This document shows, piece by piece, positions 1 through 64,000 of a DNA stretch of 64,000 nucleotides. Positions within the stretch are counted from its first letter, which is position 1; each line of letters opens with the position of its first letter. The stretch is taken from assembly GCA_951812755.1 (NCBI GenBank), contig OX638329.1, positions 3,666,522 through 3,730,521 on the forward strand, in the 5' to 3' direction. The translations under genes were made by a program, and so were the position numbers. The stretch comes from an uncultured Latescibacterota bacterium (GTDB lineage Bacteria > Latescibacterota > UBA2968). The notes beneath the pieces are model-generated. The model saw nothing but the letters and a program-made list of their open reading frames with translations. It was not told the origin of the DNA and did no database searches.

Positions 1-987
1 CACAGGCTCTTTTCCCCGGGGCCTCGCCCACGCGGCAAAAAAGCTATTGGGCACTTCGATATGTTCAAAATTGTTGAATATTTGCCATATCGAACGCTCT
101 GCCTTGCCATTCACCTGAATCAAACCCGCACCAATACCTCCCACCGGCAGAGAAATTGCATCCAGATATTGCCCTTCATATACTTTTGTTTCGCCGGGAT
201 CGAACAAAGCGGGATCATTTAGACGCGCTCTAAGCGCCTCCACCGCCACTTCGTTTTCTTTACTTTCTCGTTGTCTCCGGTCATGCACCATCTGCTTTCG
301 GAGTGTCTCTTGACCAGCCGCATCAACGTGTCGCGCGATATCCAACTGTGTCAGTGCCACATTGTATATGGCCACCTCATCTATCGCGCAATTTACAGCT
401 CGATCCTCGCCGCTTGCGCTGGACGCACCAATCTGTATCGGACAAGCCTGTGGTCGCACCCCAAACGCCAGAGAACCCATATCCAGAAAGCATTCGACAC
501 CATCGATATAAGCGCGAAATTCCTGTCGCGGCTTGCTCGTAGCCAAAAAATGATACCACTGCCCCACTTTTATCGGTCCATCGGCCGGGAGAATCAGCGT
601 ATTTGTTGTGCCATTGAGAAACCGAAGCGCAGTCAAATCTCGCGTCACATGAAACGCGAATCGCGTCTGTTCACCGTGGGCTACCTGATGCGAAATAAGA
701 CAGGGTTCGTAGTCCAACGACTCATCGGAGGTAATTTGAAAAAAGAATTCAACAGATGCATCGCCCAGTGGATCTTCATTCAAATGTGGCACAACCCCCA
801 AAGCCACATACGAATTCTCTCTACCGGCACCCGCATTCTGGCTCTCTCCCACTCGCCAATAAGCCAAAAGCCCAGGCTCATTGCGAATAGTCTGCCAATA
901 AGTCAGAGCCGCAGATTTTAAATCAGACCCCAATCTAAAGGGCAACGAAGCGACTATCGGCACGATTTCTTTGTTTACAGGTGTCAT
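1..987 (-). CDS. LamG-domain protein with GH116-like start (3' end outside window)
   Basis: Open from an ATG at 987 to the window edge, so the C-terminus is missing (329 codons visible). The start is chosen because GGAGAAAAG lies just upstream and overlaps the end of the preceding sulfatase gene (12-base gap), which suggests cotranscription. Residues about 40-215 read like a concanavalin A/LamG-type jelly roll, with strands such as GQWYHFLATS and EFRAYIDGVE and a closing AIDEVAIYNVAL. From about residue 278 the protein switches to LPVGGIGAGLIQVNGK followed by WQIFNNFEHIEVPNSFFA. This is how the N-terminal domain of GH116 (GBA2-type) beta-glucosidases begins. A glycan-binding lectin module joined to a glycosidase is therefore inferred. 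No signal peptide is visible. The catalytic domain cannot be checked. Confidence 0.7.
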   Translation of the reverse strand, partial: MTPVNKEIVPIVASLPFRLGSDLKSAALTYWQTIRNEPGLLAYWRVGESQNAGAGRENSYVALGVVPHLNEDPLGDASVEFFFQITSDESLDYEPCLISHQVAHGEQTRFAFHVTRDLTALRFLNGTTNTLILPADGPIKVGQWYHFLATSKPRQEFRAYIDGVECFLDMGSLAFGVRPQACPIQIGASSASGEDRAVNCAIDEVAIYNVALTQLDIARHVDAAGQETLRKQMVHDRRQRESKENEVAVEALRARLNDPALFDPGETKVYEGQYLDAISLPVGGIGAGLIQVNGKAERSIWQIFNNFEHIEVPNSFFAAWARPRGKEPV

Positions 988-999
988 CTCTTTTCTCCA

Positions 1000-2538
1000 T
1001 TATGACCGCCTATGCCGCGCACGGTCGGAACGCATAACTTTCTCAACTGTCCCGTTTTCAAATCCCGCCCAGGGTATCAGACTATCGGTCATATCCGTGC
1101 CATCTGGGGCAATCAGCCCCAAATCTCGCTTGGCGCGCAGAGCCGTCGCCTTTGGATTGACTATGGAACGCAACTCCTCTTCAAATGCCCTGAGCCTATC
1201 AGCTTGTTCAATATCCGATGCGAGATCGCGTTCTTCCCTGGGGTCCTCCTTCACATTGAATAACGAGGGTGGATGAAATTCATACCAGGTGTATTTGTAA
1301 TCTCCCCGCACAATCATGTAATAAGCGCCTCGAAGTTGCGGGCCATGCCATTCTGCAAAAACGCGCTCAGACCGTTCGTGTGGTTCCCCTCTCACAAGTG
1401 GTAACCAGCTCGAACCGGGCAGACCGGGTTCGGGATCCAGACCCGCCATGTCCAGAATGGTGGGATAGAGATCGACCAGAGAAACGGGCGTGTCGGTATT
1501 GACCTCTCCCTCAGGAATACCCCGTCCTGTGAGCACAAGGGGGACCCCAATAGCCCCTTCATAAGAACAGTGCTTGAAAAAAAGCCCGTGTTCGCCCATG
1601 GATTCCCCATGATCCGATGTATAGATGATGTATGTATTTTCATAGAGCTTCTGGTTCTGCAACTCATCGAGAATCTCGCCGATCATATCATCCATACAGG
1701 TGATCATACCACAATAAGCGGCAATTGTCCGGCGCAGCATATCCTCAGTCACTTCCCCAAATACATTGGAGGCTTGCCACTCCTGCATCGCGGGATGAAT
1801 ATCGCGATTTGGGAACTTTGCATCGTAGGGCATCAAAACGCGATCGGGATAATACATATCGAAATATTTCTGAGGTACGCGATACGGCCAGTGGGGATAC
1901 AGATAACCGACATAAAGCACCCAGGGAGAATCCGATTCAGCCTGCCCTTTTTCCCGCAAATACGCCAGCGTCTTATCTGTCACCTCGCGGTCGTGACCAT
2001 AGAATCCCAACTCCTGCCGGTCATCAATCTTTGCGACATCTCCCCCACCCGCTTCGAGCAAAAATCGCCGACTGGCTGGCCGCGTATATCCCGGAAGGCG
2101 CGTGACAAAAGGCATTTCTCTCGGATAGGGATCCCATGCCGTTCGGTGAATAGGTTCATCAAAGTATGTAAACCCCGGATTGTGATCATCAACAGTGCCA
2201 GCGGAGTCGATTTTGCCTATACAAGTCGATTCAATACCATTTTGATCCAGCCGCGCTGCCCAGGTCTTTTGTTTTTCTTCTTCGGGCAGAGGCACACCAT
2301 TCGACCAGCTATCAATCTCGTGAACATACTTCCCTGTCATAAAACTCATACGACTGGGACCGCACACCGCACAATTGGCATACGCCCTTGTAAAATATGT
2401 GCCTTCACACGCAAGGCGATCCAGATTGGGCGTCTCGACAAATGGGTACTGCCGATATCCCACCATTGCCGGGTGATGCTGATCGCTGCATATAATCAGA
2501 ATATTGGAATGTTGCCCCGGTATTTGTTGAGAGCTCAT
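1000..2538 (-). CDS. Sulfatase, Cys-type (CGPSR)
   Basis: Alkaline-phosphatase-superfamily sulfatase of 512 residues, the usual length. The metal-site start reads NILIICSDQHHPAMVGY. The formylglycine motif is C59-G-P-S-R, followed by SFMTGKYVHE, which is the Cys-type signature. Further family blocks are ACEGTYFTRAYANCAVC, YTSDHGESMGEHGLFFKH and PLVLTGRG. Hydrolysis of a sulfate ester on a sugar or small molecule is inferred; the substrate cannot be read. There is no signal peptide, so it is probably cytoplasmic. Cys59 would have to be converted to formylglycine. It overlaps the upstream sulfatase by 4 bases (ATGA) and lies 12 bases before the LamG/GH116 gene, so the three form one minus-strand operon. 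Confidence 0.93.
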   Translation of the reverse strand: MSSQQIPGQHSNILIICSDQHHPAMVGYRQYPFVETPNLDRLACEGTYFTRAYANCAVCGPSRMSFMTGKYVHEIDSWSNGVPLPEEEKQKTWAARLDQNGIESTCIGKIDSAGTVDDHNPGFTYFDEPIHRTAWDPYPREMPFVTRLPGYTRPASRRFLLEAGGGDVAKIDDRQELGFYGHDREVTDKTLAYLREKGQAESDSPWVLYVGYLYPHWPYRVPQKYFDMYYPDRVLMPYDAKFPNRDIHPAMQEWQASNVFGEVTEDMLRRTIAAYCGMITCMDDMIGEILDELQNQKLYENTYIIYTSDHGESMGEHGLFFKHCSYEGAIGVPLVLTGRGIPEGEVNTDTPVSLVDLYPTILDMAGLDPEPGLPGSSWLPLVRGEPHERSERVFAEWHGPQLRGAYYMIVRGDYKYTWYEFHPPSLFNVKEDPREERDLASDIEQADRLRAFEEELRSIVNPKATALRAKRDLGLIAPDGTDMTDSLIPWAGFENGTVEKVMRSDRARHRRS

Positions 2539-4025
2539 CTTAGTTGCCTTTCCTGATAATCCTCAGATGAAATCCACGTCAAATCATCCCAGTAATCGGT
2601 ATCATTCGCCTGATTCTCTCCTGGGGTCGTACGCCCATTGCACACAATGCGTGTAATTTTATCGCTCAGGTCTGCTACAATCTCAGGGTGATCGCCAATC
2701 GCGTTTTTTGTTTCACCGGGATCATTCGCGAGATCGTAAAGCTCCAGCGGCTCATCTTTGTGCGCCATAATCAGCTTCCACGTGCCTTCTGTAATCGCAA
2801 ATCGTCCCCCAGCACCATGGTTAATCAAAGGCAATCGTTCGTGGGGTGTGTCAGAATCACTGAGTATCTTCGCAAAACTCTGGCTATCTTCGCCCGCATC
2901 AGCAGGCAACTCCGCACCCACAACCTCCGCAAAAGTCGCCATCAAATCGACCAGGCCTACCAGATCGTCACATTTGCGTCCGGGATTCTGAATGCCTTTG
3001 GGCCACCTCATAAAAAATGGCACGCGATGTCCACCTTCATAAATATCCCTTTTACCTCCGCGATAAATACCATTGCTATGATGCCCAAATTCTTCAATCC
3101 GCCCACGCCACGAATTCTCAGGGCCATTATCACTGGCATATACAACAATCGTATTGTCATCCAATCCCGACTGTTCCAGATAATCCAGCACGCGCCCTAC
3201 ATGGTGATCTGTCTCAATCATAAACTCACCATAGCCACCACAATCGCCCTGATTCCAAAATTCCTCACGCGGGCACACAGGATAGTGCGGCGATGTAAAT
3301 GGCAGGTACAAAAAAAATGGCTTACCACTTTTGGCACTTGCTTCTTTGCCCTGCATCCACTCAATCGCCTTATCGGTAAACCGCGTCAAACACTCATTAT
3401 CAATAAAATCAGGCGCGACCTCCATCCCCATTGTGCCCAATGCTTCAAGCGTCTCTTCTGGTGTGTTCTCATACGGCGGCATGATGCGATAATCCATATG
3501 CCGGTTATTGGGTTTCTTAGCCGTATAAACTGTCGGCGGTACTCTGGCATATCGCCCTTCAAACCAGGCGAGAATTCCGTAGTTAAGCGAAGCGGGTATG
3601 CCATAGAAATAATCAAAGCCCTTATCCAGCGGCATATCGGTGACAGGCTGACGCCAATCGCGATTGTCCACCTCGCCGGGAAAATTCATACCCAGATGCC
3701 ACTTGCCTACCATCGCCGTATCATATCCATTTGCCCCAAACATTGAAGCCAGCGTCATACGTTCGTCTGTAATCAGACACGGCACTTCGGCGGGAAAAAC
3801 GCCCTGTTTCTTCAACGTCCGCCAGGAATAGCGTCCAGTCAACAATCCATAACGAGAAGGGGTGCAAACCGTATCTGAGCAATGCCCATTTGTAAAAGCG
3901 ATCCCTTCTGCTGATAGCCGATCCAGATTTGGCGTCTGAAACTTCGCATCTGGATTCAAGCAACTCGCGTCACCATATCCCTGATCATCTGTAAAAATTA
4001 CGATTACATTGGGTTTCTCTGTCAT
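2535..4025 (-). CDS. Arylsulfatase A-like sulfatase (CTPSR)
   Basis: Sulfatase of 496 residues. The N-terminus PNVIVIFTDDQGYGDASC carries the metal-binding Asp pair, and the formylglycine motif is C54-T-P-S-R with GLLTGRYSWR after it. Later blocks KWHLGMNFPG, VVYASDNGPENSWRGR and GGHRVPFFMRWP match the arylsulfatase A-like branch. No export signal is seen. It is first in a three-gene operon (4-base ATGA overlap with the next sulfatase). A dispersed palindromic repeat lies directly upstream, and an AGGATCC-type Shine-Dalgarno precedes the ATG. The natural substrate is unknown; sulfated glycans are likely from the neighbouring glycosidases. Confidence 0.93.
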   Translation of the reverse strand: MTEKPNVIVIFTDDQGYGDASCLNPDAKFQTPNLDRLSAEGIAFTNGHCSDTVCTPSRYGLLTGRYSWRTLKKQGVFPAEVPCLITDERMTLASMFGANGYDTAMVGKWHLGMNFPGEVDNRDWRQPVTDMPLDKGFDYFYGIPASLNYGILAWFEGRYARVPPTVYTAKKPNNRHMDYRIMPPYENTPEETLEALGTMGMEVAPDFIDNECLTRFTDKAIEWMQGKEASAKSGKPFFLYLPFTSPHYPVCPREEFWNQGDCGGYGEFMIETDHHVGRVLDYLEQSGLDDNTIVVYASDNGPENSWRGRIEEFGHHSNGIYRGGKRDIYEGGHRVPFFMRWPKGIQNPGRKCDDLVGLVDLMATFAEVVGAELPADAGEDSQSFAKILSDSDTPHERLPLINHGAGGRFAITEGTWKLIMAHKDEPLELYDLANDPGETKNAIGDHPEIVADLSDKITRIVCNGRTTPGENQANDTDYWDDLTWISSEDYQERQLR

Positions 4026-4042
4026 ACAGGATCCTTTCTTTT

Positions 4043-4233
4043 TTATAAACTGATGTCACGCATAGGCACAATATAATGCGATAATGCGCCTGTCATTCTG
4101 AGCGAAGTCGAAGGAGCGGGGTACAACTGCGTAGCAGTTCATCTCCTACTAACGCTGGTGGAACAGATGCTTCGGCTCCGTTCCACTCCGCTCAGCATGA
4201 CAAAACGCCTGACATGCGTAACATTAGTTATAA
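4043..4233. repeat. Dispersed palindromic repeat, copy A
   Basis: The core begins CTGTCATTCTGAGCG near 4090 and ends CGCTCAGCATGACA near 4202, so its ends are inverted repeats. Inside it, ACTGCGTAGCAGTT is another palindrome. The core is related to copies at 9910-10117 and 37951-38123. The outer arms (4043-4063 and 4214-4233) pair with each other at about 18 of 20 positions but are unrelated to the outer arms of the other copies. It fills the gap between a sulfatase gene and the GMC oxidoreductase gene. No coding function is expected. Confidence 0.8.
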
Positions 4234-4247
4234 AGTGTGTAGCCAAT

Positions 4248-5816
4248 TTAGCCACCCAGAATCATATCTGCGGCTTTTTCCCCGATCATCATGCACGGCG
4301 CATTGGTATTTGCATTGATAATGAATGGCATAATCGAAGCATCTGCTACGCGCAACCCCTCAATTCCGTGTACCTGAAGTCGATTGTTCACTACAGCCAT
4401 ATCATCGTTGCCCATCTTACACGTACCCACCGGATGATAAATGCTCGTTGAATAATTGCGAATAAAATCAACCAGCGCACGATCATCCCGCACATCATCC
4501 CCCGGTAAAAATTCTCGCCCGCGATATCGGTCAAAAGCTGGTGCCCGTGCAATTTTTCGCGCCAATTTAACACCTTCCAGCATCACGCGCACGTCGGCCT
4601 CTTCAACCAGACATTGGGGATTGATCAATGGTGCTTCAAACGGATCTGCCGAACGCAGCTTCAGGTCTCCCACGCTTTTTGTGCCCACCAGCCCCGGTAG
4701 AATTGTGAATCCATGTCCTTCCATCTCTTGAAACCCGTGCAAAACAAACCAATCAGGCCCAAAATGAAATTGCAATTCTGATGCGGACGCATCGGCAGAC
4801 AATTTTACGAATCCGCCCGCCTCCCCCAAATTGGAAGTGAGCAATCCCATTCTTTCGTTCTGATATCTGATCGCTTGCGCAGGATTGTCTTTGCCAACCT
4901 GCGTAATCTCCTCAGTGCAGGCATACGCAACCCCTACCTGGACGTGCTCCATCAAATTTTCTCCCACCCCCGGTAATGCCTTTACAACCCTAATATCCAG
5001 CGAGTTGAGATGTTCTGGAGGACCAATGCCCGACAGCATCAGCAACTGAGGCGAATTGATTGCTCCGCCACAAAGTACCACTTCTCTCCCAGCCTCAACC
5101 TCATGCTTCTTCCCTTCGTGCATATAATGAACGCCAACACACCTTTTGCCATCAAATTCAAGGTGTGTAACGTGGGCGTATGGAATCGCGGTGAAGTTGT
5201 CTCGTTCCAATGCCGGGTACAAATATCCCACCGCCGCGCTGCATCTCTGGCCTTCCTTCTGCGTGACTTGATATAGGCCAAACCCTTCCTGATCCCCGTC
5301 ATTAAAATCTCGATTCAGACGAAACCCCACCTCCTGAGCCGCTTCGGCAAAAGCCACACTCAATGGATTTGGATCCCGGGGATCTGACACATGAATCGGA
5401 CCTTCTATCCCGTGATGTTCAGAACCTCCCCGCGTCTGGTGCTGCATCTTCTTGAAATAGGGCAATACATCAGCATATCCCCAGCCGGCATTCCCCATCG
5501 CAGCCCACTGGTCGTAATTGCTCGGATGACCTCGCTGATAGACCATTGCATTGATAGAACTTGAACCGCCATACATTTTGCCGCGTGGCACGTAATCCCG
5601 CCGCCCATTAAACCCGGCTTGCGGTGTGGTTTCATAATCCCAATCTTTATCCGTATGAAACAGATCTGGAAATCGCGCAGGAATGTGAATCGCGTCCCGA
5701 TCATCCGGGCCACCGGCTTCCAACAATAAAACGCGATACTGCCCATTTTCACTCAAACGACCCGCAACCGCACACCCCGCCGATCCCGCGCCAATTATGA
5801 TGTAGTCGTAATTCAT
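4248..5816 (-). CDS. GMC-family FAD oxidoreductase (choline dehydrogenase-like)
   Basis: Glucose-methanol-choline oxidoreductase of 522 residues from the chosen ATG. The N-terminus YDYIIIGAGSAGCAVAGRLS is the FAD-binding Rossmann motif. GKMYGGSSSINAMVYQRG is the first GMC signature and GAINSPQLLMLSGIGP the second. The C-terminal STSIYHPVGTCKMG supplies the catalytic His, with a closing NTNAPCMMIGEKAADMIL. It should oxidise a primary or secondary alcohol; the substrate is unknown. A GTG 36 bases upstream (5852) overlaps the Fic stop as GTGA and is a possible alternative start, but the ATG places the Rossmann strand normally. A degenerate copy of this gene's 5' end lies at 40251-40296. Confidence 0.93.
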   Translation of the reverse strand: MNYDYIIIGAGSAGCAVAGRLSENGQYRVLLLEAGGPDDRDAIHIPARFPDLFHTDKDWDYETTPQAGFNGRRDYVPRGKMYGGSSSINAMVYQRGHPSNYDQWAAMGNAGWGYADVLPYFKKMQHQTRGGSEHHGIEGPIHVSDPRDPNPLSVAFAEAAQEVGFRLNRDFNDGDQEGFGLYQVTQKEGQRCSAAVGYLYPALERDNFTAIPYAHVTHLEFDGKRCVGVHYMHEGKKHEVEAGREVVLCGGAINSPQLLMLSGIGPPEHLNSLDIRVVKALPGVGENLMEHVQVGVAYACTEEITQVGKDNPAQAIRYQNERMGLLTSNLGEAGGFVKLSADASASELQFHFGPDWFVLHGFQEMEGHGFTILPGLVGTKSVGDLKLRSADPFEAPLINPQCLVEEADVRVMLEGVKLARKIARAPAFDRYRGREFLPGDDVRDDRALVDFIRNYSTSIYHPVGTCKMGNDDMAVVNNRLQVHGIEGLRVADASIMPFIINANTNAPCMMIGEKAADMILGG

Positions 5817-5848
5817 ATCGCTATATAGCCTTCCCGAAGTATCCCGGC

Positions 5849-7006
5849 TCACGCTTCGTCGCCCGTCAGAATTTGCAGGTATTCGTGATAGGCGTACACA
5901 CGGCCACGCCGCTTGCCAGTGATCTCACGCAGCACACCGAGGCTTACCAGCAGTTCAATCGCCTTGCGCGTCGGTGGTGCCGTCAAGCCGAGCAGTCCCG
6001 ACGCTTTGGGAACGGTGACAATTGGATTGAACGGCAGGCACTCGAGCAACTGAATAGCGGCAACAGTCGGCCGGTCATGAGTGATGATGCGACTGCGGTC
6101 GTGCCCAACAAGAGCATGGAGCGACTGCGCGACACGAACACCATCGGCAGCGGCCTCGCGCACGCACCCAAGGAAAAATCTGGTCCAGCCTTCCCAATCG
6201 CCGTTACTACGCACGGCCGCAAGCCGCGCGTAGTATTCCTGCTGCGCACGCTTGAACGCCAGGCTGAGATAGAGTAGCGGCTGTTCGAGCAGATCCCAGT
6301 GTTCCACCAGCAGTGCAATCAGCAGCCGTCCGATGCGGCCGTTGCCATCAAGGAATGGATGGATTGTCTCGAACTGCACATGTGCAAGCCCAATTCGAAT
6401 CAGCGGAGGGAGCTCACTATCTTCATGCAACCACTGCTCCAGCGCTCCAAGCGCGGCGGGAACCTCCTCGGGCGGTGGCGGAACGAAGCGAGCGTTGCCG
6501 GGTCTGCTACCGCCAATCCAGTTCTGCGATCGACGGACTTCTCCAGGAAGCTTGTTCTCGCCACGAACGCCGCGCATCAGGATGCGGTGGGTATCGCACA
6601 GCAGGCGGATACTCAGCGGCAGCCCTTGCGGGTCTGCAAGCTGTCCTCGGGCATGTGCGAGGGCATCCACATAGTTGCAGACCTCTCGGACATCGTCCAG
6701 ACGGTCTGTATGGTCCGTCGCTTCGAAAGTGAGAACGTCGCGAAGCGTGGCCTGTGTCCCCTCTATCTGCGAGGTGATGACCGCTTCCTTCCAGACGAAG
6801 CCATACAGGAACCAACCAGTGCTCGGCACCATAGAGCCCGCCACGGCAAGACGTGCCAGCTCTGTCTGAACGTTGACGAGGAGTTCTGCTGTCGAGTCAT
6901 CTATCACCAGCGGTGGATTGACGGGAGGTAGGGGGTAAGGAACGAACGCGCCCACCTCCTCTCCGAAGGTGCTGGTAATGCGGTATTGACCTGTCTGGCG
7001 AATCAT
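5849..7006 (-). CDS. Fic family protein with N-terminal inhibitory motif and winged helix
   Basis: 385 residues. The core Fic motif is H216-P-F-L-D-G-N-G-R-I-G-R, complete for nucleotidyl (usually AMP) transfer to a target hydroxyl. The upstream T78-S-Q-I-E-G fits the (S/T)xxxE(G/N) inhibitory helix of class II Fic proteins, so the enzyme carries its own autoinhibitory glutamate. The last 70 or so residues (ATVAAIQLLECLPFNPIVTV region) resemble a winged helix-turn-helix, suggesting DNA binding or autoregulation. The gene is visibly more GC-rich than its neighbours, which suggests acquisition by transfer. A palindromic operator candidate lies directly upstream. Its target is unknown. Confidence 0.92.
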   Translation of the reverse strand: MIRQTGQYRITSTFGEEVGAFVPYPLPPVNPPLVIDDSTAELLVNVQTELARLAVAGSMVPSTGWFLYGFVWKEAVITSQIEGTQATLRDVLTFEATDHTDRLDDVREVCNYVDALAHARGQLADPQGLPLSIRLLCDTHRILMRGVRGENKLPGEVRRSQNWIGGSRPGNARFVPPPPEEVPAALGALEQWLHEDSELPPLIRIGLAHVQFETIHPFLDGNGRIGRLLIALLVEHWDLLEQPLLYLSLAFKRAQQEYYARLAAVRSNGDWEGWTRFFLGCVREAAADGVRVAQSLHALVGHDRSRIITHDRPTVAAIQLLECLPFNPIVTVPKASGLLGLTAPPTRKAIELLVSLGVLREITGKRRGRVYAYHEYLQILTGDEA

Positions 7007-7039
7007 GTCTGAGAAACACTCCTTTCCTGAGCCAGAATT

Positions 7040-7090
7040 AAAGAAACGTTCGTTTCTTTGTCAATATCTCTATGAATTGATCGTTTCTTT
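7040..7090. promoter_or_regulatory. Palindromic operator candidate upstream of the Fic gene
   Basis: AAAGAAACG (7040-7048), a TT spacer, then CGTTTCTTT (7051-7059) form 9-base perfect inverted arms. A third half site, CGTTTCTTT, recurs at 7082-7090, 31 bases (about three helical turns) after the second. It lies in an AT-rich gap 34-84 bases upstream of the Fic start. The Fic protein has a C-terminal winged helix, so autorepression is plausible. This is inference from position and symmetry. Confidence 0.55.
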
Positions 7091-7128
7091 AATAAAATTA
7101 GCTTAAAAAAATTACAGGAACATCGCTT

Positions 7129-8808
7129 TCATACATTCATAACGTAAGCCTGGCCCTGTGCTCTCATCGCTTTTTCGTCTTCAGAGAGAATACCACATTC
7201 AGATGACCACGCTTCGATATTTTTCCGGGGCGTTTTCTCAAACCACCTTTTTCTAAATGGGAGTTCTGCCTCTTTCATCCAGTTTTGTAATAAAGAATGA
7301 AGCTCTGTGCGAATGGCTTCAAAATTTTCATTAAAGAACAAATTGTCCAACTGAAACGGATCTTTGTTTCGGTCGTACATCCAACCGCCCGGCTCATCCC
7401 ACTCTGTCCAATTCGGTTTCCCTCCCAGGCGTGTTTTCCCTTTGACACTATAGACCCAATCCTTTGTCACAACGGTTCGATGAATTGGACAAGGACTCGA
7501 GATTGAATTCATATTGCTAAAATGGAATAAAAATACAGAATCGGGGTCAGGTCCGCCTGATTCTTCTATAATATTTCTACTGTGATTCACACCGGGACTG
7601 GCTTTTAAGTAGCTTAAAGATTCCATGCTCACTTTATCACTTTTTTCTGCCAACATTTCGTCTAGTCCTGCCAAATGACAAAAGGTTGGAAAGAAATCAA
7701 TGAATGAGAGGAGTTCATCCACTTCCCGCCCGGGGGTTTCAATACCCTTATGCCAGCGCACGAGAAATGGTATTCTCGATGAAGGGTCATGCGGCCATCT
7801 CTTTTGCCCGCCTGCAACATTCTGAGCGCCACCCATAGCACCGTGGTCGGACGTATAAATGACAATGGTATTATCCCGAACTCTTTCCGGCTGGTTATCG
7901 AGCCAATCCAAAACCCGCCCCAATTGCTCATCCACCGCAGTAATACTGCCATAATAGTCATAGTTATTGACCGCATTACGGATGCGGTCATATGGCATAT
8001 AAACGGGGTTATCTATGTAGCTTTGATAGGGCTTTAAGGCTTTTGCAGGATGGTTTTCATCATGTCGATACAACTCCGGATAGTTGGAACGATGTGAAAA
8101 ATCTCCCCACTCGGGTGCGTTATCTGTTCCTGTAAATGGACCATGTGGATCTTGCATGCAAAGCGTTAGGAAAAAAGGAGATGCATCAATGTCATGCCTG
8201 TCCAGCAAAGCGAGGGCTTGATCGGTTTGACCAATTATTTTATAAGGATGGTTTGGAAAAGCCGGAAAAGAAAATGTATCGCATTTCGAAACGCCTGTAT
8301 ATGGGATATCGCTCCCATCTCCTAAAATATCGTTTGGATCCAGGTCCTGAAAAGCACCGCCATTATGGCAATATATCATGCTGTCATGTTTCTCATTTGA
8401 CCATATATACGATTCATCATATCCCGCATTTTGGGCATTGTTCTCTAAACCTTGATGCCATTTCCCAACATGAAAAGTTGAATATCCCGCGTTCTTAAAC
8501 AAGAATCCCAACGTCTTATTTTCATTACCCTCTTCATCTACTCGATCATTCAAATCCATATGATTTGCAATCCCGCCCCATTGAAAGGGCCATCGACCCG
8601 TTTGATAGATCGCCCTTGCAGGCGAGCAGATGGGTAAATTCGTATAACAGTTTTTAAAGCTAACCCCTTCTTTCGCCATGCGCTCCATATTAGGCGTATA
8701 AATTTCAAAATGATCCTTCAAGGGATTTGTAAATGACATAGCGTCATAACGATGCGTATCGCTTAAAATAAAAATGAAATTGGCAGGGCGGGAAGAGGGC
8801 TTATTCAT
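7129..8808 (-). CDS. Sulfatase, Cys-type (CSPAR)
   Basis: 559 residues from the ATG at 8808, chosen because GGAGACCCAC precedes it; an upstream in-frame ATG would add 25 residues without homology. The metal site reads NFIFILSDTHRYDAMSF. The active-site motif is C61-S-P-A-R (CxPAR in place of CxPSR), followed by IYQTGRWPFQ. Downstream blocks are GYSTFHVGKWHQGLENNAQN, VIYTSDHGAMGGAQNVAG and FLVRWHKGIETPGR. No signal peptide is present. The next gene upstream (FAH family) is divergent, so the two share the 8809-8987 control region. The substrate is unknown. Confidence 0.92.
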   Translation of the reverse strand: MNKPSSRPANFIFILSDTHRYDAMSFTNPLKDHFEIYTPNMERMAKEGVSFKNCYTNLPICSPARAIYQTGRWPFQWGGIANHMDLNDRVDEEGNENKTLGFLFKNAGYSTFHVGKWHQGLENNAQNAGYDESYIWSNEKHDSMIYCHNGGAFQDLDPNDILGDGSDIPYTGVSKCDTFSFPAFPNHPYKIIGQTDQALALLDRHDIDASPFFLTLCMQDPHGPFTGTDNAPEWGDFSHRSNYPELYRHDENHPAKALKPYQSYIDNPVYMPYDRIRNAVNNYDYYGSITAVDEQLGRVLDWLDNQPERVRDNTIVIYTSDHGAMGGAQNVAGGQKRWPHDPSSRIPFLVRWHKGIETPGREVDELLSFIDFFPTFCHLAGLDEMLAEKSDKVSMESLSYLKASPGVNHSRNIIEESGGPDPDSVFLFHFSNMNSISSPCPIHRTVVTKDWVYSVKGKTRLGGKPNWTEWDEPGGWMYDRNKDPFQLDNLFFNENFEAIRTELHSLLQNWMKEAELPFRKRWFEKTPRKNIEAWSSECGILSEDEKAMRAQGQAYVMNV

Positions 8809-8987
8809 GTGGGTCTCCAAATAGGTGTATTTAAATAATGGCCTCTCAATATAGTACCTGTGAAAGAAATCGCAAGCCATCATTCAGATTTTCAATATCC
8901 GGGAAAATGTCTTATATTGGCGTTCAAACGAGATGGATTCTCAAAAAAGGAGCTTCATTAATATTATTTTTTCAGGAGGAAATTCTC

Positions 8988-9827
8988 ATGAAACTCGTAC
9001 TATACAATAATTTTCAACTGGGTGTTTTGCAAGGTGATACAATCGTCCCAGTAGGTGATTCAGTCGCAGACCTGGGGCATCACAACGCCCAAGAACTAAT
9101 GCAGATGATTATTAACGATTGGGATGCCATGCAATCCAGGATCGAGAGTGCCACAGAAGGTGGAAACGGTGTCGCCCTCGATACGGTGACTTTGCAATCG
9201 CCCTTGCCCCGCCCCGGCCAACTCATGTGTTCCGCCGGTAATTATATCGAGCCGGGGCAGCCGGAGCGAGGTCTGTTCAATGGCTTTCTCAAGGCCAACA
9301 CCAGCATAATGCCTACTGGCAGCACCGTTGAACTCCCGGACGCCGAAGCGAGTGTTTTCCATTTTGAGCCGGAATTGGCTCTGGTAATCGGCAAGAGGGC
9401 CAGCCACCTCTCGCAAGCCGATGCGTTAGATCACGTCTTTGGTTACACACAGTTCATAGACGTTTCGGCTCGCGGATTGCCCGGTGGCTTCTTCCTGGGA
9501 AAAAGCTGGCACACATTTGCTCCTCTGGGACCGGCTCTGGTGACTGCCGATGAGGTATCAAATCCCAATGACCTTTCAGTGAAGCTATGGGTCAACAGCA
9601 CCCTCAAACACGATTTTTCTACAGGCGATATGGCCCGCCACATTCCCGAGTTACTGGAAGAAATCACCAGCGTCATCACCCTTGAGCCAGGAGATGTCGT
9701 AGCAACCGGCACCCATCACGAAGCTCTGTCACCGATTCAGGATGGCTTCGTGGTCCGGTTGGAGATCGAGGGATTCGGTCATCACCTGGAGGTCAGTGTT
9801 CGCGATTCGCTGAAGAGGCGTTGGTAA
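8988..9827 (+). CDS. Fumarylacetoacetate hydrolase-family protein
   Basis: 279 residues. The start at 8988 follows a full AGGAGG; an in-frame ATG at 8838 would add an unrelated N-terminus. The FAH fold is seen in FHFEPELALVIGKRASHLS (metal-binding E-x-E), GYTQFIDVSARGLPG, KSWHTFAPLGPALVT and LEPGDVVATGTHHEAL. Family members hydrolyse or decarboxylate C-C bonds of dioxo acids in aromatic or sugar-acid catabolism; the exact substrate is not deducible. The sequence RGLPGGFFLGKSW differs from the common S-R-D-W-Q motif, so it may be a divergent branch. Its stop lies about 10 bases before a tRNA 3' fragment, so the gene may border an integration site. Confidence 0.9.
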   Translation: MKLVLYNNFQLGVLQGDTIVPVGDSVADLGHHNAQELMQMIINDWDAMQSRIESATEGGNGVALDTVTLQSPLPRPGQLMCSAGNYIEPGQPERGLFNGFLKANTSIMPTGSTVELPDAEASVFHFEPELALVIGKRASHLSQADALDHVFGYTQFIDVSARGLPGGFFLGKSWHTFAPLGPALVTADEVSNPNDLSVKLWVNSTLKHDFSTGDMARHIPELLEEITSVITLEPGDVVATGTHHEALSPIQDGFVVRLEIEGFGHHLEVSVRDSLKRRW

Positions 9828-9835
9828 AATAGGAT

Positions 9836-9864
9836 CGCAGGTTCAAGTCCTGCACCGGGAGCCA
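9836..9864 (+). pseudogene. 3' fragment of a tRNA (T-arm and acceptor end)
   Basis: GCAGG-TTCAAGT-CCTGC forms a perfect T-stem and loop (9837-9853). It is followed by ACCGGGA, a G discriminator and CCA (9854-9864). No matching 5' acceptor strand (TCCCGGT) or D-arm lies within the preceding 80 bases, which are the FAH coding end. A detached tRNA 3' end with an encoded CCA is typical of an attachment-site remnant left by an integrating element. G at the discriminator is compatible with Asn among others; the isotype is not secure. Confidence 0.7.
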
Positions 9865-9909
9865 AAAATATCTTCTCGCTGAACTTTGATCTATTTGTTT
9901 CATTGTAAG

Positions 9910-10117
9910 AAGCTGTTTTAAAATTAATACCTGATGCTACGGATGTCCGGCGTTTTGTCATGCTGAGCGTAGCCGAAGCATCTTTTCCACCTGAGTTGGT
10001 AAGAGATGAACTGCTACGCAGTTGTACCCCGCTCCTTCGACTCCGCTGCGCTCCGCTCAGAATGACAGGGCAATAGAGCATAGCCAAGAAGGGGCAAAAT
10101 GAGTTTTAAAACAGTCT
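9910..10117. repeat. Dispersed palindromic repeat, copy B
   Basis: The core runs from TGTCATGCTGAGCG (about 9957) to CGCTCAGAATGACA (about 10055) and contains AACTGCTACGCAGTT. The outer arms are location-specific: CTGTTTTAAAA near 9912 pairs with TTTTAAAACAG near 10104. With the terminator at 10126-10163 this copy fills most of 9865-10265. The remaining 100 or so bases (10165-10265) show nothing recognisable. Confidence 0.8.
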
Positions 10118-10125
10118 CTAAAAGA

Positions 10126-10163
10126 AAGCCCGTCAATCGGTGGTAATTGACGGGCTTTTGTTT
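10126..10163. terminator. Intrinsic terminator, probably bidirectional
   Basis: AAGCCCGTCAAT (10126-10137) and ATTGACGGGCTT (10146-10157) are perfect 12-base inverted arms with an 8-base loop. The downstream tract TTGTTT follows on the plus strand and A-rich sequence precedes it. It lies between the plus-strand FAH gene and the minus-strand FG-GAP remnant, so it can end both transcripts. Confidence 0.85.
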
Positions 10164-10265
10164 GTACTGGAGGTCAGAGAGGAATAACTACAATAGCAGT
10201 TTATCGGCGTCCATAAAGGGTTGGACTTGACCCGTTTTAGTGGTCAACAAAGTTTGAATCCATGC

Positions 10266-10604
10266 TTATCGTGGCCGAAATGCACCAGTCCCGTCATTCT
10301 CCCAGATCAAGTTTCTCGCCGCATCATCAACCACGATATCTACATGTCCGTCGCTATTGCAATCGCACAGGCGGATCCATTTGATCCAATAGGCATCAGT
10401 ATCTTCGTTTTCGAAAAGTAACTGTGCAGTCTTATCCTCGAAAAGACGCACACCAACCTGCTCAACCAATTGTACGTAATATCCTCTGTAGTTGTTAGTA
10501 GAAGGGTCACCGGTCCGGTTGATGACGATGTCTCTGTCGCCATCTTCGTCCGTATCGCTCACATCAATATCAACGACCACAAGCAGGATACACAAACGCT
10601 TCAT
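10266..10604 (-). pseudogene. FG-GAP/VCBS repeat protein remnant with internal deletion
   Basis: From the ATG at 10604 (AAAGG upstream) the frame encodes 112 residues. It starts as a signal peptide (MKRLCILLVV) and passes at once into DTDEDGDRDIVIN, the calcium-binding DxDxDG element of FG-GAP/VCBS propeller repeats. A second element, DCNSDGHVDIVVDD, follows, and it ends NLIWENDGTGAF. Such proteins normally have several hundred residues of repeats. The signal peptide lacks a proper hydrophobic core and cleavage site before the repeats, so an in-frame internal deletion is inferred. An in-frame start at 10628 overlaps the LRR gene stop. The 5' end resembles the orphan leader at 12904-12975. Confidence 0.6.
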
Positions 10605-10624
10605 ACCGCACCTTTCTTTATTGG

Positions 10625-12880
10625 TCAATCCCTTTCCTTCTCCTCCACCGCGGGCTTCGACGCGCCAAAACTCACCGTAACTCCTCTGGCTTGAAGGGCT
10701 GGAATATGCGTGTTGAGCGATATGGCACTCAACGGGTTGCCATTCATAATAACTCTATCTCCACTGCCCAATCCCGTGTTTGCGACCAGAGGTGCGAGGT
10801 CCGAGACTGAGTTGTCAGCAAGTTCGAGAATCTTCAGACTGGTCAAGCCTGAGAGTGCGGACACATCACTGATTCTGTTGCGGAAAAGCCACAGCTCTTC
10901 CAGGCTGGTCAAACCTGATAATGGTGTGATATTCGAGATGTCGTTCCACTGAAGCGTCAGCCTTGTCAGGTTGGTCAAGCCGGACAGTGCGGACACATTC
11001 GAGATGCTGTTCGCGTTAAGACCCAGCCTTTCCAGATTGACCAAGCCAGACAGCGCTGATACATCACTAATGCTGTTCCCGTTAAGATTCAGAGAAGTCA
11101 GATTGGTCAAGCCTGATAATGGTGTGATATTTGAGATGGCGTTGCCACGAAGCTCCAGAGAAGTCAGGCGGATCATGCCTGAGAGTGCTGATATATCCGA
11201 GATGGCGTTGCCCCAAAGATTCAGATAAGTCAGATTGGTCAAGCCTGAAAGGGGCGAGAGGTCGGTTATCTCGTTGCTGTTGGAAGTCAGATCAATCACA
11301 GAGGGACCAAGATGTAGCCACACCAGATTAACAGCAAACTCAAGCCCTGTTAAGTCCCTAATATTCGCATCCCGGGCACCAAAGCGCGTCAAGGCCGCCA
11401 TTTCAGCTACCGCAATTGGTGCCCCTTGCGCCTTGCCGAGACTATCCTCAATAACAGCGCGCAGATTAATATCTGGGATACTTACATAAAAAGAAATCTC
11501 AACGCCTCTACGCAGAAGAGATAGAATATGCGTTTTGCGTGATGTGGCACTCAACGGAGTCTCTCTCACATCAATCTCATCTCCACTGCCCAATCCCGTG
11601 TTTGCCACCAGCGGCGCGAGGTCTGAGATGCTGGTCTTGTAAAGTTTTAGACTTTCCAGATTAGTTAAGCCTGAGAGTGCTGATATATCCCTGATACCGG
11701 TGCCGGAAAGATCCAGAGATTCCAGATTGGTCAAGACAGACAATGCAGATACATCCCTGATAAAGTTGAAGGACAGATCCAGATCTGTCAAGTTGACCAG
11801 GACAGACAGCGCTGAAATATCACTGATGCTGGTGTTAGCAAGAATCAGCCTTTCCAGGCCGGTCAAGGCAGATAATCCTGACACATCCCTGATGAAGTTG
11901 AAGGACAGATCCAGATCTTTCAGATTGGTCAAAACTAATAGTGCTGAAACATCACCAATGAAGTTGGAGGACAGATCCAACGACCTCAGACGGATCAGGC
12001 CGGTCAAGGCTGACAGATCAGTGATTCTGTTATTAGCAAGAATTAGCCTTTCCAGACTGGCCAAGACAGACAATGCAGAAGCATCCCTGATGTTGGTGCC
12101 GGAAAGATCCAGCGTTGTCAGGTTGGTCAACCCCGATAGGAGCGTGAGGTCCGAGATACTGTTGTCAGAAAGATTCAGAAATGTCAGGTTGGTTAAGCCC
12201 GACAACGCAGACACATCTGAGAGGTCGTTGGATCCAAGATTTAGCACTTCCAGACGGGTCAGATCTGACAGTGCTGACACATCCCTGATGCTGGTGCCGG
12301 AAAGATTCAGCGTTGTCAAGTTGGTCAAGTCTGAGAGAGGTGAGAGATTGGATAGCTCGTTGCTATTGACAAACTCATTCTCTACGTTCTCGACACCAAG
12401 ATCTATCCATATCAGATTAGTCGCAAATTCAAGCCCAGTCAAATCCTTGATATTCGCATTCCGAGCATCAAGGCGCGTCAAGGCCGCCATCTCACTCCGA
12501 GTGATCGGCGCATCGCTCGCTTTGCCGAGAATAGCCTCAATAACAGCGCGTAAATTCCCATCCGGAATAGCAACCATCGTTGCACCATCACCGCCAGAGG
12601 AAGGCTCCCCTTTGCCAAAACTGCTGCTAAAGATCAGAAAATCGGAAAATCCTATTTCGCCATCGCTATCCAGATCATACTTAGCATCATAACGCCCATC
12701 CCCCTCACGCGCCCCAAACTGACCCACAAACGCCAAAAAGTCAGGGAAGCCAACCTGACCATCCCCATCAAAGTCCGGGGTAAGGTCCTGATCTCCTGCC
12801 GTACTATTCTGTCCCGAAAGAGACAGCGGATGCATCAAAAGCGCAAATGTTGATAAGAGAAACAGAATCCGTTTGCGCAT
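10625..12880 (-). CDS. Secreted leucine-rich-repeat protein with N-terminal EF-hand pair
   Basis: 751 residues. A signal peptide (RILFLLSTFALLMHPLSLSG) is followed by two dockerin-like EF hands, PDFDGDGQVGFPDFLAFVG and DLDSDGEIGFSDFLIFSSS. Then come two tandem LRR superdomains. Each opens with the same cap (IPDGNLRAVIEAILGKA near residue 100, IPDINLRAVIEDSLGKA near 465), followed by many 22-residue repeats of the form LTNLTxLxLSxNxIxDVSAL, and each closes with LAPLVANTGLGSGD. The protein is therefore an internal duplication. Extracellular binding of protein or glycan is the usual role of such LRR proteins. The repeats are nearly identical at DNA level, so copy number may vary or be mis-assembled. 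The gene lies 23 bases downstream of an orphan leader peptide. Confidence 0.9.
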   Translation of the reverse strand: MRKRILFLLSTFALLMHPLSLSGQNSTAGDQDLTPDFDGDGQVGFPDFLAFVGQFGAREGDGRYDAKYDLDSDGEIGFSDFLIFSSSFGKGEPSSGGDGATMVAIPDGNLRAVIEAILGKASDAPITRSEMAALTRLDARNANIKDLTGLEFATNLIWIDLGVENVENEFVNSNELSNLSPLSDLTNLTTLNLSGTSIRDVSALSDLTRLEVLNLGSNDLSDVSALSGLTNLTFLNLSDNSISDLTLLSGLTNLTTLDLSGTNIRDASALSVLASLERLILANNRITDLSALTGLIRLRSLDLSSNFIGDVSALLVLTNLKDLDLSFNFIRDVSGLSALTGLERLILANTSISDISALSVLVNLTDLDLSFNFIRDVSALSVLTNLESLDLSGTGIRDISALSGLTNLESLKLYKTSISDLAPLVANTGLGSGDEIDVRETPLSATSRKTHILSLLRRGVEISFYVSIPDINLRAVIEDSLGKAQGAPIAVAEMAALTRFGARDANIRDLTGLEFAVNLVWLHLGPSVIDLTSNSNEITDLSPLSGLTNLTYLNLWGNAISDISALSGMIRLTSLELRGNAISNITPLSGLTNLTSLNLNGNSISDVSALSGLVNLERLGLNANSISNVSALSGLTNLTRLTLQWNDISNITPLSGLTSLEELWLFRNRISDVSALSGLTSLKILELADNSVSDLAPLVANTGLGSGDRVIMNGNPLSAISLNTHIPALQARGVTVSFGASKPAVEEKERD

Positions 12881-12903
12881 TGGTTTTTCCTTCTATTTTG
12901 GTG

Positions 12904-12975
12904 TTACGCCGTTTTGATCAAACATACCCATAGACAACTTGCAACGACTGCGAGCACGAGACAAAGACGCTTCAT
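12904..12975 (-). pseudogene. Orphan signal-peptide remnant (23 residues)
   Basis: A short frame from an ATG at 12975 encodes MKRLCLVLAVVASCLWVC and four more residues, then stops at 12904. It has the basic start and hydrophobic core of an export signal but no mature protein. Its first ten residues and the preceding GGTGTAGT resemble the start of the FG-GAP remnant at 10604 (GGTGCGGT, MKRLCILLVV). It is probably the 5' stump of a deleted paralogue. A translated leader for the LRR gene is possible but less likely. Confidence 0.5.
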
Positions 12976-13037
12976 ACTACACCTATCTTTTCCTGGTCAA
13001 TTTTTTCAGCACGAGGCACCTTTGAAGTATATATCTC

Positions 13038-13067
13038 TTGACATTTCTTCAGACAATTGTACAATTG
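13038..13067 (+). promoter_or_regulatory. Promoter and palindromic operator of the toxin-antitoxin pair
   Basis: TTGACA (13038-13043), 16 bases, then TACAAT (13060-13065) make a near-consensus sigma70 promoter. CAATTGTACAATTG (13054-13067) is a perfect 14-base palindrome centred on the -10 element, where a toxin-antitoxin complex would be expected to bind and repress. The PIN gene starts 23 bases later behind GAGGAG. Confidence 0.75.
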
Positions 13068-13089
13068 ATAGTGTCTTGAGGAGACCATA

Positions 13090-13488
13090 ATGAACATTGT
13101 AATTGATACGTCAGCGATCATTGCGGTGATCGTAGCTGAACCTGAAAGAGACGCGATTATCGCAGCCACATCGGGTCATACACTTATCGGTCCCGGTTCC
13201 ATTCCCTGGGAAATCGGAAATGCTTTCTCTGCGATGATCAAGCAACATCGCATTGGCGTCTCTGATGCACAGCGGGGGCTGGAGATTCTCGATAGCATCC
13301 CCCTGCAATACGTGAACGTTGATATGGCAAATGTTCTATCCATCGCAGCCCAGGTAAACGCATACGCATACGACGCGTACTTATTGGACTGCGCCTTGCG
13401 GCATGCAGCACCCTTATTAACGCTGGATCGAACACTTAGACGGGCTGCAGACGCACTCGGTATCAACCTCGTTAATTTGGAGGAGTAA
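13090..13488 (+). CDS. vapC: VapC-type PIN-domain ribonuclease toxin
   Basis: 132 residues, the usual VapC length. N-terminal NIVIDTSAIIAVIVAEPE holds the first catalytic Asp (D6). PWEIGNAF gives the conserved Glu, and YDAYLLDCALRHAAPLLTLDRTL supplies the later acidic residues of the PIN active site. It should cleave RNA (tRNA or rRNA in studied VapCs) under Mg2+. It is followed after one base by its antitoxin, so the order is toxin first, the reverse of most vapBC operons. The start is fixed by GAGGAG five bases before the ATG, and the promoter and operator lie directly upstream. Confidence 0.92.
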   Translation: MNIVIDTSAIIAVIVAEPERDAIIAATSGHTLIGPGSIPWEIGNAFSAMIKQHRIGVSDAQRGLEILDSIPLQYVNVDMANVLSIAAQVNAYAYDAYLLDCALRHAAPLLTLDRTLRRAADALGINLVNLEE

Positions 13489-13489
13489 G

Positions 13490-13735
13490 ATGGAAGTATA
13501 TACGTACTCAGAAGCCAGACAAAAACTCTCCAGTGTGCTCGACAAAGCCGAATCAATGGGTAAGGTCCTGATACGCAGAAAAGACGGCAGGACTTATGCT
13601 TTGGTGCCAGAACGTCTCTCTGGGTCACCACTGGATGTTCCTTCAATCGAGGCAGATATCTCCACGCAGGAAGTCGTCACACTTGTCAGGCAACAGAGAG
13701 AAAGAATAAGAGGGTGGCGTCAACGCGCCCAATAA
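13490..13735 (+). CDS. Phd/YefM-like antitoxin
   Basis: 81 residues. The N-terminal half, YTYSEARQKLSSVLDKAESM then VLIRRKDGRTYALVPE, matches the Phd/YefM DNA-binding fold. The C-terminal tail (EADISTQEVVTLVRQQRERI) is helical and charged and would wrap the PIN toxin. It starts one base after the toxin stop, with AGGAG inside the toxin's last codons, so translation is coupled. Repression of the palindromic promoter is inferred. Confidence 0.85.
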   Translation: MEVYTYSEARQKLSSVLDKAESMGKVLIRRKDGRTYALVPERLSGSPLDVPSIEADISTQEVVTLVRQQRERIRGWRQRAQ

Positions 13736-13810
13736 CGCACGTCTCAGCCCAGATGTTAACGGTTCACATATAAAGGCACTACGGGCCAAGCTCCGCCGTC
13801 CCGTCCGTCA

Positions 13811-14098
13811 TCATTCCTGCTCCCTGCCGTTCACAGCGGTCTGCATCGAGCCTGTTGAAAAGGCAATCTGTGTATACTTAAAGTGGAACTCGTCTGGCAA
13901 TGTGAGACTGTGCTCTTTTTGCAGCGCGATGATTTTGTCCATCATGTTGAACGCAACTATATAGTCTTTTTTCTCAAGTAGCTGTTCTGCCTGCATCAGA
14001 TGTTTATCTACCATGACCTCCGGTGGCAGTTGGGCGAATGCAACTGTGGAGAATCCCAGTAAAAATAGAACAAAAATACTTGTGATCACTCTTCGCAT
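13811..14098 (-). CDS. Small exported TPR-like protein, probably C-terminally truncated
   Basis: 95 residues. A clear signal peptide (VITSIFVLFLLGFSTVAFAQ) is followed by a single helical hairpin, MQAEQLLEKKDYIVAFNMMD, resembling one TPR unit. The end, TAVNGREQE, reads like a join within what would normally be a second helix, so truncation by a small deletion is suspected. Its ribosome-binding leader (GATAAAAGGAGAGACA) is the same as the one before the SUMF1 lipoprotein gene at 18698, so the two 5' ends are related. No partner is evident. Confidence 0.6.
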   Translation of the reverse strand: MRRVITSIFVLFLLGFSTVAFAQLPPEVMVDKHLMQAEQLLEKKDYIVAFNMMDKIIALQKEHSLTLPDEFHFKYTQIAFSTGSMQTAVNGREQE

Positions 14099-14410
14099 GC
14101 TGTCTCTCCTTTTATCAATTTTCGCCTACTATCGTTGCGTGCGACGCCACACGTACACATTGGCTGGTGAACCCGACCTGTTGGGTTCCAAACGCATTAA
14201 CGCGCCTTGCACTTTGCGGCGTTGGGTTTGGGCCGGGATTATTTGAATTGGTGGCTGTGCTTGGAGGACAAACCTGTATTCGCCAGCGAAAAAAGACATT
14301 GGAGATTTTGGGTTCTTGATGATGAGTGCTATCCCGAAACTCTAACTACATTTTTCTCTTTCGTTTAATGGCAAGACATTCTATCAGGCTCGGTTTCTGC
14401 ACAATTACTC
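14099..14410. other. Intergenic stretch without a recognised gene
   Basis: 312 bases between two minus-strand genes. Apart from the Shine-Dalgarno leader at the left edge I see no coding frame with homology, no strong hairpin followed by a T tract and no sigma54-type promoter. Confidence 0.5.
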
Positions 14411-16066
14411 CTACGCACTATCATTTTCATCGGCATCGGCACCATTTTGATCATCATCGACATCATTTTCATCTTTATCGCGTAATAATATCAATGCGTC
14501 ACTCTTGACCAACCACGAAATGCCAAACGCTAAAAACAGCACGGTTTCGGTCACAAACATAAAGGGAAACGAAGTCAGATAATATTGTGTCCAAACCCCA
14601 ACTCCAATAGCGAAGAGGCCAAATGTTATCACATGTGCGCTTTTCTTATTCTGTTTAGCCTTTTCTGTAGAATGCCATGAAAAATAGGCATTTATTAAAA
14701 AATAGGTCAGTACCAAAAGTAGCACGGCGGCGGACATCATCTTGTAGTCGTTCATCGCGGGCAATTTCAAGCACTTAAATGCACCGATAGCAAGCAGGCC
14801 AAATATCATCATATAAGCACACCAATTATACACCTGGTTCCGTTTCGCCTTGAGCGTTCCTGGTCGTATAGACTCACATTTCGATTTTGTAAAACGATAC
14901 CGCGAAATATAGGCCAGCGTCAAAAAGAGCAATATGGCAGACAAGTAATGCATCGCCTCTACCGCTCTGTTGTTGCTTGTCGCGGGGAAGAGTGCAACTC
15001 CGAACGCCGACAATCCCGCGAGATGGCTCGCCTGGTCATCCCGAGTGTCATAGCCTTTATAGGCAAACAGAAATGCACCGATTACGCATAGAATCCCAAC
15101 GAATACGTCTCGACTCGCGCTATCGTAATACGCACTGATTGAATTTTTGACACACTTACTGAAATCTTCTACCATCATAGTATTAGACCCGTAATCGTAC
15201 AGACATGCAATGAGCAGGAGAAGCGGCAGTCCGATACCCAGAACTCCGACGATATACTGGAGCCTCCTAAGCGCATCTTTATTTTCCTGAACCCTACCTT
15301 TTTCACCTATACGAGTATCAAAGTTAAAATTAAATTTAAAGGCGAATTTTAAAAGCAAAGCTCCAATTCCAGTTACTACAAACACAATGATTATGTGTTC
15401 AATGACTTTGATTATCGGATCCACTTGTACCACAGCAATGTATTGTTTTGCTTGCAATCCCCACCGATCTTCCGCTGTCACCGTCACCATCGTATTGCCC
15501 TCCTTCGTCCCAGGCTTGATGGTCACCTTGCCATCATCCATACTCACCGTTGCAATAGCTGTATCACTCACCGTCGCCTTGTATGTCAGTGTATCTCCGT
15601 CCGCATCGCTAAATTTGTCCGATACATCCACAGTGTCGGGATCAACACCCAGCATCACGGAAGCAATCGAGTCCACCGCCAAAGGAGCTTGATTCACCTT
15701 CACTGCTATCGTCTGCGTTGCCTTCAAACTGTCTGGGTCTGTAGCCACCACGGTAATTGTCGCACGGAACACACTGTCCCGACCGATTATCACTTTACTG
15801 CTATCCATATGCGCCTTTACAATGGCGTCTGCACTCACTAATACCTTGTATGTCAGCGTATCTCCGTCATCATCCTTGAATTTGTCCGATACATCTATAG
15901 TATCAGGATTAACACCCAGCGTCACAGGATCAATGGTGCCCTTCGCCATAGGGGCCCTGTTAGGCGGCGTATCACATGTATCGTGACTACTCCCAGGAAC
16001 CTGAGGCAGCGGATAGATCAAAAGCGCGATGACGATGATGACAAAAGTCGTGATTCTTTTACGCAT
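14411..16066 (-). CDS. Membrane protein: two cadherin-like repeats fused to a multi-pass domain
   Basis: 551 residues from the ATG preceded by AAGGAG. An N-terminal signal or anchor (TTFVIIVIALLIYPLPQV) leads to two tandem cadherin/Ig-like repeats of about 90 residues, each with VxPDTxDVSDKFxDxDGDTLTYK (calcium-binding type). From about residue 220 there are about nine hydrophobic segments, for example VGVLGIGLPLLLLIACLYDY, VFVGILCVIGAFLFAYKGY and VYNWCAYMMIFGLLAIGAF. The arrangement and the R-D-V-F-V-G-I-L-C segment recall small multi-pass families such as DUF998, but I am not certain. The tail is very acidic (DENDVDDDQNGADADEND). An extracellular sensing or adhesion domain on a membrane body is inferred. 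The function is unknown. Confidence 0.75.
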   Translation of the reverse strand: MRKRITTFVIIVIALLIYPLPQVPGSSHDTCDTPPNRAPMAKGTIDPVTLGVNPDTIDVSDKFKDDDGDTLTYKVLVSADAIVKAHMDSSKVIIGRDSVFRATITVVATDPDSLKATQTIAVKVNQAPLAVDSIASVMLGVDPDTVDVSDKFSDADGDTLTYKATVSDTAIATVSMDDGKVTIKPGTKEGNTMVTVTAEDRWGLQAKQYIAVVQVDPIIKVIEHIIIVFVVTGIGALLLKFAFKFNFNFDTRIGEKGRVQENKDALRRLQYIVGVLGIGLPLLLLIACLYDYGSNTMMVEDFSKCVKNSISAYYDSASRDVFVGILCVIGAFLFAYKGYDTRDDQASHLAGLSAFGVALFPATSNNRAVEAMHYLSAILLFLTLAYISRYRFTKSKCESIRPGTLKAKRNQVYNWCAYMMIFGLLAIGAFKCLKLPAMNDYKMMSAAVLLLVLTYFLINAYFSWHSTEKAKQNKKSAHVITFGLFAIGVGVWTQYYLTSFPFMFVTETVLFLAFGISWLVKSDALILLRDKDENDVDDDQNGADADENDSA

Positions 16067-16247
16067 ATTTTTCTCCTTTTTGTAGCATGGAAATTTGAAA
16101 TTGGGGTTGCGAAACGCGGACGACTGGTACGACTGGTTGACAAAAGCGATCGCCCAACAAGAATTTCGGGATACGGGAAAATCGCTCTCCAGCGTGGGCA
16201 CCAACCACAGAATGAACTGGTGAGGTAAAGATGTAAAGAATTAGGAG

Positions 16248-18698
16248 CTAAAAAGACCGGGCAACTCGAAAACCGCTATAGTTGTACCGGTTCCCGGAGG
16301 TGAGCCTGCCGCGAAACGCAGAACGCAAGAGCCACGGTACGTTGTTCAAAGAACCACCACGCAACATGCGCCTGGCACAATTCCCAGACTCCCACGCAGA
16401 ACCGTCTGCAGGTGCCCCCCTGTAATTACCATTCCAACAATCCTGCACCCACTCCCACACATTGCCGTGCATGTCGTGAAGTCCCCATCTGTTGGCGCTG
16501 AACGATCCCACAGGGGCTGTCTCACTATAATCCCACTGACTGCCACAGCCATCGCAATTGGCCCGGTTGCGACCAATGCCGTTACCCCAACTATACATCG
16601 TCGTTGACCCAGCACGCGCCGCATATTCCCACTCTGCCTCGCTCGGCAATCGATAACTCTCCCCTGTCTGTGAGGATAGCCACTGCGTATAAGCCACTGC
16701 ATCATGCCACGACACATTGATTACGGGACGCCGTCCTCGACCAAAACCCCTGTCATCTACCCGCTCGCGTCCCGTCGCATCTGTGAAGGCGTCGTACTCC
16801 TCAAATGTCACCTCGTACTTCGACATTTCGAACGATGCGATACGCACACTATGCACAGGCTTCATAGAATCAGTACAGTCTATACCCGACACGCAGCCCA
16901 TCCGAAAACTCCCCGCTGGAATCGTTACCATCTCAGGCACTGGAAAACGCGGTTTGGTTGTTTCCACGATGAGTCGCGCTTTCGACCCGGCACCACCGCG
17001 ATGTCGCCAGACCTGTGTTTCCGTGTTCTCTCCGGTAACGCGAATCTCACCTGTGTTTTCGTCTATATAGCTACAGTTCCCTTTGTATCCCGTGCCGTTG
17101 AGGGCTGTCAGTTCTACCACATAGCTCTCTCCTCCCCGAACATTTAGAGTCTGGCAGTCCCACTCATTGACAATCTCTCCGGAAAATATGGTCCGCCCTT
17201 CCACATCAACGCGGATCTTATCCCCATCTTCGCACTCGTGGTCACGCACGCAAATTTTAAGGCTCCCCGTAGCACCCTTAATTTTCATCGGAAAGTCCCG
17301 GATGCCCTGATCGCCAGTGACGACCAGACACTTGCCCAGTGATAGATCAACACCCTCGGTACGCATCGTCTGCGCATCGCTATAGACAGAGCCATCTACA
17401 GCGGCAGAAAGCTCCAGTTCAGAATCTGGCCGAACCGCAATCTCGAATTGTCCATCAGCATCCGTCGTGGCTTTGGAACTCCCCACATAGTCTTTCCCGC
17501 GCGCTGTCACCTCTGCATTTCTCACTGGCTTCCCCTTCTGATCCTGGACACAGCCCTTCAGGGTTATCGACTCATACAGCACATCCGCATTCCACGTTGA
17601 AAAATGTCCCACGCTTCCCGTATAGGCCCACTTGCCATCTGCGGTTCTTTCCAGCACGGCTTCGCCTTCCTCAACCCAATAACCCGTTGCATCGGACCAG
17701 TAATACAACGGGATTGTTTTGGGAGCATCTTCAGGCCGCCGTCCCGAAGCAAGGGGAATCGAGATACTCGCCTGTTTCCCACTGGCGAGATTCAGCCGAT
17801 TGCCATTCGCACTCGCAAATTCCACATTCATCGCACCGAAAGACTCTATCGGCTCGGCCTCGCCTGTATCCGCATTCCACTGCTCCAGATCGCCCGGCAT
17901 CACCGAGGGATCTTTCGACGCATCCAGCACCGTGACCATCGCAGTTGCCTGTCCGGATGCAGCGCCTCCGCTATCTGTCACCAAAGCATTGGCAGACAGC
18001 GATACGACGGTTTGACCATCCACCTTTATCGCAGCATTATTTTCTAACCTGAACGGTTGCGTCACCTGAACCGGTATCATGGACAGATCAGCCGTTCTTC
18101 GGGATCCATCAGATACATCAACGATGATCGAGTGAGGCGCGAAGCCTGAGGCATTTGCATTGACAGTCAACCTGCCCGGATTGACCTGCACCTGAACAGA
18201 ATAGTTGCCATTCCTGTTCGTTTTGGCTTTGCCCACCCTGCGAGAGGTCTGACCCTGGTATTGGCTAACGGTAATGGTGCCGCCAGAGATGCCCCTGTAC
18301 GTCGCGTGGTTCTTGACAATTCCGGAAAGCGTAATCCCCAGTCGTCCGTATTTTGCTATTGTCACCATCACTTTGTCTGTTGCAGTTGCATTGTCGTCGT
18401 CCGTGACACGCAACCGAAACGTCAGGGTAACATCTCCCTCAACTTTTGGTGCGACAAAAGATGCAGATGCCTGATTCTCATTCGAGATCGACACGGAAGG
18501 TCCGGCGATCTGCTTCCAACGATAGGTATGGACCATTCCGTCCGGATCTGATGCACTTCCTCGGAGTGTCACCTTGTCGCCCACATCAACTATCTGATCG
18601 GATCCGGCTTGTGCGTTGGGTGGCAAGTTTGGCTTACAGCCTGCGAACGAGACCAGGGTCGCGAGTAATACTAACAGGCCCAATTTTTTGTGTCTCAT
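16248..18698 (-). CDS. Lipoprotein with PKD, carboxypeptidase-regulatory-like and SUMF1/FGE-type domains
   Basis: 816 residues. The signal ends in a lipobox (LVSFAGC, Cys20), so it should be anchored by lipid. A PKD domain (about 27-113) includes GSASDPDGMVHTYRWKQIAG. Ig-like and carboxypeptidase-regulatory modules follow (GISGGTITVSQYQG; GKPVRNAEVTARGKDY). The C-terminal 220 residues are a SUMF1/FGE-type domain: MVTIPAGSFRMG, PVINVSWHDAVAYTQWLS, YRLPSEAEWEYAARAG, GNVWEWVQDCWNG and MLRGGSLNN, ending YSGFRVARSF. The two copper-binding Cys of true formylglycine-generating enzymes are absent after the RGGS motif, so a binding rather than a sulfatase-activating role is likely. It is driven by the minus-strand sigma54 promoter at 18864-18880. 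Confidence 0.88.
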   Translation of the reverse strand: MRHKKLGLLVLLATLVSFAGCKPNLPPNAQAGSDQIVDVGDKVTLRGSASDPDGMVHTYRWKQIAGPSVSISNENQASASFVAPKVEGDVTLTFRLRVTDDDNATATDKVMVTIAKYGRLGITLSGIVKNHATYRGISGGTITVSQYQGQTSRRVGKAKTNRNGNYSVQVQVNPGRLTVNANASGFAPHSIIVDVSDGSRRTADLSMIPVQVTQPFRLENNAAIKVDGQTVVSLSANALVTDSGGAASGQATAMVTVLDASKDPSVMPGDLEQWNADTGEAEPIESFGAMNVEFASANGNRLNLASGKQASISIPLASGRRPEDAPKTIPLYYWSDATGYWVEEGEAVLERTADGKWAYTGSVGHFSTWNADVLYESITLKGCVQDQKGKPVRNAEVTARGKDYVGSSKATTDADGQFEIAVRPDSELELSAAVDGSVYSDAQTMRTEGVDLSLGKCLVVTGDQGIRDFPMKIKGATGSLKICVRDHECEDGDKIRVDVEGRTIFSGEIVNEWDCQTLNVRGGESYVVELTALNGTGYKGNCSYIDENTGEIRVTGENTETQVWRHRGGAGSKARLIVETTKPRFPVPEMVTIPAGSFRMGCVSGIDCTDSMKPVHSVRIASFEMSKYEVTFEEYDAFTDATGRERVDDRGFGRGRRPVINVSWHDAVAYTQWLSSQTGESYRLPSEAEWEYAARAGSTTMYSWGNGIGRNRANCDGCGSQWDYSETAPVGSFSANRWGLHDMHGNVWEWVQDCWNGNYRGAPADGSAWESGNCARRMLRGGSLNNVPWLLRSAFRGRLTSGNRYNYSGFRVARSF

Positions 18699-18715
18699 TT
18701 GATTACTTCCCGCAT
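18695..18715 (-). CDS. Six-codon leader ORF coupled to the lipoprotein gene
   Basis: The strongest Shine-Dalgarno upstream of the lipoprotein (AAAAGGAGAGACACC) points not at its ATG but at an ATG at 18715 that encodes only MREVIK. Its TGA overlaps the lipoprotein start as ATGA. The same leader precedes the 95-residue gene at 14098, where the frame stays open. Either this is translational coupling or the stump of an older start. Confidence 0.4.
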   Translation of the reverse strand: MREVIK

Positions 18716-18749
18716 GGTGTCTCTCCTTTTATCCATTTGATTTTATGAG

Positions 18750-18791
18750 AGGCTGGCAGAGATAGTCGTCTTGAAGCTATTCTGCCAGCCT
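18750..18791 (-). promoter_or_regulatory. Strong hairpin in the lipoprotein 5' leader
   Basis: AGGCTGGCAGA (18750-18760) and TCTGCCAGCCT (18781-18791) are perfect 11-base inverted arms, extended inward by GATAG and CTAT. It lies in the untranslated leader between the sigma54 promoter and the start codon and has no T tract, so it looks like an mRNA structure or processing signal rather than a terminator. Confidence 0.6.
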
Positions 18792-18863
18792 ATAAGACCA
18801 GGCCTGGTATGGGAGAGAACCCGCCCGGTCATCGCCCTGATGGGATCCGAAAGTAATTTATAG

Positions 18864-18880
18864 TTGCAAAAAGCGTGCCA
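18864..18880 (-). promoter_or_regulatory. Sigma54 promoter facing the lipoprotein gene
   Basis: On the minus strand the sequence is TGGCACGCTTTTTGCAA, an exact fit to the -24/-12 consensus TGGCAC-N5-TTGC. Transcription would start near 18854 and give a leader of about 155 bases before the lipoprotein gene at 18698. A mirror copy exists at 22560-22576. Confidence 0.85.
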
Positions 18881-18992
18881 ATGTGAGCGTTGTTTCAAAT
18901 AATGATATTCGTAAAGAGCTGTTTTTAATAAAGAAAAAGAGCCAGTCTGACTATATCATATCGTCGCAGAATAGTCGGATTGGCTCTTGTAT

Positions 18993-19030
18993 AAGACCTA
19001 TTACGGTCCCCAAAGACCTATTACGGTCCC
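18993..19030. promoter_or_regulatory. Tandem activator-site candidate
   Basis: AAGACCTATTACGGTCCC occurs twice with a 20-base period (close to two helical turns), 113-166 bases upstream of the left sigma54 promoter. This distance and phasing fit enhancer sites of an NtrC-type activator. The single right copy is at about 22431-22448. Binding by the product of 19223-22399 is inferred. Confidence 0.6.
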
Positions 19031-19051
19031 GAAACTCTATTACATCAGTCA

Positions 19052-19083
19052 GTAAAACACCCGGTTCTATCCGGGCATTTTAC
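19052..19083. terminator. Hairpin with T-rich flank between left repeat and activator gene
   Basis: GTAAAA-CA-CCCGG (19052-19064), loop TTCTAT, CCGGG-CA-TTTTAC (19071-19083). The GC stem is followed by TTTTA on the plus strand and mirrored by AAAA on the other, so it can act as a bidirectional terminator or insulator. The 19084-19222 gap that follows is AT-rich and presumably holds the activator's own promoter; no convincing -35/-10 pair could be fixed. Confidence 0.6.
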
Positions 19084-19222
19084 TTTGCCCATAAAGTTTA
19101 CAACCACTTATACCGATAGATAAATTTGTATTTGGATATTTGTCAATCAGGCTTATTTTTTACTTTGCAAATTTGAGATACACTATGAATTAGTTTTTTA
19201 TCTATATCATAAGGTTCTTTCT

Positions 19223-22200
19223 ATGATCAAGCCGCTTGACCGCACGGGCACCTGGCGAACTTATTCCATAGCCGATGGCCTGGCTGGAGTGCGCATTGAA
19301 CACATTGCCGAAGATAGCGAGGGCTATCTCTGGTTTGCCACATGGGACAACGGTGTTAGTCGCTTTGATGGGGACGAATTTCAAAATTTTACGCGACAGG
19401 ATGATCTTGTGAATGACCGCGTTTATTGTATTTCTGAGGACAGTCAGAAGCGATTGTGGTTCGGCACATCAAATGGCATCTGCTGGTACGATGGGACAAA
19501 TTTCCACCCTATGGAGGGCGAGGGGATTGCAGGTCGAACAGTGCAATCCATCCACGAAGACAAGGAGGGACGTATATGGTGTGGTGGTCAGCACACTCTG
19601 GGATATTACGATGGCACGGTCTTCCACGACATCATGCCGCTTGTTCCAGATTGGAATATCCCCCATTGCTGGGGCATTACTCAGGATCCACAAGGCCACC
19701 TGTGGTTTGGCTCTGAATATCCCCTCTGCTTTGACGGCACATCCTTTCATCGCTACGGAGAAGAAGAGGGTTTTTCCCCGGCTAAGATCAGCTATGCCGT
19801 GGGACAGGACACCACTGGCAAGATATGGATTGGTCAGCTTGGATATGGATCCAGGCTCTGGTGCTATGCTGATGGCAACTTCCATTCTGTGAATGTAGAT
19901 TTGCGGGGGTGGCTACGCAAAATTCAGTGCGACAGGGAAGGCCGGATGTGGTTCTGCACCCTGGAAGGAGCATGGTATCAGGATGGTGATGGATTCAGTA
20001 AGTTTACCCCTGCCGATGGTTTGCCCCATCCCGAAGTCATAGCTATGTTCCAGAATCGCGAGCATCAGTTGTGGTTCGCTACCTGGGGCGGCGTCAGGTT
20101 TTACGATGATCGTATCAGCGTTTTCGATCTCAATGTGGCGTTACCTCAAAACAACAGGTACGAAATCTCACAGATCGTGCAAGACAGTCGAGGTGATATA
20201 TGGGTAGGTTATACATCTCCAGTTCTCAGCAACCTGGACAAAAGCGTTTTTCGCTTCGATGGCGAGCACTTTAAATTCGTAAGCACTGAGGATGGCTCTG
20301 ATATCAACAACTGTTTCGCCATGTATGAGGACCATGATGGGGGCCTGTGGTTTGGTGGTCTCAATGGTCTGTTCCGTTACGATGGGAAGAAGATAAAAAA
20401 AATGCAAACAACCGCGGGTTTAGGCGAAAGAAGTGTCAGCGCAATCACTCAGGATACACAGGGGCAATTTCTTTTTGGTCATTGGGGAAATGATAACAAA
20501 AAAGAAAGAAAATCCCATTTTGTCAGCCCATTAAAGCTCATGTACCAGCGCGGCGAGCAGTTCCAAACCATTTTTGAAGAAAAGAAAAATAAAGATCGTT
20601 TCAGCCACATCGGCACTGTGATTGCCGGGCGCAATCACGAGGTCTATTTTTATTTATCTGAGAAAAACCTTTCAGGCACCAACCTGGGCTTCGCGCGCTG
20701 GCATCCCGAAGATGGCCTCAAGTTTTATGGGATTGAAGACAGGCTGATAGACCACGAGGTCAATGATTTGCTCTTAGACCGCAATGGCAACCTGTGGGTC
20801 GCCACTAAGAGTGGTCTTGCTTGCTTTGATGGCGTTGTCTTTCGTAACTACACGACCGAAGATGGTTTGCCGAGCAATCGCATCCGCTGCGTGTTCGAGG
20901 ATCGGCAAGGCCACCTCTGGCTCGGTACAGACGGGGGCGTGGTGCACTACGATGGCCAACTTTTCCAGACGATCAAGTCATCGCATATAGGACCGGTGTG
21001 CCAGATACTCGAAGATCGCGATGGAGCCTTCTGGTTTGGTACAGTTCAAAATTCTCTGGTGCGCTACCGTCCGCGACGGACACCACCCAGGGTTCGTCTG
21101 ATCCAAGTCGTTGCCGATAAGGTCTATGAGAATCTGAAAGAAGTCGTATCATCTACGACAGACCAGAATGTGACATTCGAGTATAAGGGCCTGAGTTTTT
21201 CCACACATCCGCGCGATATGCTCTACACCTATCGCCTGAAAGGATACGATCCCGACTGGCAGCCAGCGACCCGAAAGATGCGGGCGCATTATCGGGACTT
21301 GCCGCTGGGAGACTACACCTTTCAGGTCAGGGCGATAGATCGCGACCTCAATTACTCGGAAATAGCACAGACACAACTCTCGGTAGATATGGACCCGCGT
21401 ATTGAAGCACTCACCTTTGCACTCAACACTCAGGAAGGCAACAAATTTATCAGTCAGAGTGCGGCCCTGCATGAGTTTCAAATCCAACTCAGAAAGGTAG
21501 CATCCACTGACATGACCGTGTTAATTCTGGGCGAAACGGGTGTGGGTAAAGGACTGGCTGCACGGGTGTTACACGAACACAGTGCCCATAGAGATGGACC
21601 TTTTATACAGGTCAACTGCGGTGCTTTAACTGAAGCGCTGATTGATAGTGAACTGTTTGGTCACGAGAAGGGGGCTTTTACCAGCGCAGTTTCTCGCAGG
21701 CTGGGCAAGGTAGAATTGGCCAGGGGCGGCACGCTTTTTTTAGATGAGATCGGGGATATGACTCAGGAAACACAGGCCAGGCTGTTGCGCTTGCTGGAAG
21801 AGGGCACGTTTGAGCGCGTTGGAGGTAGCGAGACACTAAAGGCGCAGACGCGGATTGTGGCTGCGACGAATCGCGATTTGGAGGAGATGGTCAGTGCAGG
21901 TGATTTCCGCGAGGATCTGTATTATCGCTTCCAGGTTTTTCCGCTCTATTTATCCTCTTTGCGCGAGCGTAAAGAGGATATACCACACCTTGCCGAGTTT
22001 TTTAAGGATGGCATGGCAGCGCATATAGGCAAGCAAGTAGCTCCCTTGACATCAGAGGTGATAGAGGCGTTGCAAGCCTACGATTGGCCAGGCAATGTGC
22101 GGGAATTAGAGCATATGATACAGCGGGCAGTCATCTTGTGTGCTAATTCTCAAATCGCAGTGGGGGATCTGGGACTGCATCATTCTCGAATCGAAGATAA

Positions 22201-22399
22201 GGCTCAAGGTCTTAAGAGGCTGCCCCCAGATCAAGACCTCAACGTCGTGTCTTTGGACGAATTTGAACGTCGCTATATTCTCGGCGTACTCGAAGCCACC
22301 AACTATCAGATAAAGGGCCCTAAGGGCGCGGCGGCGCTGCTGGATTTACCACCATCTACCCTGTATAACAAAATGAAAAGACTGGGCATCAAAAATTAA
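19223..22399 (+). CDS. Sigma54-dependent activator with Reg_prop beta-propeller sensor
   Basis: 1058 residues. Residues 1 to about 625 are repeated Reg_prop blades (GYLWFATWDNGVSRFDG, RLWFGTSNGICWYDG, HLWLGTDGGVVHYDG). About 640-715 is a Y_Y_Y domain (YTYRLKGYDPDWQPA). The sigma54 AAA+ domain has Walker A GETGVGKG (from residue 770), the sigma54-contact loop GAFTSA (817-822; consensus GAFTGA), Walker B GGTLFLDEIGDM, REDLYYRFQVFPL and YDWPGNVRELEHMI. A Fis-type HTH ends it (KGAAALLDLPPSTLYNKMKR). There is no signal peptide or membrane segment and no kinase or receiver domain, so it is a cytoplasmic one-component activator. Such propellers usually sit in the periplasmic part of hybrid two-component sensors. 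It lies between mirrored sigma54 promoters that it probably controls. Confidence 0.92.
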   Translation: MIKPLDRTGTWRTYSIADGLAGVRIEHIAEDSEGYLWFATWDNGVSRFDGDEFQNFTRQDDLVNDRVYCISEDSQKRLWFGTSNGICWYDGTNFHPMEGEGIAGRTVQSIHEDKEGRIWCGGQHTLGYYDGTVFHDIMPLVPDWNIPHCWGITQDPQGHLWFGSEYPLCFDGTSFHRYGEEEGFSPAKISYAVGQDTTGKIWIGQLGYGSRLWCYADGNFHSVNVDLRGWLRKIQCDREGRMWFCTLEGAWYQDGDGFSKFTPADGLPHPEVIAMFQNREHQLWFATWGGVRFYDDRISVFDLNVALPQNNRYEISQIVQDSRGDIWVGYTSPVLSNLDKSVFRFDGEHFKFVSTEDGSDINNCFAMYEDHDGGLWFGGLNGLFRYDGKKIKKMQTTAGLGERSVSAITQDTQGQFLFGHWGNDNKKERKSHFVSPLKLMYQRGEQFQTIFEEKKNKDRFSHIGTVIAGRNHEVYFYLSEKNLSGTNLGFARWHPEDGLKFYGIEDRLIDHEVNDLLLDRNGNLWVATKSGLACFDGVVFRNYTTEDGLPSNRIRCVFEDRQGHLWLGTDGGVVHYDGQLFQTIKSSHIGPVCQILEDRDGAFWFGTVQNSLVRYRPRRTPPRVRLIQVVADKVYENLKEVVSSTTDQNVTFEYKGLSFSTHPRDMLYTYRLKGYDPDWQPATRKMRAHYRDLPLGDYTFQVRAIDRDLNYSEIAQTQLSVDMDPRIEALTFALNTQEGNKFISQSAALHEFQIQLRKVASTDMTVLILGETGVGKGLAARVLHEHSAHRDGPFIQVNCGALTEALIDSELFGHEKGAFTSAVSRRLGKVELARGGTLFLDEIGDMTQETQARLLRLLEEGTFERVGGSETLKAQTRIVAATNRDLEEMVSAGDFREDLYYRFQVFPLYLSSLRERKEDIPHLAEFFKDGMAAHIGKQVAPLTSEVIEALQAYDWPGNVRELEHMIQRAVILCANSQIAVGDLGLHHSRIEDKAQGLKRLPPDQDLNVVSLDEFERRYILGVLEATNYQIKGPKGAAALLDLPPSTLYNKMKRLGIKN

Positions 22400-22453
22400 A
22401 TTCGAATATCACTGATGTAATATAGTTTGGGGACCGTAATAGGTCTTATGTAA

Positions 22454-22510
22454 GAGCCAATCCGACTATACTGTGACGATATAATATAGTCAGACTGGCT
22501 CTTTTTCTTT
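22454..22510 (+). terminator. Terminator-like hairpin after the activator gene (also in left arm)
   Basis: GAGCCAATCCGACTAT (22454-22469) pairs with ATAGTCAGACTGGCTC (22486-22501) and is followed by TTTTTCTTT. On this side it can end the activator transcript. The copy in the left arm (18939-18986) keeps the same order relative to its promoter, where it has no gene to terminate, so the structure may also matter as DNA. Confidence 0.7.
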
Positions 22511-22559
22511 ATTTAAAACAATCCTTTATGATTATATATCTCTGAAATAACGCTCACAT

Positions 22560-22576
22560 TGGCACACTTTTTGCAT
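22560..22576 (+). promoter_or_regulatory. Sigma54 promoter facing the multicopper oxidase
   Basis: TGGCACACTTTTTGCAT fits TGGCAC-N5-TTGC exactly. Transcription would start near 22588. The leader 22588-22680 contains a small hairpin (GAAAC-GCAAG-GTTTC at about 22619-22633) and ends in GGGAGGGG before the small ORF at 22681. Confidence 0.85.
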
Positions 22577-22680
22577 TTGTAAACCATTTTTAGACCCCGC
22601 CAGAACCGGGAGCGACGTGAAACGCAAGGTTTCGCAGCCACAAGATCAAGTTGCAGTTCTATCTCAAAGGGAGGGGTTAA

Positions 22681-22869
22681 ATGTATAAGCACTTAAAAAT
22701 TGTCACACTCATTGGACTCTTCTTCGCAAGCCCTCTCAACCAATTCGGCAACAGCATCCGAAGCGGGGTAACTCCACTTTTTTCTTGCGTAATGGAACGT
22801 GCCACGAATTTCTGCTATCAAATAGAAATACAAGTGGATCATCCAAAGAAGGAGAAAGCATGCCTGTAG
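22681..22869 (+). CDS. Small ORF of 62 residues coupled to the multicopper oxidase
   Basis: It has a strong ribosome binding site (AAAGGGAGGGG) and begins like a signal or membrane segment (LKIVTLIGLFFASPL), then continues without recognisable homology and ends KKEKACL. It overlaps the oxidase start by 10 bases, so its translation would couple to the oxidase. It is the first frame after the right sigma54 promoter. It could be a real small exported peptide or the 5' stump of a replaced gene. Confidence 0.4.
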   Translation: MYKHLKIVTLIGLFFASPLNQFGNSIRSGVTPLFSCVMERATNFCYQIEIQVDHPKKEKACL

Positions 22870-24866
22870 ATACAACGCTCTGGAGTTTTGTTCGACAGAT
22901 ACTCTCGAAGCAGATCACGAGGAGACTGTTGATTATCGTACTGTTATCGGGCGTGGCCTGCTACTGGCTGATGTTCATCCGAGCCACAAACAGTGGGTTG
23001 ACCTTTGAGAATAAACTGCTGATTCCCAATCAGTTATTTGGAACCTTTGTAGATGGGCGGCGGCAGTTTCACCTGACCGTCGCCGAAGGAAGCCGAGAGT
23101 TCTTGCCAGGCAAACAAACGCCGACAGCTGGCGTTAACGGTCCGTTTCTGGGACCGACTGTGCGACTGCGTCGAGGCGAAGATGTCGATCTGATCGTCCA
23201 GAACAACCTGGATGAAATAACGACAATGCACTGGCACGGAATGCACGTTCCCGCTCGCATGGACGGCACACCACATCAGAAAATCGAGCCAGGAGAATCG
23301 TGGACTGCCAGCTTTCAGGTCGATCAACAGGCCGCTCCGTTGTGGTACCACCCGCATCCGCATGGCACCACGGGGCGGCAGGTCTATCGAGGGGTCGCTG
23401 GCCTGATGTGGATCGATGACAATAACAGTGATGCGCTGGACCTGCCAAAGACCTACGGCGTTGACGACATTCCACTCGTGCTCCAGGACCGACTGTTTGA
23501 CGACGATGGTGCGTTTCGCTTTGCCCGCACCCAGGGTGCCGTCTTCGGAAACACCATGCTGATCAATGGAACCTATAATCCATTTCTCCAGGTTGAGTCG
23601 CGTCGCATTCGATTCAGACTCTTAAACGGCTCGAATGCGCGAATCTACTACATCGGCTTTGACGACAACCGTGTGTTTCATCAGATCGCCACAGATGGCG
23701 GATTCCTTGAGGCGCCCTTCCAGACCAACCGCGTGATCCTCGCTCCCGGCGAGCGAGCCGAGATCCTGGTTGATTTCAGCGACGGTGCTGAGGTCGTGTT
23801 GAAAAGCTATCCGGAAGCCGGAATACTGGAGACGATCACGTCGTTTTTCTGGGGAATCGGCACGGGGAACCTGCAATTGTTGAAGATCGTTCCCCAGCCA
23901 GCAAAACGCGCATCTCACGCACTGATAGAGCGCCTCAACACCATCTCCCGCATCGATACCTCACGCGCCGCCAAAACCCGTCCGATGGTGTTGGCTGGAC
24001 CTCGGCAGGGCGGCCGGGGTGGTCGTGGACAAGGTGTACAGGGTGGACGAGGCGGTCGGGGAGGGCGAGGGCAAGGTGTACAAAGCGGTCGAGGGGGTCG
24101 GAGAGGACAAGGTGTACAGGACGGACAGGGTGGACGAGGGGGACGAGGGGGACGAGGGGGACCACCGATCAACGGCAAGATAATGGATATGGCGAGAATT
24201 GATGAGGTCGTGCGATTGGGAGACATTGAGATTTGGGAAGTACACAATCGCGGCGGTCAGCCTCACCCTTTCCACGTCCACTTGGTTCAGTTTCAAATTA
24301 TCGATCGCAACGGTCAACTATCCACAGGTGCCGACCTCGGTTGGAAAGACACAGTCCTGGTGCCTCCCGGTGATCTCGTTCGGATCATCATGCCCTTCGA
24401 GCGATATGCTGACCCTCAGGTTCCATACATGTACCACTGCCATATCATGGAACATGAAGACAACGGGATGATGGGACAGTTCCTGGTTGTGGAAGAGCCA
24501 GAGCAACTCAGCCTGATCACTGGCAAGACAACCGTCGTCACGTTCATCACTGGCGTTCAATGCGAGCATTGTTACGAGCACGCGCGTTTGTTCGACGAGG
24601 TGCTTCGGGAAAACAACATCAATCTGGTGATTATCACGCCAGAATCCGATCCAGATCAGGAGAGAGTTGCTGCGCTGTCGTCGAGCCTTATCTCAGACAC
24701 TGCTGGCAAATGGGCAGGCTGGTTTGGAATGGCCCACACCGGCCCAGCGCACGGCACAGTCCTGCTGGATGCGACCGGCGAGGTCGTCTGGACGTCCACA
24801 GGTTCCGAACCATACATGGATGTCCACAATCTCGTGAACCGTGCGAAAAATCTGCCGGACAGATAA
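22860..24866 (+). CDS. Membrane-anchored multicopper oxidase with RGG linker and thioredoxin-like C-terminus
   Basis: 668 residues from the ATG behind AAGGAG. A membrane anchor (about 20-43) leads to cupredoxin domains with H124-W-H-G and WYHPHPHGTTGRQV (copper sites), then the C-terminal sites QPHPFHVH and YHCHIMEHEDNGMM with type 1 Cys, His and axial Met. The oxidase core looks complete and should oxidise phenols or metal ions with O2 outside the cytoplasm. Two oddities: residues about 381-436 are Gly/Arg-rich repeats (GRGGRGQGVQ), and after the cupredoxin part a domain of about 120 residues carries C568-E-H-C571 in a thioredoxin/AhpC-like context. It is driven from the right sigma54 promoter. 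Confidence 0.9.
   Translation: MPVDTTLWSFVRQILSKQITRRLLIIVLLSGVACYWLMFIRATNSGLTFENKLLIPNQLFGTFVDGRRQFHLTVAEGSREFLPGKQTPTAGVNGPFLGPTVRLRRGEDVDLIVQNNLDEITTMHWHGMHVPARMDGTPHQKIEPGESWTASFQVDQQAAPLWYHPHPHGTTGRQVYRGVAGLMWIDDNNSDALDLPKTYGVDDIPLVLQDRLFDDDGAFRFARTQGAVFGNTMLINGTYNPFLQVESRRIRFRLLNGSNARIYYIGFDDNRVFHQIATDGGFLEAPFQTNRVILAPGERAEILVDFSDGAEVVLKSYPEAGILETITSFFWGIGTGNLQLLKIVPQPAKRASHALIERLNTISRIDTSRAAKTRPMVLAGPRQGGRGGRGQGVQGGRGGRGGRGQGVQSGRGGRRGQGVQDGQGGRGGRGGRGGPPINGKIMDMARIDEVVRLGDIEIWEVHNRGGQPHPFHVHLVQFQIIDRNGQLSTGADLGWKDTVLVPPGDLVRIIMPFERYADPQVPYMYHCHIMEHEDNGMMGQFLVVEEPEQLSLITGKTTVVTFITGVQCEHCYEHARLFDEVLRENNINLVIITPESDPDQERVAALSSSLISDTAGKWAGWFGMAHTGPAHGTVLLDATGEVVWTSTGSEPYMDVHNLVNRAKNLPDR
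24001..24166 (+). repeat. In-gene tandem repeat encoding the RGG linker
   Basis: Degenerate repeats of 30-45 bases (core GGACAAGGTGTACA / GGTCGAGGGGGTCGG) encode three GQGVQ blocks separated by GRGGR runs, inside the multicopper oxidase between cupredoxin domains. The length is probably variable between strains. Confidence 0.75.
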
Positions 24867-24961
24867 TGATAACTTTATCTTCAGCTTGCAGTTGTGCCGT
24901 TAGATATGTAAGTTGTGTGCAAAAACAAAAATAGATGGGTATAGCAAACAGGGAGGACGCT

Positions 24962-25738
24962 ATGAAACTCACCACTGAACAAATCCGTGAATTTTACCAC
25001 CGGGGTTATGTCAAAATCCCCGGTGCGATCTCAAAATCAATGGTTGACACGGCTCGTCAAGCGATCAACTATTCCATCGGCACACTCAGCCCGAAGGGTC
25101 TGAATTTGGCAAAGCACCACGGTGGCGGCGAGGTCGTCAGCAACCTCAATAGCAGCCCAATGATTAAGGATCTGTACCACAAGAGCCCTGTCATTTCTCT
25201 GACCGAATCTCTACTGGGCGACGGAAATCTTAAAGTCCCCATTGGCAGGACAACTCCCGCCTCGCGTTTTCCCAATGTCTTGGGCAAAGCACCGCCCGAA
25301 CCGACCGGTCACATCGATAATATGGGCAATGGGAGAAACGGCAAACCAAAAGGTTCCTATCACCGGGGCTTCACCTGCTTTGGCATCATATATCTGGCCG
25401 ATGTACCCGAGCCTTACAGTGGAAATTTCACAGTCTGGCCCGGGTCCCATCACGTCTATGAAGACTATCTCAATAAGATGGGCATTAAAATTCTCTCCAA
25501 TGGACAACCACGTATCGACCAGCCCGAGCCACCGCACATGATCACCGGTCAGGCAGGGGATCTTATTCTCGCTCATTTTTTAGTGTACCACTGCGCCAGC
25601 CCCAATGCTTCTCCCAACATTCGCTATGCCACAATTGCCCGCATGAGTCATATTGATTGCGTAAAAAATAGCAACGACTGTTTCACCGACATCTGGCGAG
25701 AATTTCCATGTGTCCGCGATGTGATGGGCCTTGACTGA
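24962..25738 (+). CDS. Phytanoyl-CoA dioxygenase family protein
   Basis: 258 residues. The start behind GGGAGG is preferred over an in-frame ATG 27 bases upstream. A non-haem Fe(II)/2-oxoglutarate dioxygenase fold is indicated by FYHRGYVKIPGAI at the N-terminus, the iron ligands H117-I-D119 and the distal His of VYHCASPNAS (H210), with NIRYATIARMSH after it. It should hydroxylate a small molecule; the family has many substrates besides phytanoyl-CoA, so the name does not fix the reaction. It is followed after 32 bases by a GH43/32-like gene on the same strand. Confidence 0.9.
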   Translation: MKLTTEQIREFYHRGYVKIPGAISKSMVDTARQAINYSIGTLSPKGLNLAKHHGGGEVVSNLNSSPMIKDLYHKSPVISLTESLLGDGNLKVPIGRTTPASRFPNVLGKAPPEPTGHIDNMGNGRNGKPKGSYHRGFTCFGIIYLADVPEPYSGNFTVWPGSHHVYEDYLNKMGIKILSNGQPRIDQPEPPHMITGQAGDLILAHFLVYHCASPNASPNIRYATIARMSHIDCVKNSNDCFTDIWREFPCVRDVMGLD

Positions 25739-25770
25739 AAACTTCAAGCGACTGACGTGAAGGAGATTGT

Positions 25771-26823
25771 ATGACAGCAAAAACCCTGATTGACTACTTC
25801 CTTCCCATGGAGCCTCGGGGACCTCTGGTTTCCCAGGGAGTCTGGGGCGATCCGAATGTGTTGCCGCGCGATATCCACAACGGGCTGGAAGATGTCAGGC
25901 TGGAGAACTGGTGCTACTGGGATGGTAAGATCGTGAAGGACGATGAGGGGCGCTATCACATCTATGCCAGCCGCTGGCATCACGCCTTTACGCACCGCAC
26001 CGGCTGGAAAGAAGACTCAAAAGGCATACACGCTGTCAGCGACCATGTTATGGGACCCTATGAAGACAAGGGCCTTCTCTGGCCCCACTGGCAAGGCGGC
26101 AAGGGACACAATGTGATCGGACTGAGAATGCACGACGGTCGGTACGCCACGGTAACAAGTGAGATTACTCTGGGAGAGGTCTTTGTTTCCGAATCGCCAG
26201 ACGGCCCGTTTGAACTGCTCGGCAGGATCGAGGTAGATTTCAACGGATTTGATCCAGCACTTGCCCGCTATGAAAGAAACGGCCGGATGGCCAATGTCAA
26301 AATCCTGCTGCGACCAGATGGAAGATATATGATTGTTCCCCGATCTACTGCTACCCTGATCAGCGAAAGCGGCATTCTGGGACCTTATAAGATCATGAGC
26401 GATCGGTTGTACGATAAATATCCAGAACTGCCTCAGACGCGGAATGAGGACCCCACTGTCTGGTACAGCGGCGGCAGGTATCACATTGTGTACAACCATT
26501 GGCCTACCGGGATATCTTATCACTTTACTTCCGAAGATGGTATTCATAACTGGGCGTACCGGGGCGTTGCCTTCCACAAAGAGGCCCTGGTATTCCGCTA
26601 CACAGATGGAACTGTGAACCACTGGGAGATGGTGGAACGTCCGACTGCATATGTCGAAGACGGCCACGTCACGCACTTTATTTTTTCGGTCATTGATGTG
26701 AAGAAAGCGGAAGACCTGGGAAACGATAATCACGCCAGCAAGATTGTCGTCGTGCCGTTCGACGGAGCGTCGTTTGACCGGGATATGCAGAAGATTGTGG
26801 CAGCCGAAAAGGCAACGGGCTAA
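25771..26823 (+). CDS. Five-bladed beta-propeller glycosidase-like protein (GH43/GH32 clan type)
   Basis: 350 residues, no signal peptide. ENWCYWDGKIVKDDEGRYHI, HAVSDHVMGPYEDKG, GKGHNVIGLR, NEDPTVWYSGGRYHIVYN and TSEDGIHNWAYRG are blade motifs of the GH43/GH32/GH117-type propeller. Acidic residues in these blades would include the general acid and base, but I cannot assign them with certainty. A role in removing terminal sugars from a marine-type glycan is inferred. It converges on the beta-helix gene with a 3-base gap, which leaves no room for a terminator between them. Confidence 0.8.
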   Translation: MTAKTLIDYFLPMEPRGPLVSQGVWGDPNVLPRDIHNGLEDVRLENWCYWDGKIVKDDEGRYHIYASRWHHAFTHRTGWKEDSKGIHAVSDHVMGPYEDKGLLWPHWQGGKGHNVIGLRMHDGRYATVTSEITLGEVFVSESPDGPFELLGRIEVDFNGFDPALARYERNGRMANVKILLRPDGRYMIVPRSTATLISESGILGPYKIMSDRLYDKYPELPQTRNEDPTVWYSGGRYHIVYNHWPTGISYHFTSEDGIHNWAYRGVAFHKEALVFRYTDGTVNHWEMVERPTAYVEDGHVTHFIFSVIDVKKAEDLGNDNHASKIVVVPFDGASFDRDMQKIVAAEKATG

Positions 26824-26826
26824 AAG

Positions 26827-28161
26827 CTATTTTCCTGAATCTGAGACTTTCTTAGGCTCAACAGAGATACCCCGGTCTGATTTCCATTTTCTGAGGGCTT
26901 GCGCCCACTTACCAGGTCTGGCGTCTTCAGGGGTCAGGATCTTCTTGTCAGCGTTGTGCTTGAATCCTTCGAGAGTCACATTTTCGATATCGACGCGATA
27001 CGTTCCATTGGTGTGATCCTTTACCGCCCCGATCGATGGTCCATCAAAGAATTTTGTGACCTTTCTAAGCCTCAGATCATCGTAGTATTCTTCCGGAATA
27101 TTCATCATTTCGTGTGTTTTTACCTGCGCATCTTGCCCAAAAATCGCGTGAATATTTTTGATGGAACACCCGTCGGCAAAGCGCCCGGGTTTCGCGTCGG
27201 GATTTCTCGCCTGTTCGGCCTTCTTGACGTTTCCCCTACCTATGGTGACAGCATATGTACTGCTTTTGGACGTGACGCCATCGACGTGAACCAATCCATT
27301 GTTCGCGCTGTGAGGTCCGAGCATGACGGCACAACGTCCGTTTTCACTGGTGATGTTTCTGGCTGTAATGTCGTAAACTGCCGTGTGATCTCCCACAGCA
27401 CCCGTTTCCAGTCTCAGGGTGACGCCTCCCTTTGCATAAAGATCTTCGAAGTGCAACGATTGTGCGCCGTGTAACTGGACGAGTCCATATCCCGGGCTGG
27501 CGTTGAAGATGCGACAATTTCGGATGGTCCCATCGGTAGCGCGAGAGATCTCCCAATTTTTCACATTTTCGTTGCGCGACCGTGTAGGGGTCATCGTCAA
27601 CCCGCAATAAACCGTAAAGTTATCTTTTATGTCGAGGTCGGAAATGAGGAAATTTCTGACCATTCTGCACAAGACAGTGCGGACGCCCTCGCCTTCCCGT
27701 CGTTCCCGGTCGGAATAATCGACGATGAACCGCCCGCCAAGTCCCCGAATGCTGACGTTCTCAATGAATTCATTCCCCCTTTGCCTGGGTCCCTTCCCGG
27801 ATGTATCCTCAAAGTCCAGGATGAAAACAACGGTTTTTGTCCCTTCTGGCCAATAGGGCTTGATAATTGTATCCTTTTCGATCAACAGGTGTACATTCGA
27901 CTTGAGATAGACTTTTGCAAATTGATAGGTGCCTTTCGGAAGAATAAGCCGTCCACCGCCTGCGGCTGCGACCTCGTTGACCGCCTTCTGCAAAAGCGAA
28001 CTCTGGTTGGTTTTTGCATCGTCATCGACCAGGCCGTAATCGGACTTGAGGTTTTTCGCAGAACCATTTGGATCCATCGTCTCCTGGTATCTGGCGCTGG
28101 CCGTTGTGACCCATGAGATAAGCGTGAGGGTCATGAGACCGAGTATCAGTGTGAGCTTCAT
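26827..28161 (-). CDS. Secreted right-handed parallel beta-helix protein (pectate lyase/GH28-like)
   Basis: 444 residues from the ATG behind AAGGAG. The signal peptide is LTLILGLMTLTLISWVTTASA. The segment DDDAKTNQSSLLQKAVNEVA and GGGRLILPKGTYQF are the N-terminal cap of pectin-lyase-like proteins. Rungs follow (VSIRGLGGRFIVDYSD, ISDLDIKDNFTVYCG, GTIRNCRIFNASPGYG, VDGVTSKSSTYAVTIG). Polysaccharide lysis or hydrolysis outside the cytoplasm is inferred; the exact family is not clear (GH28-, GH82- or PL-type all possible). It is the last gene of the nine-gene minus-strand operon and its only clearly exported product. Confidence 0.82.
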   Translation of the reverse strand: MKLTLILGLMTLTLISWVTTASARYQETMDPNGSAKNLKSDYGLVDDDAKTNQSSLLQKAVNEVAAAGGGRLILPKGTYQFAKVYLKSNVHLLIEKDTIIKPYWPEGTKTVVFILDFEDTSGKGPRQRGNEFIENVSIRGLGGRFIVDYSDRERREGEGVRTVLCRMVRNFLISDLDIKDNFTVYCGLTMTPTRSRNENVKNWEISRATDGTIRNCRIFNASPGYGLVQLHGAQSLHFEDLYAKGGVTLRLETGAVGDHTAVYDITARNITSENGRCAVMLGPHSANNGLVHVDGVTSKSSTYAVTIGRGNVKKAEQARNPDAKPGRFADGCSIKNIHAIFGQDAQVKTHEMMNIPEEYYDDLRLRKVTKFFDGPSIGAVKDHTNGTYRVDIENVTLEGFKHNADKKILTPEDARPGKWAQALRKWKSDRGISVEPKKVSDSGK

Positions 28162-28181
28162 AATAGATTCTCCTTGTTTTA

Positions 28182-29588
28182 TCAATGTTTAGTGTTTTTT
28201 TGAGAACTCCCTGTCGGGTGTGGTTCTGCATTGTATTTTGGCAGCCAGGATGCCAGTTCTTGTTTGACGGAAGCATACGCTTCCCGATCTGCCAGATTGT
28301 GGAACTCTTTCCCATCGTTTTGATGATCGTATAATTCTTCCGAATCGTCTTCATATCTGATATAACGCCACCTATCCGATCTTATTGCATGGTTATTGCA
28401 TCCCTGTGTACAGACCACTGCGCGATGGGTCTGTTCCTCTGGGTTGTGCAGCAAAGGGACCAGACTCACGCCATCATAATCTCCTGATATTTCGCCTCCA
28501 GACAATTCAATCAGCGTGGGATAAATATCGAGCAGGCTGACAGCCTGTTTGCAGACCTTGCCCGAGGCAATCTCTCCCGGAGCAGCTATAATCATCGGTA
28601 CCCGCGTGGTCTGCTCCCACAAGGCAAATTTCTCCCAATGCTCCTTTTGCCCCAGATGATACCCATTGTCTGACCACAAAACAATAATAGTATTTTCGGC
28701 GTGAGGCCCGTTTTGAAGTGCAGCTAATAGACGCCCAACCATGTCGTCGGTAAAACTGATAGCTGCATGATATGCCTGAACAGCCTCTTTCCATTTGTCA
28801 TTTTCAACCATCCATTTATGCCATATACGCCTGGCCATAGCCTGACCTGCTTCTGGCACATCATCCAGATCGTTTTCAAGAACCTCAGGTACTGCAACCT
28901 GGTCATAGGGATGTCTCTCGAAATATTCTTCTGGCACGTACCATGGAATATGCGGTCGATAGATCCCCACGGCCAGAAACAAAGGTTGACCATGGTCTTG
29001 AGACAGCTGTTGTTCTGCCCACGACACGACTTTGGCATCGGCCATTTCTCCAGTTTCAATATCCAATGCCGCCCAATCAAAATATCCGCGATAAAACTTT
29101 TTGCTCCCATTTACAGGCCAAACATCTGGCGCAACTTCCTGAGGCATTTGACGGTTCTTCGATGGAAAGTATTCGTCCCAGGGGCGGGGATCGAGATATC
29201 CCTCATACATCTTTTCGCTCAGGGTCGCCCCATGATACACTTTTCCGCCGCCAAGGGTTTTGTATCCCTTGTCCTTAAAATATTGAGGCAGCGTAACCCT
29301 ATCTCTCAGGCTCTTACAATTTCTCCAGTCCTGCTTGTTGAGATACACGCCCGATGTCGATGGCGCCAACCCGGTCATCACACTTACACGTGAAGGATTG
29401 CAGGCAGGCGCTGCACAATGCGCATTGGTGAAATACACGCCCTTTTGGGCAAGCGCATTCATATTCGGGGTGTGAACAGAGGTCTCTCCGTTCATCACAT
29501 CGGGACAGCCACACAGATCGTCAATGGCGATAAAAAGTACGTTGGGTTGATTTCTTTTTAATCGTGATTCTATCACTTTATTCATCAT
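28182..29588 (-). CDS. Iduronate-2-sulfatase-like sulfatase (CNPSR)
   Basis: 468 residues. The start at 29588 overlaps the oxidoreductase stop as ATGA; a TTG 12 bases upstream is less likely. NVLFIAIDDLCGCPDVMNG supplies the metal Asp pair and the motif is C63-N-P-S-R with VSVMTGLAPSTSGVY, which is characteristic of iduronate-2-sulfatase/choline-sulfatase-like enzymes. Further blocks are GKVYHGATLSEKMYEGY, FLAVGIYRPHIPWYVP and VLWSDNGYHLGQKEHWEKF. No signal peptide is present. It should desulfate a uronic-acid or related sugar, which fits the adjacent Gfo/Idh oxidoreductase and beta-helix gene. Confidence 0.93.
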   Translation of the reverse strand: MMNKVIESRLKRNQPNVLFIAIDDLCGCPDVMNGETSVHTPNMNALAQKGVYFTNAHCAAPACNPSRVSVMTGLAPSTSGVYLNKQDWRNCKSLRDRVTLPQYFKDKGYKTLGGGKVYHGATLSEKMYEGYLDPRPWDEYFPSKNRQMPQEVAPDVWPVNGSKKFYRGYFDWAALDIETGEMADAKVVSWAEQQLSQDHGQPLFLAVGIYRPHIPWYVPEEYFERHPYDQVAVPEVLENDLDDVPEAGQAMARRIWHKWMVENDKWKEAVQAYHAAISFTDDMVGRLLAALQNGPHAENTIIVLWSDNGYHLGQKEHWEKFALWEQTTRVPMIIAAPGEIASGKVCKQAVSLLDIYPTLIELSGGEISGDYDGVSLVPLLHNPEEQTHRAVVCTQGCNNHAIRSDRWRYIRYEDDSEELYDHQNDGKEFHNLADREAYASVKQELASWLPKYNAEPHPTGSSQKNTKH

Positions 29589-30706
29589 CCGATTGCCCAA
29601 TTCGGGCCGTTCACAGGCTCCAGGTTCCCGCTATCAGCAGAACGGATTCCAGCATCCACAATGGCCGTTGCATCGAGATTCATGCCTACCTGCAGCGTTT
29701 CATGCAGAGGCTCACCCGTGTCCAGATGGTGAATTAATTCCTCGGATATCTGACGACGTCCCTGGGGTAGCCTCTCGCCCGAATAGGTGGCACTCTCACC
29801 GGCCTCTACCTGGACAGTTGGCTTGCCCCTACCACCCCCTGCCACCAACGTGCCTTTCGTCCCATATACGATCGGACCATTTGGTACTCCCTGATGCCTG
29901 GTAGTCCAGGTTCCCTCAAACACGCCCATTGCACGCGAGAACCGGACGATCATCACGCCGTTGTCGTCTGCGTCACCCCACGGGCTATTCAAGTTCGCTC
30001 GCATTCCGATTGCTGACACGCCAGGTTCACCGATATACCATCGCGCGACAAGGGCTCCATAGGAACAGAAGTCCAGCATCGCACCCCCGCCATCCGACGC
30101 GCGATGCCACCAGGTAGCGCCCAGTTCCCGTTCGGTCATCGCTTCCGCACCTCCGCTCACGCCCGCATGACTAACACCCGCCCCAAGTGGTCCGCGATGA
30201 CCACCCCGCCAACGGACTTCGATTACGCGGCCGATCACGCCTTGATCAATCAGCTCTTTGGCCTTTCTCGCGGCAGGACGCCACGTAATCGGCCAATTCA
30301 CCGCCATTGTCACCCCTGCGGCTTCGCAAGCGCGGGCCATTTGCAACGCATCAGACATCGACATTGCCATTGGTTTCTCTACGCATACATGAGCATTCGC
30401 CTGAGCGCAGGCGGCCACCACTTCCGGGTGGCGCGCATTTTCGGTCGTGCAGATTGCGATGTCGAGCGCTTCCTTCGCCAGCATCTCTCGATAATCTTCG
30501 TACGCTTTCGGAATCCCTATCGCGTTCAGCGCGTTTTTCATGTTCCACCCACGAGTGTACGGCGCGTCGCGCAACTCGGGAACCGTCGGCACGGTATCGG
30601 CGCAGGCCACCATATTAACCTGCGAGTGTTGTGCAAACAACGCGGCCACATTGTTGACATGCATATGTGCAAAACCGATCACGCCGACCCGGTATGTATG
30701 GCTCAT
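29585..30706 (-). CDS. Gfo/Idh/MocA-family oxidoreductase
   Basis: 373 residues. An N-terminal Rossmann fold (YRVGVIGFAHMHVNNVAALF) is followed by the family's EKP motif (HVCVEKPMAMSMSDALQMA). The C-terminal half has the alpha/beta domain with DFCSYGALVARWYIGEP. It should oxidise or reduce a sugar or inositol derivative with NAD(P). In the Gly-rich loop the third Gly is replaced by His/Met (G-x-G-x-x-x written as GFAHMHV), so cofactor binding may be unusual. ATGA overlap with the downstream sulfatase indicates cotranscription. Confidence 0.92.
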   Translation of the reverse strand: MSHTYRVGVIGFAHMHVNNVAALFAQHSQVNMVACADTVPTVPELRDAPYTRGWNMKNALNAIGIPKAYEDYREMLAKEALDIAICTTENARHPEVVAACAQANAHVCVEKPMAMSMSDALQMARACEAAGVTMAVNWPITWRPAARKAKELIDQGVIGRVIEVRWRGGHRGPLGAGVSHAGVSGGAEAMTERELGATWWHRASDGGGAMLDFCSYGALVARWYIGEPGVSAIGMRANLNSPWGDADDNGVMIVRFSRAMGVFEGTWTTRHQGVPNGPIVYGTKGTLVAGGGRGKPTVQVEAGESATYSGERLPQGRRQISEELIHHLDTGEPLHETLQVGMNLDATAIVDAGIRSADSGNLEPVNGPNWAIG

Positions 30707-30795
30707 ATACCTCCTCCTGTTGACACCTGGTTACGCCTGTAATGAAGCGAAATGTATCCTGAACGATGAACGGATTTATTCTGCGTATAGAAAGC

Positions 30796-31977
30796 TCAAT
30801 GCTCGTTTTGGACGCGGCTGCGTTCCCATTCCTCAACGCTCATGTCCCCGGCGGCGATGTGGCTGTTGTCGCCGATGCGGTCCGGATGGCGCAGTTCCGG
30901 TTGGTCGATAAACCTGGCGCGCAACGACTTGTGCTGGTTCTCGGGCTGTAGCACATCCTCCTCGCCCTCGGCAATGTGCCGATACAGCAGCTTCAGCTCT
31001 GGGGAGAACTTGGCGAAAACCTCTCGCGGCACGTAGGTCCTTAGTGTGTGACCGCCCGAGTGCAAGTTGCCAAACTCATTCCCAGACAGCCACCATGGCG
31101 CATATCGGCACACCACCGCCGTGCGCTCGTGTTCGCTCTGGTTAAGCCCGGTCGAGTGCCAGCACCTTGTGTCCTGCATAAAAACCGAGCCCGCCGGGGC
31201 AGAGACCTGAAATTCTCCTGGAATTGGCGCACGCGCGTCGATGCCGTCATCGGGACCTCGCGGGTTACGCGGGTCTTTGTGCGACCCCGGCACGATCCAC
31301 GTGCCGCCGTTGAACGGGGTCACGTCTTCTGGACCGAGGTACCAGACCGTGGATAGTGCCATGCAGACGTCGGGAAAGGGCTGGGCGACTGCGCCGCAGT
31401 GCTTCCATGGATGTTCGCTATTTGGCCCATACGCGCTCAGATCGTGTGGCCAGTCAGAATGCCAACCGCGGTGCTTAAGCTGCTGCTCGGATAGCGGTTT
31501 CTTCGCCGGTTGCGACGACTTGCTGACCTCCGTCTGCAAAATACGGATGTGCGTATCGAGCACGGCTCTGGCAACCCGCAGTACGCGAGGCTCCGCGAGG
31601 TACTCGGCGAAGGTCTCGCACCGCGCGATATCGCACAACTCTGCGTGCGGTGCCATCGGTGGCCGCACCGGGTCCTGGCGCCATCTTTCGAAGCGCTCAG
31701 GGCTGTCATCGATCTCGGCATCGGGGTCTCTCTGACGCTCTATCTCTATGCGCTTGCGGCGCTCCGCCTCGCGGTCCTGTTGCAACAGCTCGCGACCCCG
31801 GTGCACACTCTCGCGCACCGCATCGACCTGATCTTTGGGAATCACCCGCTCAATGACGCAGAAACCCTGGGTTCGCAGCGATTGCACATACCCCTCAATC
31901 TCTGCATCGTGGGGAATGCCCGTGCCGATAGAGTATGGGACGCGCAGCCGCTCATCTAGATTTAAGTGTTTTGACAT
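30796..31977 (-). CDS. Phytanoyl-CoA dioxygenase family protein, long form
   Basis: 393 residues from the ATG at 31977; upstream in-frame sequence to 32145 overlaps the neighbouring sulfatase in another frame and is not homologous. QGFCVIERVIPKDQVDAVRE opens the fold, HSDWPHD holds the iron ligands, WIVPGSHKDPRNPRG and MQDTRCWHSTGLNQSEHERT hold the remaining core. A long charged insertion (about 70-110, REAERRKRIEIERQRDPDAE) and a C-terminal extension make it larger than the other copies here. It is GC-rich relative to most of the operon, which suggests a different origin. Fe(II)/2-oxoglutarate hydroxylation is inferred; the substrate is unknown. Confidence 0.88.
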   Translation of the reverse strand: MSKHLNLDERLRVPYSIGTGIPHDAEIEGYVQSLRTQGFCVIERVIPKDQVDAVRESVHRGRELLQQDREAERRKRIEIERQRDPDAEIDDSPERFERWRQDPVRPPMAPHAELCDIARCETFAEYLAEPRVLRVARAVLDTHIRILQTEVSKSSQPAKKPLSEQQLKHRGWHSDWPHDLSAYGPNSEHPWKHCGAVAQPFPDVCMALSTVWYLGPEDVTPFNGGTWIVPGSHKDPRNPRGPDDGIDARAPIPGEFQVSAPAGSVFMQDTRCWHSTGLNQSEHERTAVVCRYAPWWLSGNEFGNLHSGGHTLRTYVPREVFAKFSPELKLLYRHIAEGEEDVLQPENQHKSLRARFIDQPELRHPDRIGDNSHIAAGDMSVEEWERSRVQNEH

Positions 31978-32041
31978 AATCAACTCAGTTGGTTTAAGGG
32001 TTAAAAAAGCTATAGATTTCCTATTCGTAGATATTTTCCAT

Positions 32042-33436
32042 TTATCCCGGTATATCGTACAACGCGACGATATACGGATGGTTGGGATCGTACGTCGTGA
32101 GTGGCTTAGGGTTTTCAACCCACCCACAGGGACGTTGGTTTGCACCGGTAACGCCCGTGATGTCGTCTCCCAAATCCTCGCGGGCTAATTCAGCCATATA
32201 TAAAAGCTTCTGAACCACATCAGGAAGTTCGTAGTACTTATTGTCTGTCTCCCCAATGTCGGCATCCAGATTGTACAGCTCTTTGAGATGGAGATGCAGC
32301 TTATAGTTGCCACTCCGTATCGCATCAAGATTGCCCTCCTTGAAGTACAGAAATTTTTTGTACCCAGATGACGCACCATCTTCCTCCGTCATGAGCCCCA
32401 GCATCGTATGACCATCTCGAATGACGCCATCTTCAATATCGGCTCCAGTTATGTCAGCGAATGTTGGCAGGAAATCCATCATGGTGCTGATCTCGCCACA
32501 GGTTGTTCCTGCAGGAATGCGTGCAGGCCATTTCATAATGCAGTTCACCCGCTGCCCGCCTTCCCAGGTCGATCCCTTGAATCCACGCAAGGGTGTATTA
32601 ACACTCTTCCTCGCGCCACCATTATCGGACGTAAAAATAATGAGGGTATCGTCCGTCAATCCGCACCGTTCGAGCTCGTATTCGAGCATCGCCAAACTCC
32701 AGTCGATATGCGCGACTGCTGCGCCGAGGACACCATTCTCTGACTGTCTTTCGAAGACTTCCGGTACGAACAATGGGTTGTGTACATAGGTATGCGCGAA
32801 ATAAAGAAAAAACGGACGATCAGCGTTCTCCCTGATAAACGTCAGAGCCTCCTCGGTGTATCTTTCCGTAACTGAGGTCTGATCGGGCTGTTCTTGTACC
32901 ACCACGCTGTCCCGCACGAGAGGCAGGGGAGCCTTGATATGTTGCGCCCAGGCTTTTTCAAGGCTCCGAGTTTGAAGCCCCATGTCGTTGCTATACGGGA
33001 TCCCAAACCAGGAATCAAAACCATAATGCGCAGGTAAAAACTCAGGCTGGTCTCCCACATGCCACTTTCCGATCATTTTTGTTGTGTACCCACCCTCCTT
33101 CAACACCGACGCAATCGTCTTCTCCTGGGGGTTCAACCCCTCGGCCTGTCCTGGAAACAACACCCCCCGATGTTCGAGAATCTCTCCTGAGCCATCGATT
33201 TTTCGAATGTCGAAAGCATGCATGTTAAGCCTTCGAGGGTATGCCCCAGCCAGCATGGCGGCTCTTGAGGGTGTGCATACTGGCGCAGCAGCGTAGAAAT
33301 CGGTAAAACGCATGCCTTGTTCGGCCAACCGGTCGAGTGCTGGTGTCTTATTGAGCGTTGATCCATAACACCCGATATCGGCGTAGCCCAGGTCGTCGCA
33401 ATTTATGAGGATGATGTTCGGATTCTTTTTTGACAT
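32042..33436 (-). CDS. Arylsulfatase A-like sulfatase (CTPSR)
   Basis: 464 residues. NIILINCDDLGYADIGCYGS and C54-T-P-S-R with AAMLAGAYPRRLNM give a typical ARSA-like active site; KMIGKWHVGDQPEFLP, IIFTSDNGGARKS and GGQRVNCIMKWPARIPAG complete it. There is no export signal. It is preceded by a PhyH gene (14-base gap) and followed by another, so sulfatase and dioxygenase alternate in this operon. The substrate is not deducible. Confidence 0.93.
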   Translation of the reverse strand: MSKKNPNIILINCDDLGYADIGCYGSTLNKTPALDRLAEQGMRFTDFYAAAPVCTPSRAAMLAGAYPRRLNMHAFDIRKIDGSGEILEHRGVLFPGQAEGLNPQEKTIASVLKEGGYTTKMIGKWHVGDQPEFLPAHYGFDSWFGIPYSNDMGLQTRSLEKAWAQHIKAPLPLVRDSVVVQEQPDQTSVTERYTEEALTFIRENADRPFFLYFAHTYVHNPLFVPEVFERQSENGVLGAAVAHIDWSLAMLEYELERCGLTDDTLIIFTSDNGGARKSVNTPLRGFKGSTWEGGQRVNCIMKWPARIPAGTTCGEISTMMDFLPTFADITGADIEDGVIRDGHTMLGLMTEEDGASSGYKKFLYFKEGNLDAIRSGNYKLHLHLKELYNLDADIGETDNKYYELPDVVQKLLYMAELAREDLGDDITGVTGANQRPCGWVENPKPLTTYDPNHPYIVALYDIPG

Positions 33437-33450
33437 GGTTCACTCCAACT

Positions 33451-34245
33451 TTATTTGTGAATCGGTCCCGGATACGAACACGCCATCCCATTGCGGATGA
33501 GCATCCCCCGATCGGCCTGATTCGCCTTTTCAGCCATCTCTTCGCGAAACGTGATCATAACACCGCCCCATCGCGTGCGATCGCTCGGATTCGGTGGACT
33601 CATATGCCACATATGCGCATGCCAGACCACCGCATCTCCCGGCCCTAAGGGTACAGGCTCAAGCGTTCTCTCCGCGACCAACTCACGCGGAATCTCTGGG
33701 TGCAAACCATCATACTGCACGTGTTCGATCACGTCGCCTTTGTGGCTACCGGGCATAACATGCAGACATCCATTCTCCAGATCGACAGCCTCCAGAGCTA
33801 CCCAACAATTAAAATGTTCTCGCTTGTGTGGTCTGATGCCATGTGACGCATCGCGCTCCCACAACCAAATGTCCTGGTGCCAGGGCACAGATTCGCCGAT
33901 TCGAGCCTGCTTCGTAAAAAAACGTGTGCCCTGAACGCGAACATTCTCACCCAGAAAGCGTCGGTTCATTGCAATCACGTTTTCTGCGGTCAGCCACTCC
34001 TCCCAAAGCACCCGGCTATGAAGGTCCCGATCGCCCACAGCCCATACCGCCGCATCACCGTCAACACCTGTGTCATCTGTGCGATCAGTGGTCAATCTGA
34101 ATCCTTCCGGCTTTTCTGCAATGACCCGCTCAAGCTCACTTCGCACGGCCTCAACTGCTTGGGCTGAAATCAGATTTCGAACCACAAAATAACCGCGCTC
34201 TTCAAACTGCGCCTCTGCATCTTCGGGGATATAAAACGCACCCAT
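33451..34245 (-). CDS. Phytanoyl-CoA dioxygenase family protein
   Basis: 264 residues. FEERGYFVVRNLISAQAVEAV is the N-terminal strand-helix of the family. VPWHQDIWLWERD holds the H-x-D iron ligands, LENGCLHVMPGSHKGDVIEH the central sheet, and PGDAVVWHAHMWHMSPPNPS the distal His region, with a 2-oxoglutarate-binding Arg in SDRTRWGGVMITFRE. The motifs are intact. It lies between two sulfatase genes (14 and 95 bases). A small-molecule hydroxylation step in the same pathway is inferred. Confidence 0.92.
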   Translation of the reverse strand: MGAFYIPEDAEAQFEERGYFVVRNLISAQAVEAVRSELERVIAEKPEGFRLTTDRTDDTGVDGDAAVWAVGDRDLHSRVLWEEWLTAENVIAMNRRFLGENVRVQGTRFFTKQARIGESVPWHQDIWLWERDASHGIRPHKREHFNCWVALEAVDLENGCLHVMPGSHKGDVIEHVQYDGLHPEIPRELVAERTLEPVPLGPGDAVVWHAHMWHMSPPNPSDRTRWGGVMITFREEMAEKANQADRGMLIRNGMACSYPGPIHK

Positions 34246-34340
34246 TCTCTACTCCTTCCTGGCGGTTGTACCATCTACAACGGTGTCCACATTGTAGGTT
34301 GGTATGACAAGAAACAGGTATGTCAGAAACGACCTTTCCA

Positions 34341-35633
34341 TCATTCCACTACACCTTTTTTAAAACTGTCTAAGGTTTCACGGAGTTCTTTCACAACTTC
34401 AGGATGATCGTCTGCGACGTTGTTCTTTTCGCCAATATCGCTATCCAGATCGTATAACTCCAGACCATTGGTTCCAAAATCCATCAGAAATCGATGGTCT
34501 TGTTCCGGTTTGCGCCCAGGAAGCAGCAGCTTCCAATTTCCCTTTCTAATACCGACGCCCATATTGGCATCGCCTTCTCCCACTTGATCATAGATAAAGG
34601 TTTCTCGGCCTTCTTCAGCCTGTCCCAAAAGCAATGCGGTTTGATCAATGCCGTCAATCACGCGATCCATCGGCGGTTTGGTACCTGATAGTGCGGTAAA
34701 AGTCGGCATTAAATCAATCGTGGCCCAGAGCGCATCCGAGGTGCGCCCAGCCGAGACTTTACCCGGCCAGCGAACAATACATGGCACACGAGACCCGGCT
34801 TCATAAGCTGATCCCTTACCGGCGCGCAACGGCCCAGGATCGCCCCAAAAGATGGAACCCTCTGGATGGCCTTTCTTGTTTTCATAGTACCTGGATTGGC
34901 ACCACGGTCCGTTATCCGTAGTATAGATCACCAGTGTGTTATCGCGCAGCCCCAGCGCGTCCAGCTTGTCGAGCAAACGCCCGGTCTCATGGTCCAACTC
35001 TTCAACCACATCCCCATATAGCCCGCCAGCCGATTTTCCTTTAAACTCAGGAGATGCATCGATAATCGTGTGCAACATCGTATGCGCCAGATAGAGCACA
35101 AACGGCTTGTTCGGATCGCGGCTGTTTTCCAAGAAATCGATTGCTTTGTCAGTATACAGGCGAATCGTACAGCTCATATCTTCCGTTTCACCAACCGCCG
35201 CGTTATTCTCGTGAAACTTTATAAAACCATTGTCGTTTGCGCCAAGAGTACCGTAATAATAATCAAATCCCTGCGCGTTCGGCATGCGCTCGATAATTTC
35301 CTTCCGGTTCGAGACATCCCACTTACCGATACAGGCCGTCTGATATCCTGCGGGTTTCATCAACTCGGCAAAAGTAATCTCACTGGCAGGCATTCCCCAG
35401 CCCTTACTGCGGACCGGATAGCGACCGGTGAGCAATGCCGACCGCGACGGACCGCACACCGGCTGGGCGTAAAAGCTGGTGAAGCGCGTGCCCTCCTTCG
35501 CCAGTTGATCCAGCCGTGGTGTCTTGTTCTTTTTATTTCCAAAACACCCAAGATCCGAATATCCCTGATCATCTGTGAAAATAATCAGAATATTGGGACG
35601 TTCTTTGAGATTATCATCTGTCGTCTTACTCAT
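34341..35633 (-). CDS. Arylsulfatase A-like sulfatase (CGPSR)
   Basis: 430 residues, at the short end for the family. ILIIFTDDQGYSDLGCFG and C60-G-P-S-R with SALLTGRYPVR form the active site, and IGKWDVSNRKEI, VIYTTDNGPWCQSRYYENK and GSRVPCIVRWPGKVSAGR follow. In the GKWDV segment the usual catalytic His (GKWHL/GKWHV) is replaced by Asp. This would affect leaving-group protonation, so activity may be altered. No export signal is present. It is 39 bases from the upstream sulfatase. Confidence 0.92.
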   Translation of the reverse strand: MSKTTDDNLKERPNILIIFTDDQGYSDLGCFGNKKNKTPRLDQLAKEGTRFTSFYAQPVCGPSRSALLTGRYPVRSKGWGMPASEITFAELMKPAGYQTACIGKWDVSNRKEIIERMPNAQGFDYYYGTLGANDNGFIKFHENNAAVGETEDMSCTIRLYTDKAIDFLENSRDPNKPFVLYLAHTMLHTIIDASPEFKGKSAGGLYGDVVEELDHETGRLLDKLDALGLRDNTLVIYTTDNGPWCQSRYYENKKGHPEGSIFWGDPGPLRAGKGSAYEAGSRVPCIVRWPGKVSAGRTSDALWATIDLMPTFTALSGTKPPMDRVIDGIDQTALLLGQAEEGRETFIYDQVGEGDANMGVGIRKGNWKLLLPGRKPEQDHRFLMDFGTNGLELYDLDSDIGEKNNVADDHPEVVKELRETLDSFKKGVVE

Positions 35634-35672
35634 CTGCTAAACCTTTCTTTTTTGCATCTGTGGTTGCGCCAA

Positions 35673-37127
35673 CTAAAACTGTATCCGCATCTCCTCCAAC
35701 TCGGGATGTGCATCCCAATATTCCCGAATTTGCTTCCCCCAATTGAGCAATTGTGCAGCGGGCCGTTGAGCCGTCATCCTTCGCCGGTTCAGCCGCCCTT
35801 CAAAATCCATCATCGATTGCCTGAATCTTTTGAGCATGTCCCGCATTTCCGGCTGATATGCCAGATTGTGTGTCTCGTCGGGATCTTCGACCAGATCAAA
35901 TATCTGTTCCAGCCCAATTCGGTCCGGATCCGGTCCTATCGGATCCAGGTCTTGCTCCGTCCCAAAAGGGATATACTCGCCGACATACTTATAGCGATCA
36001 AACACGAGAGAACGCGCCCAGCCGTTGCTCTCAATATACGCAAACTCCCGCCACGCAGGGTTCTGACCTTCTACCAGCGGCCTCAGGCTCAGGCCCTGCA
36101 CGCCATCTACCGGATCAATGCCTGCATAATCACACACAGTGGGAAACAGATCCACCCCTGAAACAAAATGAGTCTCGTCCCGAATGTCTTTGGGCACATC
36201 CAGACTGTCGCCCAGAGAAGCGACAATGAACGGAACGCGCACACTCGCTTCATAGAGCGAGAACTTCTGGAACATCTGGTGCTGCCCATACGCCTCCCCG
36301 TGATCCATGGTGAACATGATCAACGTGTTATCGCGAAACTGGCTTTTGTCCAGAGCCTCGAGAAGCAACCCGATTTCGCTATCTACTTTCTCGACCAGGC
36401 GGTGGTGTTGCCACATCAGGTATCGCCACTGAATCTCGGACCAATGGCGCACTTTTCGCAAAATCGGCCAGTGGATCAGGCACTCGTCCATCCTGCGCGC
36501 CACCTTGTGGACCACTGTCTCGCGTTCGTCGTACTGAAAATTCGCTGGCAGTGGCGGCAGGTCCTCTTCGCTCAATATTCCCTGCGCGATGGGGTCCGGG
36601 ATAGTCTTCTCTTCGTGATCGTGTTCGCATTGACAAATATCATGAGGATTTACATAAGGCACCTGCAAGAAGAAGGGGTCTGAATCCTCGTATCGACTCA
36701 GGAAATCGATTGCGGCATGCGTAATTGCCCCGTCGTAGTACTCGCCACCACCAGCACCAATCGGGCGATTCCCGATATAAAGAAGTTGAAACGATTCCCG
36801 GACATCGCGTCCATCGACATGCCATTTGCCCGAATGAAACGCCTGGTAGCCATTGCTGTTGAGAATCTGACCCAGATCCGGGATATCTTCGTGCAGATGG
36901 CCTCCGTTAAACGGCGTTCCCAATTCCGAAGTGTACCGCCCGGTCATCCAACTGGCTCTTGTCGGCCCACAGACGGGATCGGTAGAGTACGATCTCATAA
37001 AGGAAACACCGTTGCGCACGATCCGATCAATGTTCGGCGTCTTCACATAAGGGTAGCCATAAGCCGACACCACATCCCAGGTATGCTGATCCGTGTTGAT
37101 AAACAGAATATTCGGCCGATCAGGCAT
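35673..37127 (-). CDS. Sulfatase, Cys-type with CGPTR motif
   Basis: 484 residues. NILFINTDQHTWDVVSAYGY begins the metal site. The active-site motif is C53-G-P-T-R (Thr in place of Ser), followed by ASWMTGRYTSE; CxPTR is within what is seen for Cys-type sulfatases. SGKWHVDGRDVRESF, MFTMDHGEAYGQHQMFQKF and FIVASLGDSLDVP complete the fold. No signal peptide is visible. The start overlaps the upstream gene by 8 bases with GGAGGCG as ribosome binding site, so the two are translationally coupled. Confidence 0.92.
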   Translation of the reverse strand: MPDRPNILFINTDQHTWDVVSAYGYPYVKTPNIDRIVRNGVSFMRSYSTDPVCGPTRASWMTGRYTSELGTPFNGGHLHEDIPDLGQILNSNGYQAFHSGKWHVDGRDVRESFQLLYIGNRPIGAGGGEYYDGAITHAAIDFLSRYEDSDPFFLQVPYVNPHDICQCEHDHEEKTIPDPIAQGILSEEDLPPLPANFQYDERETVVHKVARRMDECLIHWPILRKVRHWSEIQWRYLMWQHHRLVEKVDSEIGLLLEALDKSQFRDNTLIMFTMDHGEAYGQHQMFQKFSLYEASVRVPFIVASLGDSLDVPKDIRDETHFVSGVDLFPTVCDYAGIDPVDGVQGLSLRPLVEGQNPAWREFAYIESNGWARSLVFDRYKYVGEYIPFGTEQDLDPIGPDPDRIGLEQIFDLVEDPDETHNLAYQPEMRDMLKRFRQSMMDFEGRLNRRRMTAQRPAAQLLNWGKQIREYWDAHPELEEMRIQF

Positions 37128-37920
37128 TTTCGCCTCCTGTCGGGATTAAGGTTTGATACAAAGTGGTCGCGATAAGCACCCTCCCATGTGCATCCAGCCA
37201 CCAGTAAGAAGGCGTCATCCCTTCTGCAATAAGGGCGTATCCCGTAAGTGCAACCAAATCGCTGTCCAACTGTAAATCGTACGACTCAAGATAACGAACT
37301 TGCCCATTGTTTCGGACCTTTTCAAGATCCTCCAAGATCGTCAGCCTCTGTACCTCGCCAGAATCCCGCAAGCCGTCTGCAAGTGCAGGAATCACGTCAA
37401 ACAGCGTCCAATTGCAGGTCAGTGGTGCGGATAAATCGGCCGACCCCGCATGCAAATCCAGTCCATTGGTCGTAAGGAAAACAGAGCCGTTCGCCTCCAG
37501 GCGTCCGTCGCAGGAAAATTCCTTGTAGCCGTCTCCCGCGCAGTTCTCTACTTGCACAGACCAGGTACCAGTCAACGTGCGAAATGCATCTCTATTGGAT
37601 GTAAATTGCATCTCCATAAGCTCTCCGCTCGCAACATTTCTATACACAACAGAATAGTTCAGGCGATTCTCATCTTCAACCATCCGACGGATCACCACCT
37701 CGCCCACGGACAGGTCATCGCCGTCTGCCGGGCCTTTATAGCCGCGCCTGAAGTTGGGGAGAATCGTATAGCGGGTGACTTCGCCTCCGTGATCTCCGGA
37801 GGCAGTCGTTTCCAGCGTCCCCTTTACCAAGGAGCGAAGCTGTTGCGCGAAATCTGGAGACTGCCCCTGCCCCGCTCTATCGTGGTTGAAAGACCAATGT
37901 AGATTAGCTGTCTCATTCAT
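37120..37920 (-). CDS. Conserved-looking protein of unknown function, first gene of the sulfatase operon
   Basis: 266 residues from an ATG behind GGAGG. No family is recognised. The sequence is mostly short beta strands, for example LTGTWSVQVENCAGDGYKEF and TNGLDLHAGSADLSAPLTC, and it ends MTPSYWWLDAHGRVLIATTLYQTLIP, which suggests a beta-sandwich or small barrel of the ligand-binding kind. No signal peptide and no membrane segment are seen. It is coupled to the following sulfatase by an 8-base overlap, so a role linked to that enzyme is inferred, for example a substrate-modifying or accessory protein. Confidence 0.7.
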   Translation of the reverse strand: MNETANLHWSFNHDRAGQGQSPDFAQQLRSLVKGTLETTASGDHGGEVTRYTILPNFRRGYKGPADGDDLSVGEVVIRRMVEDENRLNYSVVYRNVASGELMEMQFTSNRDAFRTLTGTWSVQVENCAGDGYKEFSCDGRLEANGSVFLTTNGLDLHAGSADLSAPLTCNWTLFDVIPALADGLRDSGEVQRLTILEDLEKVRNNGQVRYLESYDLQLDSDLVALTGYALIAEGMTPSYWWLDAHGRVLIATTLYQTLIPTGGENA

Positions 37921-37950
37921 TCTATTTAATCCTCCAGTACGATATACGCG

Positions 37951-38123
37951 ATGTGTGACTTTAAAAATAAATACGCTATACACCCTGTCATGCTGAGGAA
38001 GCCGCTAGGCTGACGAAGCATCTGTTACTCATGCACACTGTTGAGGCAGCAGATTCTTCGACTCCGCTGCGCTCCGCTCAGAATGACAGTGCTCATTTGA
38101 CCTTTGACCTTGAAGTCACACAT
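37951..38123. repeat. Dispersed palindromic repeat, copy C
   Basis: The core runs from CTGTCATGCTGAGGA (about 37985) to CGCTCAGAATGACAG (about 38089). The outer arms ATGTGTGACTTTAA (37951-37964) and TTGAAGTCACACAT (38110-38123) pair at 13 of 14 positions and differ from those of copies A and B. It lies between the start of the unknown operon gene and the stop of the GH3 gene. Confidence 0.8.
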
Positions 38124-38142
38124 GACGTTACGATATGTTAAT

Positions 38143-40188
38143 CTAATAGCTCAAACCATGGCCAAACGGAAACAGCGTGTCTGATTTGTCGTATCCCGGT
38201 GCGTCTGGATCCTGTTTCGCAATCGCCTTTGCATTTTTAGCCAGAGCAAAAGGAAGTTTCCCTGAAGGTTTGAATTTTCCAGTCAGAATATCTAAAATAG
38301 CTGCATCGCTCACGCCAAAAGTCGCCAAAACCGCGCCAGCCTTTCTCAATCCGCTTTGCTGATCCAGAACATAAGGTTGCCGAAACCGAATGGCGAGAAT
38401 GGTCTTATTGGCCCCCACTTCCTTCATAATACCCTGAATATCCGTGAGAGAAGGTGCAATGGACCAGGATTTGGCCTTTGCCATATCAGAAAACGCCAGC
38501 AAATCCAGTTCATCCGGGTTAGCTCCGCCAAAGCGTCTTTCCCGTGAACGCGGATTAGAGACAACAACTCGCAAAATCGCATAATCCGTCCCTTTTGGCA
38601 CAACAGGTCGCACCTCCCCCTTGCTCGAATCATAATCTCCTGCCACCACAACATAACCTGACCACGATGGATCCCTTACCACTTCGGGATTCAGGCCCAT
38701 TGTGTAAATCTGAATGGAATCGGTCTCACTTTGGGCCTTCAAGGGCAATACACCAGCATTGTTTTGCAGCAAAACAATAGATTTGCGCTGCGCAATCTCC
38801 GCCTTCTTCTGAAATGCCCGGCTGCCCACCAGATAACCTGCCCGATTGGGATCCACATAAGGATTTTCAAAAAGACCCAACTGAAATTGTTCTCTTAAGA
38901 GCCTGCGCACAGACAGATCAACCCGATCTACAGAAAGCTTTCCACCAGTCACAAGATTCAAAATCTGTTTGTTATTGTTAAAACCAGACAATACGTCGGT
39001 TCCAGCCTCTACAGCAATGACAATCTGCTCATCAATGCTCTTGTCTTCCAAACCCCAGGCACGATCACCAATAATGCCTGTATCAGAATTGACATACCCC
39101 TTAAACCCGAGGTTGTTTCGCAGCAACTCGGTCAAAATCCCCTTCGAAAAAGCCATTCCCAAATCATTGGGCAAATACTGCTGGCCGATTGGAACGCCAT
39201 AATAAGGCATAATTGATGACACCCCTGCATCGATGGCAGCTTTAAATGGCCTTACATGATAATCAAAATTTTTCGCAGGATAAACCTGATTCTTACCAAA
39301 ATCGTAGTGCGGATCACCACCGCCTTCCTGGGGACCGCCACCGGGAAAGTGCTTCATTGTCAGCGCAACACTTTTTGAATTCAGTTGCTCACCCTGTAGA
39401 TTCTTCACCAGAACAGTCATGATATTGGCGGCCAGGTCTGCATCTTCTGTAAATGTCTCATGAACCCGATACCAGCGCGGCTCTGTCGCAAGATCGGCCA
39501 TATAGCCATACATCGATCGCAAACCAATCGATGTCCACTCCCTGGCCATGATCTGGGCAAACTCCGCAACCAGATCCATATCTCGCGTTGCCGCCAGCCC
39601 TGCTTCTTTTGGCCATTCCGAAAACGATCCTGCCGAAACGCTGATGCCTGCTCTTGCGTCGTGCTCGTAGTGATTTCTGGCATTGGATTTGAACAGAGCG
39701 GGAATACCCAAACGGGACGACTCTGCAAGTTCCTGCATTGCATTCATAAACTGCGCGGCTTCATAAGGAGTAACTTCAGCACCGCGCCTCCGCGATCCCG
39801 TGGCAGAGCCAGGCGTCGCAGTAACAGTGTTGCGAAAGATAAAACGGGTCATCCTTTCCGTCTCAACAAATTGCACAGCGCGATCAGAAAGCCGACCACC
39901 AGACTCGGCGTTTAACGTATTGATAAGCAACATGCCAGCCTTTTCTTCCAATGTCATGTGCGAAAGCAAATTCGCCACACGCTTGTCAACGGGCTGACGC
40001 CAATCTTCGTACACATCAACTTTGCCATTCTTATTCAAGTCTTTGAACTGCAAACCATCTAAATACAAAATATCTACAACCCGCGCATCGAGCATCGGTT
40101 GAGATGGGTATGTGCCCTGTGCTTCTACATTTGAATACAGCACAGACACTGTCAATAAACTCATGATCCATAAACCGATTTTCTCCAT
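38143..40188 (-). CDS. Secreted GH3 beta-glucosidase-like protein with N-terminal EF hand
   Basis: 681 residues. A signal peptide (LWIMSLLTVSVLYSNVEAQ) is followed by a calcium-loop EF hand, FKDLNKNGKVDVYEDWRQP (about 47-65). The GH3 core has RVANLLSHMTLEEKAGMLL, ALTMKHFPGGGPQEGG and GFKGYVNSDTGIIGDRAWGL, where the Asp of SDTG is the expected nucleophile (SDW in many members). The (alpha/beta)6 domain ends FPFGHGLSY at the very C-terminus. The FnIII-like domain that normally follows this motif is missing, so this is a two-domain or truncated form. Release of terminal beta-linked sugars outside the cytoplasm is inferred. Confidence 0.9.
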   Translation of the reverse strand: MEKIGLWIMSLLTVSVLYSNVEAQGTYPSQPMLDARVVDILYLDGLQFKDLNKNGKVDVYEDWRQPVDKRVANLLSHMTLEEKAGMLLINTLNAESGGRLSDRAVQFVETERMTRFIFRNTVTATPGSATGSRRRGAEVTPYEAAQFMNAMQELAESSRLGIPALFKSNARNHYEHDARAGISVSAGSFSEWPKEAGLAATRDMDLVAEFAQIMAREWTSIGLRSMYGYMADLATEPRWYRVHETFTEDADLAANIMTVLVKNLQGEQLNSKSVALTMKHFPGGGPQEGGGDPHYDFGKNQVYPAKNFDYHVRPFKAAIDAGVSSIMPYYGVPIGQQYLPNDLGMAFSKGILTELLRNNLGFKGYVNSDTGIIGDRAWGLEDKSIDEQIVIAVEAGTDVLSGFNNNKQILNLVTGGKLSVDRVDLSVRRLLREQFQLGLFENPYVDPNRAGYLVGSRAFQKKAEIAQRKSIVLLQNNAGVLPLKAQSETDSIQIYTMGLNPEVVRDPSWSGYVVVAGDYDSSKGEVRPVVPKGTDYAILRVVVSNPRSRERRFGGANPDELDLLAFSDMAKAKSWSIAPSLTDIQGIMKEVGANKTILAIRFRQPYVLDQQSGLRKAGAVLATFGVSDAAILDILTGKFKPSGKLPFALAKNAKAIAKQDPDAPGYDKSDTLFPFGHGLSY

Positions 40189-40228
40189 GTCATACCCTCC
40201 AATGTATTAAGGGGCGTGTATATGCCCG

Positions 40229-40296
40229 ACATATCTCGATAGACTTTTAAATGATGTAGTCGTAATTTATATCGCTACGCAGCCTTTCCCGATATC
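40229..40296 (-). pseudogene. Composite scar: pieces of an aldo/keto reductase and a GMC oxidoreductase gene
   Basis: 40251-40296 matches, at about 40 of 46 positions by eye, the 5' end of the GMC gene around its start codon (5797-5842). The start codon is destroyed (ATAAAT for ATGAAT). Directly adjoining, 40229-40250 matches 41876-41895 inside the aldo/keto reductase gene, with the shared run CGATAGACTTTTAA. Both pieces are on the minus strand like their sources. No function is expected. Confidence 0.6.
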
Positions 40297-40322
40297 ATAA
40301 CACCCCTCAGGAGAGCGTCACC

Positions 40323-41420
40323 GTGCAAATTACAGATGTAAAAACAACCGTCCTGTCGATGCCCCATCTAAAAGGCATTCAGGACGCCACCATTCGCCAC
40401 CTTGAACGGGGCAGAACACAGTGCTTTGTCCACATCGTCACCGATGAGGGATTGGAAGGGTTGGGCACCGGAGGAGGCGCCCGGGCTGCCCGTGAGATCA
40501 TCGAAGGATCGCTCAAACCCATTCTAATGGGTCAGGACCCACTTAACATCGAACAATTGTGGGACGACATGTTCTGGCGCATACGCGGTGTGGGCCGCAA
40601 GGGCCTGGCTTTTTGTGCCCTTTCGGCAGTCGATATTGCCCTGTGGGACCTGAAAGCCAAGTATTATCAAACCCCCCTCTACAAACTGCTCGGTCCTTAT
40701 ACGGACACTGTCCCGGTTTACGGTAGCGGCGGTTGGACCCACTTTAGCATGGATGAATTAATTGCCGAACAGGCCAGCTATGTAGAACGCGGCATGAAGT
40801 CCGTCAAAATGAAGGTCGGCAAAGATTTTGGTCAAAGTGAGGGTGAAGATATTGCGCGACTATCTGCGGTGCGGAAAGCACTGGGCGATGACGTGGAGAT
40901 TCTCGTTGACGCAAACAATGGGTACTACGCCAAGCAAGCCATTCGCATGGCCCACGCGTTTGAGGAATACAACATCGGCTGGTTTGAAGAACCTGTACTC
41001 GCCGATGACATCGAAGGCCTGGCCGCCATTGCTCGTGCCACCGCGATTCCCATTGCAACCGGCGAACACGAGTACACCAAATACGGCTTTAAAGACCTCA
41101 TCGCCCGCGGTGGAGCGGATATCGTCCAACCCGATGTGGGCCGGGTCGGCGGCATCACCGAATGGATGAAAGTGGCACACCTGGCTCACGCCTTCAACCT
41201 GCCCGTTGCGCCACACGCCTATCAGCTCATCCACCTGCACCTATCTTGCGCGACCCCAAATCTGCGAATTGTGGAATATCTCGGCATGGTGGAAGAAGCC
41301 GACCGGGTAACCTACAAAGAATTTTCCGAGCCGGTCAATGGCGTCTGGTCGCCCAATCCCGACAAACCCGGTCTGGGCCTGGAATTGGACCCCGAGGCGG
41401 TGGAGCAATACGCAGTATAG
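40323..41420 (+). CDS. Mandelate racemase/muconate lactonizing enzyme family protein (MR subgroup)
   Basis: 365 residues with a GTG start behind AGGAGAG. This is an enolase-superfamily two-domain protein. The barrel residues are in mandelate-racemase order and nearly at its numbering: K162-M-K164, D196-A-N198, E222-E223, E248-H249 and H298. A KxK lysine plus a His298 base fits the MR subgroup, which abstracts the proton alpha to a carboxylate. Sugar-acid dehydration or epimerisation is more likely than mandelate, given the glycan-degrading context. It converges on the aldo/keto reductase (13-base gap). A recombination scar lies just upstream. Confidence 0.92.
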   Translation: MQITDVKTTVLSMPHLKGIQDATIRHLERGRTQCFVHIVTDEGLEGLGTGGGARAAREIIEGSLKPILMGQDPLNIEQLWDDMFWRIRGVGRKGLAFCALSAVDIALWDLKAKYYQTPLYKLLGPYTDTVPVYGSGGWTHFSMDELIAEQASYVERGMKSVKMKVGKDFGQSEGEDIARLSAVRKALGDDVEILVDANNGYYAKQAIRMAHAFEEYNIGWFEEPVLADDIEGLAAIARATAIPIATGEHEYTKYGFKDLIARGGADIVQPDVGRVGGITEWMKVAHLAHAFNLPVAPHAYQLIHLHLSCATPNLRIVEYLGMVEEADRVTYKEFSEPVNGVWSPNPDKPGLGLELDPEAVEQYAV

Positions 41421-41433
41421 ATCAACCTGTATT

Positions 41434-42363
41434 TCAATTGTTCTCAGGCAGTCCACGCGTCCATGTTGTATTTCGTATCGGCTTCAGGATCTCGAGCACT
41501 TCAGCAAGCAATGCTTCATCAATCGGCGATTCTAACCACTCGATATTCTCTTTCAAATGTTCAGGCCGCGTTGTACCGACCAGCGTCGTTGCAAAATCCG
41601 GATTGGCCAATCCAAATTGCATAGCCAGCTTAGAAATATTTTCGCCTTTCTGCTTACAAACCGCCACAGCCTTTGCACAAACCCGCTTGATATTTTCGGT
41701 GGCGGGATGACCTGGTGCCGGTCCGCGTTCAGTGAACAGCCCCATCCCCAAAGGTGAAGCATTGATCATCCCCACGCCCTTTTTCCTTAAATAAGGCACC
41801 AGCATTTCAAAGGACGTGTCATGTAGCATATAGTGACAAAACGACAGCACCGTATCCACATCCGTCCGATCGAGCACATATCGATAGACTTTTAACGGAA
41901 ATCCGGTGATGCCAACAAACCTGGCCTTCCCCTGCTCCTGCAACCGCCGCAAAGCGGGAAGTGCTTCTTCTACGATCTGGTCCAGCGAGACAAAATCGAT
42001 ATCGTGACACTGGAAAATATCCACATGATCCAGCCCCAATCGCATAAGACTTTCATCCATACTTTCCACAATTCGTCCGGCTGAAAAATCGGACACCCCA
42101 CCGGCATAACGCCCGACTTTGGTTGCCAGATAATATTGGTCTCGCGGAATCTCCTTTAAAGCCTTCCCCAGCGCGCTTTCCGATTTTGTCCCACCGTAAA
42201 GCGGCGAGGTATCAATCAAATTGATACCACAATCAATTGCTGTATGCACAGCTTTGATGCCCCGAGCTTCATCGGGCGTTCCATAAATACTGCCCAAACC
42301 AGATGCCCCATAACTCAGCACCGAGACTTTCAAACCCGTTTTTCCCAACTCGCGATATTCCAT
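41434..42363 (-). CDS. Aldo/keto reductase
   Basis: 309 residues. MEYRELGKTGLKVSVLSYGASGLG is the N-terminus of the family. The catalytic tetrad is visible as Asp and Tyr in LIDTSPLYGGTKSESALGKAL, Lys in YYLATKVGRYAGG and His in DIFQCHDIDF. NADPH-dependent oxidation or reduction of a sugar aldehyde or hydroxyl is expected; the branch looks closest to L-galactose dehydrogenase-type reductases. It lies 23 bases downstream of a sulfatase on the same strand, so it is probably cotranscribed with it. A fragment of it is repeated at 40229-40250. Confidence 0.92.
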   Translation of the reverse strand: MEYRELGKTGLKVSVLSYGASGLGSIYGTPDEARGIKAVHTAIDCGINLIDTSPLYGGTKSESALGKALKEIPRDQYYLATKVGRYAGGVSDFSAGRIVESMDESLMRLGLDHVDIFQCHDIDFVSLDQIVEEALPALRRLQEQGKARFVGITGFPLKVYRYVLDRTDVDTVLSFCHYMLHDTSFEMLVPYLRKKGVGMINASPLGMGLFTERGPAPGHPATENIKRVCAKAVAVCKQKGENISKLAMQFGLANPDFATTLVGTTRPEHLKENIEWLESPIDEALLAEVLEILKPIRNTTWTRGLPENN

Positions 42364-42386
42364 GTCTTACCTTTATTTTCCGTTAT

Positions 42387-43772
42387 TTATGGCGCGATCG
42401 GCTCGGGAAAATTCCATCTCACCCAATGCCATTGAAACATATCATTGGTCGCATCATTCCACCCCAACAAACGCCCTTTCATATTCTCTAACACATCGGC
42501 GCACATCGGGTCATCAATCCGATTATTCATCTCCGCGGGATCGGCTTCGAGATCGTATAATTCATCCAGGTCGTGAGGTGTATATACGTATTTCCATTTC
42601 TCCGTCCGCACCATTCGCTGAGAGCTATAACCCCATACCTCACCGTGGCTTTCGCAATACACGCTATCTACCCAATCGTCGGGATCATCGCCATTCACAA
42701 GCGGCACCAAACTCCTCGCATCCAATCCCTCGGGCAAATTCCCACCACCCCATTCGACAAAAGTCGGCATCAAATCCATCAGCCGAACAAATTGCGATAC
42801 ATTGCGACTCACTCCCCCCGGCACTTTCATCAGCAGCGGAATCTGAAATACCTCATCGTACATTGTACCTGATTTTTCAAAATGCTTGTGACTGCCCATG
42901 GAATCACCGTGATCTGTACTGAAAAGGAATATCGTATTGTCCTCAATCTCACATTCCCGTATCTCATCCAGCACGCGCCCCACGCAGGTATCAACCAGAG
43001 ACACATCGCCATAATATTTGGCAACCACCTGTCGCCACCACGCCCAATCTTTATCTTGAAGATTCCATTCTCGATGTTTTCGCAAATGAGCCGCGGGTTT
43101 GCCTTCAAAAGATTCGTCAAAGTTTGGCCATGGCGGAATGGATTCAGGATCGTACATCGACGCATAAGGCTCCGGCACAATATTAGCAAAATGAGGTGCT
43201 GTTGCATCAATTCGCAAAAAAAACGGCTTGTCTCCCCCCGCCCGTTCGCGCAACATCTCGATCCCACAATCCGTTACTTGCCACGTTTTGTATTCTTCTG
43301 GTAGCATCTCACCTGTACCCGCCACAGGAAAAGAACTTCCGGGAAACTCAACCGTCAATTCTGTACCGGGAACTATTTGCCCGCGCACTCCCCTCCCCAT
43401 CTTATGCCGATCAAAGCCGTATTCCTCAGGTCCAATATCTTGATGGACATGCCACTTACCCGCATAATCCAGCACATACCCCGCCTCTTTGAGCAAGCGA
43501 CTAAACGTCGGCACATCTGTTGACAATCCCCTACTCCACGCAGGCGCGATATGCGTATTGAGCATCACCCCGTGATTGTGCGGATAAAGACCGCTCATCA
43601 ACGAAGCGCGCGCTGGTGAACAAACAGGGCTTGTGGTATAAGCCTGATCAAACCGTATGCCTTCCTCTGCGAGTCGATCCAGATTGGGTGTCTGGCAGAT
43701 CTCATTGCCATAACACCCCAACGCATCGCGTCTCAACTGATCCGTAAGAAACAAAACAATATTGGGCGCCAT
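42387..43772 (-). CDS. Sulfatase, Cys-type (CSPAR)
   Basis: 461 residues from the ATG behind AGGAGGAG; an in-frame upstream ATG adds 15 residues without homology. NIVLFLTDQLRRDALGCYGN and C51-S-P-A-R with ASLMSGLYPHNHGV form the active site. YAGKWHVHQDIGPEEYGFDR, FLFSTDHGDSMGSHKHFEKS and PLLMKVPGGVSR follow. No export signal is present. The gene is divergent from the GH2 operon; the 212-base gap 43773-43984 must hold both promoters, though none could be assigned. Confidence 0.93.
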   Translation of the reverse strand: MAPNIVLFLTDQLRRDALGCYGNEICQTPNLDRLAEEGIRFDQAYTTSPVCSPARASLMSGLYPHNHGVMLNTHIAPAWSRGLSTDVPTFSRLLKEAGYVLDYAGKWHVHQDIGPEEYGFDRHKMGRGVRGQIVPGTELTVEFPGSSFPVAGTGEMLPEEYKTWQVTDCGIEMLRERAGGDKPFFLRIDATAPHFANIVPEPYASMYDPESIPPWPNFDESFEGKPAAHLRKHREWNLQDKDWAWWRQVVAKYYGDVSLVDTCVGRVLDEIRECEIEDNTIFLFSTDHGDSMGSHKHFEKSGTMYDEVFQIPLLMKVPGGVSRNVSQFVRLMDLMPTFVEWGGGNLPEGLDARSLVPLVNGDDPDDWVDSVYCESHGEVWGYSSQRMVRTEKWKYVYTPHDLDELYDLEADPAEMNNRIDDPMCADVLENMKGRLLGWNDATNDMFQWHWVRWNFPEPIAP

Positions 43773-43984
43773 AATTTCTCCTCCTATCGCATGACCCTTT
43801 ACCGACATTCGATCCATCTGTTTTATCTACGACGCTCAAGGGGAAGTGTCAAGGAGAATGCTCAGAACAAATAATCGGTATAACCCTCTTGATCACTTGA
43901 TTTACATATATTTGTACACTAAATTGCATTTTATCATTCTATCTGCTATTTGGTCTCGCCAAACAAAAAGGAACTTTTCAACAC

Positions 43985-46822
43985 ATGAAACAAACCCGCT
44001 CACTCGACGGAACCTGGCAAGTCATCTACGATCACGACAACAAGGGCCGCACGCTCAACTTACAGTATCGCGAAAATTTCTATGCCTGCGAAGACTTGGA
44101 GCAAATAACCGTTCCCGCATGTCTCGAAGAATTCAAACAAGATTACGAAGGTGTCGCCTGGTATGGCAAAACGTTTACCCTTCCTCCTGACTGGCAGGAA
44201 AAAACCATCCGCCTGCATTTTGAAGCAGTCAACTATCGCGCAGAAATATGGATCAATGGCGAAGCCGCTGGCGCGCACGAAGGCGGATACATCGGCTTTG
44301 AACTCCTGATTGACGACCTCTTAACCGAAAGCGAAAACTTCATCGCCGTTCGCGTCATCACGCCCCTCATCCTCCGAGACGTGGTCATTGACGGCCTGGG
44401 ACGCGATGACATGCCGCACTGGCGCGGTGCAATCACGGGTGGCATCTGGCAATCGGTTTCCCTTATCGCTACAGGACCTGTGTACGTTGACGACACATTT
44501 GTTACATCCGACATCCACACCGGCGAAGTCAATGTAGCCAACACATTTCAGAATTGGGATTTAAAAATACAACCCGTGACCATCACCTGGTCAATCACTG
44601 AATTCAAAAGCGATACGCAGGTCGCCTCTGGACAAGAAACGATCAACTTGAATCCCGGTACAAGTCACCACGAAGAAATATTCATCATCGCAAACCACAA
44701 ACTCTGGCAACTCGACGAACCCAATCTCTACGTCGTCACCGCCACAGTCGCCCTTGGAAACGAATCCTCAGATATCGAGAAAACGCGCTTCGGCTTCCGG
44801 GAATTCACAGCCAAGGGCAAAAACTTTTACTTAAACGGCGAAAAAATCATCCTCAAAACCACCTTCAACGAAGCCTTCTATCCACACGCCCTCGCATACC
44901 CACGCGACCTCGATCTTCTGAAAAAAGAATTTCAGCTTATCAAAGACGGCAACATCAACATGATCCGCCCGTGGCGCAAACCCCAACCGCCAATCGTCTA
45001 TGACCTTGCAGACGAAATGGGTGTCCTATTTGTAGGCGCACTCCCCGTCGAATGCATGGACAACTGGCCCCAGATCACCCCATACACCCAACAACGCATC
45101 GAAAATGAAGCCACGGAAATGGTCAAACGCGATCGCAACCATCCCTCCATCGTCATCTGGGAAATGTTTAACGAAATCATGCGCGACGGCCTCAAACGCC
45201 TCAAACACAGCGTATCCTTAAAAGCGCGAGAATGCGATCACACCCGCATGATCATCGACGAAGCCGGCGGGTTTGCCGATGGATGTAGCGTTTACCTACC
45301 CGGTTCCTACGAACCCATTGTCATCAACGATGTACACAACTATCCCGGCACACCCTTTCCCCAACGCAGTTATGACAACTTGCTCGCACTCGGCAAAACC
45401 GAGGCGCAACTCAAAGAAATGGGATTGGAAATCGCCCAGTTCACCAATAGCAAAATCAAACCCGACTTGCTCACCAATATCTCAGAACTCGGGTATGGTA
45501 GTATCCCGGACCTCGAAGCAAATTTTGAACAATATAAACAAGAAGGCAATCCAATCACACCGGATTACCGCATGCACGAACGCCTGCTCAATTCGTATCT
45601 CTCGGTCTTCCGCGAAACCGGAGCAGATCAAATCTTTCCCAACTTCCACGCCTTTGTACAAGCCTGCCAGGAAATCCACGCCACAGGCAACAAGCTCATG
45701 ACCGAAGCCTGTCGCATCAATCCCGACATCGGGGGTATCGGTATCCACGCGCTCAACGATGGCGATTGGGTCCTCGGTGCTGGCTTAATCGACAACTTCC
45801 GCAATCCCAAAAAGCCCTATTACGCCATCAAAGAAGTATTCGCCGATCGTTATGTCGCCATTCGCCCCAGCGCACAAAATGTCTATGCAAGCGATTTCGT
45901 TCAAATCCTGCTCACCACCGTCAATGACAAAACCGATCTATCGGGCACACTCTCCCTTCGCGTCACCACAAACGACGGACAGCATCTTCTCGACATAAAC
46001 GAACAGAGAACAATACCCCATGGCATCACAGACTTGGCGACTTATGAAGTCAACACCCGTGGCGTCGAAGGTCTATGCCAGATCGAACTGACATTCACAT
46101 CTGGCGAAGCAGAACCCATCAAAAATCAATCCAGCATCTACGTCCTCGACAAAAACAAATCCGCCATTCCAGATGTATCCATAGCGACAATCGACCTCAA
46201 CGGCGCACTCGGCAGATACCTTACCAACACGACCGACTTCTCTACTCACTCCCCCACAGACCAACTCGTCCTCGCCAACCTCCAGGGCTGGAACGGCAAA
46301 CCCGATACCCGCTTCGCCGATCTCGCCACATGGGTTGAAAACGGCGGCACAGCGCTCTTCCTCAATCTGCCAGCCATGCATCTTCTCAAAATGGAGACAG
46401 GAAAAAGCCGTATGTCTCGCCACATCGCCAAAGACACCTTTTTCCCATTCCCACTATCACTTTACTCCGGCAAAGGATTATGGACGCCCTGTAGTCATGT
46501 CGTCAAAGACCACCCCTTCTACGATGGCTTGCCCTCAAATTGCCTCATGGGACAAGAATATCAAAACATCTCCTCCCAGTGGTCTATTGTAGAACCCAAA
46601 ACCGATTGGATAGGCGGCAACATCACCTATGACTGGTATGCGGGCCTCAAACACAAACAGAACTACATCGGCGTCACCGAAGCCTTTCACGGCGCTGACC
46701 TCACACAAATCTCCCACGGCAATGGCAAATATGTCCTGTGTACTCATCGCATTGTCGAAAACCTGGGCACCGATCCAGTAGCTGATCGTTTACTGAGCAA
46801 CCTGCTCAAGTCCCTCCTGTAA
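43985..46822 (+). CDS. Glycoside hydrolase family 2 protein (beta-galactosidase/glucuronidase type)
   Basis: 945 residues, no signal peptide. The jelly-roll N-terminus has SLDGTWQVIYD, YEGVAWYGKTFTLP, AVNYRAEIWINGEAAGAHEGGY and GGIWQSVSLIATGP. An Ig-like domain and the TIM barrel follow; IWEMFNE ends in the acid/base E397, and the region around KLMTEACRINPDIGG should hold the nucleophile. The last 250 residues form an extra beta domain and a flavodoxin-like part (LVLANLQGWNGKPD, VENGGTALFLNLP), as in some GH2 enzymes on complex glycans. It is cytoplasmic and first of a four-gene plus-strand operon, with a sulfatase 20 bases on. Confidence 0.9.
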   Translation: MKQTRSLDGTWQVIYDHDNKGRTLNLQYRENFYACEDLEQITVPACLEEFKQDYEGVAWYGKTFTLPPDWQEKTIRLHFEAVNYRAEIWINGEAAGAHEGGYIGFELLIDDLLTESENFIAVRVITPLILRDVVIDGLGRDDMPHWRGAITGGIWQSVSLIATGPVYVDDTFVTSDIHTGEVNVANTFQNWDLKIQPVTITWSITEFKSDTQVASGQETINLNPGTSHHEEIFIIANHKLWQLDEPNLYVVTATVALGNESSDIEKTRFGFREFTAKGKNFYLNGEKIILKTTFNEAFYPHALAYPRDLDLLKKEFQLIKDGNINMIRPWRKPQPPIVYDLADEMGVLFVGALPVECMDNWPQITPYTQQRIENEATEMVKRDRNHPSIVIWEMFNEIMRDGLKRLKHSVSLKARECDHTRMIIDEAGGFADGCSVYLPGSYEPIVINDVHNYPGTPFPQRSYDNLLALGKTEAQLKEMGLEIAQFTNSKIKPDLLTNISELGYGSIPDLEANFEQYKQEGNPITPDYRMHERLLNSYLSVFRETGADQIFPNFHAFVQACQEIHATGNKLMTEACRINPDIGGIGIHALNDGDWVLGAGLIDNFRNPKKPYYAIKEVFADRYVAIRPSAQNVYASDFVQILLTTVNDKTDLSGTLSLRVTTNDGQHLLDINEQRTIPHGITDLATYEVNTRGVEGLCQIELTFTSGEAEPIKNQSSIYVLDKNKSAIPDVSIATIDLNGALGRYLTNTTDFSTHSPTDQLVLANLQGWNGKPDTRFADLATWVENGGTALFLNLPAMHLLKMETGKSRMSRHIAKDTFFPFPLSLYSGKGLWTPCSHVVKDHPFYDGLPSNCLMGQEYQNISSQWSIVEPKTDWIGGNITYDWYAGLKHKQNYIGVTEAFHGADLTQISHGNGKYVLCTHRIVENLGTDPVADRLLSNLLKSLL

Positions 46823-46842
46823 CCATTATGAAAGGAATTCCC

Positions 46843-48273
46843 ATGAGTAATGAGAAACGCCCCAATATTCTGTTCGTATTTTCTGATCAGCAGCGTTATA
46901 GCGCGCTGGGTGCGAATGGCAATGACATAATCAAAACGCCTGTTTTGGATGCGATGGCAGCTGAAGGAATGGTGTGTGACAATATGTTTTCCAACCATCC
47001 GCTGTGTTCGCCTTATCGAGCGATTCTGTTAACCGGTCGGTATGGTTGGCAAAATTTGGTGATTGATAATGAGTACAGCCCGCGACGAGATATCCCAACC
47101 TTGCCAGGCACTTTGCGCGAGCATGGGTATGGCACTGCGCACGTGGGGACCTGGCATCTGGGTAAAGGGCCATACGGCGACGACAATCGGTACGGACTGG
47201 ATTATCTTGCAGCGCTGGCAGGCGGAAGAGGGGGAGGCGCCTACTTCGACAGAACCTATTACGAAAATGATGAGGGGCCGAACTTTTACGGAGGCTGGGC
47301 TCCAACGAACGAAACGGATTTGGCTATTCAATTTATAGAAAAACACCTGAATGCTCGAACAGACGATCCATTTGCCGTCTTTGTGTCCTGGCGCCCTCCT
47401 CACTGGCCATATAAGCAGTATCCCGACGAATATAATATTTATGATCCTGCGGACATGGATGTGCCGGGCAATGTACCAGACGAGATGAAAGCATGGGCAC
47501 ATGAAGAACTTGCAGACTATTACGGGTGTTGTACAGGACTTGATGCAGAGATGGGGCGATTGCTGGAAGCCCTGGATCGCCTGGGGGTCAAGGACAATAC
47601 AATTGTCTGTTATACATCAGATCATGGAGATCACCTTTCAAGCCATGGGTATGGCAAACCCAGTAGCAGATGGTTGGACGAGTCAATGCGGGCTTCAAAG
47701 GCAACACCTTATGAAGAATCTTGCCATGTGCCGTTTGTGGTGCGTTGGCCTGATGCTATTGAAGCTGGTACGCGAACGGATGCTTTCTTTGGTGCGATTG
47801 ATATTGTACCTACATTGCTCGGTGCTTGTGGCGTGCCGTTGCCAGAAGGTCTGCAAGGACGAGATATTTCGAGCGTGTGGCAGGGCGGTGAAGCACCTGC
47901 AGATACAGAGTTAACGCCTGGCGGATCGGAGTCTGTCTATTTGCAAAATATGGCACACGGTTGGCCCAATCGCGACGGTTGGGTTGGGCGCTGGCGCGGT
48001 GTGCGTACCGAACACTATACGTATGCGCGTTGGTTTGCCAATGAGCGAGGTCCCTGGCTGTTTGACCGGCAGGAAGATCCGCTCGAGATGGTTAATCTGG
48101 CGAATTCTGCTGAAGCGCGGGCAGTACTTCAAGAAATGGAAGAAAGATTGCATCGTTGGATGGAAGGTACAAAAGATCCATTTGAATACGGCAGGCGTGG
48201 ACCCCGTGGCTTTTTGGAATTGGGACAGGAGTTTGCAGATCCGGATAAGTATCCTGGCTGGGGCGTTGCATAA
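46843..48273 (+). CDS. Sulfatase, Cys-type with CSPYR motif
   Basis: 476 residues. The second in-frame ATG is chosen because AAAGGAATTCCC precedes it. NILFVFSDQQRYSALGANGN starts the metal site, and the motif is C55-S-P-Y-R (Tyr at the variable position), followed by AILLTGRYGWQN. HVGTWHLGKGPYGDDNRYG, VCYTSDHGDHLSSHGYGKP and PFVVRWPDAIEAGTRTD complete the domain. No signal peptide is present. It is the second gene of the GH2 operon, so desulfation of the GH2 product or substrate in the cytoplasm is inferred. Confidence 0.92.
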   Translation: MSNEKRPNILFVFSDQQRYSALGANGNDIIKTPVLDAMAAEGMVCDNMFSNHPLCSPYRAILLTGRYGWQNLVIDNEYSPRRDIPTLPGTLREHGYGTAHVGTWHLGKGPYGDDNRYGLDYLAALAGGRGGGAYFDRTYYENDEGPNFYGGWAPTNETDLAIQFIEKHLNARTDDPFAVFVSWRPPHWPYKQYPDEYNIYDPADMDVPGNVPDEMKAWAHEELADYYGCCTGLDAEMGRLLEALDRLGVKDNTIVCYTSDHGDHLSSHGYGKPSSRWLDESMRASKATPYEESCHVPFVVRWPDAIEAGTRTDAFFGAIDIVPTLLGACGVPLPEGLQGRDISSVWQGGEAPADTELTPGGSESVYLQNMAHGWPNRDGWVGRWRGVRTEHYTYARWFANERGPWLFDRQEDPLEMVNLANSAEARAVLQEMEERLHRWMEGTKDPFEYGRRGPRGFLELGQEFADPDKYPGWGVA

Positions 48274-48303
48274 TTGAGAAATCATTCAGAACAGGAGTCA
48301 CAG

Positions 48304-49470
48304 ATGCGAATAGAACAAATCGACGCATACGTCGTCAAATTACCCCGTCCCAATGTCGCTGAAAATATTCCCGATTATGCACGTCCTCGCAAATCGCTCT
48401 CCTACGACACAACGCCTCCCATCGACGACATGGCGGCTGCGCGTTATGCCGAAGCGCTCTTTGTCAAAATCACCGCCGACAATGGCATCGTCGGCTGGGG
48501 CGAAGGCCAATCCCTGCTCGTTCCCGAAGCCACCAAAGCAGTTGTAGATCGCCTGTTTGCGCCCATTCTCATCGGAGAAAATCCGCTCGCCCGCGAAAAG
48601 CTCTACGACATGACCTACGGCACCATGCGAGGTCGAGGGTACCGCTCGGGTTATCTCGCGGCCGCCCTTGCAGGCATCAACAACGCTCTCTGGGATCTTT
48701 CGGGCAAAGCTCTCGATGTACCCTGCTATGTCCTCCTCGGTGGCCCCTACCGCGACAAAGTGCGTATCTACAACAACATTCAGGGACCCACGCCCGAAAT
48801 CGGTGTTGAGCAAGCCCTCAAAGCCGTTGAAATGGGTTATGACGCGGTCAAATATCACCTCAATCGCCCCCTGAAAAATGCCGTTGCCGTCGTAGAAGCC
48901 ACACGCGAAGCCGTTGGTCCCGATGTCGATATCCTCGTCGATCTCACCTGGCATTACGACGTACCCGGTGCAATTGCCCTGGGTAAAGAGCTCGAAAAAT
49001 TCGACGTCTTCTGGCTCGAATCGCCCGTGCCCAGCGAAGACCTCCGCCGCCATGCCGAAGTGCCGCGCGACCTCACCCTGCCCATCTGCATCGGCCAGGA
49101 ATATTACAATGCCTATCAATTCCGCGCTGTTCTGGAAGCACATGCCGCTGACATTCTCCTGCCAGACCTCGCGCGAACAGGCATCACGGGCAGCCAGCGC
49201 ATCGCCCACCTCGCCGAAACCTTCGACATCCCACTCGCCCCAGCAGTTGGCGCAGGCAACGTCCTGTCAACCGCAGCGCAACTTCAGCTCTCAGCAGGCA
49301 TTCTCAACTTTGTCATCATGGAACACTTCGACCAGAGCTTCCAGCTAAAAAGCGATCAGATTCTCAAACACTCCCTCACGCGAAATGGCAGCTATCTCGA
49401 ACTACCCGACCGCCCGGGACTGGGCATTGAAATCGACGAAGAAAAATTGATGCAGTATGCAGTAAAATAA
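48304..49470 (+). CDS. Mandelate racemase/muconate lactonizing enzyme family protein, second type
   Basis: 388 residues from the ATG behind AGGAG. The enolase-superfamily cap and barrel are clear: FVKITADNGIVGWGEGQSL, YLAAALAGINNALWDLSGKA, DILVDLTWHYD, FWLESPVPSED and CIGQEYYNAYQF. In contrast to the gene at 40323, the barrel lysine motif reads VKYHL (K-Y-H rather than K-x-K) and the His298 position is replaced (LAPAVGAGN rather than APHA). A different subgroup chemistry is therefore expected. It is the third gene of the GH2 operon; processing of a sugar acid is inferred. Confidence 0.9.
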   Translation: MRIEQIDAYVVKLPRPNVAENIPDYARPRKSLSYDTTPPIDDMAAARYAEALFVKITADNGIVGWGEGQSLLVPEATKAVVDRLFAPILIGENPLAREKLYDMTYGTMRGRGYRSGYLAAALAGINNALWDLSGKALDVPCYVLLGGPYRDKVRIYNNIQGPTPEIGVEQALKAVEMGYDAVKYHLNRPLKNAVAVVEATREAVGPDVDILVDLTWHYDVPGAIALGKELEKFDVFWLESPVPSEDLRRHAEVPRDLTLPICIGQEYYNAYQFRAVLEAHAADILLPDLARTGITGSQRIAHLAETFDIPLAPAVGAGNVLSTAAQLQLSAGILNFVIMEHFDQSFQLKSDQILKHSLTRNGSYLELPDRPGLGIEIDEEKLMQYAVK

Positions 49471-49487
49471 ACAGGGAAAAAACGAAT

Positions 49488-51104
49488 ATGACGGAAGGAC
49501 ACGAAGTTACCAGCACGACAGGAGCAGTTGCAGCCGGACCTCCAGAAGCGGCAAGAGTTGGTGCGAGAATACTCGAACAGGGCGGCAACGCCTTTGATGC
49601 AGCGGTAGCGACCAGTATGGCATGCTGCATGTTACAGCCACAGTCCACGGGTGTAGGCGGTTATGTCCTGTGCGCCGTGATCCTGGAAGGCGCCACTGGC
49701 AAAGTTTGGTCAATAGACGCCAATTCAATTTCGCCCAAAGCGGCTCACGAACACATGTACACCATCCTGCCAACGCGTACCCGCGGAGGCATCAATGAAA
49801 ATGAATACAACTGTAGCGTAAAGGACAATGCCAACGTCCATGGCTCTCTCGCCATTGGTCCCCCGGGTATGATGGCAGGTATGGGCACCATTTGGGAAAA
49901 GTGGGGAAAACTCAAATGGTCTGATGTGGTAGCACCATCGCTGAAGCTACTCGAGGATGGCTTTCCCTTCGGTTCTACTGCAGGGGCGATCAAAAATCAG
50001 CAGAACGTGATCCGCAGATTCGAAGCGACAGAAAAACACCTGATGCCCGAGGGACGTGTCCCAACAGCAGATGACATCTGGCACCGCCGCGATATGGAAA
50101 AAACCCTTGCAAGAGTTTCTGAAGCTGGATGGCAGGATTTCTACACAGGGGAAATCGGTCACAAAATAGTGGATCACGTTCAGGCCACTGGCGGTATTTT
50201 GACAATAGAAGACATGGCTGCCTTCAAACCAGGCGTGACCGAACCATATACCACGACCTACCGCGAGGCATCCGTACATGGTGCAATTTTGCCCAACGGC
50301 GGATTGTCCAGCTTGCAACTGCTCAACATGTGGGAATGCTTCGATCCCCTGCCGGAAGACACGGTCGAGTACTGGCACCGATTCGCCGAGCTTCTCAAGC
50401 TGGTCTGGCGAGATCGCCTTCTCCATCTCGCGGATCCGAACCATGTGGATGTACCGGTCGAGCGACTCCTGAGCAAAAATTATGCAGCCGGTCGCGTGGA
50501 AACACTGCGCCAGTTTCCCAATGCGGTAGATCAGCTTGTGCCACCGCCAATGGGTGATTCAAATGATGGCACGCTCCACGTCTCTACTGCAGATGCCGAA
50601 GGTAATGTGGCGTCCGTAACAATTTCTCAAGGCGGGGCTTTCGGTTCCCTTGTTACGGTACCGGATACAGGCATTATTCTGGGACATGGGATGTGTAGAT
50701 TGGATCCCAGACCCGGCCGCAAAAATTCCGTGGCTTCGCTCAAGCGACCGCTGAACAATACAGTTCCGCTCATCATTCAGCTTCCAGATCGGGATGTAGC
50801 GATCGGAATGCCAGGCGGCAGGCGTATCATCTCTGTAAACGCTCGTGCTGCCCAAAAGATCGTCGATTACGGCGCAACATCCTTCGAGGCTGTCAGTGGA
50901 CCGAGAATGCATGTACAAACCCACGAGCCGGTAAGTGTGACCCGTGCCCTGCCCGATGATATCGTGAATGGATTGATCGAAATGGGCCACGAAATCACAC
51001 CGGTCAACAGTCTGGGCGGCGGGATCCACTGTGCGGAGTTTCTAAAAGCAGAAGGTGCGGTCCGGGCAGGTGGCAATACATGGTCTGCAGGAAGTAGTTC
51101 ATAA
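49488..51104 (+). CDS. Gamma-glutamyltransferase family protein
   Basis: 538 residues, full family length. STTGAVAAGPPEAARVGARILEQ-type N-terminus, QPQSTGVGGYVLCAV, and the autoprocessing site with the N-terminal nucleophile T362 in GTLHVSTADAEGNVASVT, which aligns with the TTHYSVVD block of known enzymes. PGGRRIISVNARAAQKIVDYG follows. The enzyme is expected to self-cleave before T362 and to hydrolyse or transfer gamma-glutamyl or related amides. No signal peptide is visible, although classical GGTs are periplasmic, so a cytoplasmic amidase-like role is possible. It is the last gene of the GH2 operon (17-base gap). Confidence 0.92.
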   Translation: MTEGHEVTSTTGAVAAGPPEAARVGARILEQGGNAFDAAVATSMACCMLQPQSTGVGGYVLCAVILEGATGKVWSIDANSISPKAAHEHMYTILPTRTRGGINENEYNCSVKDNANVHGSLAIGPPGMMAGMGTIWEKWGKLKWSDVVAPSLKLLEDGFPFGSTAGAIKNQQNVIRRFEATEKHLMPEGRVPTADDIWHRRDMEKTLARVSEAGWQDFYTGEIGHKIVDHVQATGGILTIEDMAAFKPGVTEPYTTTYREASVHGAILPNGGLSSLQLLNMWECFDPLPEDTVEYWHRFAELLKLVWRDRLLHLADPNHVDVPVERLLSKNYAAGRVETLRQFPNAVDQLVPPPMGDSNDGTLHVSTADAEGNVASVTISQGGAFGSLVTVPDTGIILGHGMCRLDPRPGRKNSVASLKRPLNNTVPLIIQLPDRDVAIGMPGGRRIISVNARAAQKIVDYGATSFEAVSGPRMHVQTHEPVSVTRALPDDIVNGLIEMGHEITPVNSLGGGIHCAEFLKAEGAVRAGGNTWSAGSSS

Positions 51105-51152
51105 AACCAAATCACGCCGAGATCAGATCCTGGCGGATGAACCAGAATTCAA

Positions 51153-53561
51153 TTATCCCTGCCTTTGGGCATAAAAATCTCGCCCGTGTTTTTGGCAATA
51201 ATCACAAATGATAGGCAAAAAGACATCGGCATATTTCTCAACTTTCACAGGACCGACACCGGGAACTTGCCCGAATGCTTCCACTGATTGTGGTAATTGG
51301 GCAGCCATTGCTCGCAACGTCCTGTCGTGAAAAACAACGAACGCTGGTACGTGTTCAGCCTCCGATAACTCTCTGCGTTTGGTGCGAAGTTGCTCGAAAA
51401 GTTCCTGGCTATATCCGTTTGATTCTTCGGATGTCGTATCATAAACAGGTTCTTCAGTCATGTGGTCTGCCGAAGCCACTGGAAATCCCCAAAACTGCAT
51501 TTTGCCTCTGATCACCTCACGCCCATCAGGCCTCAGCTTGAGACTGCCGTGTTGTAGATCTCGATTAAGAAGTCCCTGTTGGATGAATTGTAGTACCAGA
51601 TGTTTCCATTGTGTTTTGTCATATTCTCTGCCGGTGCCATAGGTGGAGAGTTGGTGGTGCCGGTTCTTAACAATCTTCTTTGCTTTTGAACCGAGTAATA
51701 CATTGATAATATGCTCTACACCGAAAATTTCCCTTGTTTCGACAATACAGGAGAGGAATTTGCGAGCCTGCTCCGTTAAGTCAACTCGCTCCATTTCCGC
51801 CTGGCGACAGTTGTCACACATTCCACAATTTTGTTCTTCGTAGTGTTCTCCGAAATAAGCTAATAACCCTTTGCGGCGGCACTCTATAGAAGTTGCCCAC
51901 TCAACAAGCGTCTGCAATCGTTCCAACCGCCCTTCTCGCTCAGATGGCGCACCTTGATCTATGAAATATTTGATGGTGTCAACATCGCCGTGATTGAACA
52001 GTAAAAGGCAATCCGCTCGATGTCCATCCCGACCAGCACGCCCAATCTCCTGATAGTAAGACTCAGGTTCCTTTGGCAATCCTACATGTAGTATGAAACG
52101 TACATCTTCTTTATCAATCCCCATTCCAAAAGCTATTGTTGCGGCTATCACCTGAGTGTCCCCATTGATGAAAGCTGCCTGATTCTGCTTACGGGTTTCG
52201 CTATCCAGGTCTGCATGATAGGGAAGTGCCGAGATCCCACGTTCAACTAAATTGCGAAACAGCGATTCAACTTGTTTCTTTGTCTGGCAGTAGATGATAC
52301 CGGATTCATCACGATGGGTATTGAGAAATGCAAGCGTCTGCTGTAGTACCTCCTCTTTCAATTCAATACCCATGAAGAGATTTTTCCGGTCAAAACTGGC
52401 AATGAATTCATTTTCCGCCTGAATTTTGAGCAATTGTTTGATGTCCTGTTGAACCCGTGGCGTAGCAGTAGCTGTCAGCGCGACACAGACAGCGTTCCTG
52501 AATCGTTCACGAACGGAAACCAGTTGTCGATACTCTGGACGAAAATCGTGGCCCCACTGTGAAATACAGTGTGCTTCATCAATTGCAAGACAGACCACCT
52601 GAGACTCATCGAGCATCAACAAAATCTCAGGTCGCAGGAGCGTTTCAGGAGCAACGTAAAGTAGCTTAATTTCACCCCTTTTGACACGCTGCATTGTGGC
52701 AACATATTCTGAATGGCTAAGGGTACTGTTGAGAAAAGCAGCGCAAACATCCCGCTGTTGCAATTGCATCACCTGGTCTTGCATAAGCGAAATCAACGGA
52801 GATACGACAACGGTTAGGCCATCGAAGATAAGGGCGGGCAGTTGATAGCAGAGCGACTTCCCACCCCCAGTTGGCAGAACAATCAACGCATCGTGCCGGT
52901 TGAGAATGTGGCTGATTATTGTCTCCTGCAAAGGTCGGAACTGTTCATACTCGAAAACGTCATTGAGCACCTCTTCGGCTGTTTGATGCAGCGTTTGAGG
53001 TAGAGGAGATTCTACTTTACGTGAGTGGAATGTATGTCCGCCAAACAGAAATATTTGCCCTTTTGTCAGACGCACAATGACGTCATTCTGCGTCTGCTGC
53101 TCGTCGTTTTCGTCAATATGAATCACGGGGAGATCCTGTGCCGTGAGCGAGGCTCCGATCAGTTTGCTTCGATGGCAGTGCTCCGGCTTTCCTTCGCTAC
53201 ACATGAGAGCAATACATTGTTGTTGAGCAAAGGCCGTCTGGAGACGTTCAATTCCCCTCTGATAGACTTCGGTATCCTTTACCTTTTCGTAATCCACCTG
53301 CCCTTTCGCATCATAACAAGTTTCGTCATCAGGGTGCCCGCCCAACGTGTCGCCCATGAACACATACCGAATCCGGTGCTGTTGCAGCTTCACCTCCAGA
53401 GCCTCTTTGGAAAATTCGGGTTTATAGCGAGAATAGGGAGCTGAGCGCACATCAACGAGGTAGGCAATTTCATGTTGTTGTAGTACTTCGATGAATTGCT
53501 CAATGGAACGGCTACCGTAACCGATGGTGTAAATTGGGATGGATGCTGATATTTTTTTCAT
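51153..53561 (-). CDS. DUF488-RecQ helicase fusion
   Basis: 802 residues. Residues about 8-150 are a DUF488 domain (IYTIGYGSRSIEQFIEVL, LVDVRSAPYSRYKPEF, CSEGKPEHCHRSKLI). From about 205 it is a complete RecQ: EQFRPLQETIISHIL, Walker A LPTGGGKSLCYQLP, AIDEAHCISQWGHDFRPEY (DEAH), ATIAFGMGIDKEDVRF and QEIGRAGRDG. A zinc/RQC region follows (CGMCDNCRQAE), and a C-terminal HRDC domain (about 715-795, LSEAEHVPAFVVFHDRTLRAMA). It should be a 3'-5' DNA helicase. The DUF488 fold is of unknown biochemical role. A fusion, not a mis-call: there is one uninterrupted frame and no internal start with a ribosome binding site was noticed. It converges on GGT with a 48-base gap. Confidence 0.9.
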   Translation of the reverse strand: MKKISASIPIYTIGYGSRSIEQFIEVLQQHEIAYLVDVRSAPYSRYKPEFSKEALEVKLQQHRIRYVFMGDTLGGHPDDETCYDAKGQVDYEKVKDTEVYQRGIERLQTAFAQQQCIALMCSEGKPEHCHRSKLIGASLTAQDLPVIHIDENDEQQTQNDVIVRLTKGQIFLFGGHTFHSRKVESPLPQTLHQTAEEVLNDVFEYEQFRPLQETIISHILNRHDALIVLPTGGGKSLCYQLPALIFDGLTVVVSPLISLMQDQVMQLQQRDVCAAFLNSTLSHSEYVATMQRVKRGEIKLLYVAPETLLRPEILLMLDESQVVCLAIDEAHCISQWGHDFRPEYRQLVSVRERFRNAVCVALTATATPRVQQDIKQLLKIQAENEFIASFDRKNLFMGIELKEEVLQQTLAFLNTHRDESGIIYCQTKKQVESLFRNLVERGISALPYHADLDSETRKQNQAAFINGDTQVIAATIAFGMGIDKEDVRFILHVGLPKEPESYYQEIGRAGRDGHRADCLLLFNHGDVDTIKYFIDQGAPSEREGRLERLQTLVEWATSIECRRKGLLAYFGEHYEEQNCGMCDNCRQAEMERVDLTEQARKFLSCIVETREIFGVEHIINVLLGSKAKKIVKNRHHQLSTYGTGREYDKTQWKHLVLQFIQQGLLNRDLQHGSLKLRPDGREVIRGKMQFWGFPVASADHMTEEPVYDTTSEESNGYSQELFEQLRTKRRELSEAEHVPAFVVFHDRTLRAMAAQLPQSVEAFGQVPGVGPVKVEKYADVFLPIICDYCQKHGRDFYAQRQG

Positions 53562-54093
53562 ATCACGTCGTTGAATCTAACATGCGTTCAAATTCATCAA
53601 GATTGGAAACCTGTATCGCCGCACGGTGCATTGGACAAATGCAACAATCAGAACTCAAGCAAATATCAGGCCAATGTCACAGCATCGCGCGACAAATGGT
53701 ATGGACAGCATCAAATAACCCTTATTATGCCTTCAATATGCTGTATCGCGCCCTTTTTTTCAACTTGAATTTAAGGATTGTCTATTTGGCTCAGAACTGT
53801 CTCTGTATATTTTGAGCGATGAATGGGCGGTCATGTGAAAGATATGTACCACTTGCCTATTTGTCCGCCGCACTGTAAAACCCTCAAATGAACTGCTACG
53901 CAGTTTGTACATCGCTCACTCGCGTTTTTTCTCTGGTTGATTGCGTAAGTCAGTTTTTTAAAAAAATACACCGCGCAAGTTGGCGCGGCGTAGCGTGTTA
54001 GCTTATCTTTTGATCGTGTAATTTCGCAACATCCTCTGGTTTGCGAGGGTCGCCTTTTTGCCAATCTATAAAAGAAAATTTGAGCTGAATCGT
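53562..54093. other. 532-base intergenic region with a partial repeat and a terminator
   Basis: No gene is recognised. At 53888-53912 there is a fragment of the dispersed palindromic repeat (AACTGCTACGCAGTT-TGTAC). At 53958-53988 there is a minus-strand terminator. Short frames on both strands (for example 53571-53768) show no homology and no ribosome binding site. Confidence 0.5.
53958..53988 (-). terminator. Intrinsic terminator
   Basis: On the minus strand CCGCGC, loop CAACTT (approximately), GCGCGG is followed by TGTATTTTTTT. It lies 105 bases beyond the stop of the EF-hand gene at 54094 and is correctly oriented to end its transcript. Confidence 0.75.
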
Positions 54094-55482
54094 TTAATTT
54101 GTGATTCTAAGTGCTTTAAGACTTTGGATTTGTTCTGCACTCATCATAGACTCTATGAGATGATATGTTAATGCTTCTACCACTACTCTGCGGCCCTCAC
54201 CCTGGCCAGCCAGATCAGCATAGTCCGTTATAAGATGATCTACTGACAGCGTGGAATCTTTTTTGAGAGCATCCAATTTCGCGATCAAAGTCGCTCGGCC
54301 ATTAACATAATCCTGGGTATAACCCACAACATTAGTCGAGAGACCACAAAGAATGGCTTGTTGATCTGGGGTTAATACCTGGTCGATCAAAGCCGCAGCC
54401 CCCCCACGACTCACCGATGTTCGATCTACATATCGAAAGCTTGAAAACCCAAAATAGTTGCCAATTTTACCTCTTGGCAAAAAGAGCGCGTCATCTAAAT
54501 CACCCGTTGCCCAGGCAATGAACTTGCTCGACACTTCCTGCATCAATTTAGCATCATCACGGCTAAGTGCGTTAAATTGAGTTCTTGCTTCTGCAGCATA
54601 TCGCAATGAGGTATTTTGCATCTGATCTACCGTGACAACGCCACGACGAATATCTTCTAAGTATTGCACCTGTTCAGAGCTTAAAAGAGGTAGTAATTTT
54701 GCATAGTATTGGGCCGTTATGACCGTAATGGTGCCTTCGTATTCCCCAATTGACTGTATCAAGTTCATCACACGAACATAGTCCATTGTAACGTTATTTT
54801 TTAAACGCCACAATTCATCGACCAACAAAACGCGGTCTTCCAAAAATCCGTTGATTGCCGTTCGATGCTCGGCCAATAATTCATATAAAAATGACCGTTG
54901 AGTATCATCCAAAAGCTCCAAAACTTCCTTATAGACTGCCCCCCGAAAAGAGACATCTGCATTGTTCCCCTCGCGTTCCCGAATCTCGTTCCTGAGTGCT
55001 GCAAAACCAAAATAATTTGCCACCTCACCAATGGGTTCATAATGTGCATCTTCAACCGTGCCGGTAAGCCACACCAACAATTTTGATGCCGTTTCAACAT
55101 AAACATGATCAACACCAACAAGCTCTTCTTTTGCACAATTTTGTTGTTCTATAGGTACAACCTGCCAATCATCTGGTAGCTTGTAAAACGCAGACGGCAA
55201 GGATGTGTTACCATTCGTACCATATGCTCTAACAAATATCAGAAAGTCAGGAAAATCTACTTGCCCATTTTGATTAAGATCAAATTGGGCTTGATCGGTG
55301 CCAAAAGCACCTGCAAAGGCGAGAAAATCGAGAAAGTTTGTTTCACCATCGGCATTAAAGTCGGTTGTTATATCTGACGCTTGAAGCGATAAGGGATTAG
55401 AGTGCAACTTTCCAACGGGTCCAATGCACATCAAAAACACAAAACCTATTTGCATACAACACCGAAACCATCCGTTTGCCAT
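54094..55482 (-). CDS. Secreted EF-hand protein with a duplicated domain of unknown function
   Basis: 462 residues from the ATG behind GGAGG. A signal peptide (MQIGFVFLMCIGPVGKLHS) is followed by two dockerin-like EF hands (TDFNADGETNFLDFLAFAG, DLNQNGQVDFPDFLIFVRA). Two helical domains come next that are copies of each other: SKLLVWLTGTVEDAHYEPIG-EVANYFGF and SKFIAWATGDLDDALFLPRG-KIGNYFGF, each ending in a stretch like LTPDQQAILCGL or LDDTQRSFLYELL. These endings faintly resemble the LTxxQ region of Spy/CpxP-type chaperones, but the match is not firm. The function is unknown. It is divergent from the PhyH gene at 55608 (125-base gap). Confidence 0.78.
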   Translation of the reverse strand: MANGWFRCCMQIGFVFLMCIGPVGKLHSNPLSLQASDITTDFNADGETNFLDFLAFAGAFGTDQAQFDLNQNGQVDFPDFLIFVRAYGTNGNTSLPSAFYKLPDDWQVVPIEQQNCAKEELVGVDHVYVETASKLLVWLTGTVEDAHYEPIGEVANYFGFAALRNEIREREGNNADVSFRGAVYKEVLELLDDTQRSFLYELLAEHRTAINGFLEDRVLLVDELWRLKNNVTMDYVRVMNLIQSIGEYEGTITVITAQYYAKLLPLLSSEQVQYLEDIRRGVVTVDQMQNTSLRYAAEARTQFNALSRDDAKLMQEVSSKFIAWATGDLDDALFLPRGKIGNYFGFSSFRYVDRTSVSRGGAAALIDQVLTPDQQAILCGLSTNVVGYTQDYVNGRATLIAKLDALKKDSTLSVDHLITDYADLAGQGEGRRVVVEALTYHLIESMMSAEQIQSLKALRITN

Positions 55483-55607
55483 GCCATTACCTCCAGGTTT
55501 CACTTTCAATAAACTTTGTTTATCGGTTTTGACATTTTCTTATATTTTAACAAGGGGAACTATCGTCCGACATTAATCATCTTCCCATTTAAAACAACGG
55601 AGCAAAA

Positions 55608-56360
55608 ATGCCAACAAATATCGACTATAAAAAAATCATGTCCGACCTTGATGAAGTGGGTTTCCATATCATTCCTTCAGTCATCCCAGAAAAAAAAGCC
55701 GATGAAGCACGAAGTATTCTTGAGCAACTCCTCAAAGAAGAAGCCACTGAGCAATCCCTTGCAGCCAAAACGCAGCGCGTAGGGCGCATCGCCGTCAAGC
55801 ACTCCATCTTTCTCGAACTCATGTCCCACCCGACCATTGTAACCCTGTGGCGCAAATACCTCGGTGACGACATGGTCTGCTCCACCTGGTCTGGCAATAC
55901 AGTCTATCCGGGCGCAGACAGTTTTGGCTGGCATTCAGACTACCCTTATTGGTCTGTGCAACCGCCCTGGCCGCCTGGCCGTCTCGCAGGTCAAACCATC
56001 TGGCTTCTGAACGATCTCACCGAAGAAAACGGCGCAACCGCCATGCTGCCCCAAAGCCACCTCAAAGGCGAACCACCACCGCCCGAACTCAAAAACCAAT
56101 GGATTGACGGTGGTAAAATCCTCACCGGCAAACGCGGAAGTGCCATTGTCATGCACGGTGCCTGCTGGCATACAGCTCGCCCAAACCAAACCGATGAAAT
56201 TCGATCTGTTCTTCTCGGCATGTATATGCGCCCCTGGTTTATCCCACAAGAAGACATGCGCGGCCAACTGGCAGAGTTAGAAAACCCTTCTGACTTAGTA
56301 CGCCACCTTATGTGCGCCAATCAACGAACGCCGAGTAATGTTGGCGCAAATCAATACTAA
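55608..56360 (+). CDS. Phytanoyl-CoA dioxygenase family protein
   Basis: 250 residues with a start behind ACGGAG. EVGFHIIPSVIPEKKADEAR is the N-terminal motif. FGWHSDYPYWS carries the H-x-D iron ligands, ENGATAMLPQSHLKGE the core sheet, and SAIVMHGACWHTARPNQTDE the distal His region. The motifs are complete for an Fe(II)/2-oxoglutarate oxygenase. Its stop codon overlaps that of the convergent sulfatase, so no terminator separates them and antisense overlap is likely. The substrate is unknown. Confidence 0.92.
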   Translation: MPTNIDYKKIMSDLDEVGFHIIPSVIPEKKADEARSILEQLLKEEATEQSLAAKTQRVGRIAVKHSIFLELMSHPTIVTLWRKYLGDDMVCSTWSGNTVYPGADSFGWHSDYPYWSVQPPWPPGRLAGQTIWLLNDLTEENGATAMLPQSHLKGEPPPPELKNQWIDGGKILTGKRGSAIVMHGACWHTARPNQTDEIRSVLLGMYMRPWFIPQEDMRGQLAELENPSDLVRHLMCANQRTPSNVGANQY

Positions 56361-57769
56361 TTCCGCCTTCTCCTATTATTTCTCTCTCTTCGTCCACCTG
56401 CTGGTTGACTCGGGTCGTAATTTGGATTGGGCTTGGGCATTTGGGCATCAACGGATGCTAAATATTCATTTAGCCGGTCGTGCAATTTCTCAACAACCTC
56501 TGGTTCGCGATCTGCCAGATCGTTCTTCTCACCCATATCTTTACTCAGATCAAACAGGTGCAGTTTATTGGCCTCATAAAATTTGATCAGCTTGTAATCG
56601 CCCAACATAATTGCCGATGCAGGTCCTGTGGGATCCATATCGTAATGCGGAAAATGAAAAACGAGTTCCTCGCGTGACCGCTTCACTTCACCTTTACCCC
56701 CATTCACCAAAATAGATACAAGGCTCCCGCCCTCAACATCCTCGGGCAAAGATCCATTGCCCCGAGACAATTCTGCAATAGTTGGCAATAAATCAATACC
56801 CATTGTCCGCGCATAAGCAAACGTATTAGCTTTGATACCTGGCCCTCGCACCAATAACGGAACGCGCAAACCACCCTCCCAAACAGAGCCTTTTCCCAGC
56901 GTCAGAGGCGCATTTGAAGACCGTCCCGGCGTGCCGTGATCAGCAGAGTAAAAGACATACGTATTATCGGCAATATCCAGTTCCTCAATTTTATTCAGAA
57001 CCATACCAATCGTCTTGTCAATATCCAGGCAAGCTGCGATTTCTCCCAAACGCCTACCATCTGCCCCACCAGCACGCTTCTGTACCTCCTTCAGCGTTTC
57101 CGGCAAGGCATGCTCTCCACGCCGACTCGAATATTGATCCAACTGCAAATAGAAAGGTTTTCCCGCGCCAACCTGACGTTCTATAAACGCCATCCCCTTC
57201 CCGGCTATTGCATACGCCTGCTTCGGATTGGGATCGCGAACATTTTCAGGTCCGCCATTATTATTTGGGCCATCACTCTCTTCAAAACCGTGGAACCTCG
57301 GATCTTTTCTCCCCATATGCCACTTGCCAAAATGAGCCGCGACATAACCCTCCTGTTTCAAATAATCAGCAATAGTAATCTCTTCGGTCGGCATCTCCAA
57401 CAACGGCCTTGGCGGAATCAGTTTCGTATTACCAACAACTTGATTCACAAACGTCATTCGCAATTTTGCCGGACTTTTTCCCGTAAGATACGAGACCCGA
57501 GATGGTGTGCATCGCGGCGAAGGCGCGTAAAAGTTCGAAAACCGCATCCCATCTTCAGCCAGCTTCGCCAAATTGGGCGTATAGAGAAAATCACTCACCG
57601 AATTGGGCACCCGATCATCCATCGGCACAGACAGACTCGCCCAACCCTGTGCTTCACCCTGGATAAATACAAAATTGGGACGCTTAGACGCAACTTGACC
57701 AAACGCATTGGCCACAGCCATCCCGCATACACCAGCACCGACTACACCGAGAAACTCTCTCCGCTTCAT
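56357..57769 (-). CDS. Tat-exported sulfatase-family protein with altered metal site (CTPSR)
   Basis: 470 residues from the ATG behind GGAGG. A twin-arginine leader (MKRREFLGVVGAGVCGMAVA) directs folded export, the only clear export signal among the ten sulfatases here. The formylglycine motif is intact, C87-T-P-S-R with VSYLTGKSPAKLRM. The first metal-binding segment reads PNFVFIQGEAQGWASLSV, where family members have a pair of Asp (ADDQGW or TDDQGY), so the calcium-ligand pair is replaced by Glu-Ala. Later blocks GKWHMGRKDPRFHG and VFYSADHGTPGRSSNAPL keep the second metal Asp and His. Catalysis may be lost or changed. The C-terminus is Arg/Asn-rich. Confidence 0.88.
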   Translation of the reverse strand: MKRREFLGVVGAGVCGMAVANAFGQVASKRPNFVFIQGEAQGWASLSVPMDDRVPNSVSDFLYTPNLAKLAEDGMRFSNFYAPSPRCTPSRVSYLTGKSPAKLRMTFVNQVVGNTKLIPPRPLLEMPTEEITIADYLKQEGYVAAHFGKWHMGRKDPRFHGFEESDGPNNNGGPENVRDPNPKQAYAIAGKGMAFIERQVGAGKPFYLQLDQYSSRRGEHALPETLKEVQKRAGGADGRRLGEIAACLDIDKTIGMVLNKIEELDIADNTYVFYSADHGTPGRSSNAPLTLGKGSVWEGGLRVPLLVRGPGIKANTFAYARTMGIDLLPTIAELSRGNGSLPEDVEGGSLVSILVNGGKGEVKRSREELVFHFPHYDMDPTGPASAIMLGDYKLIKFYEANKLHLFDLSKDMGEKNDLADREPEVVEKLHDRLNEYLASVDAQMPKPNPNYDPSQPAGGRRERNNRRRRN

Positions 57770-57792
57770 TGCAATTCCTCCATAGCATAACA

Positions 57793-57879
57793 CTACTTTA
57801 CGGTATATCTCACAATCACTTCATTGTCCAAAATGAGATTCGACGACCATATAAATTGTGCATCTTGCTCTGGGTCATC
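57793..57879 (-). pseudogene. Duplicated C-terminal fragment of the 60488-61645 protein
   Basis: The 28 codons ending at 57793 encode a near copy (26 of 28 residues) of the C-terminus of the EF-hand protein at 60488, including DAQFIWSSNLILDNEV and RYTVK. The join lies exactly at the stop of the metallophosphoesterase gene, so a homologous gene once stood here and was deleted down to its last 87 bases. There is no start codon or ribosome binding site. Confidence 0.8.
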
Positions 57880-60460
57880 TTTTGTCTATCCGATAAGAAT
57901 AGCTCACCTCGCCATTTGTCCGTCCAGCACCTTCATCCCAGGGCAGATAAGCTCTGATGTATTCCACCAAAACATCATCAGGAGAAACAGTCACACGCAA
58001 ATGCCCCGAATTTCCCAGGACAGTGCCACTCAAATACCCCCCTTCAAGGGCTATCCTATTACCGTTCCGATAATTGGTATTACTGGGTTGTGGCAACACC
58101 TGATACACCACCCCATCTAACTCCTGCTTCACAAACACATGGTCATGACCGTGAAAAAAAGCCGACACATTGTTCTCCACCATCAATTGGTGAATAGGCT
58201 TGCCCCATCCCGCGCGTTTTGTGTCAAACCCCCAACTGTCGTCTCTATTCTTTCCGCCCCATTCGTAATACGGAGCCATCTCAATACCGCCACGTCCTTC
58301 TCCTGTATGAATGCCCCCCACCAGGTGATGTGAAAATATAAACTTAAAGGTCGCATCACTCCCCTCCAGCACCTGCCGTAGCCACTGGTATTGCTTCTCG
58401 CCAAGGGTCCAGCGCCAGTTATCCGATACGCCACCGCGTTTGGGCTTTGTTGTCGTGTACCAATAAGGGTCAATCACAACAAATAGCGCGTCTCCCCACG
58501 ACCACGAATAATAACTCTCTCTCACGCCAACAAATTGCTCTTCATCGGAATCCCCGGAATAGAACACATCTGGCACGGGATTGGGATAATATTTTTTACG
58601 CGCCATTGTGGCCCAAACAGCCACATTGTTCGGTGTGCCATTCAATGACCACCCCTCTTCCCCATCGTGGTTGCCATTGACGAGAAACAGAGGAATAGAA
58701 TGCGTAATCTTCCCAAAATTTCCGCGCTCGTACAAATACCGACGCTCAACAGTTGCGTAATTGGGTGCGGGTCTTCTGGTATCCGTAAGTGGTTCTGAGT
58801 GTTTGTTGCACATAAACGTATCACCGAGGTCAATAAGAAAATCGGGCTGGTATGCTGCCACATTTTCCAGCGATCGATGGTAGAGTCCCAGGCTGGACCG
58901 ACCATCTAAATGTGCGTCAGCCTGAATCGAAAAGGTAAATGTTGTCCCAGGTGGACGATATGTGTGAAAAGTATATTCCCCTCGCCTTTTGAACTCTGTT
59001 TCTCCTGCGCGCCGGTAGCGCGTTCGATAATAGTACTGCGTGTTAGAAAGCAATCCCTCCATCGCAATTTCAATCGGTGTATCTCGCGACCCCTTCACCA
59101 CAGATGTCTGATTTGTGTAAACACCTGATTCTGTTCCGTATTCCAGATAAATCTCCAGGTCTGCTGATGGAACCACATTGACAGTTACGGACTTATCGGT
59201 TGGTCGTCCCAACAACTCGGATGCCACAAACAAAGAATCGGAATCCGTATCGGGTGGATCGGTTGCACTGGGGACACCTGAATCACTCGGCACACCGCCC
59301 TGACCGGACATTCCACCACCTTCCACCGCAACACTCCCATTGGATCGGTAAGTCTGTCGCGTGATATTGCCACTGGCATCTACAAATTGAAAATCATAAT
59401 CCCCATCGGGCCTGAGAAAATAGGCAATCGCATGTGTTCCACCGTTTGCCTCATACGTAAGCCGATACCAGTCATCTGCCCCCTTCACAAAATCTGTGAT
59501 ATTTGCCCGCATCCCCGTGCCCGAAGGCCGAACGGGCCTTGTGCGGGGCTGGTTGGCGACTTCTTCTCCCCTGGCCAGTTCAATAACACCCTTAAATCCT
59601 CCGTTGACATAGGGATAATCCAGCGTGCTGTGATAGTGATAATTTCCATTTGCATCGAAATGTCCGTTCAAATCGTCCAGGTTCGTTGCCGGGGTACCAT
59701 CGGCTTCATTGAGTCCATACATCGGGTAGCCATCCAGCGCATACGCAATGGGGACAGCATCGCCCACTTTTTCTATAAGAAACAAAGGCGCGATATGGTA
59801 GTGATAGTCGTCCGCACGACCGGCATGCCCTCCAAATTCATCCAACTCCCCAGCCAAATACGTGTCTGTGCGGCCATTTTGTTTGATGGGATTAAAAATG
59901 GGCACGCCATTAATAGCCAGACCAATAGCACCCCGAAACAATGTCTGGCTTGCATAAACTGGCACATCTGCAACCGCGGGTTTCAATGGGATCTGCCATG
60001 CATTATCACCCTGATAAGGCTGCGGCAGAGGCACCTGCTGATTCCAGGCTGTAATCCCCACCATCATGCGGTGATCGGGAAAAGCGTTGGACTCGATATA
60101 CAAAAAATCATCATCCCACTGGATGTTCAGCCGGTCTGCAAAATGCTGGAATGCTTGTGCGCTCACAGGGGCATCGCCCTGTGTGCCGCCAGAGGATCCA
60201 GGCTGTCCAAATGCAGAGATAAAGACCAGAAAGTCGAGAAAATCCACCAAACCATTCTGGTTTAGATCGAACTGTACCTGCTGCGAACCAAATGCAGCCG
60301 CGAACATGATAAAATCAACGAAGTCCGTTTTTCCGTCATCATTGAAATCCGTCACATCACTCTCATCGCTGTAGAGCCTGTGCCCTTCCGCATAACCGGC
60401 ACACAACACACTCATCACGCAAAAAACCAATCCGAACATCCTCAATTGTCGCCTCATCAT
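57875..60460 (-). CDS. Secreted EF-hand / YHYH-domain / metallophosphoesterase protein
   Basis: 861 residues behind AGGAGG. A signal peptide and two dockerin-like EF hands (TDFNDDGKTDFVDFIMFAA, DLNQNGLVDFLDFLVFISA) are followed by a YHYH domain (about 110-300; DDYHYHIAP, NYHYHSTLDYPY). After a low-complexity linker (GMSGQGGVPSDSGVPSATD) comes a purple-acid-phosphatase-type FnIII (LEIYLEYGTESGVYT). A calcineurin-like phosphoesterase closes it: D-x-H in IQADAHLDG, IDLGDTFM, GNHDGEEGW, FSHHLVGG and HGHDHVF, all five metal motifs intact. An exported phosphatase is inferred. The two halves look like a fusion of separately known families. Confidence 0.88.
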   Translation of the reverse strand: MMRRQLRMFGLVFCVMSVLCAGYAEGHRLYSDESDVTDFNDDGKTDFVDFIMFAAAFGSQQVQFDLNQNGLVDFLDFLVFISAFGQPGSSGGTQGDAPVSAQAFQHFADRLNIQWDDDFLYIESNAFPDHRMMVGITAWNQQVPLPQPYQGDNAWQIPLKPAVADVPVYASQTLFRGAIGLAINGVPIFNPIKQNGRTDTYLAGELDEFGGHAGRADDYHYHIAPLFLIEKVGDAVPIAYALDGYPMYGLNEADGTPATNLDDLNGHFDANGNYHYHSTLDYPYVNGGFKGVIELARGEEVANQPRTRPVRPSGTGMRANITDFVKGADDWYRLTYEANGGTHAIAYFLRPDGDYDFQFVDASGNITRQTYRSNGSVAVEGGGMSGQGGVPSDSGVPSATDPPDTDSDSLFVASELLGRPTDKSVTVNVVPSADLEIYLEYGTESGVYTNQTSVVKGSRDTPIEIAMEGLLSNTQYYYRTRYRRAGETEFKRRGEYTFHTYRPPGTTFTFSIQADAHLDGRSSLGLYHRSLENVAAYQPDFLIDLGDTFMCNKHSEPLTDTRRPAPNYATVERRYLYERGNFGKITHSIPLFLVNGNHDGEEGWSLNGTPNNVAVWATMARKKYYPNPVPDVFYSGDSDEEQFVGVRESYYSWSWGDALFVVIDPYWYTTTKPKRGGVSDNWRWTLGEKQYQWLRQVLEGSDATFKFIFSHHLVGGIHTGEGRGGIEMAPYYEWGGKNRDDSWGFDTKRAGWGKPIHQLMVENNVSAFFHGHDHVFVKQELDGVVYQVLPQPSNTNYRNGNRIALEGGYLSGTVLGNSGHLRVTVSPDDVLVEYIRAYLPWDEGAGRTNGEVSYSYRIDKR

Positions 60461-60487
60461 TTGCCACCTCCTGTAGTTTCCAACTCC

Positions 60488-61645
60488 CTACTTTACGGTA
60501 TATCGCACAAGCACTTCATTGTCCAAAATGAGATTCGACGACCAGATAAATTGTGCATCGTGCTCTGGATCATCAAATAAATCCGTAAAATTCGTATATG
60601 CGGGTTTGTTGTTCACTCCAACTGTCGCATTCGTATAAGTATAGGCTTGTGGCCAGGCCGAATCATCAAAGTCGCTATCGTACCAGTTAGACGGGACGGG
60701 GTAGTGCATTGCGTAAAATTGACTGCCATCATTTGTATCACGCGTGTCACAGCCGCCGGACAAATGCTCGGTTTCCTTCTCAACAATACAGCTCAAATCT
60801 CTAATGGGTGCAATATAGAAAGTCTGCGCTTTCCATTGATCATTTGTAATCGCAACAGTATTTCCATTGGCATCGTGAAAACTCGCTACCAAACCGCCGT
60901 CTCCTGGATGATGTAAAAAATTGCGATTAGCTTCTGTGCCAAGCCCCAGATTCTCTTCCCAATCAACCAACTTCATTGCAATCGCAAATGGCCGCTTAAC
61001 CTTAAACCGAACCACGCTCGAATTAAACGGTGTGAACGGAACTGAATCAACTGCGATCAAGGTACCATTCACATATAATTCAAAGTAATTGTCGGCAAAG
61101 ATATATCCCGTGATCGTCTCACCATCTTTATCGATCTCTACGACTGACACAACCGACAAATTGAGAGCACTGCTATTGGGAGTAAAAACGCCTGTGCATT
61201 GGTTATACATATCCGATGCATGTCTCGCGGTTGTGTATTGCGTTTGGGCAGGCATAATCCACACATTGCCATCGTCAGATGTAATTGTCCCCACACTACT
61301 TATACGCCCCCCGGGACAATTGAGCAGATTGGAAATTGTTTGCGTTGCAAAACCCTGAGTGCTGACACCGAGAACAGGATCAGAGATGGTTTGCCCAAAT
61401 GCAGTGGCAAAAATTAAAAAATCTCCAAAATCTACAGTTCCACTTGCGTCCAGATCGTAAATCGCATTTTGCCCAACTCCCGATTGCCCAAATACAGCTA
61501 CAAAAAGCAAAAAATCGGCAAAATCGACCTTGCCATTCCCATCAAAATCGAGAAGTGACGCCTTCAAAGTGATTGGGCTAAAAATACAAAATAACGCGAA
61601 GACCGCGCCCAAAGCCCATTTTGATTTCAATAATTTTAAGAACAT
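60488..61645 (-). CDS. Secreted EF-hand protein of unknown function
   Basis: 385 residues from the ATG behind GGAGGAG. A signal (WALGAVFALFCIFSPITLKAS) and two dockerin-like EF hands (LDFDGNGKVDFADFLLFVA, DLDASGTVDFGDFLIFATA) are followed by an all-beta region. It contains ADNYFELYVNGTLIAVD and DSDFDDSAWPQAY, which recall jelly-roll carbohydrate-binding modules such as those attached to glycosidases, but no enzyme motif is recognised. The C-terminus is duplicated as a fragment at 57793-57879. It lies between two YHYH-domain genes on the same strand (28-base and 67-base gaps), so a shared operon and a shared extracellular role are likely. Confidence 0.75.
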   Translation of the reverse strand: MFLKLLKSKWALGAVFALFCIFSPITLKASLLDFDGNGKVDFADFLLFVAVFGQSGVGQNAIYDLDASGTVDFGDFLIFATAFGQTISDPVLGVSTQGFATQTISNLLNCPGGRISSVGTITSDDGNVWIMPAQTQYTTARHASDMYNQCTGVFTPNSSALNLSVVSVVEIDKDGETITGYIFADNYFELYVNGTLIAVDSVPFTPFNSSVVRFKVKRPFAIAMKLVDWEENLGLGTEANRNFLHHPGDGGLVASFHDANGNTVAITNDQWKAQTFYIAPIRDLSCIVEKETEHLSGGCDTRDTNDGSQFYAMHYPVPSNWYDSDFDDSAWPQAYTYTNATVGVNNKPAYTNFTDLFDDPEHDAQFIWSSNLILDNEVLVRYTVK

Positions 61646-61711
61646 GATGTCTGTCTCCTCCGCACGGATATACCCGCTCAAGTTATATGTATGTAATCCC
61701 TGAATACCAGA

Positions 61712-63025
61712 TCAGTAACGGCGCGGTGGACGCCTTCTAAAACCCGGACCGCCAGGGCCACCGACCCGACGTTGCCTGAACGAAGGATCTGGTGTCCCCC
61801 ATACACAGCGGGGCATGTACGGGTAATCCTCGGTCAGATAATAATGATAGATCCCTTCTGAAAACTCGGGCGTCACCCCAAATCGCCCATTGCACTGGTC
61901 GAGGTCGCCCGATCCCTCAACAAATTGCCAATCTTCCCGAAACGTGCCATCGTATTCTCCCCCAGGTCCGCTTTCTCGTGTACCCGAACGCAATTCCCAA
62001 CTTCCCTCAGGCGCATTGGATCCGCTGGCGACATAGACCGGAAAACCGTCGGCAGCATACCCGACCAATACCATCTCCTCGCCCTCCGTCCCACTCGTAA
62101 TTTCATTTATCAAGCTGTGCGGCACGCCGTGGTAGTGGTAAATACCCGTTGGCTGAACATGCGCGTTATTGCAATCTGTACCCAGCCATTCAAACCGCGC
62201 ATTGCCGCTCAATCGGCGTGCCATACCCGGGGTCAGTGCCTCGTAATTCCACTGCCGCTGGTTGCGATAACTCTCGGCAGTATCGCGTTCGAGTTTGATG
62301 CCCTCGAGCGTGATACCAAATACAGCCATTTCAGTGGGCGTGTTCGTCTTTTGGGGATTGCGGGGAATGCGCCAGGTCTGCGTCACTGACCAGATCATGT
62401 TCGGATTTCCCCGATTGGGAAACATTCCCGTCGCATGGGCAGGAATGCCATTGGTCGTGTATTCGATAGTATTTTCCAGAACGCGGGTCTGAACCTCCGG
62501 AACCTCTACCGGATCCTCTTTGCACTCCCAACCAACTTTCGGCGAAAAATCAGCGACAAGCGTCAGGTCGGCGGGATTCTGTTCAGGTACGTACACCTCG
62601 ATCCAAACCGTATCCGATGCTTGTTGCCCCGATTCCATCTCGGCACGCACTTCAAACAGCAATGTCTCTGCACTACTGACATCGTCAGGAACGCTAACAG
62701 TCGTCTGAAGCGCGTTTGTTGAACTCATCGCCGCCGCTGTCCCGCGCACTTGCCGCCACACGACACGGGCACCCGGACCATTGGTAACCGTGGCGTTGAG
62801 ATCCACCTGTGCCCCCGGAAGCACAATCCGACCGTAGCCAGCCTCCACGGATAGCGCACTCAGAGTATCCGGCATTTCAGGTGGACACGTTTCACCAAAT
62901 TGAGCAGCCAACACCAGAAAGTCAGAAAACCCGACCTCGCCATCCTTATCTAAATCCGCACTACACGCATTCGTTTTCGAAGCGAACAAAAAACATGCGA
63001 CAATCACAAGCCCGACAATCCTCAT
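61712..63025 (-). CDS. Secreted YHYH-domain protein with one EF hand and an Ig-like domain
   Basis: 437 residues from the ATG behind AGGAGG. A signal peptide (RIVGLVIVACFLFASKTNA) leads to one dockerin-like EF hand (ADLDKDGEVGFSDFLVLAA) and a PKD/Ig-like domain (GPGARVVWRQVRGTAAAMSS). The YHYH domain (about 200-410) has TGIYHYHGVPHSLI, VGYAADGFPVYVASG and EGIYHYYLTEDYPYMPRC. The second copy of the motif is YHYY. The C-terminus is Arg/Gly-rich (GGPGGPGFRRRPPRRY). YHYH proteins are extracellular and often oxidative or metal-binding by association; the reaction is not known. An in-frame upstream extension is the shadow of the Tat leader at 63045. Confidence 0.83.
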   Translation of the reverse strand: MRIVGLVIVACFLFASKTNACSADLDKDGEVGFSDFLVLAAQFGETCPPEMPDTLSALSVEAGYGRIVLPGAQVDLNATVTNGPGARVVWRQVRGTAAAMSSTNALQTTVSVPDDVSSAETLLFEVRAEMESGQQASDTVWIEVYVPEQNPADLTLVADFSPKVGWECKEDPVEVPEVQTRVLENTIEYTTNGIPAHATGMFPNRGNPNMIWSVTQTWRIPRNPQKTNTPTEMAVFGITLEGIKLERDTAESYRNQRQWNYEALTPGMARRLSGNARFEWLGTDCNNAHVQPTGIYHYHGVPHSLINEITSGTEGEEMVLVGYAADGFPVYVASGSNAPEGSWELRSGTRESGPGGEYDGTFREDWQFVEGSGDLDQCNGRFGVTPEFSEGIYHYYLTEDYPYMPRCVWGTPDPSFRQRRVGGPGGPGFRRRPPRRY

Positions 63026-63044
63026 GAAGTGACCTCCTGTATAG

Positions 63045-63161
63045 TCAACTGTTAGGGACATCCAGCCCCAGAACAAGCGCGCCCATTGCACCAAGTCCGG
63101 TCAGGGGAATAAAATCCCTCCGGTCAATAGAAACAGGCGATTTATGTGTGTATCTGGTCAT
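63045..63161 (-). pseudogene. Orphan Tat signal peptide (38 residues)
   Basis: A frame from 63161 encodes a basic start, then RRDFIPLTGLGAMGALVLGL, a textbook twin-arginine leader, and stops five residues later at 63045. No mature domain follows, and the next gene starts 20 bases on in another frame. It is the stump of a Tat-exported enzyme. A functional standalone peptide is unlikely. Confidence 0.6.
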
Positions 63162-63253
63162 TTTTCATTTATCCGGTGGAACGGTTACTCTCCTCGGTCC
63201 TGAATCATTAGACATCTATCTCTGGTCTGGCGTTCCCTCATCACTTTGCATAG

Positions 63254-63385
63254 ATGATGCCAAATTTCCAAGCCCCAAAAAAAGTTTCTCATGACCCTAT
63301 TTACGACCATACTGATTGCACGGGTCAAGTCCACCTCGACGGCAAAGACGCGATAAAAATCGCGATCAAGGGCGGGCTTGTCTAA
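63254..63385 (+). CDS. Possible small ORF (43 residues)
   Basis: The frame encodes MMPNFQAPKKVSHDPIYDHT and ends DGKDAIKIAIKGGLV, a plausible folded end, and is followed by a terminator at 63421. No ribosome binding site is visible and no family is recognised, so it may be a gene remnant. The rest of 63162-63535 shows no other feature. Confidence 0.25.
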   Translation: MMPNFQAPKKVSHDPIYDHTDCTGQVHLDGKDAIKIAIKGGLV

Positions 63386-63420
63386 ATTTTCAAAAAAGGC
63401 TTAATGCGGTAATATTGTAA

Positions 63421-63450
63421 GGGGATTCGGACAACCGATCCCCTTTTTTT
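63421..63450 (+). terminator. Intrinsic terminator
   Basis: GGGGATTCGG (63421-63430), loop ACAA, CCGATCCCC (63435-63443), then seven T. The stem has one bulged T. The orientation is plus strand; it would end a transcript entering from the left, possibly that of the small ORF at 63254. Confidence 0.85.
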
Positions 63451-63535
63451 AGCGCGTTACTGAGTATAAATATCCTGTAATTCAGTGCCCGAACAGGTTC
63501 TTATCCTGGCGGTAGGCCCTCTTCGGCATTTTATT

Positions 63536-64000
63536 TTAGTTCCTCAACTTTCTGACTATTGACTTGACGATACCCGGAAAAAGGGCAGCATAAGAAGAAT
63601 TTTGCAAACCCAACGCTTGATCTAAATTTCTTATGTTGCGCTCGATTTTTGCCAACATATATCGTTCGTATAGTTTCATTGCCGGATACCCTTGAAATCC
63701 CTCTAATAACTCATCTTCCACCTCTGGCAATTCGGTCTGAACAAAGTGAATCAAACCATTGTAACAGGGTATATGACCAGGTTCCACAGTTCTGAATTGT
63801 TGCCCGAGAATGAAATCGATAATTTTACTGAATTTACTCCATGAGGGGTGATTGCGGAATAATTGATAGACAAGTACAGCCACCAGCGGATTATTCATAA
63901 GTCCCCAGATAAATCCTGAAAAATCAATATCGTAAGACAAACGTAACCCTACCGAGGCAGAGCCACCTACCCGCCATTCCATCTCCTTGATCCGAACGCC
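63536..64000 (-). CDS. Hypothetical protein, N-terminus outside the window
   Basis: The frame is open to the window edge (154 codons visible). An internal ATG at 63982 has GGAG directly abutting it without spacing, so a start further upstream is likely. The visible part is mainly helical with NNPLVAVLVYQLFRNHPSWS, FRTVEPGHIPCYNGLIHFV and YPAMKLYERYMLAKIERNI, and ends in a basic segment. No family is recognised. It is transcribed away from the edge toward the YHYH cluster. Confidence 0.6.
   Translation of the reverse strand, partial: GVRIKEMEWRVGGSASVGLRLSYDIDFSGFIWGLMNNPLVAVLVYQLFRNHPSWSKFSKIIDFILGQQFRTVEPGHIPCYNGLIHFVQTELPEVEDELLEGFQGYPAMKLYERYMLAKIERNIRNLDQALGLQNSSYAALFPGIVKSIVRKLRN

Follow-up and report, generated by a model that had tools for sequence, protein, structure and literature searches.

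The window, by which the whole analysed stretch of 64,000 nucleotides is meant, carries on its minus strand a gene that joins a DUF488 domain to a RecQ helicase. DUF488 of the subfamily found in the window is called DUF488a here, and DUF488b is a second, diverged DUF488 of about 162 aa. The gene and its parts are located as follows:

51153..53561, minus strand: DUF488a-RecQ fusion gene, 802 aa, one open frame from ATG to stop (translation, Pfam and NCBIfam)
53160..53507, minus strand: DUF488 domain, residues 19-134 (PF04343, 88.8 bits)
53169..53201, minus strand: C121-x-E123-x-x-P126-x-x-C129-H130-R131 loop, presumed active site (alignment and domain model)
53015..53016, minus strand: fusion joint, between Lys182 and Val183 (DNA and protein comparison with L090, L091 and L092)
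52974..53063, minus strand: linker, residues 167-196 (low-confidence stretch of the full-length model)
52446..52937, minus strand: RecQ DEAD/DEAH helicase domain, residues 209-372 (PF00270)
52023..52352, minus strand: RecQ Helicase_C, residues 404-513 (PF00271)
51804..51989, minus strand: RecQ zinc-binding domain RecQ_Zn_bind, residues 525-586 (PF16124)
51495..51794, minus strand: RQC domain, residues 590-689 (PF09382)
51207..51407, minus strand: HRDC domain, residues 719-785 (PF00570)

A preliminary description had reported, without naming a strand, a single 802-residue frame in which DUF488, with a C-x-E-x-x-P-x-x-CHR motif, is linked to a complete RecQ-RQC-HRDC helicase. The frame is indeed present, on the reverse complement, its motif reads C121-S-E123-G-K-P126-E-H-C129-H130-R131, and Pfam gives DEAD, Helicase_C, RecQ_Zn_bind, RQC and HRDC in this order. 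The match to PF04343 lies well above the curated cut-off of 22.2 bits and all nine invariant DUF488 residues are kept, while the NCBIfam model TIGR01389 (recQ) is passed with 698.4 bits (cut-off 640.2). Among 23 aligned rows, the helicase residues K235, D328-E329-A330-H331, R508 and R511 are invariant, as are the zinc cysteines C561, C579, C582 and C585. Judged by score, domain set and key residues, this half of the protein is a RecQ helicase; it has all the domains of RecQ proteins of the TIGR01389 type but differs from them in bearing an N-terminal DUF488, at the place where its nearest relatives bear a DuOB domain. Identity with DpdF of the Dpd system was considered and rejected, as the NCBIfam DpdF model gives 199.4 of 550 bits, far short of the cut-off, and the PADLOC DpdF matches on the window protein span the generic RecQ core.

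The model of the full-length fusion reaches a pTM of 0.59, with a poor DUF488 part whose placement on RecQ is not confident. Its pLDDT falls below 50 over residues 106-191, with means of 26-37 in 161-190, and the poor DUF488 part probably reflects the alignment, in which only five of 23 rows cover DUF488.

Just before the start codon of the fusion, a 23-residue tail at 53566-53634 (minus strand) is 91% identical to a repeated family that has 38 matches in the window genome and no Pfam name and looks repetitive or mobile. A near-complete member of this family (about 320-336 aa) abuts or neighbours the fusion in G001, G003, G007 and G009. As a functional partner, this upstream frame was discarded because of its 38 copies, its missing Pfam name and the presence of only the 23-residue tail in the window. 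Further along, four neighbouring proteins on the minus strand (54094-55509, 57875-60460, 60488-61681 and 61712-63094) have a common N-terminal repeat of the type D-x-N-x-D-G-x-x-D-F-x-D-F, which is dockerin- or EF-hand-like by eye.

Occurrence of the fusion in the genus

The window genome, G000, consists of one contig of 6.53 Mb, and was compared with ten further genomes of the same genus. DUF488a is present in seven of these 11 genomes (E <= 1e-40) and the gene is missing from the other four. The join of DUF488 into RecQ is visible in six genomes. Four of them (G000, G001, G007 and G010) have the full-length fusion; in G006 it is interrupted by a contig end, and the C-terminal RecQ piece opens another contig. 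The sixth, G009 (locus L088, contig C138), has an intact DUF488 followed by the first ~88 residues of RecQ and an internal deletion, so that most of RecQ is missing, which is either real decay or a collapsed assembly. The seventh genome, G003, is cut inside DUF488, and the fusion is not visible there. The linker exists in two variants, G001, G007 and G010 being without about 20 further linker residues.

The preliminary description had allowed that no other genome might show the fusion and that the frame might be an assembly error. Its recurrence in six of the 11 genomes, together with the two linker variants, rules out such an error. Both halves appear to be under purifying selection: the dN/dS ratios (Nei-Gojobori, 15 pairs) are well below 1, at 0.08-0.33 for the DUF488 part and 0.09-0.29 for the RecQ part, where pairs involving G009 rest on 80 RecQ codons.

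The DUF488a operon and the origin of the joint

Relatives of the fusion were sought with a DUF488 alignment in one genome per species, across 84,980 species. The scan returned 54 loci, its recall being limited by the use of two short peptide patterns in the search. Nine of them (L132-L140) were dropped as truncated, partial or distant DUF488, leaving 45 (L087-L131). The preliminary description had proposed collecting other DUF488-RecQ fusions and adjacent genes, and both exist. In 33 of the 45 loci a separate DUF488a gene is followed by DUF488b and then by a RecQ whose N-terminus bears a domain of some 210 residues, DuOB (dual OB-containing) in Pfam. Two of these 33 are incomplete, L127 being cut in RecQ and L131 having broken frames. 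Four further loci carry a fusion to RecQ, namely L087, L088 and L089, which correspond to genomes of the window genus, and L130, a separate fusion. Six have DUF488a with neither DUF488b nor RecQ nearby (L112, L116, L119, L121, L123 and L124) and two stop at a contig edge (L128 and L129); RecQ is thus not an obligatory companion of DUF488a.

The operon DUF488a-DUF488b-[DuOB-RecQ] is found in most Poribacteria and some Chloroflexi, and the DUF488b and RecQ genes overlap by 4 nt in ten of 11 operons checked. Within the poribacterial phylum, 60 of 84 genomes have DUF488a (E <= 1e-50). For the Chloroflexota, 15 of the 38 matching genomes were fetched and their neighbourhoods read: two have the full RecQ operon, two have DUF488a-DUF488b-DuOB without RecQ, one has a shortened fusion of DUF488b and DuOB, and the make-up of the remaining ones is other or unresolved. 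The RecQ proteins of L103, L109 and L122 have extra C-terminal copies of the HRDC region, with three HRDC domains by Pfam in L103. In the Anaerolineae copy of the operon, L131 (5992-10576), the frames of DUF488a and RecQ are the broken ones, and two small genes, toxin-antitoxin-like by eye, sit between DUF488b and RecQ.

Comparison with the operon places the joint within the window protein. In L090, DUF488a ends with ...LTKGQMLLFGEHTFHSRKQYR-stop and the linker between DuOB and RecQ reads ...MESPPPRTLPQTPLKILKDVFG, and the window protein reads ...LTKGQIFLFGGHTFHSRK-VESPLPQTLHQTAEEVLNDVFE across the joint. It follows the tail of the stand-alone DUF488a, ...FHSRK, up to Lys182 and continues from Val183 with the former DuOB-RecQ linker. 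By this comparison, the window protein corresponds to DUF488a without its last three residues plus the DuOB-RecQ linker, with DUF488b and DuOB gone. Counted from the coordinates, about 1,142 bases are missing relative to L090, and as this is a multiple of three plus two, two formerly different frames were brought into register.

In the RecQ tree, from which L103 was excluded by the program, the five fused rows group together (SH-aLRT 99) and branch next to the poribacterial L091 (99), within Poribacteria. L130 has a separate origin, so that at least two origins of DUF488a-RecQ are required, and G034, which shares its class with the window genome, retains the unfused operon on a branch of its own. 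Vertical descent of RecQ in the genus was rejected, as G002 and G008 carry a different RecQ clade and the fused RecQ nests in Poribacteria. In the window the fusion is bordered by a GGT-like gene, which in G004 and G002 directly adjoins sulfatase or related cluster genes, the fusion being absent. Compared at the level of sequence, the window fusion is a derived, collapsed form of the operon, and horizontal transfer from Poribacteria followed by deletion fits best. On this account, the operon common in Poribacteria entered an ancestor of the window genus, where about 1.14 kb were deleted, starting three codons ahead of the DUF488a stop and reaching into the DuOB-RecQ linker; this removed DUF488b and DuOB and placed DUF488a in frame with RecQ.

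Exchange of helicases and predicted chemistry of DUF488a

Another example of a fusion to a helicase is L130 of the Chloroflexi genome G064, a DUF488a-RecQ with a C-terminal HTH_40. A third one, L207, is an 811-residue frame of DUF488a, NERD and a UvrD-like helicase in G482, one genome among the 84 surveyed in the poribacterial phylum. Its NERD (24.8 bits) and UvrD (35.1 bits) scores are both modest and above cut-off. The genes flanking it on both sides match those around the L091 operon with 65-76% identity, which indicates that, downstream of an unchanged DUF488a, another helicase took the place of DUF488b-DuOB-RecQ. Such fusions are rare: among 400 Chloroflexota genomes drawn, one of the 38 with a DUF488 match has a fusion, and in 299 Pseudomonadota genomes none of the 103 DUF488 matches lies in a frame of more than 571 aa. 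The DUF488 family itself is widespread, occurring in six of 14 control genomes.

The fusions also resemble each other in what accompanies them. Neither DuOB nor a second DUF488 match was found in the assemblies of G064 and G482, where gaps of metagenome-assembled genomes (MAGs) could explain the absence. Among the seven same-genus genomes with DUF488a, DuOB is missing from five (G001, G003, G006, G007 and G010) and another DUF488 from three (G001, G006 and G010), again possibly through MAG incompleteness. G000 and G009 each hold a separate, complete DuOB-DUF488-DUF488 trio.

All 42 aligned DUF488s, DUF488b included, share the invariant residues T12, G14, D37, R39, C121, E123, C129, H130 and R131. 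The domain model built from these 42 sequences (pLDDT 88.9, pTM 0.84) appears Rossmannoid; in it, strand 117-121 terminates at C121, a loop comes next, and R131 begins helix 130-141. Its leading matches among PDB structures are N-domains of tetrapyrrole and diphthine methylases (Z to 9.8) and two dual-specificity phosphatases, KAP (Z 9.0 over 126 residues, 3.4 A) and laforin (Z 8.4 over 129 residues, 3.3 A), Z scores of 8-10 being only moderate. Foldseek gave no match of the domain model to the PDB at E <= 0.001. A sequence search against solved structures gave nothing meaningful, its top profile hits, at E 0.37 and 0.84, being unrelated and at chance level. RapZ is not among the 50 structure matches listed, which is uninformative either way.

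A 2023 study of the rhodanese-phosphatase superfamily by Burroughs and Aravind reportedly grouped DUF488 with RapZ-C and DUF4326, included diphthine synthase-like methylases in the superfamily, and is said to have predicted a role in DNA-end processing. The mix of methylase and phosphatase matches is as expected if DUF488 belongs there. The DUF488a model would resemble this superfamily in its predicted Rossmannoid fold and in the position of its invariant Cys, which closes a strand and is followed by an Arg-bearing helix; it differs in the direct fusion to RecQ and in its loop, which is C-x9-R (C121 and R131 are ten apart) and not the canonical CX5R. Because of this longer loop, which the DUF488 sub-clade of the superfamily may have, DUF488 is not filed as a canonical phosphatase or rhodanese.

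According to the preliminary description, the biochemical function of DUF488 was unknown and the link to RecQ tied it to DNA repair or defence. The literature searched holds no established DUF488 biochemistry; a function had been proposed already, reportedly in the 2023 superfamily study, in the Pfam model named 'DUF488-N3a, active' and in the PADLOC candidate system PDC-M45. As for the second, an involvement of DUF488 in work on DNA is supported by comparison with the operon, the second RecQ fusion and the NERD-UvrD-like fusion, which together weigh more than a single fusion would; the locus does not decide between repair and defence.

The best reading is that DUF488a is a putative cysteine-based, phosphatase- or rhodanese-like enzyme acting on DNA exposed by the helicase. 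RecQ would unwind DNA, and the tethered DUF488a, a predicted Rossmannoid enzyme whose invariant Cys-Glu...Cys-His-Arg loop would be placed like the P-loop of cysteine phosphatases, would process a terminal phosphate, sugar or adduct on the exposed strand or end. In the unfused system, DuOB, predicted to bind nucleic acid, and DUF488b may help to bring DUF488a to DNA. That the collapse of the operon and this DNA-processing mechanism together explain the fusion has a somewhat better than even chance.

The RecQ fusions, and a NERD-UvrD-like fusion at the operon's own site, suggest that the DNA helicase partnered with DUF488a is interchangeable. Once DUF488a is tethered to a helicase directly, DuOB and DUF488b would be dispensable, which would explain why both were lost in each of the three fusions seen. 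Because three helicase fusions that arose separately are all without these two parts, it is tentatively proposed that DUF488a is a portable DNA-processing enzyme normally delivered by DUF488b and DuOB, and that linking it to a DNA helicase of any kind, RecQ in two cases and NERD-UvrD-like in one, takes the place of this module. If this holds, the fusions would be natural minimal versions of PDC-M45-like systems that expose which part is the effector.

In open-licence PMC, no paper with both DUF488 and RecQ was found, and the open-licence literature likewise gave no description of the RecQ fusion, of operon collapse as its origin or of the NERD-UvrD-like exchange; the component parts and the related PDC-M45 are already known. 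PMC11687729 was set aside as a DUF488-helicase paper, since the term in the passage concerned is DUF4880. The passages of PMC9674854 on Methanoperedens plasmids place DUF488 and UvrD/Dna2-like helicase genes in one neighbourhood. This resembles the operon in that a DUF488 gene neighbours a helicase gene, but the genes are separate, the plasmids are archaeal, and those passages describe no fusion (PMC9674854). One polypeptide, its operon relatives and an independent case with another helicase make up a compact system for testing effector, cysteine and helicase separately.

The helicase-free trio and competing explanations

PADLOC lists a candidate defence system, PDC-M45, with DuOB as part A, DUF488a as part B and DUF488b as part C. 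The DUF488 half of the window protein matches PDC-M45B with 2.7e-50 over residues 9-167, and each of the three parts has its counterpart in the ancestral operon; the window gene differs from PDC-M45 in being without parts A and C and in having gained the RecQ tether. These two parts are not beside the fusion, the only DuOB and the other two DUF488s of the window genome forming a complete trio about 1.18 Mb away (G000:C1 2542399-2544087; PDC-M45A, B and C at 301, 285 and 219 bits). The poribacterial DuOB is detected by Pfam and not by PDC-M45A. The fusions suggest how such a candidate defence trio could be simplified.

These matches raise an alternative in which the trio defends against phages and its RecQ form, armed with a helicase, attacks or modifies invading DNA. 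It is compatible with the enzymatic reading, from which it differs in the target. Besides the PADLOC entry and the complete trio in the window genome, it draws on two same-genus genomes (L072 and L073) whose trios have type I restriction genes nearby, and on plasmids: among 94 places in 87 records, six loci were inspected, four of which have the profile-confirmed trio, three of these beside CRISPR or CBASS genes. The RecQ-linked form, however, is chromosomal in the loci seen, and the presence of DUF488a in 60 of the 84 poribacterial genomes resembles a conserved house function more than a patchy defence. In addition, metabolic and sulfatase-like genes lie around the fusion in the window, where inspection of the listed frames by eye revealed no known defence gene. 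The DpdF matches (199 of 550 bits) reflect the generic RecQ core. The wide poribacterial presence favours a house function for the RecQ form, and the neighbours of the trio in the inspected loci favour defence for the helicase-free form. Taken as a whole, the antiviral alternative is rather unlikely.

It is improbable that DUF488a is a sensor that binds a nucleotide or an ADP-ribose-like ligand and switches the helicase on or off, and not an enzyme on DNA. DUF4326 is a family related to DUF488. It occurs with SLOG, Macro and NADAR domains and, in the passages concerned, is proposed to process ADP-ribose derivatives (PMC9503650), which would suit a sensor, as would the binding of CTP by an archaeal ParB-CTPase fusion with DUF488-HTH described in the relevant part of PMC12704722, although the ParB fold is the expected binder there. 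SLOG, Macro and NADAR are, however, absent from the 16 proteins scanned with Pfam, and the invariance of the Cys, Glu, Cys, His and Arg of the loop in all 42 aligned DUF488s argues for chemistry and against a sensor.

Least probable, by a little, is a chance fusion in which a neutral deletion joined the genes and left a tether without a function of its own: a single deletion in one genus, a shorter linker in three genomes, the eroded RecQ of G009 and the missing gene in four of the 11 genomes are in line with it, but both halves show purifying selection, the second DUF488a-RecQ and the DUF488a-NERD-UvrD-like fusions arose elsewhere with the same losses, and the fused copy is the sole TIGR01389 match above the cut-off in G000, G001, G007 and G010.

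As a separate observation, a RecQ-like helicase domain lies at G000:C1 5421435-5422511 within a frame of about 1733 residues, which has counterparts of similar length in many relatives.
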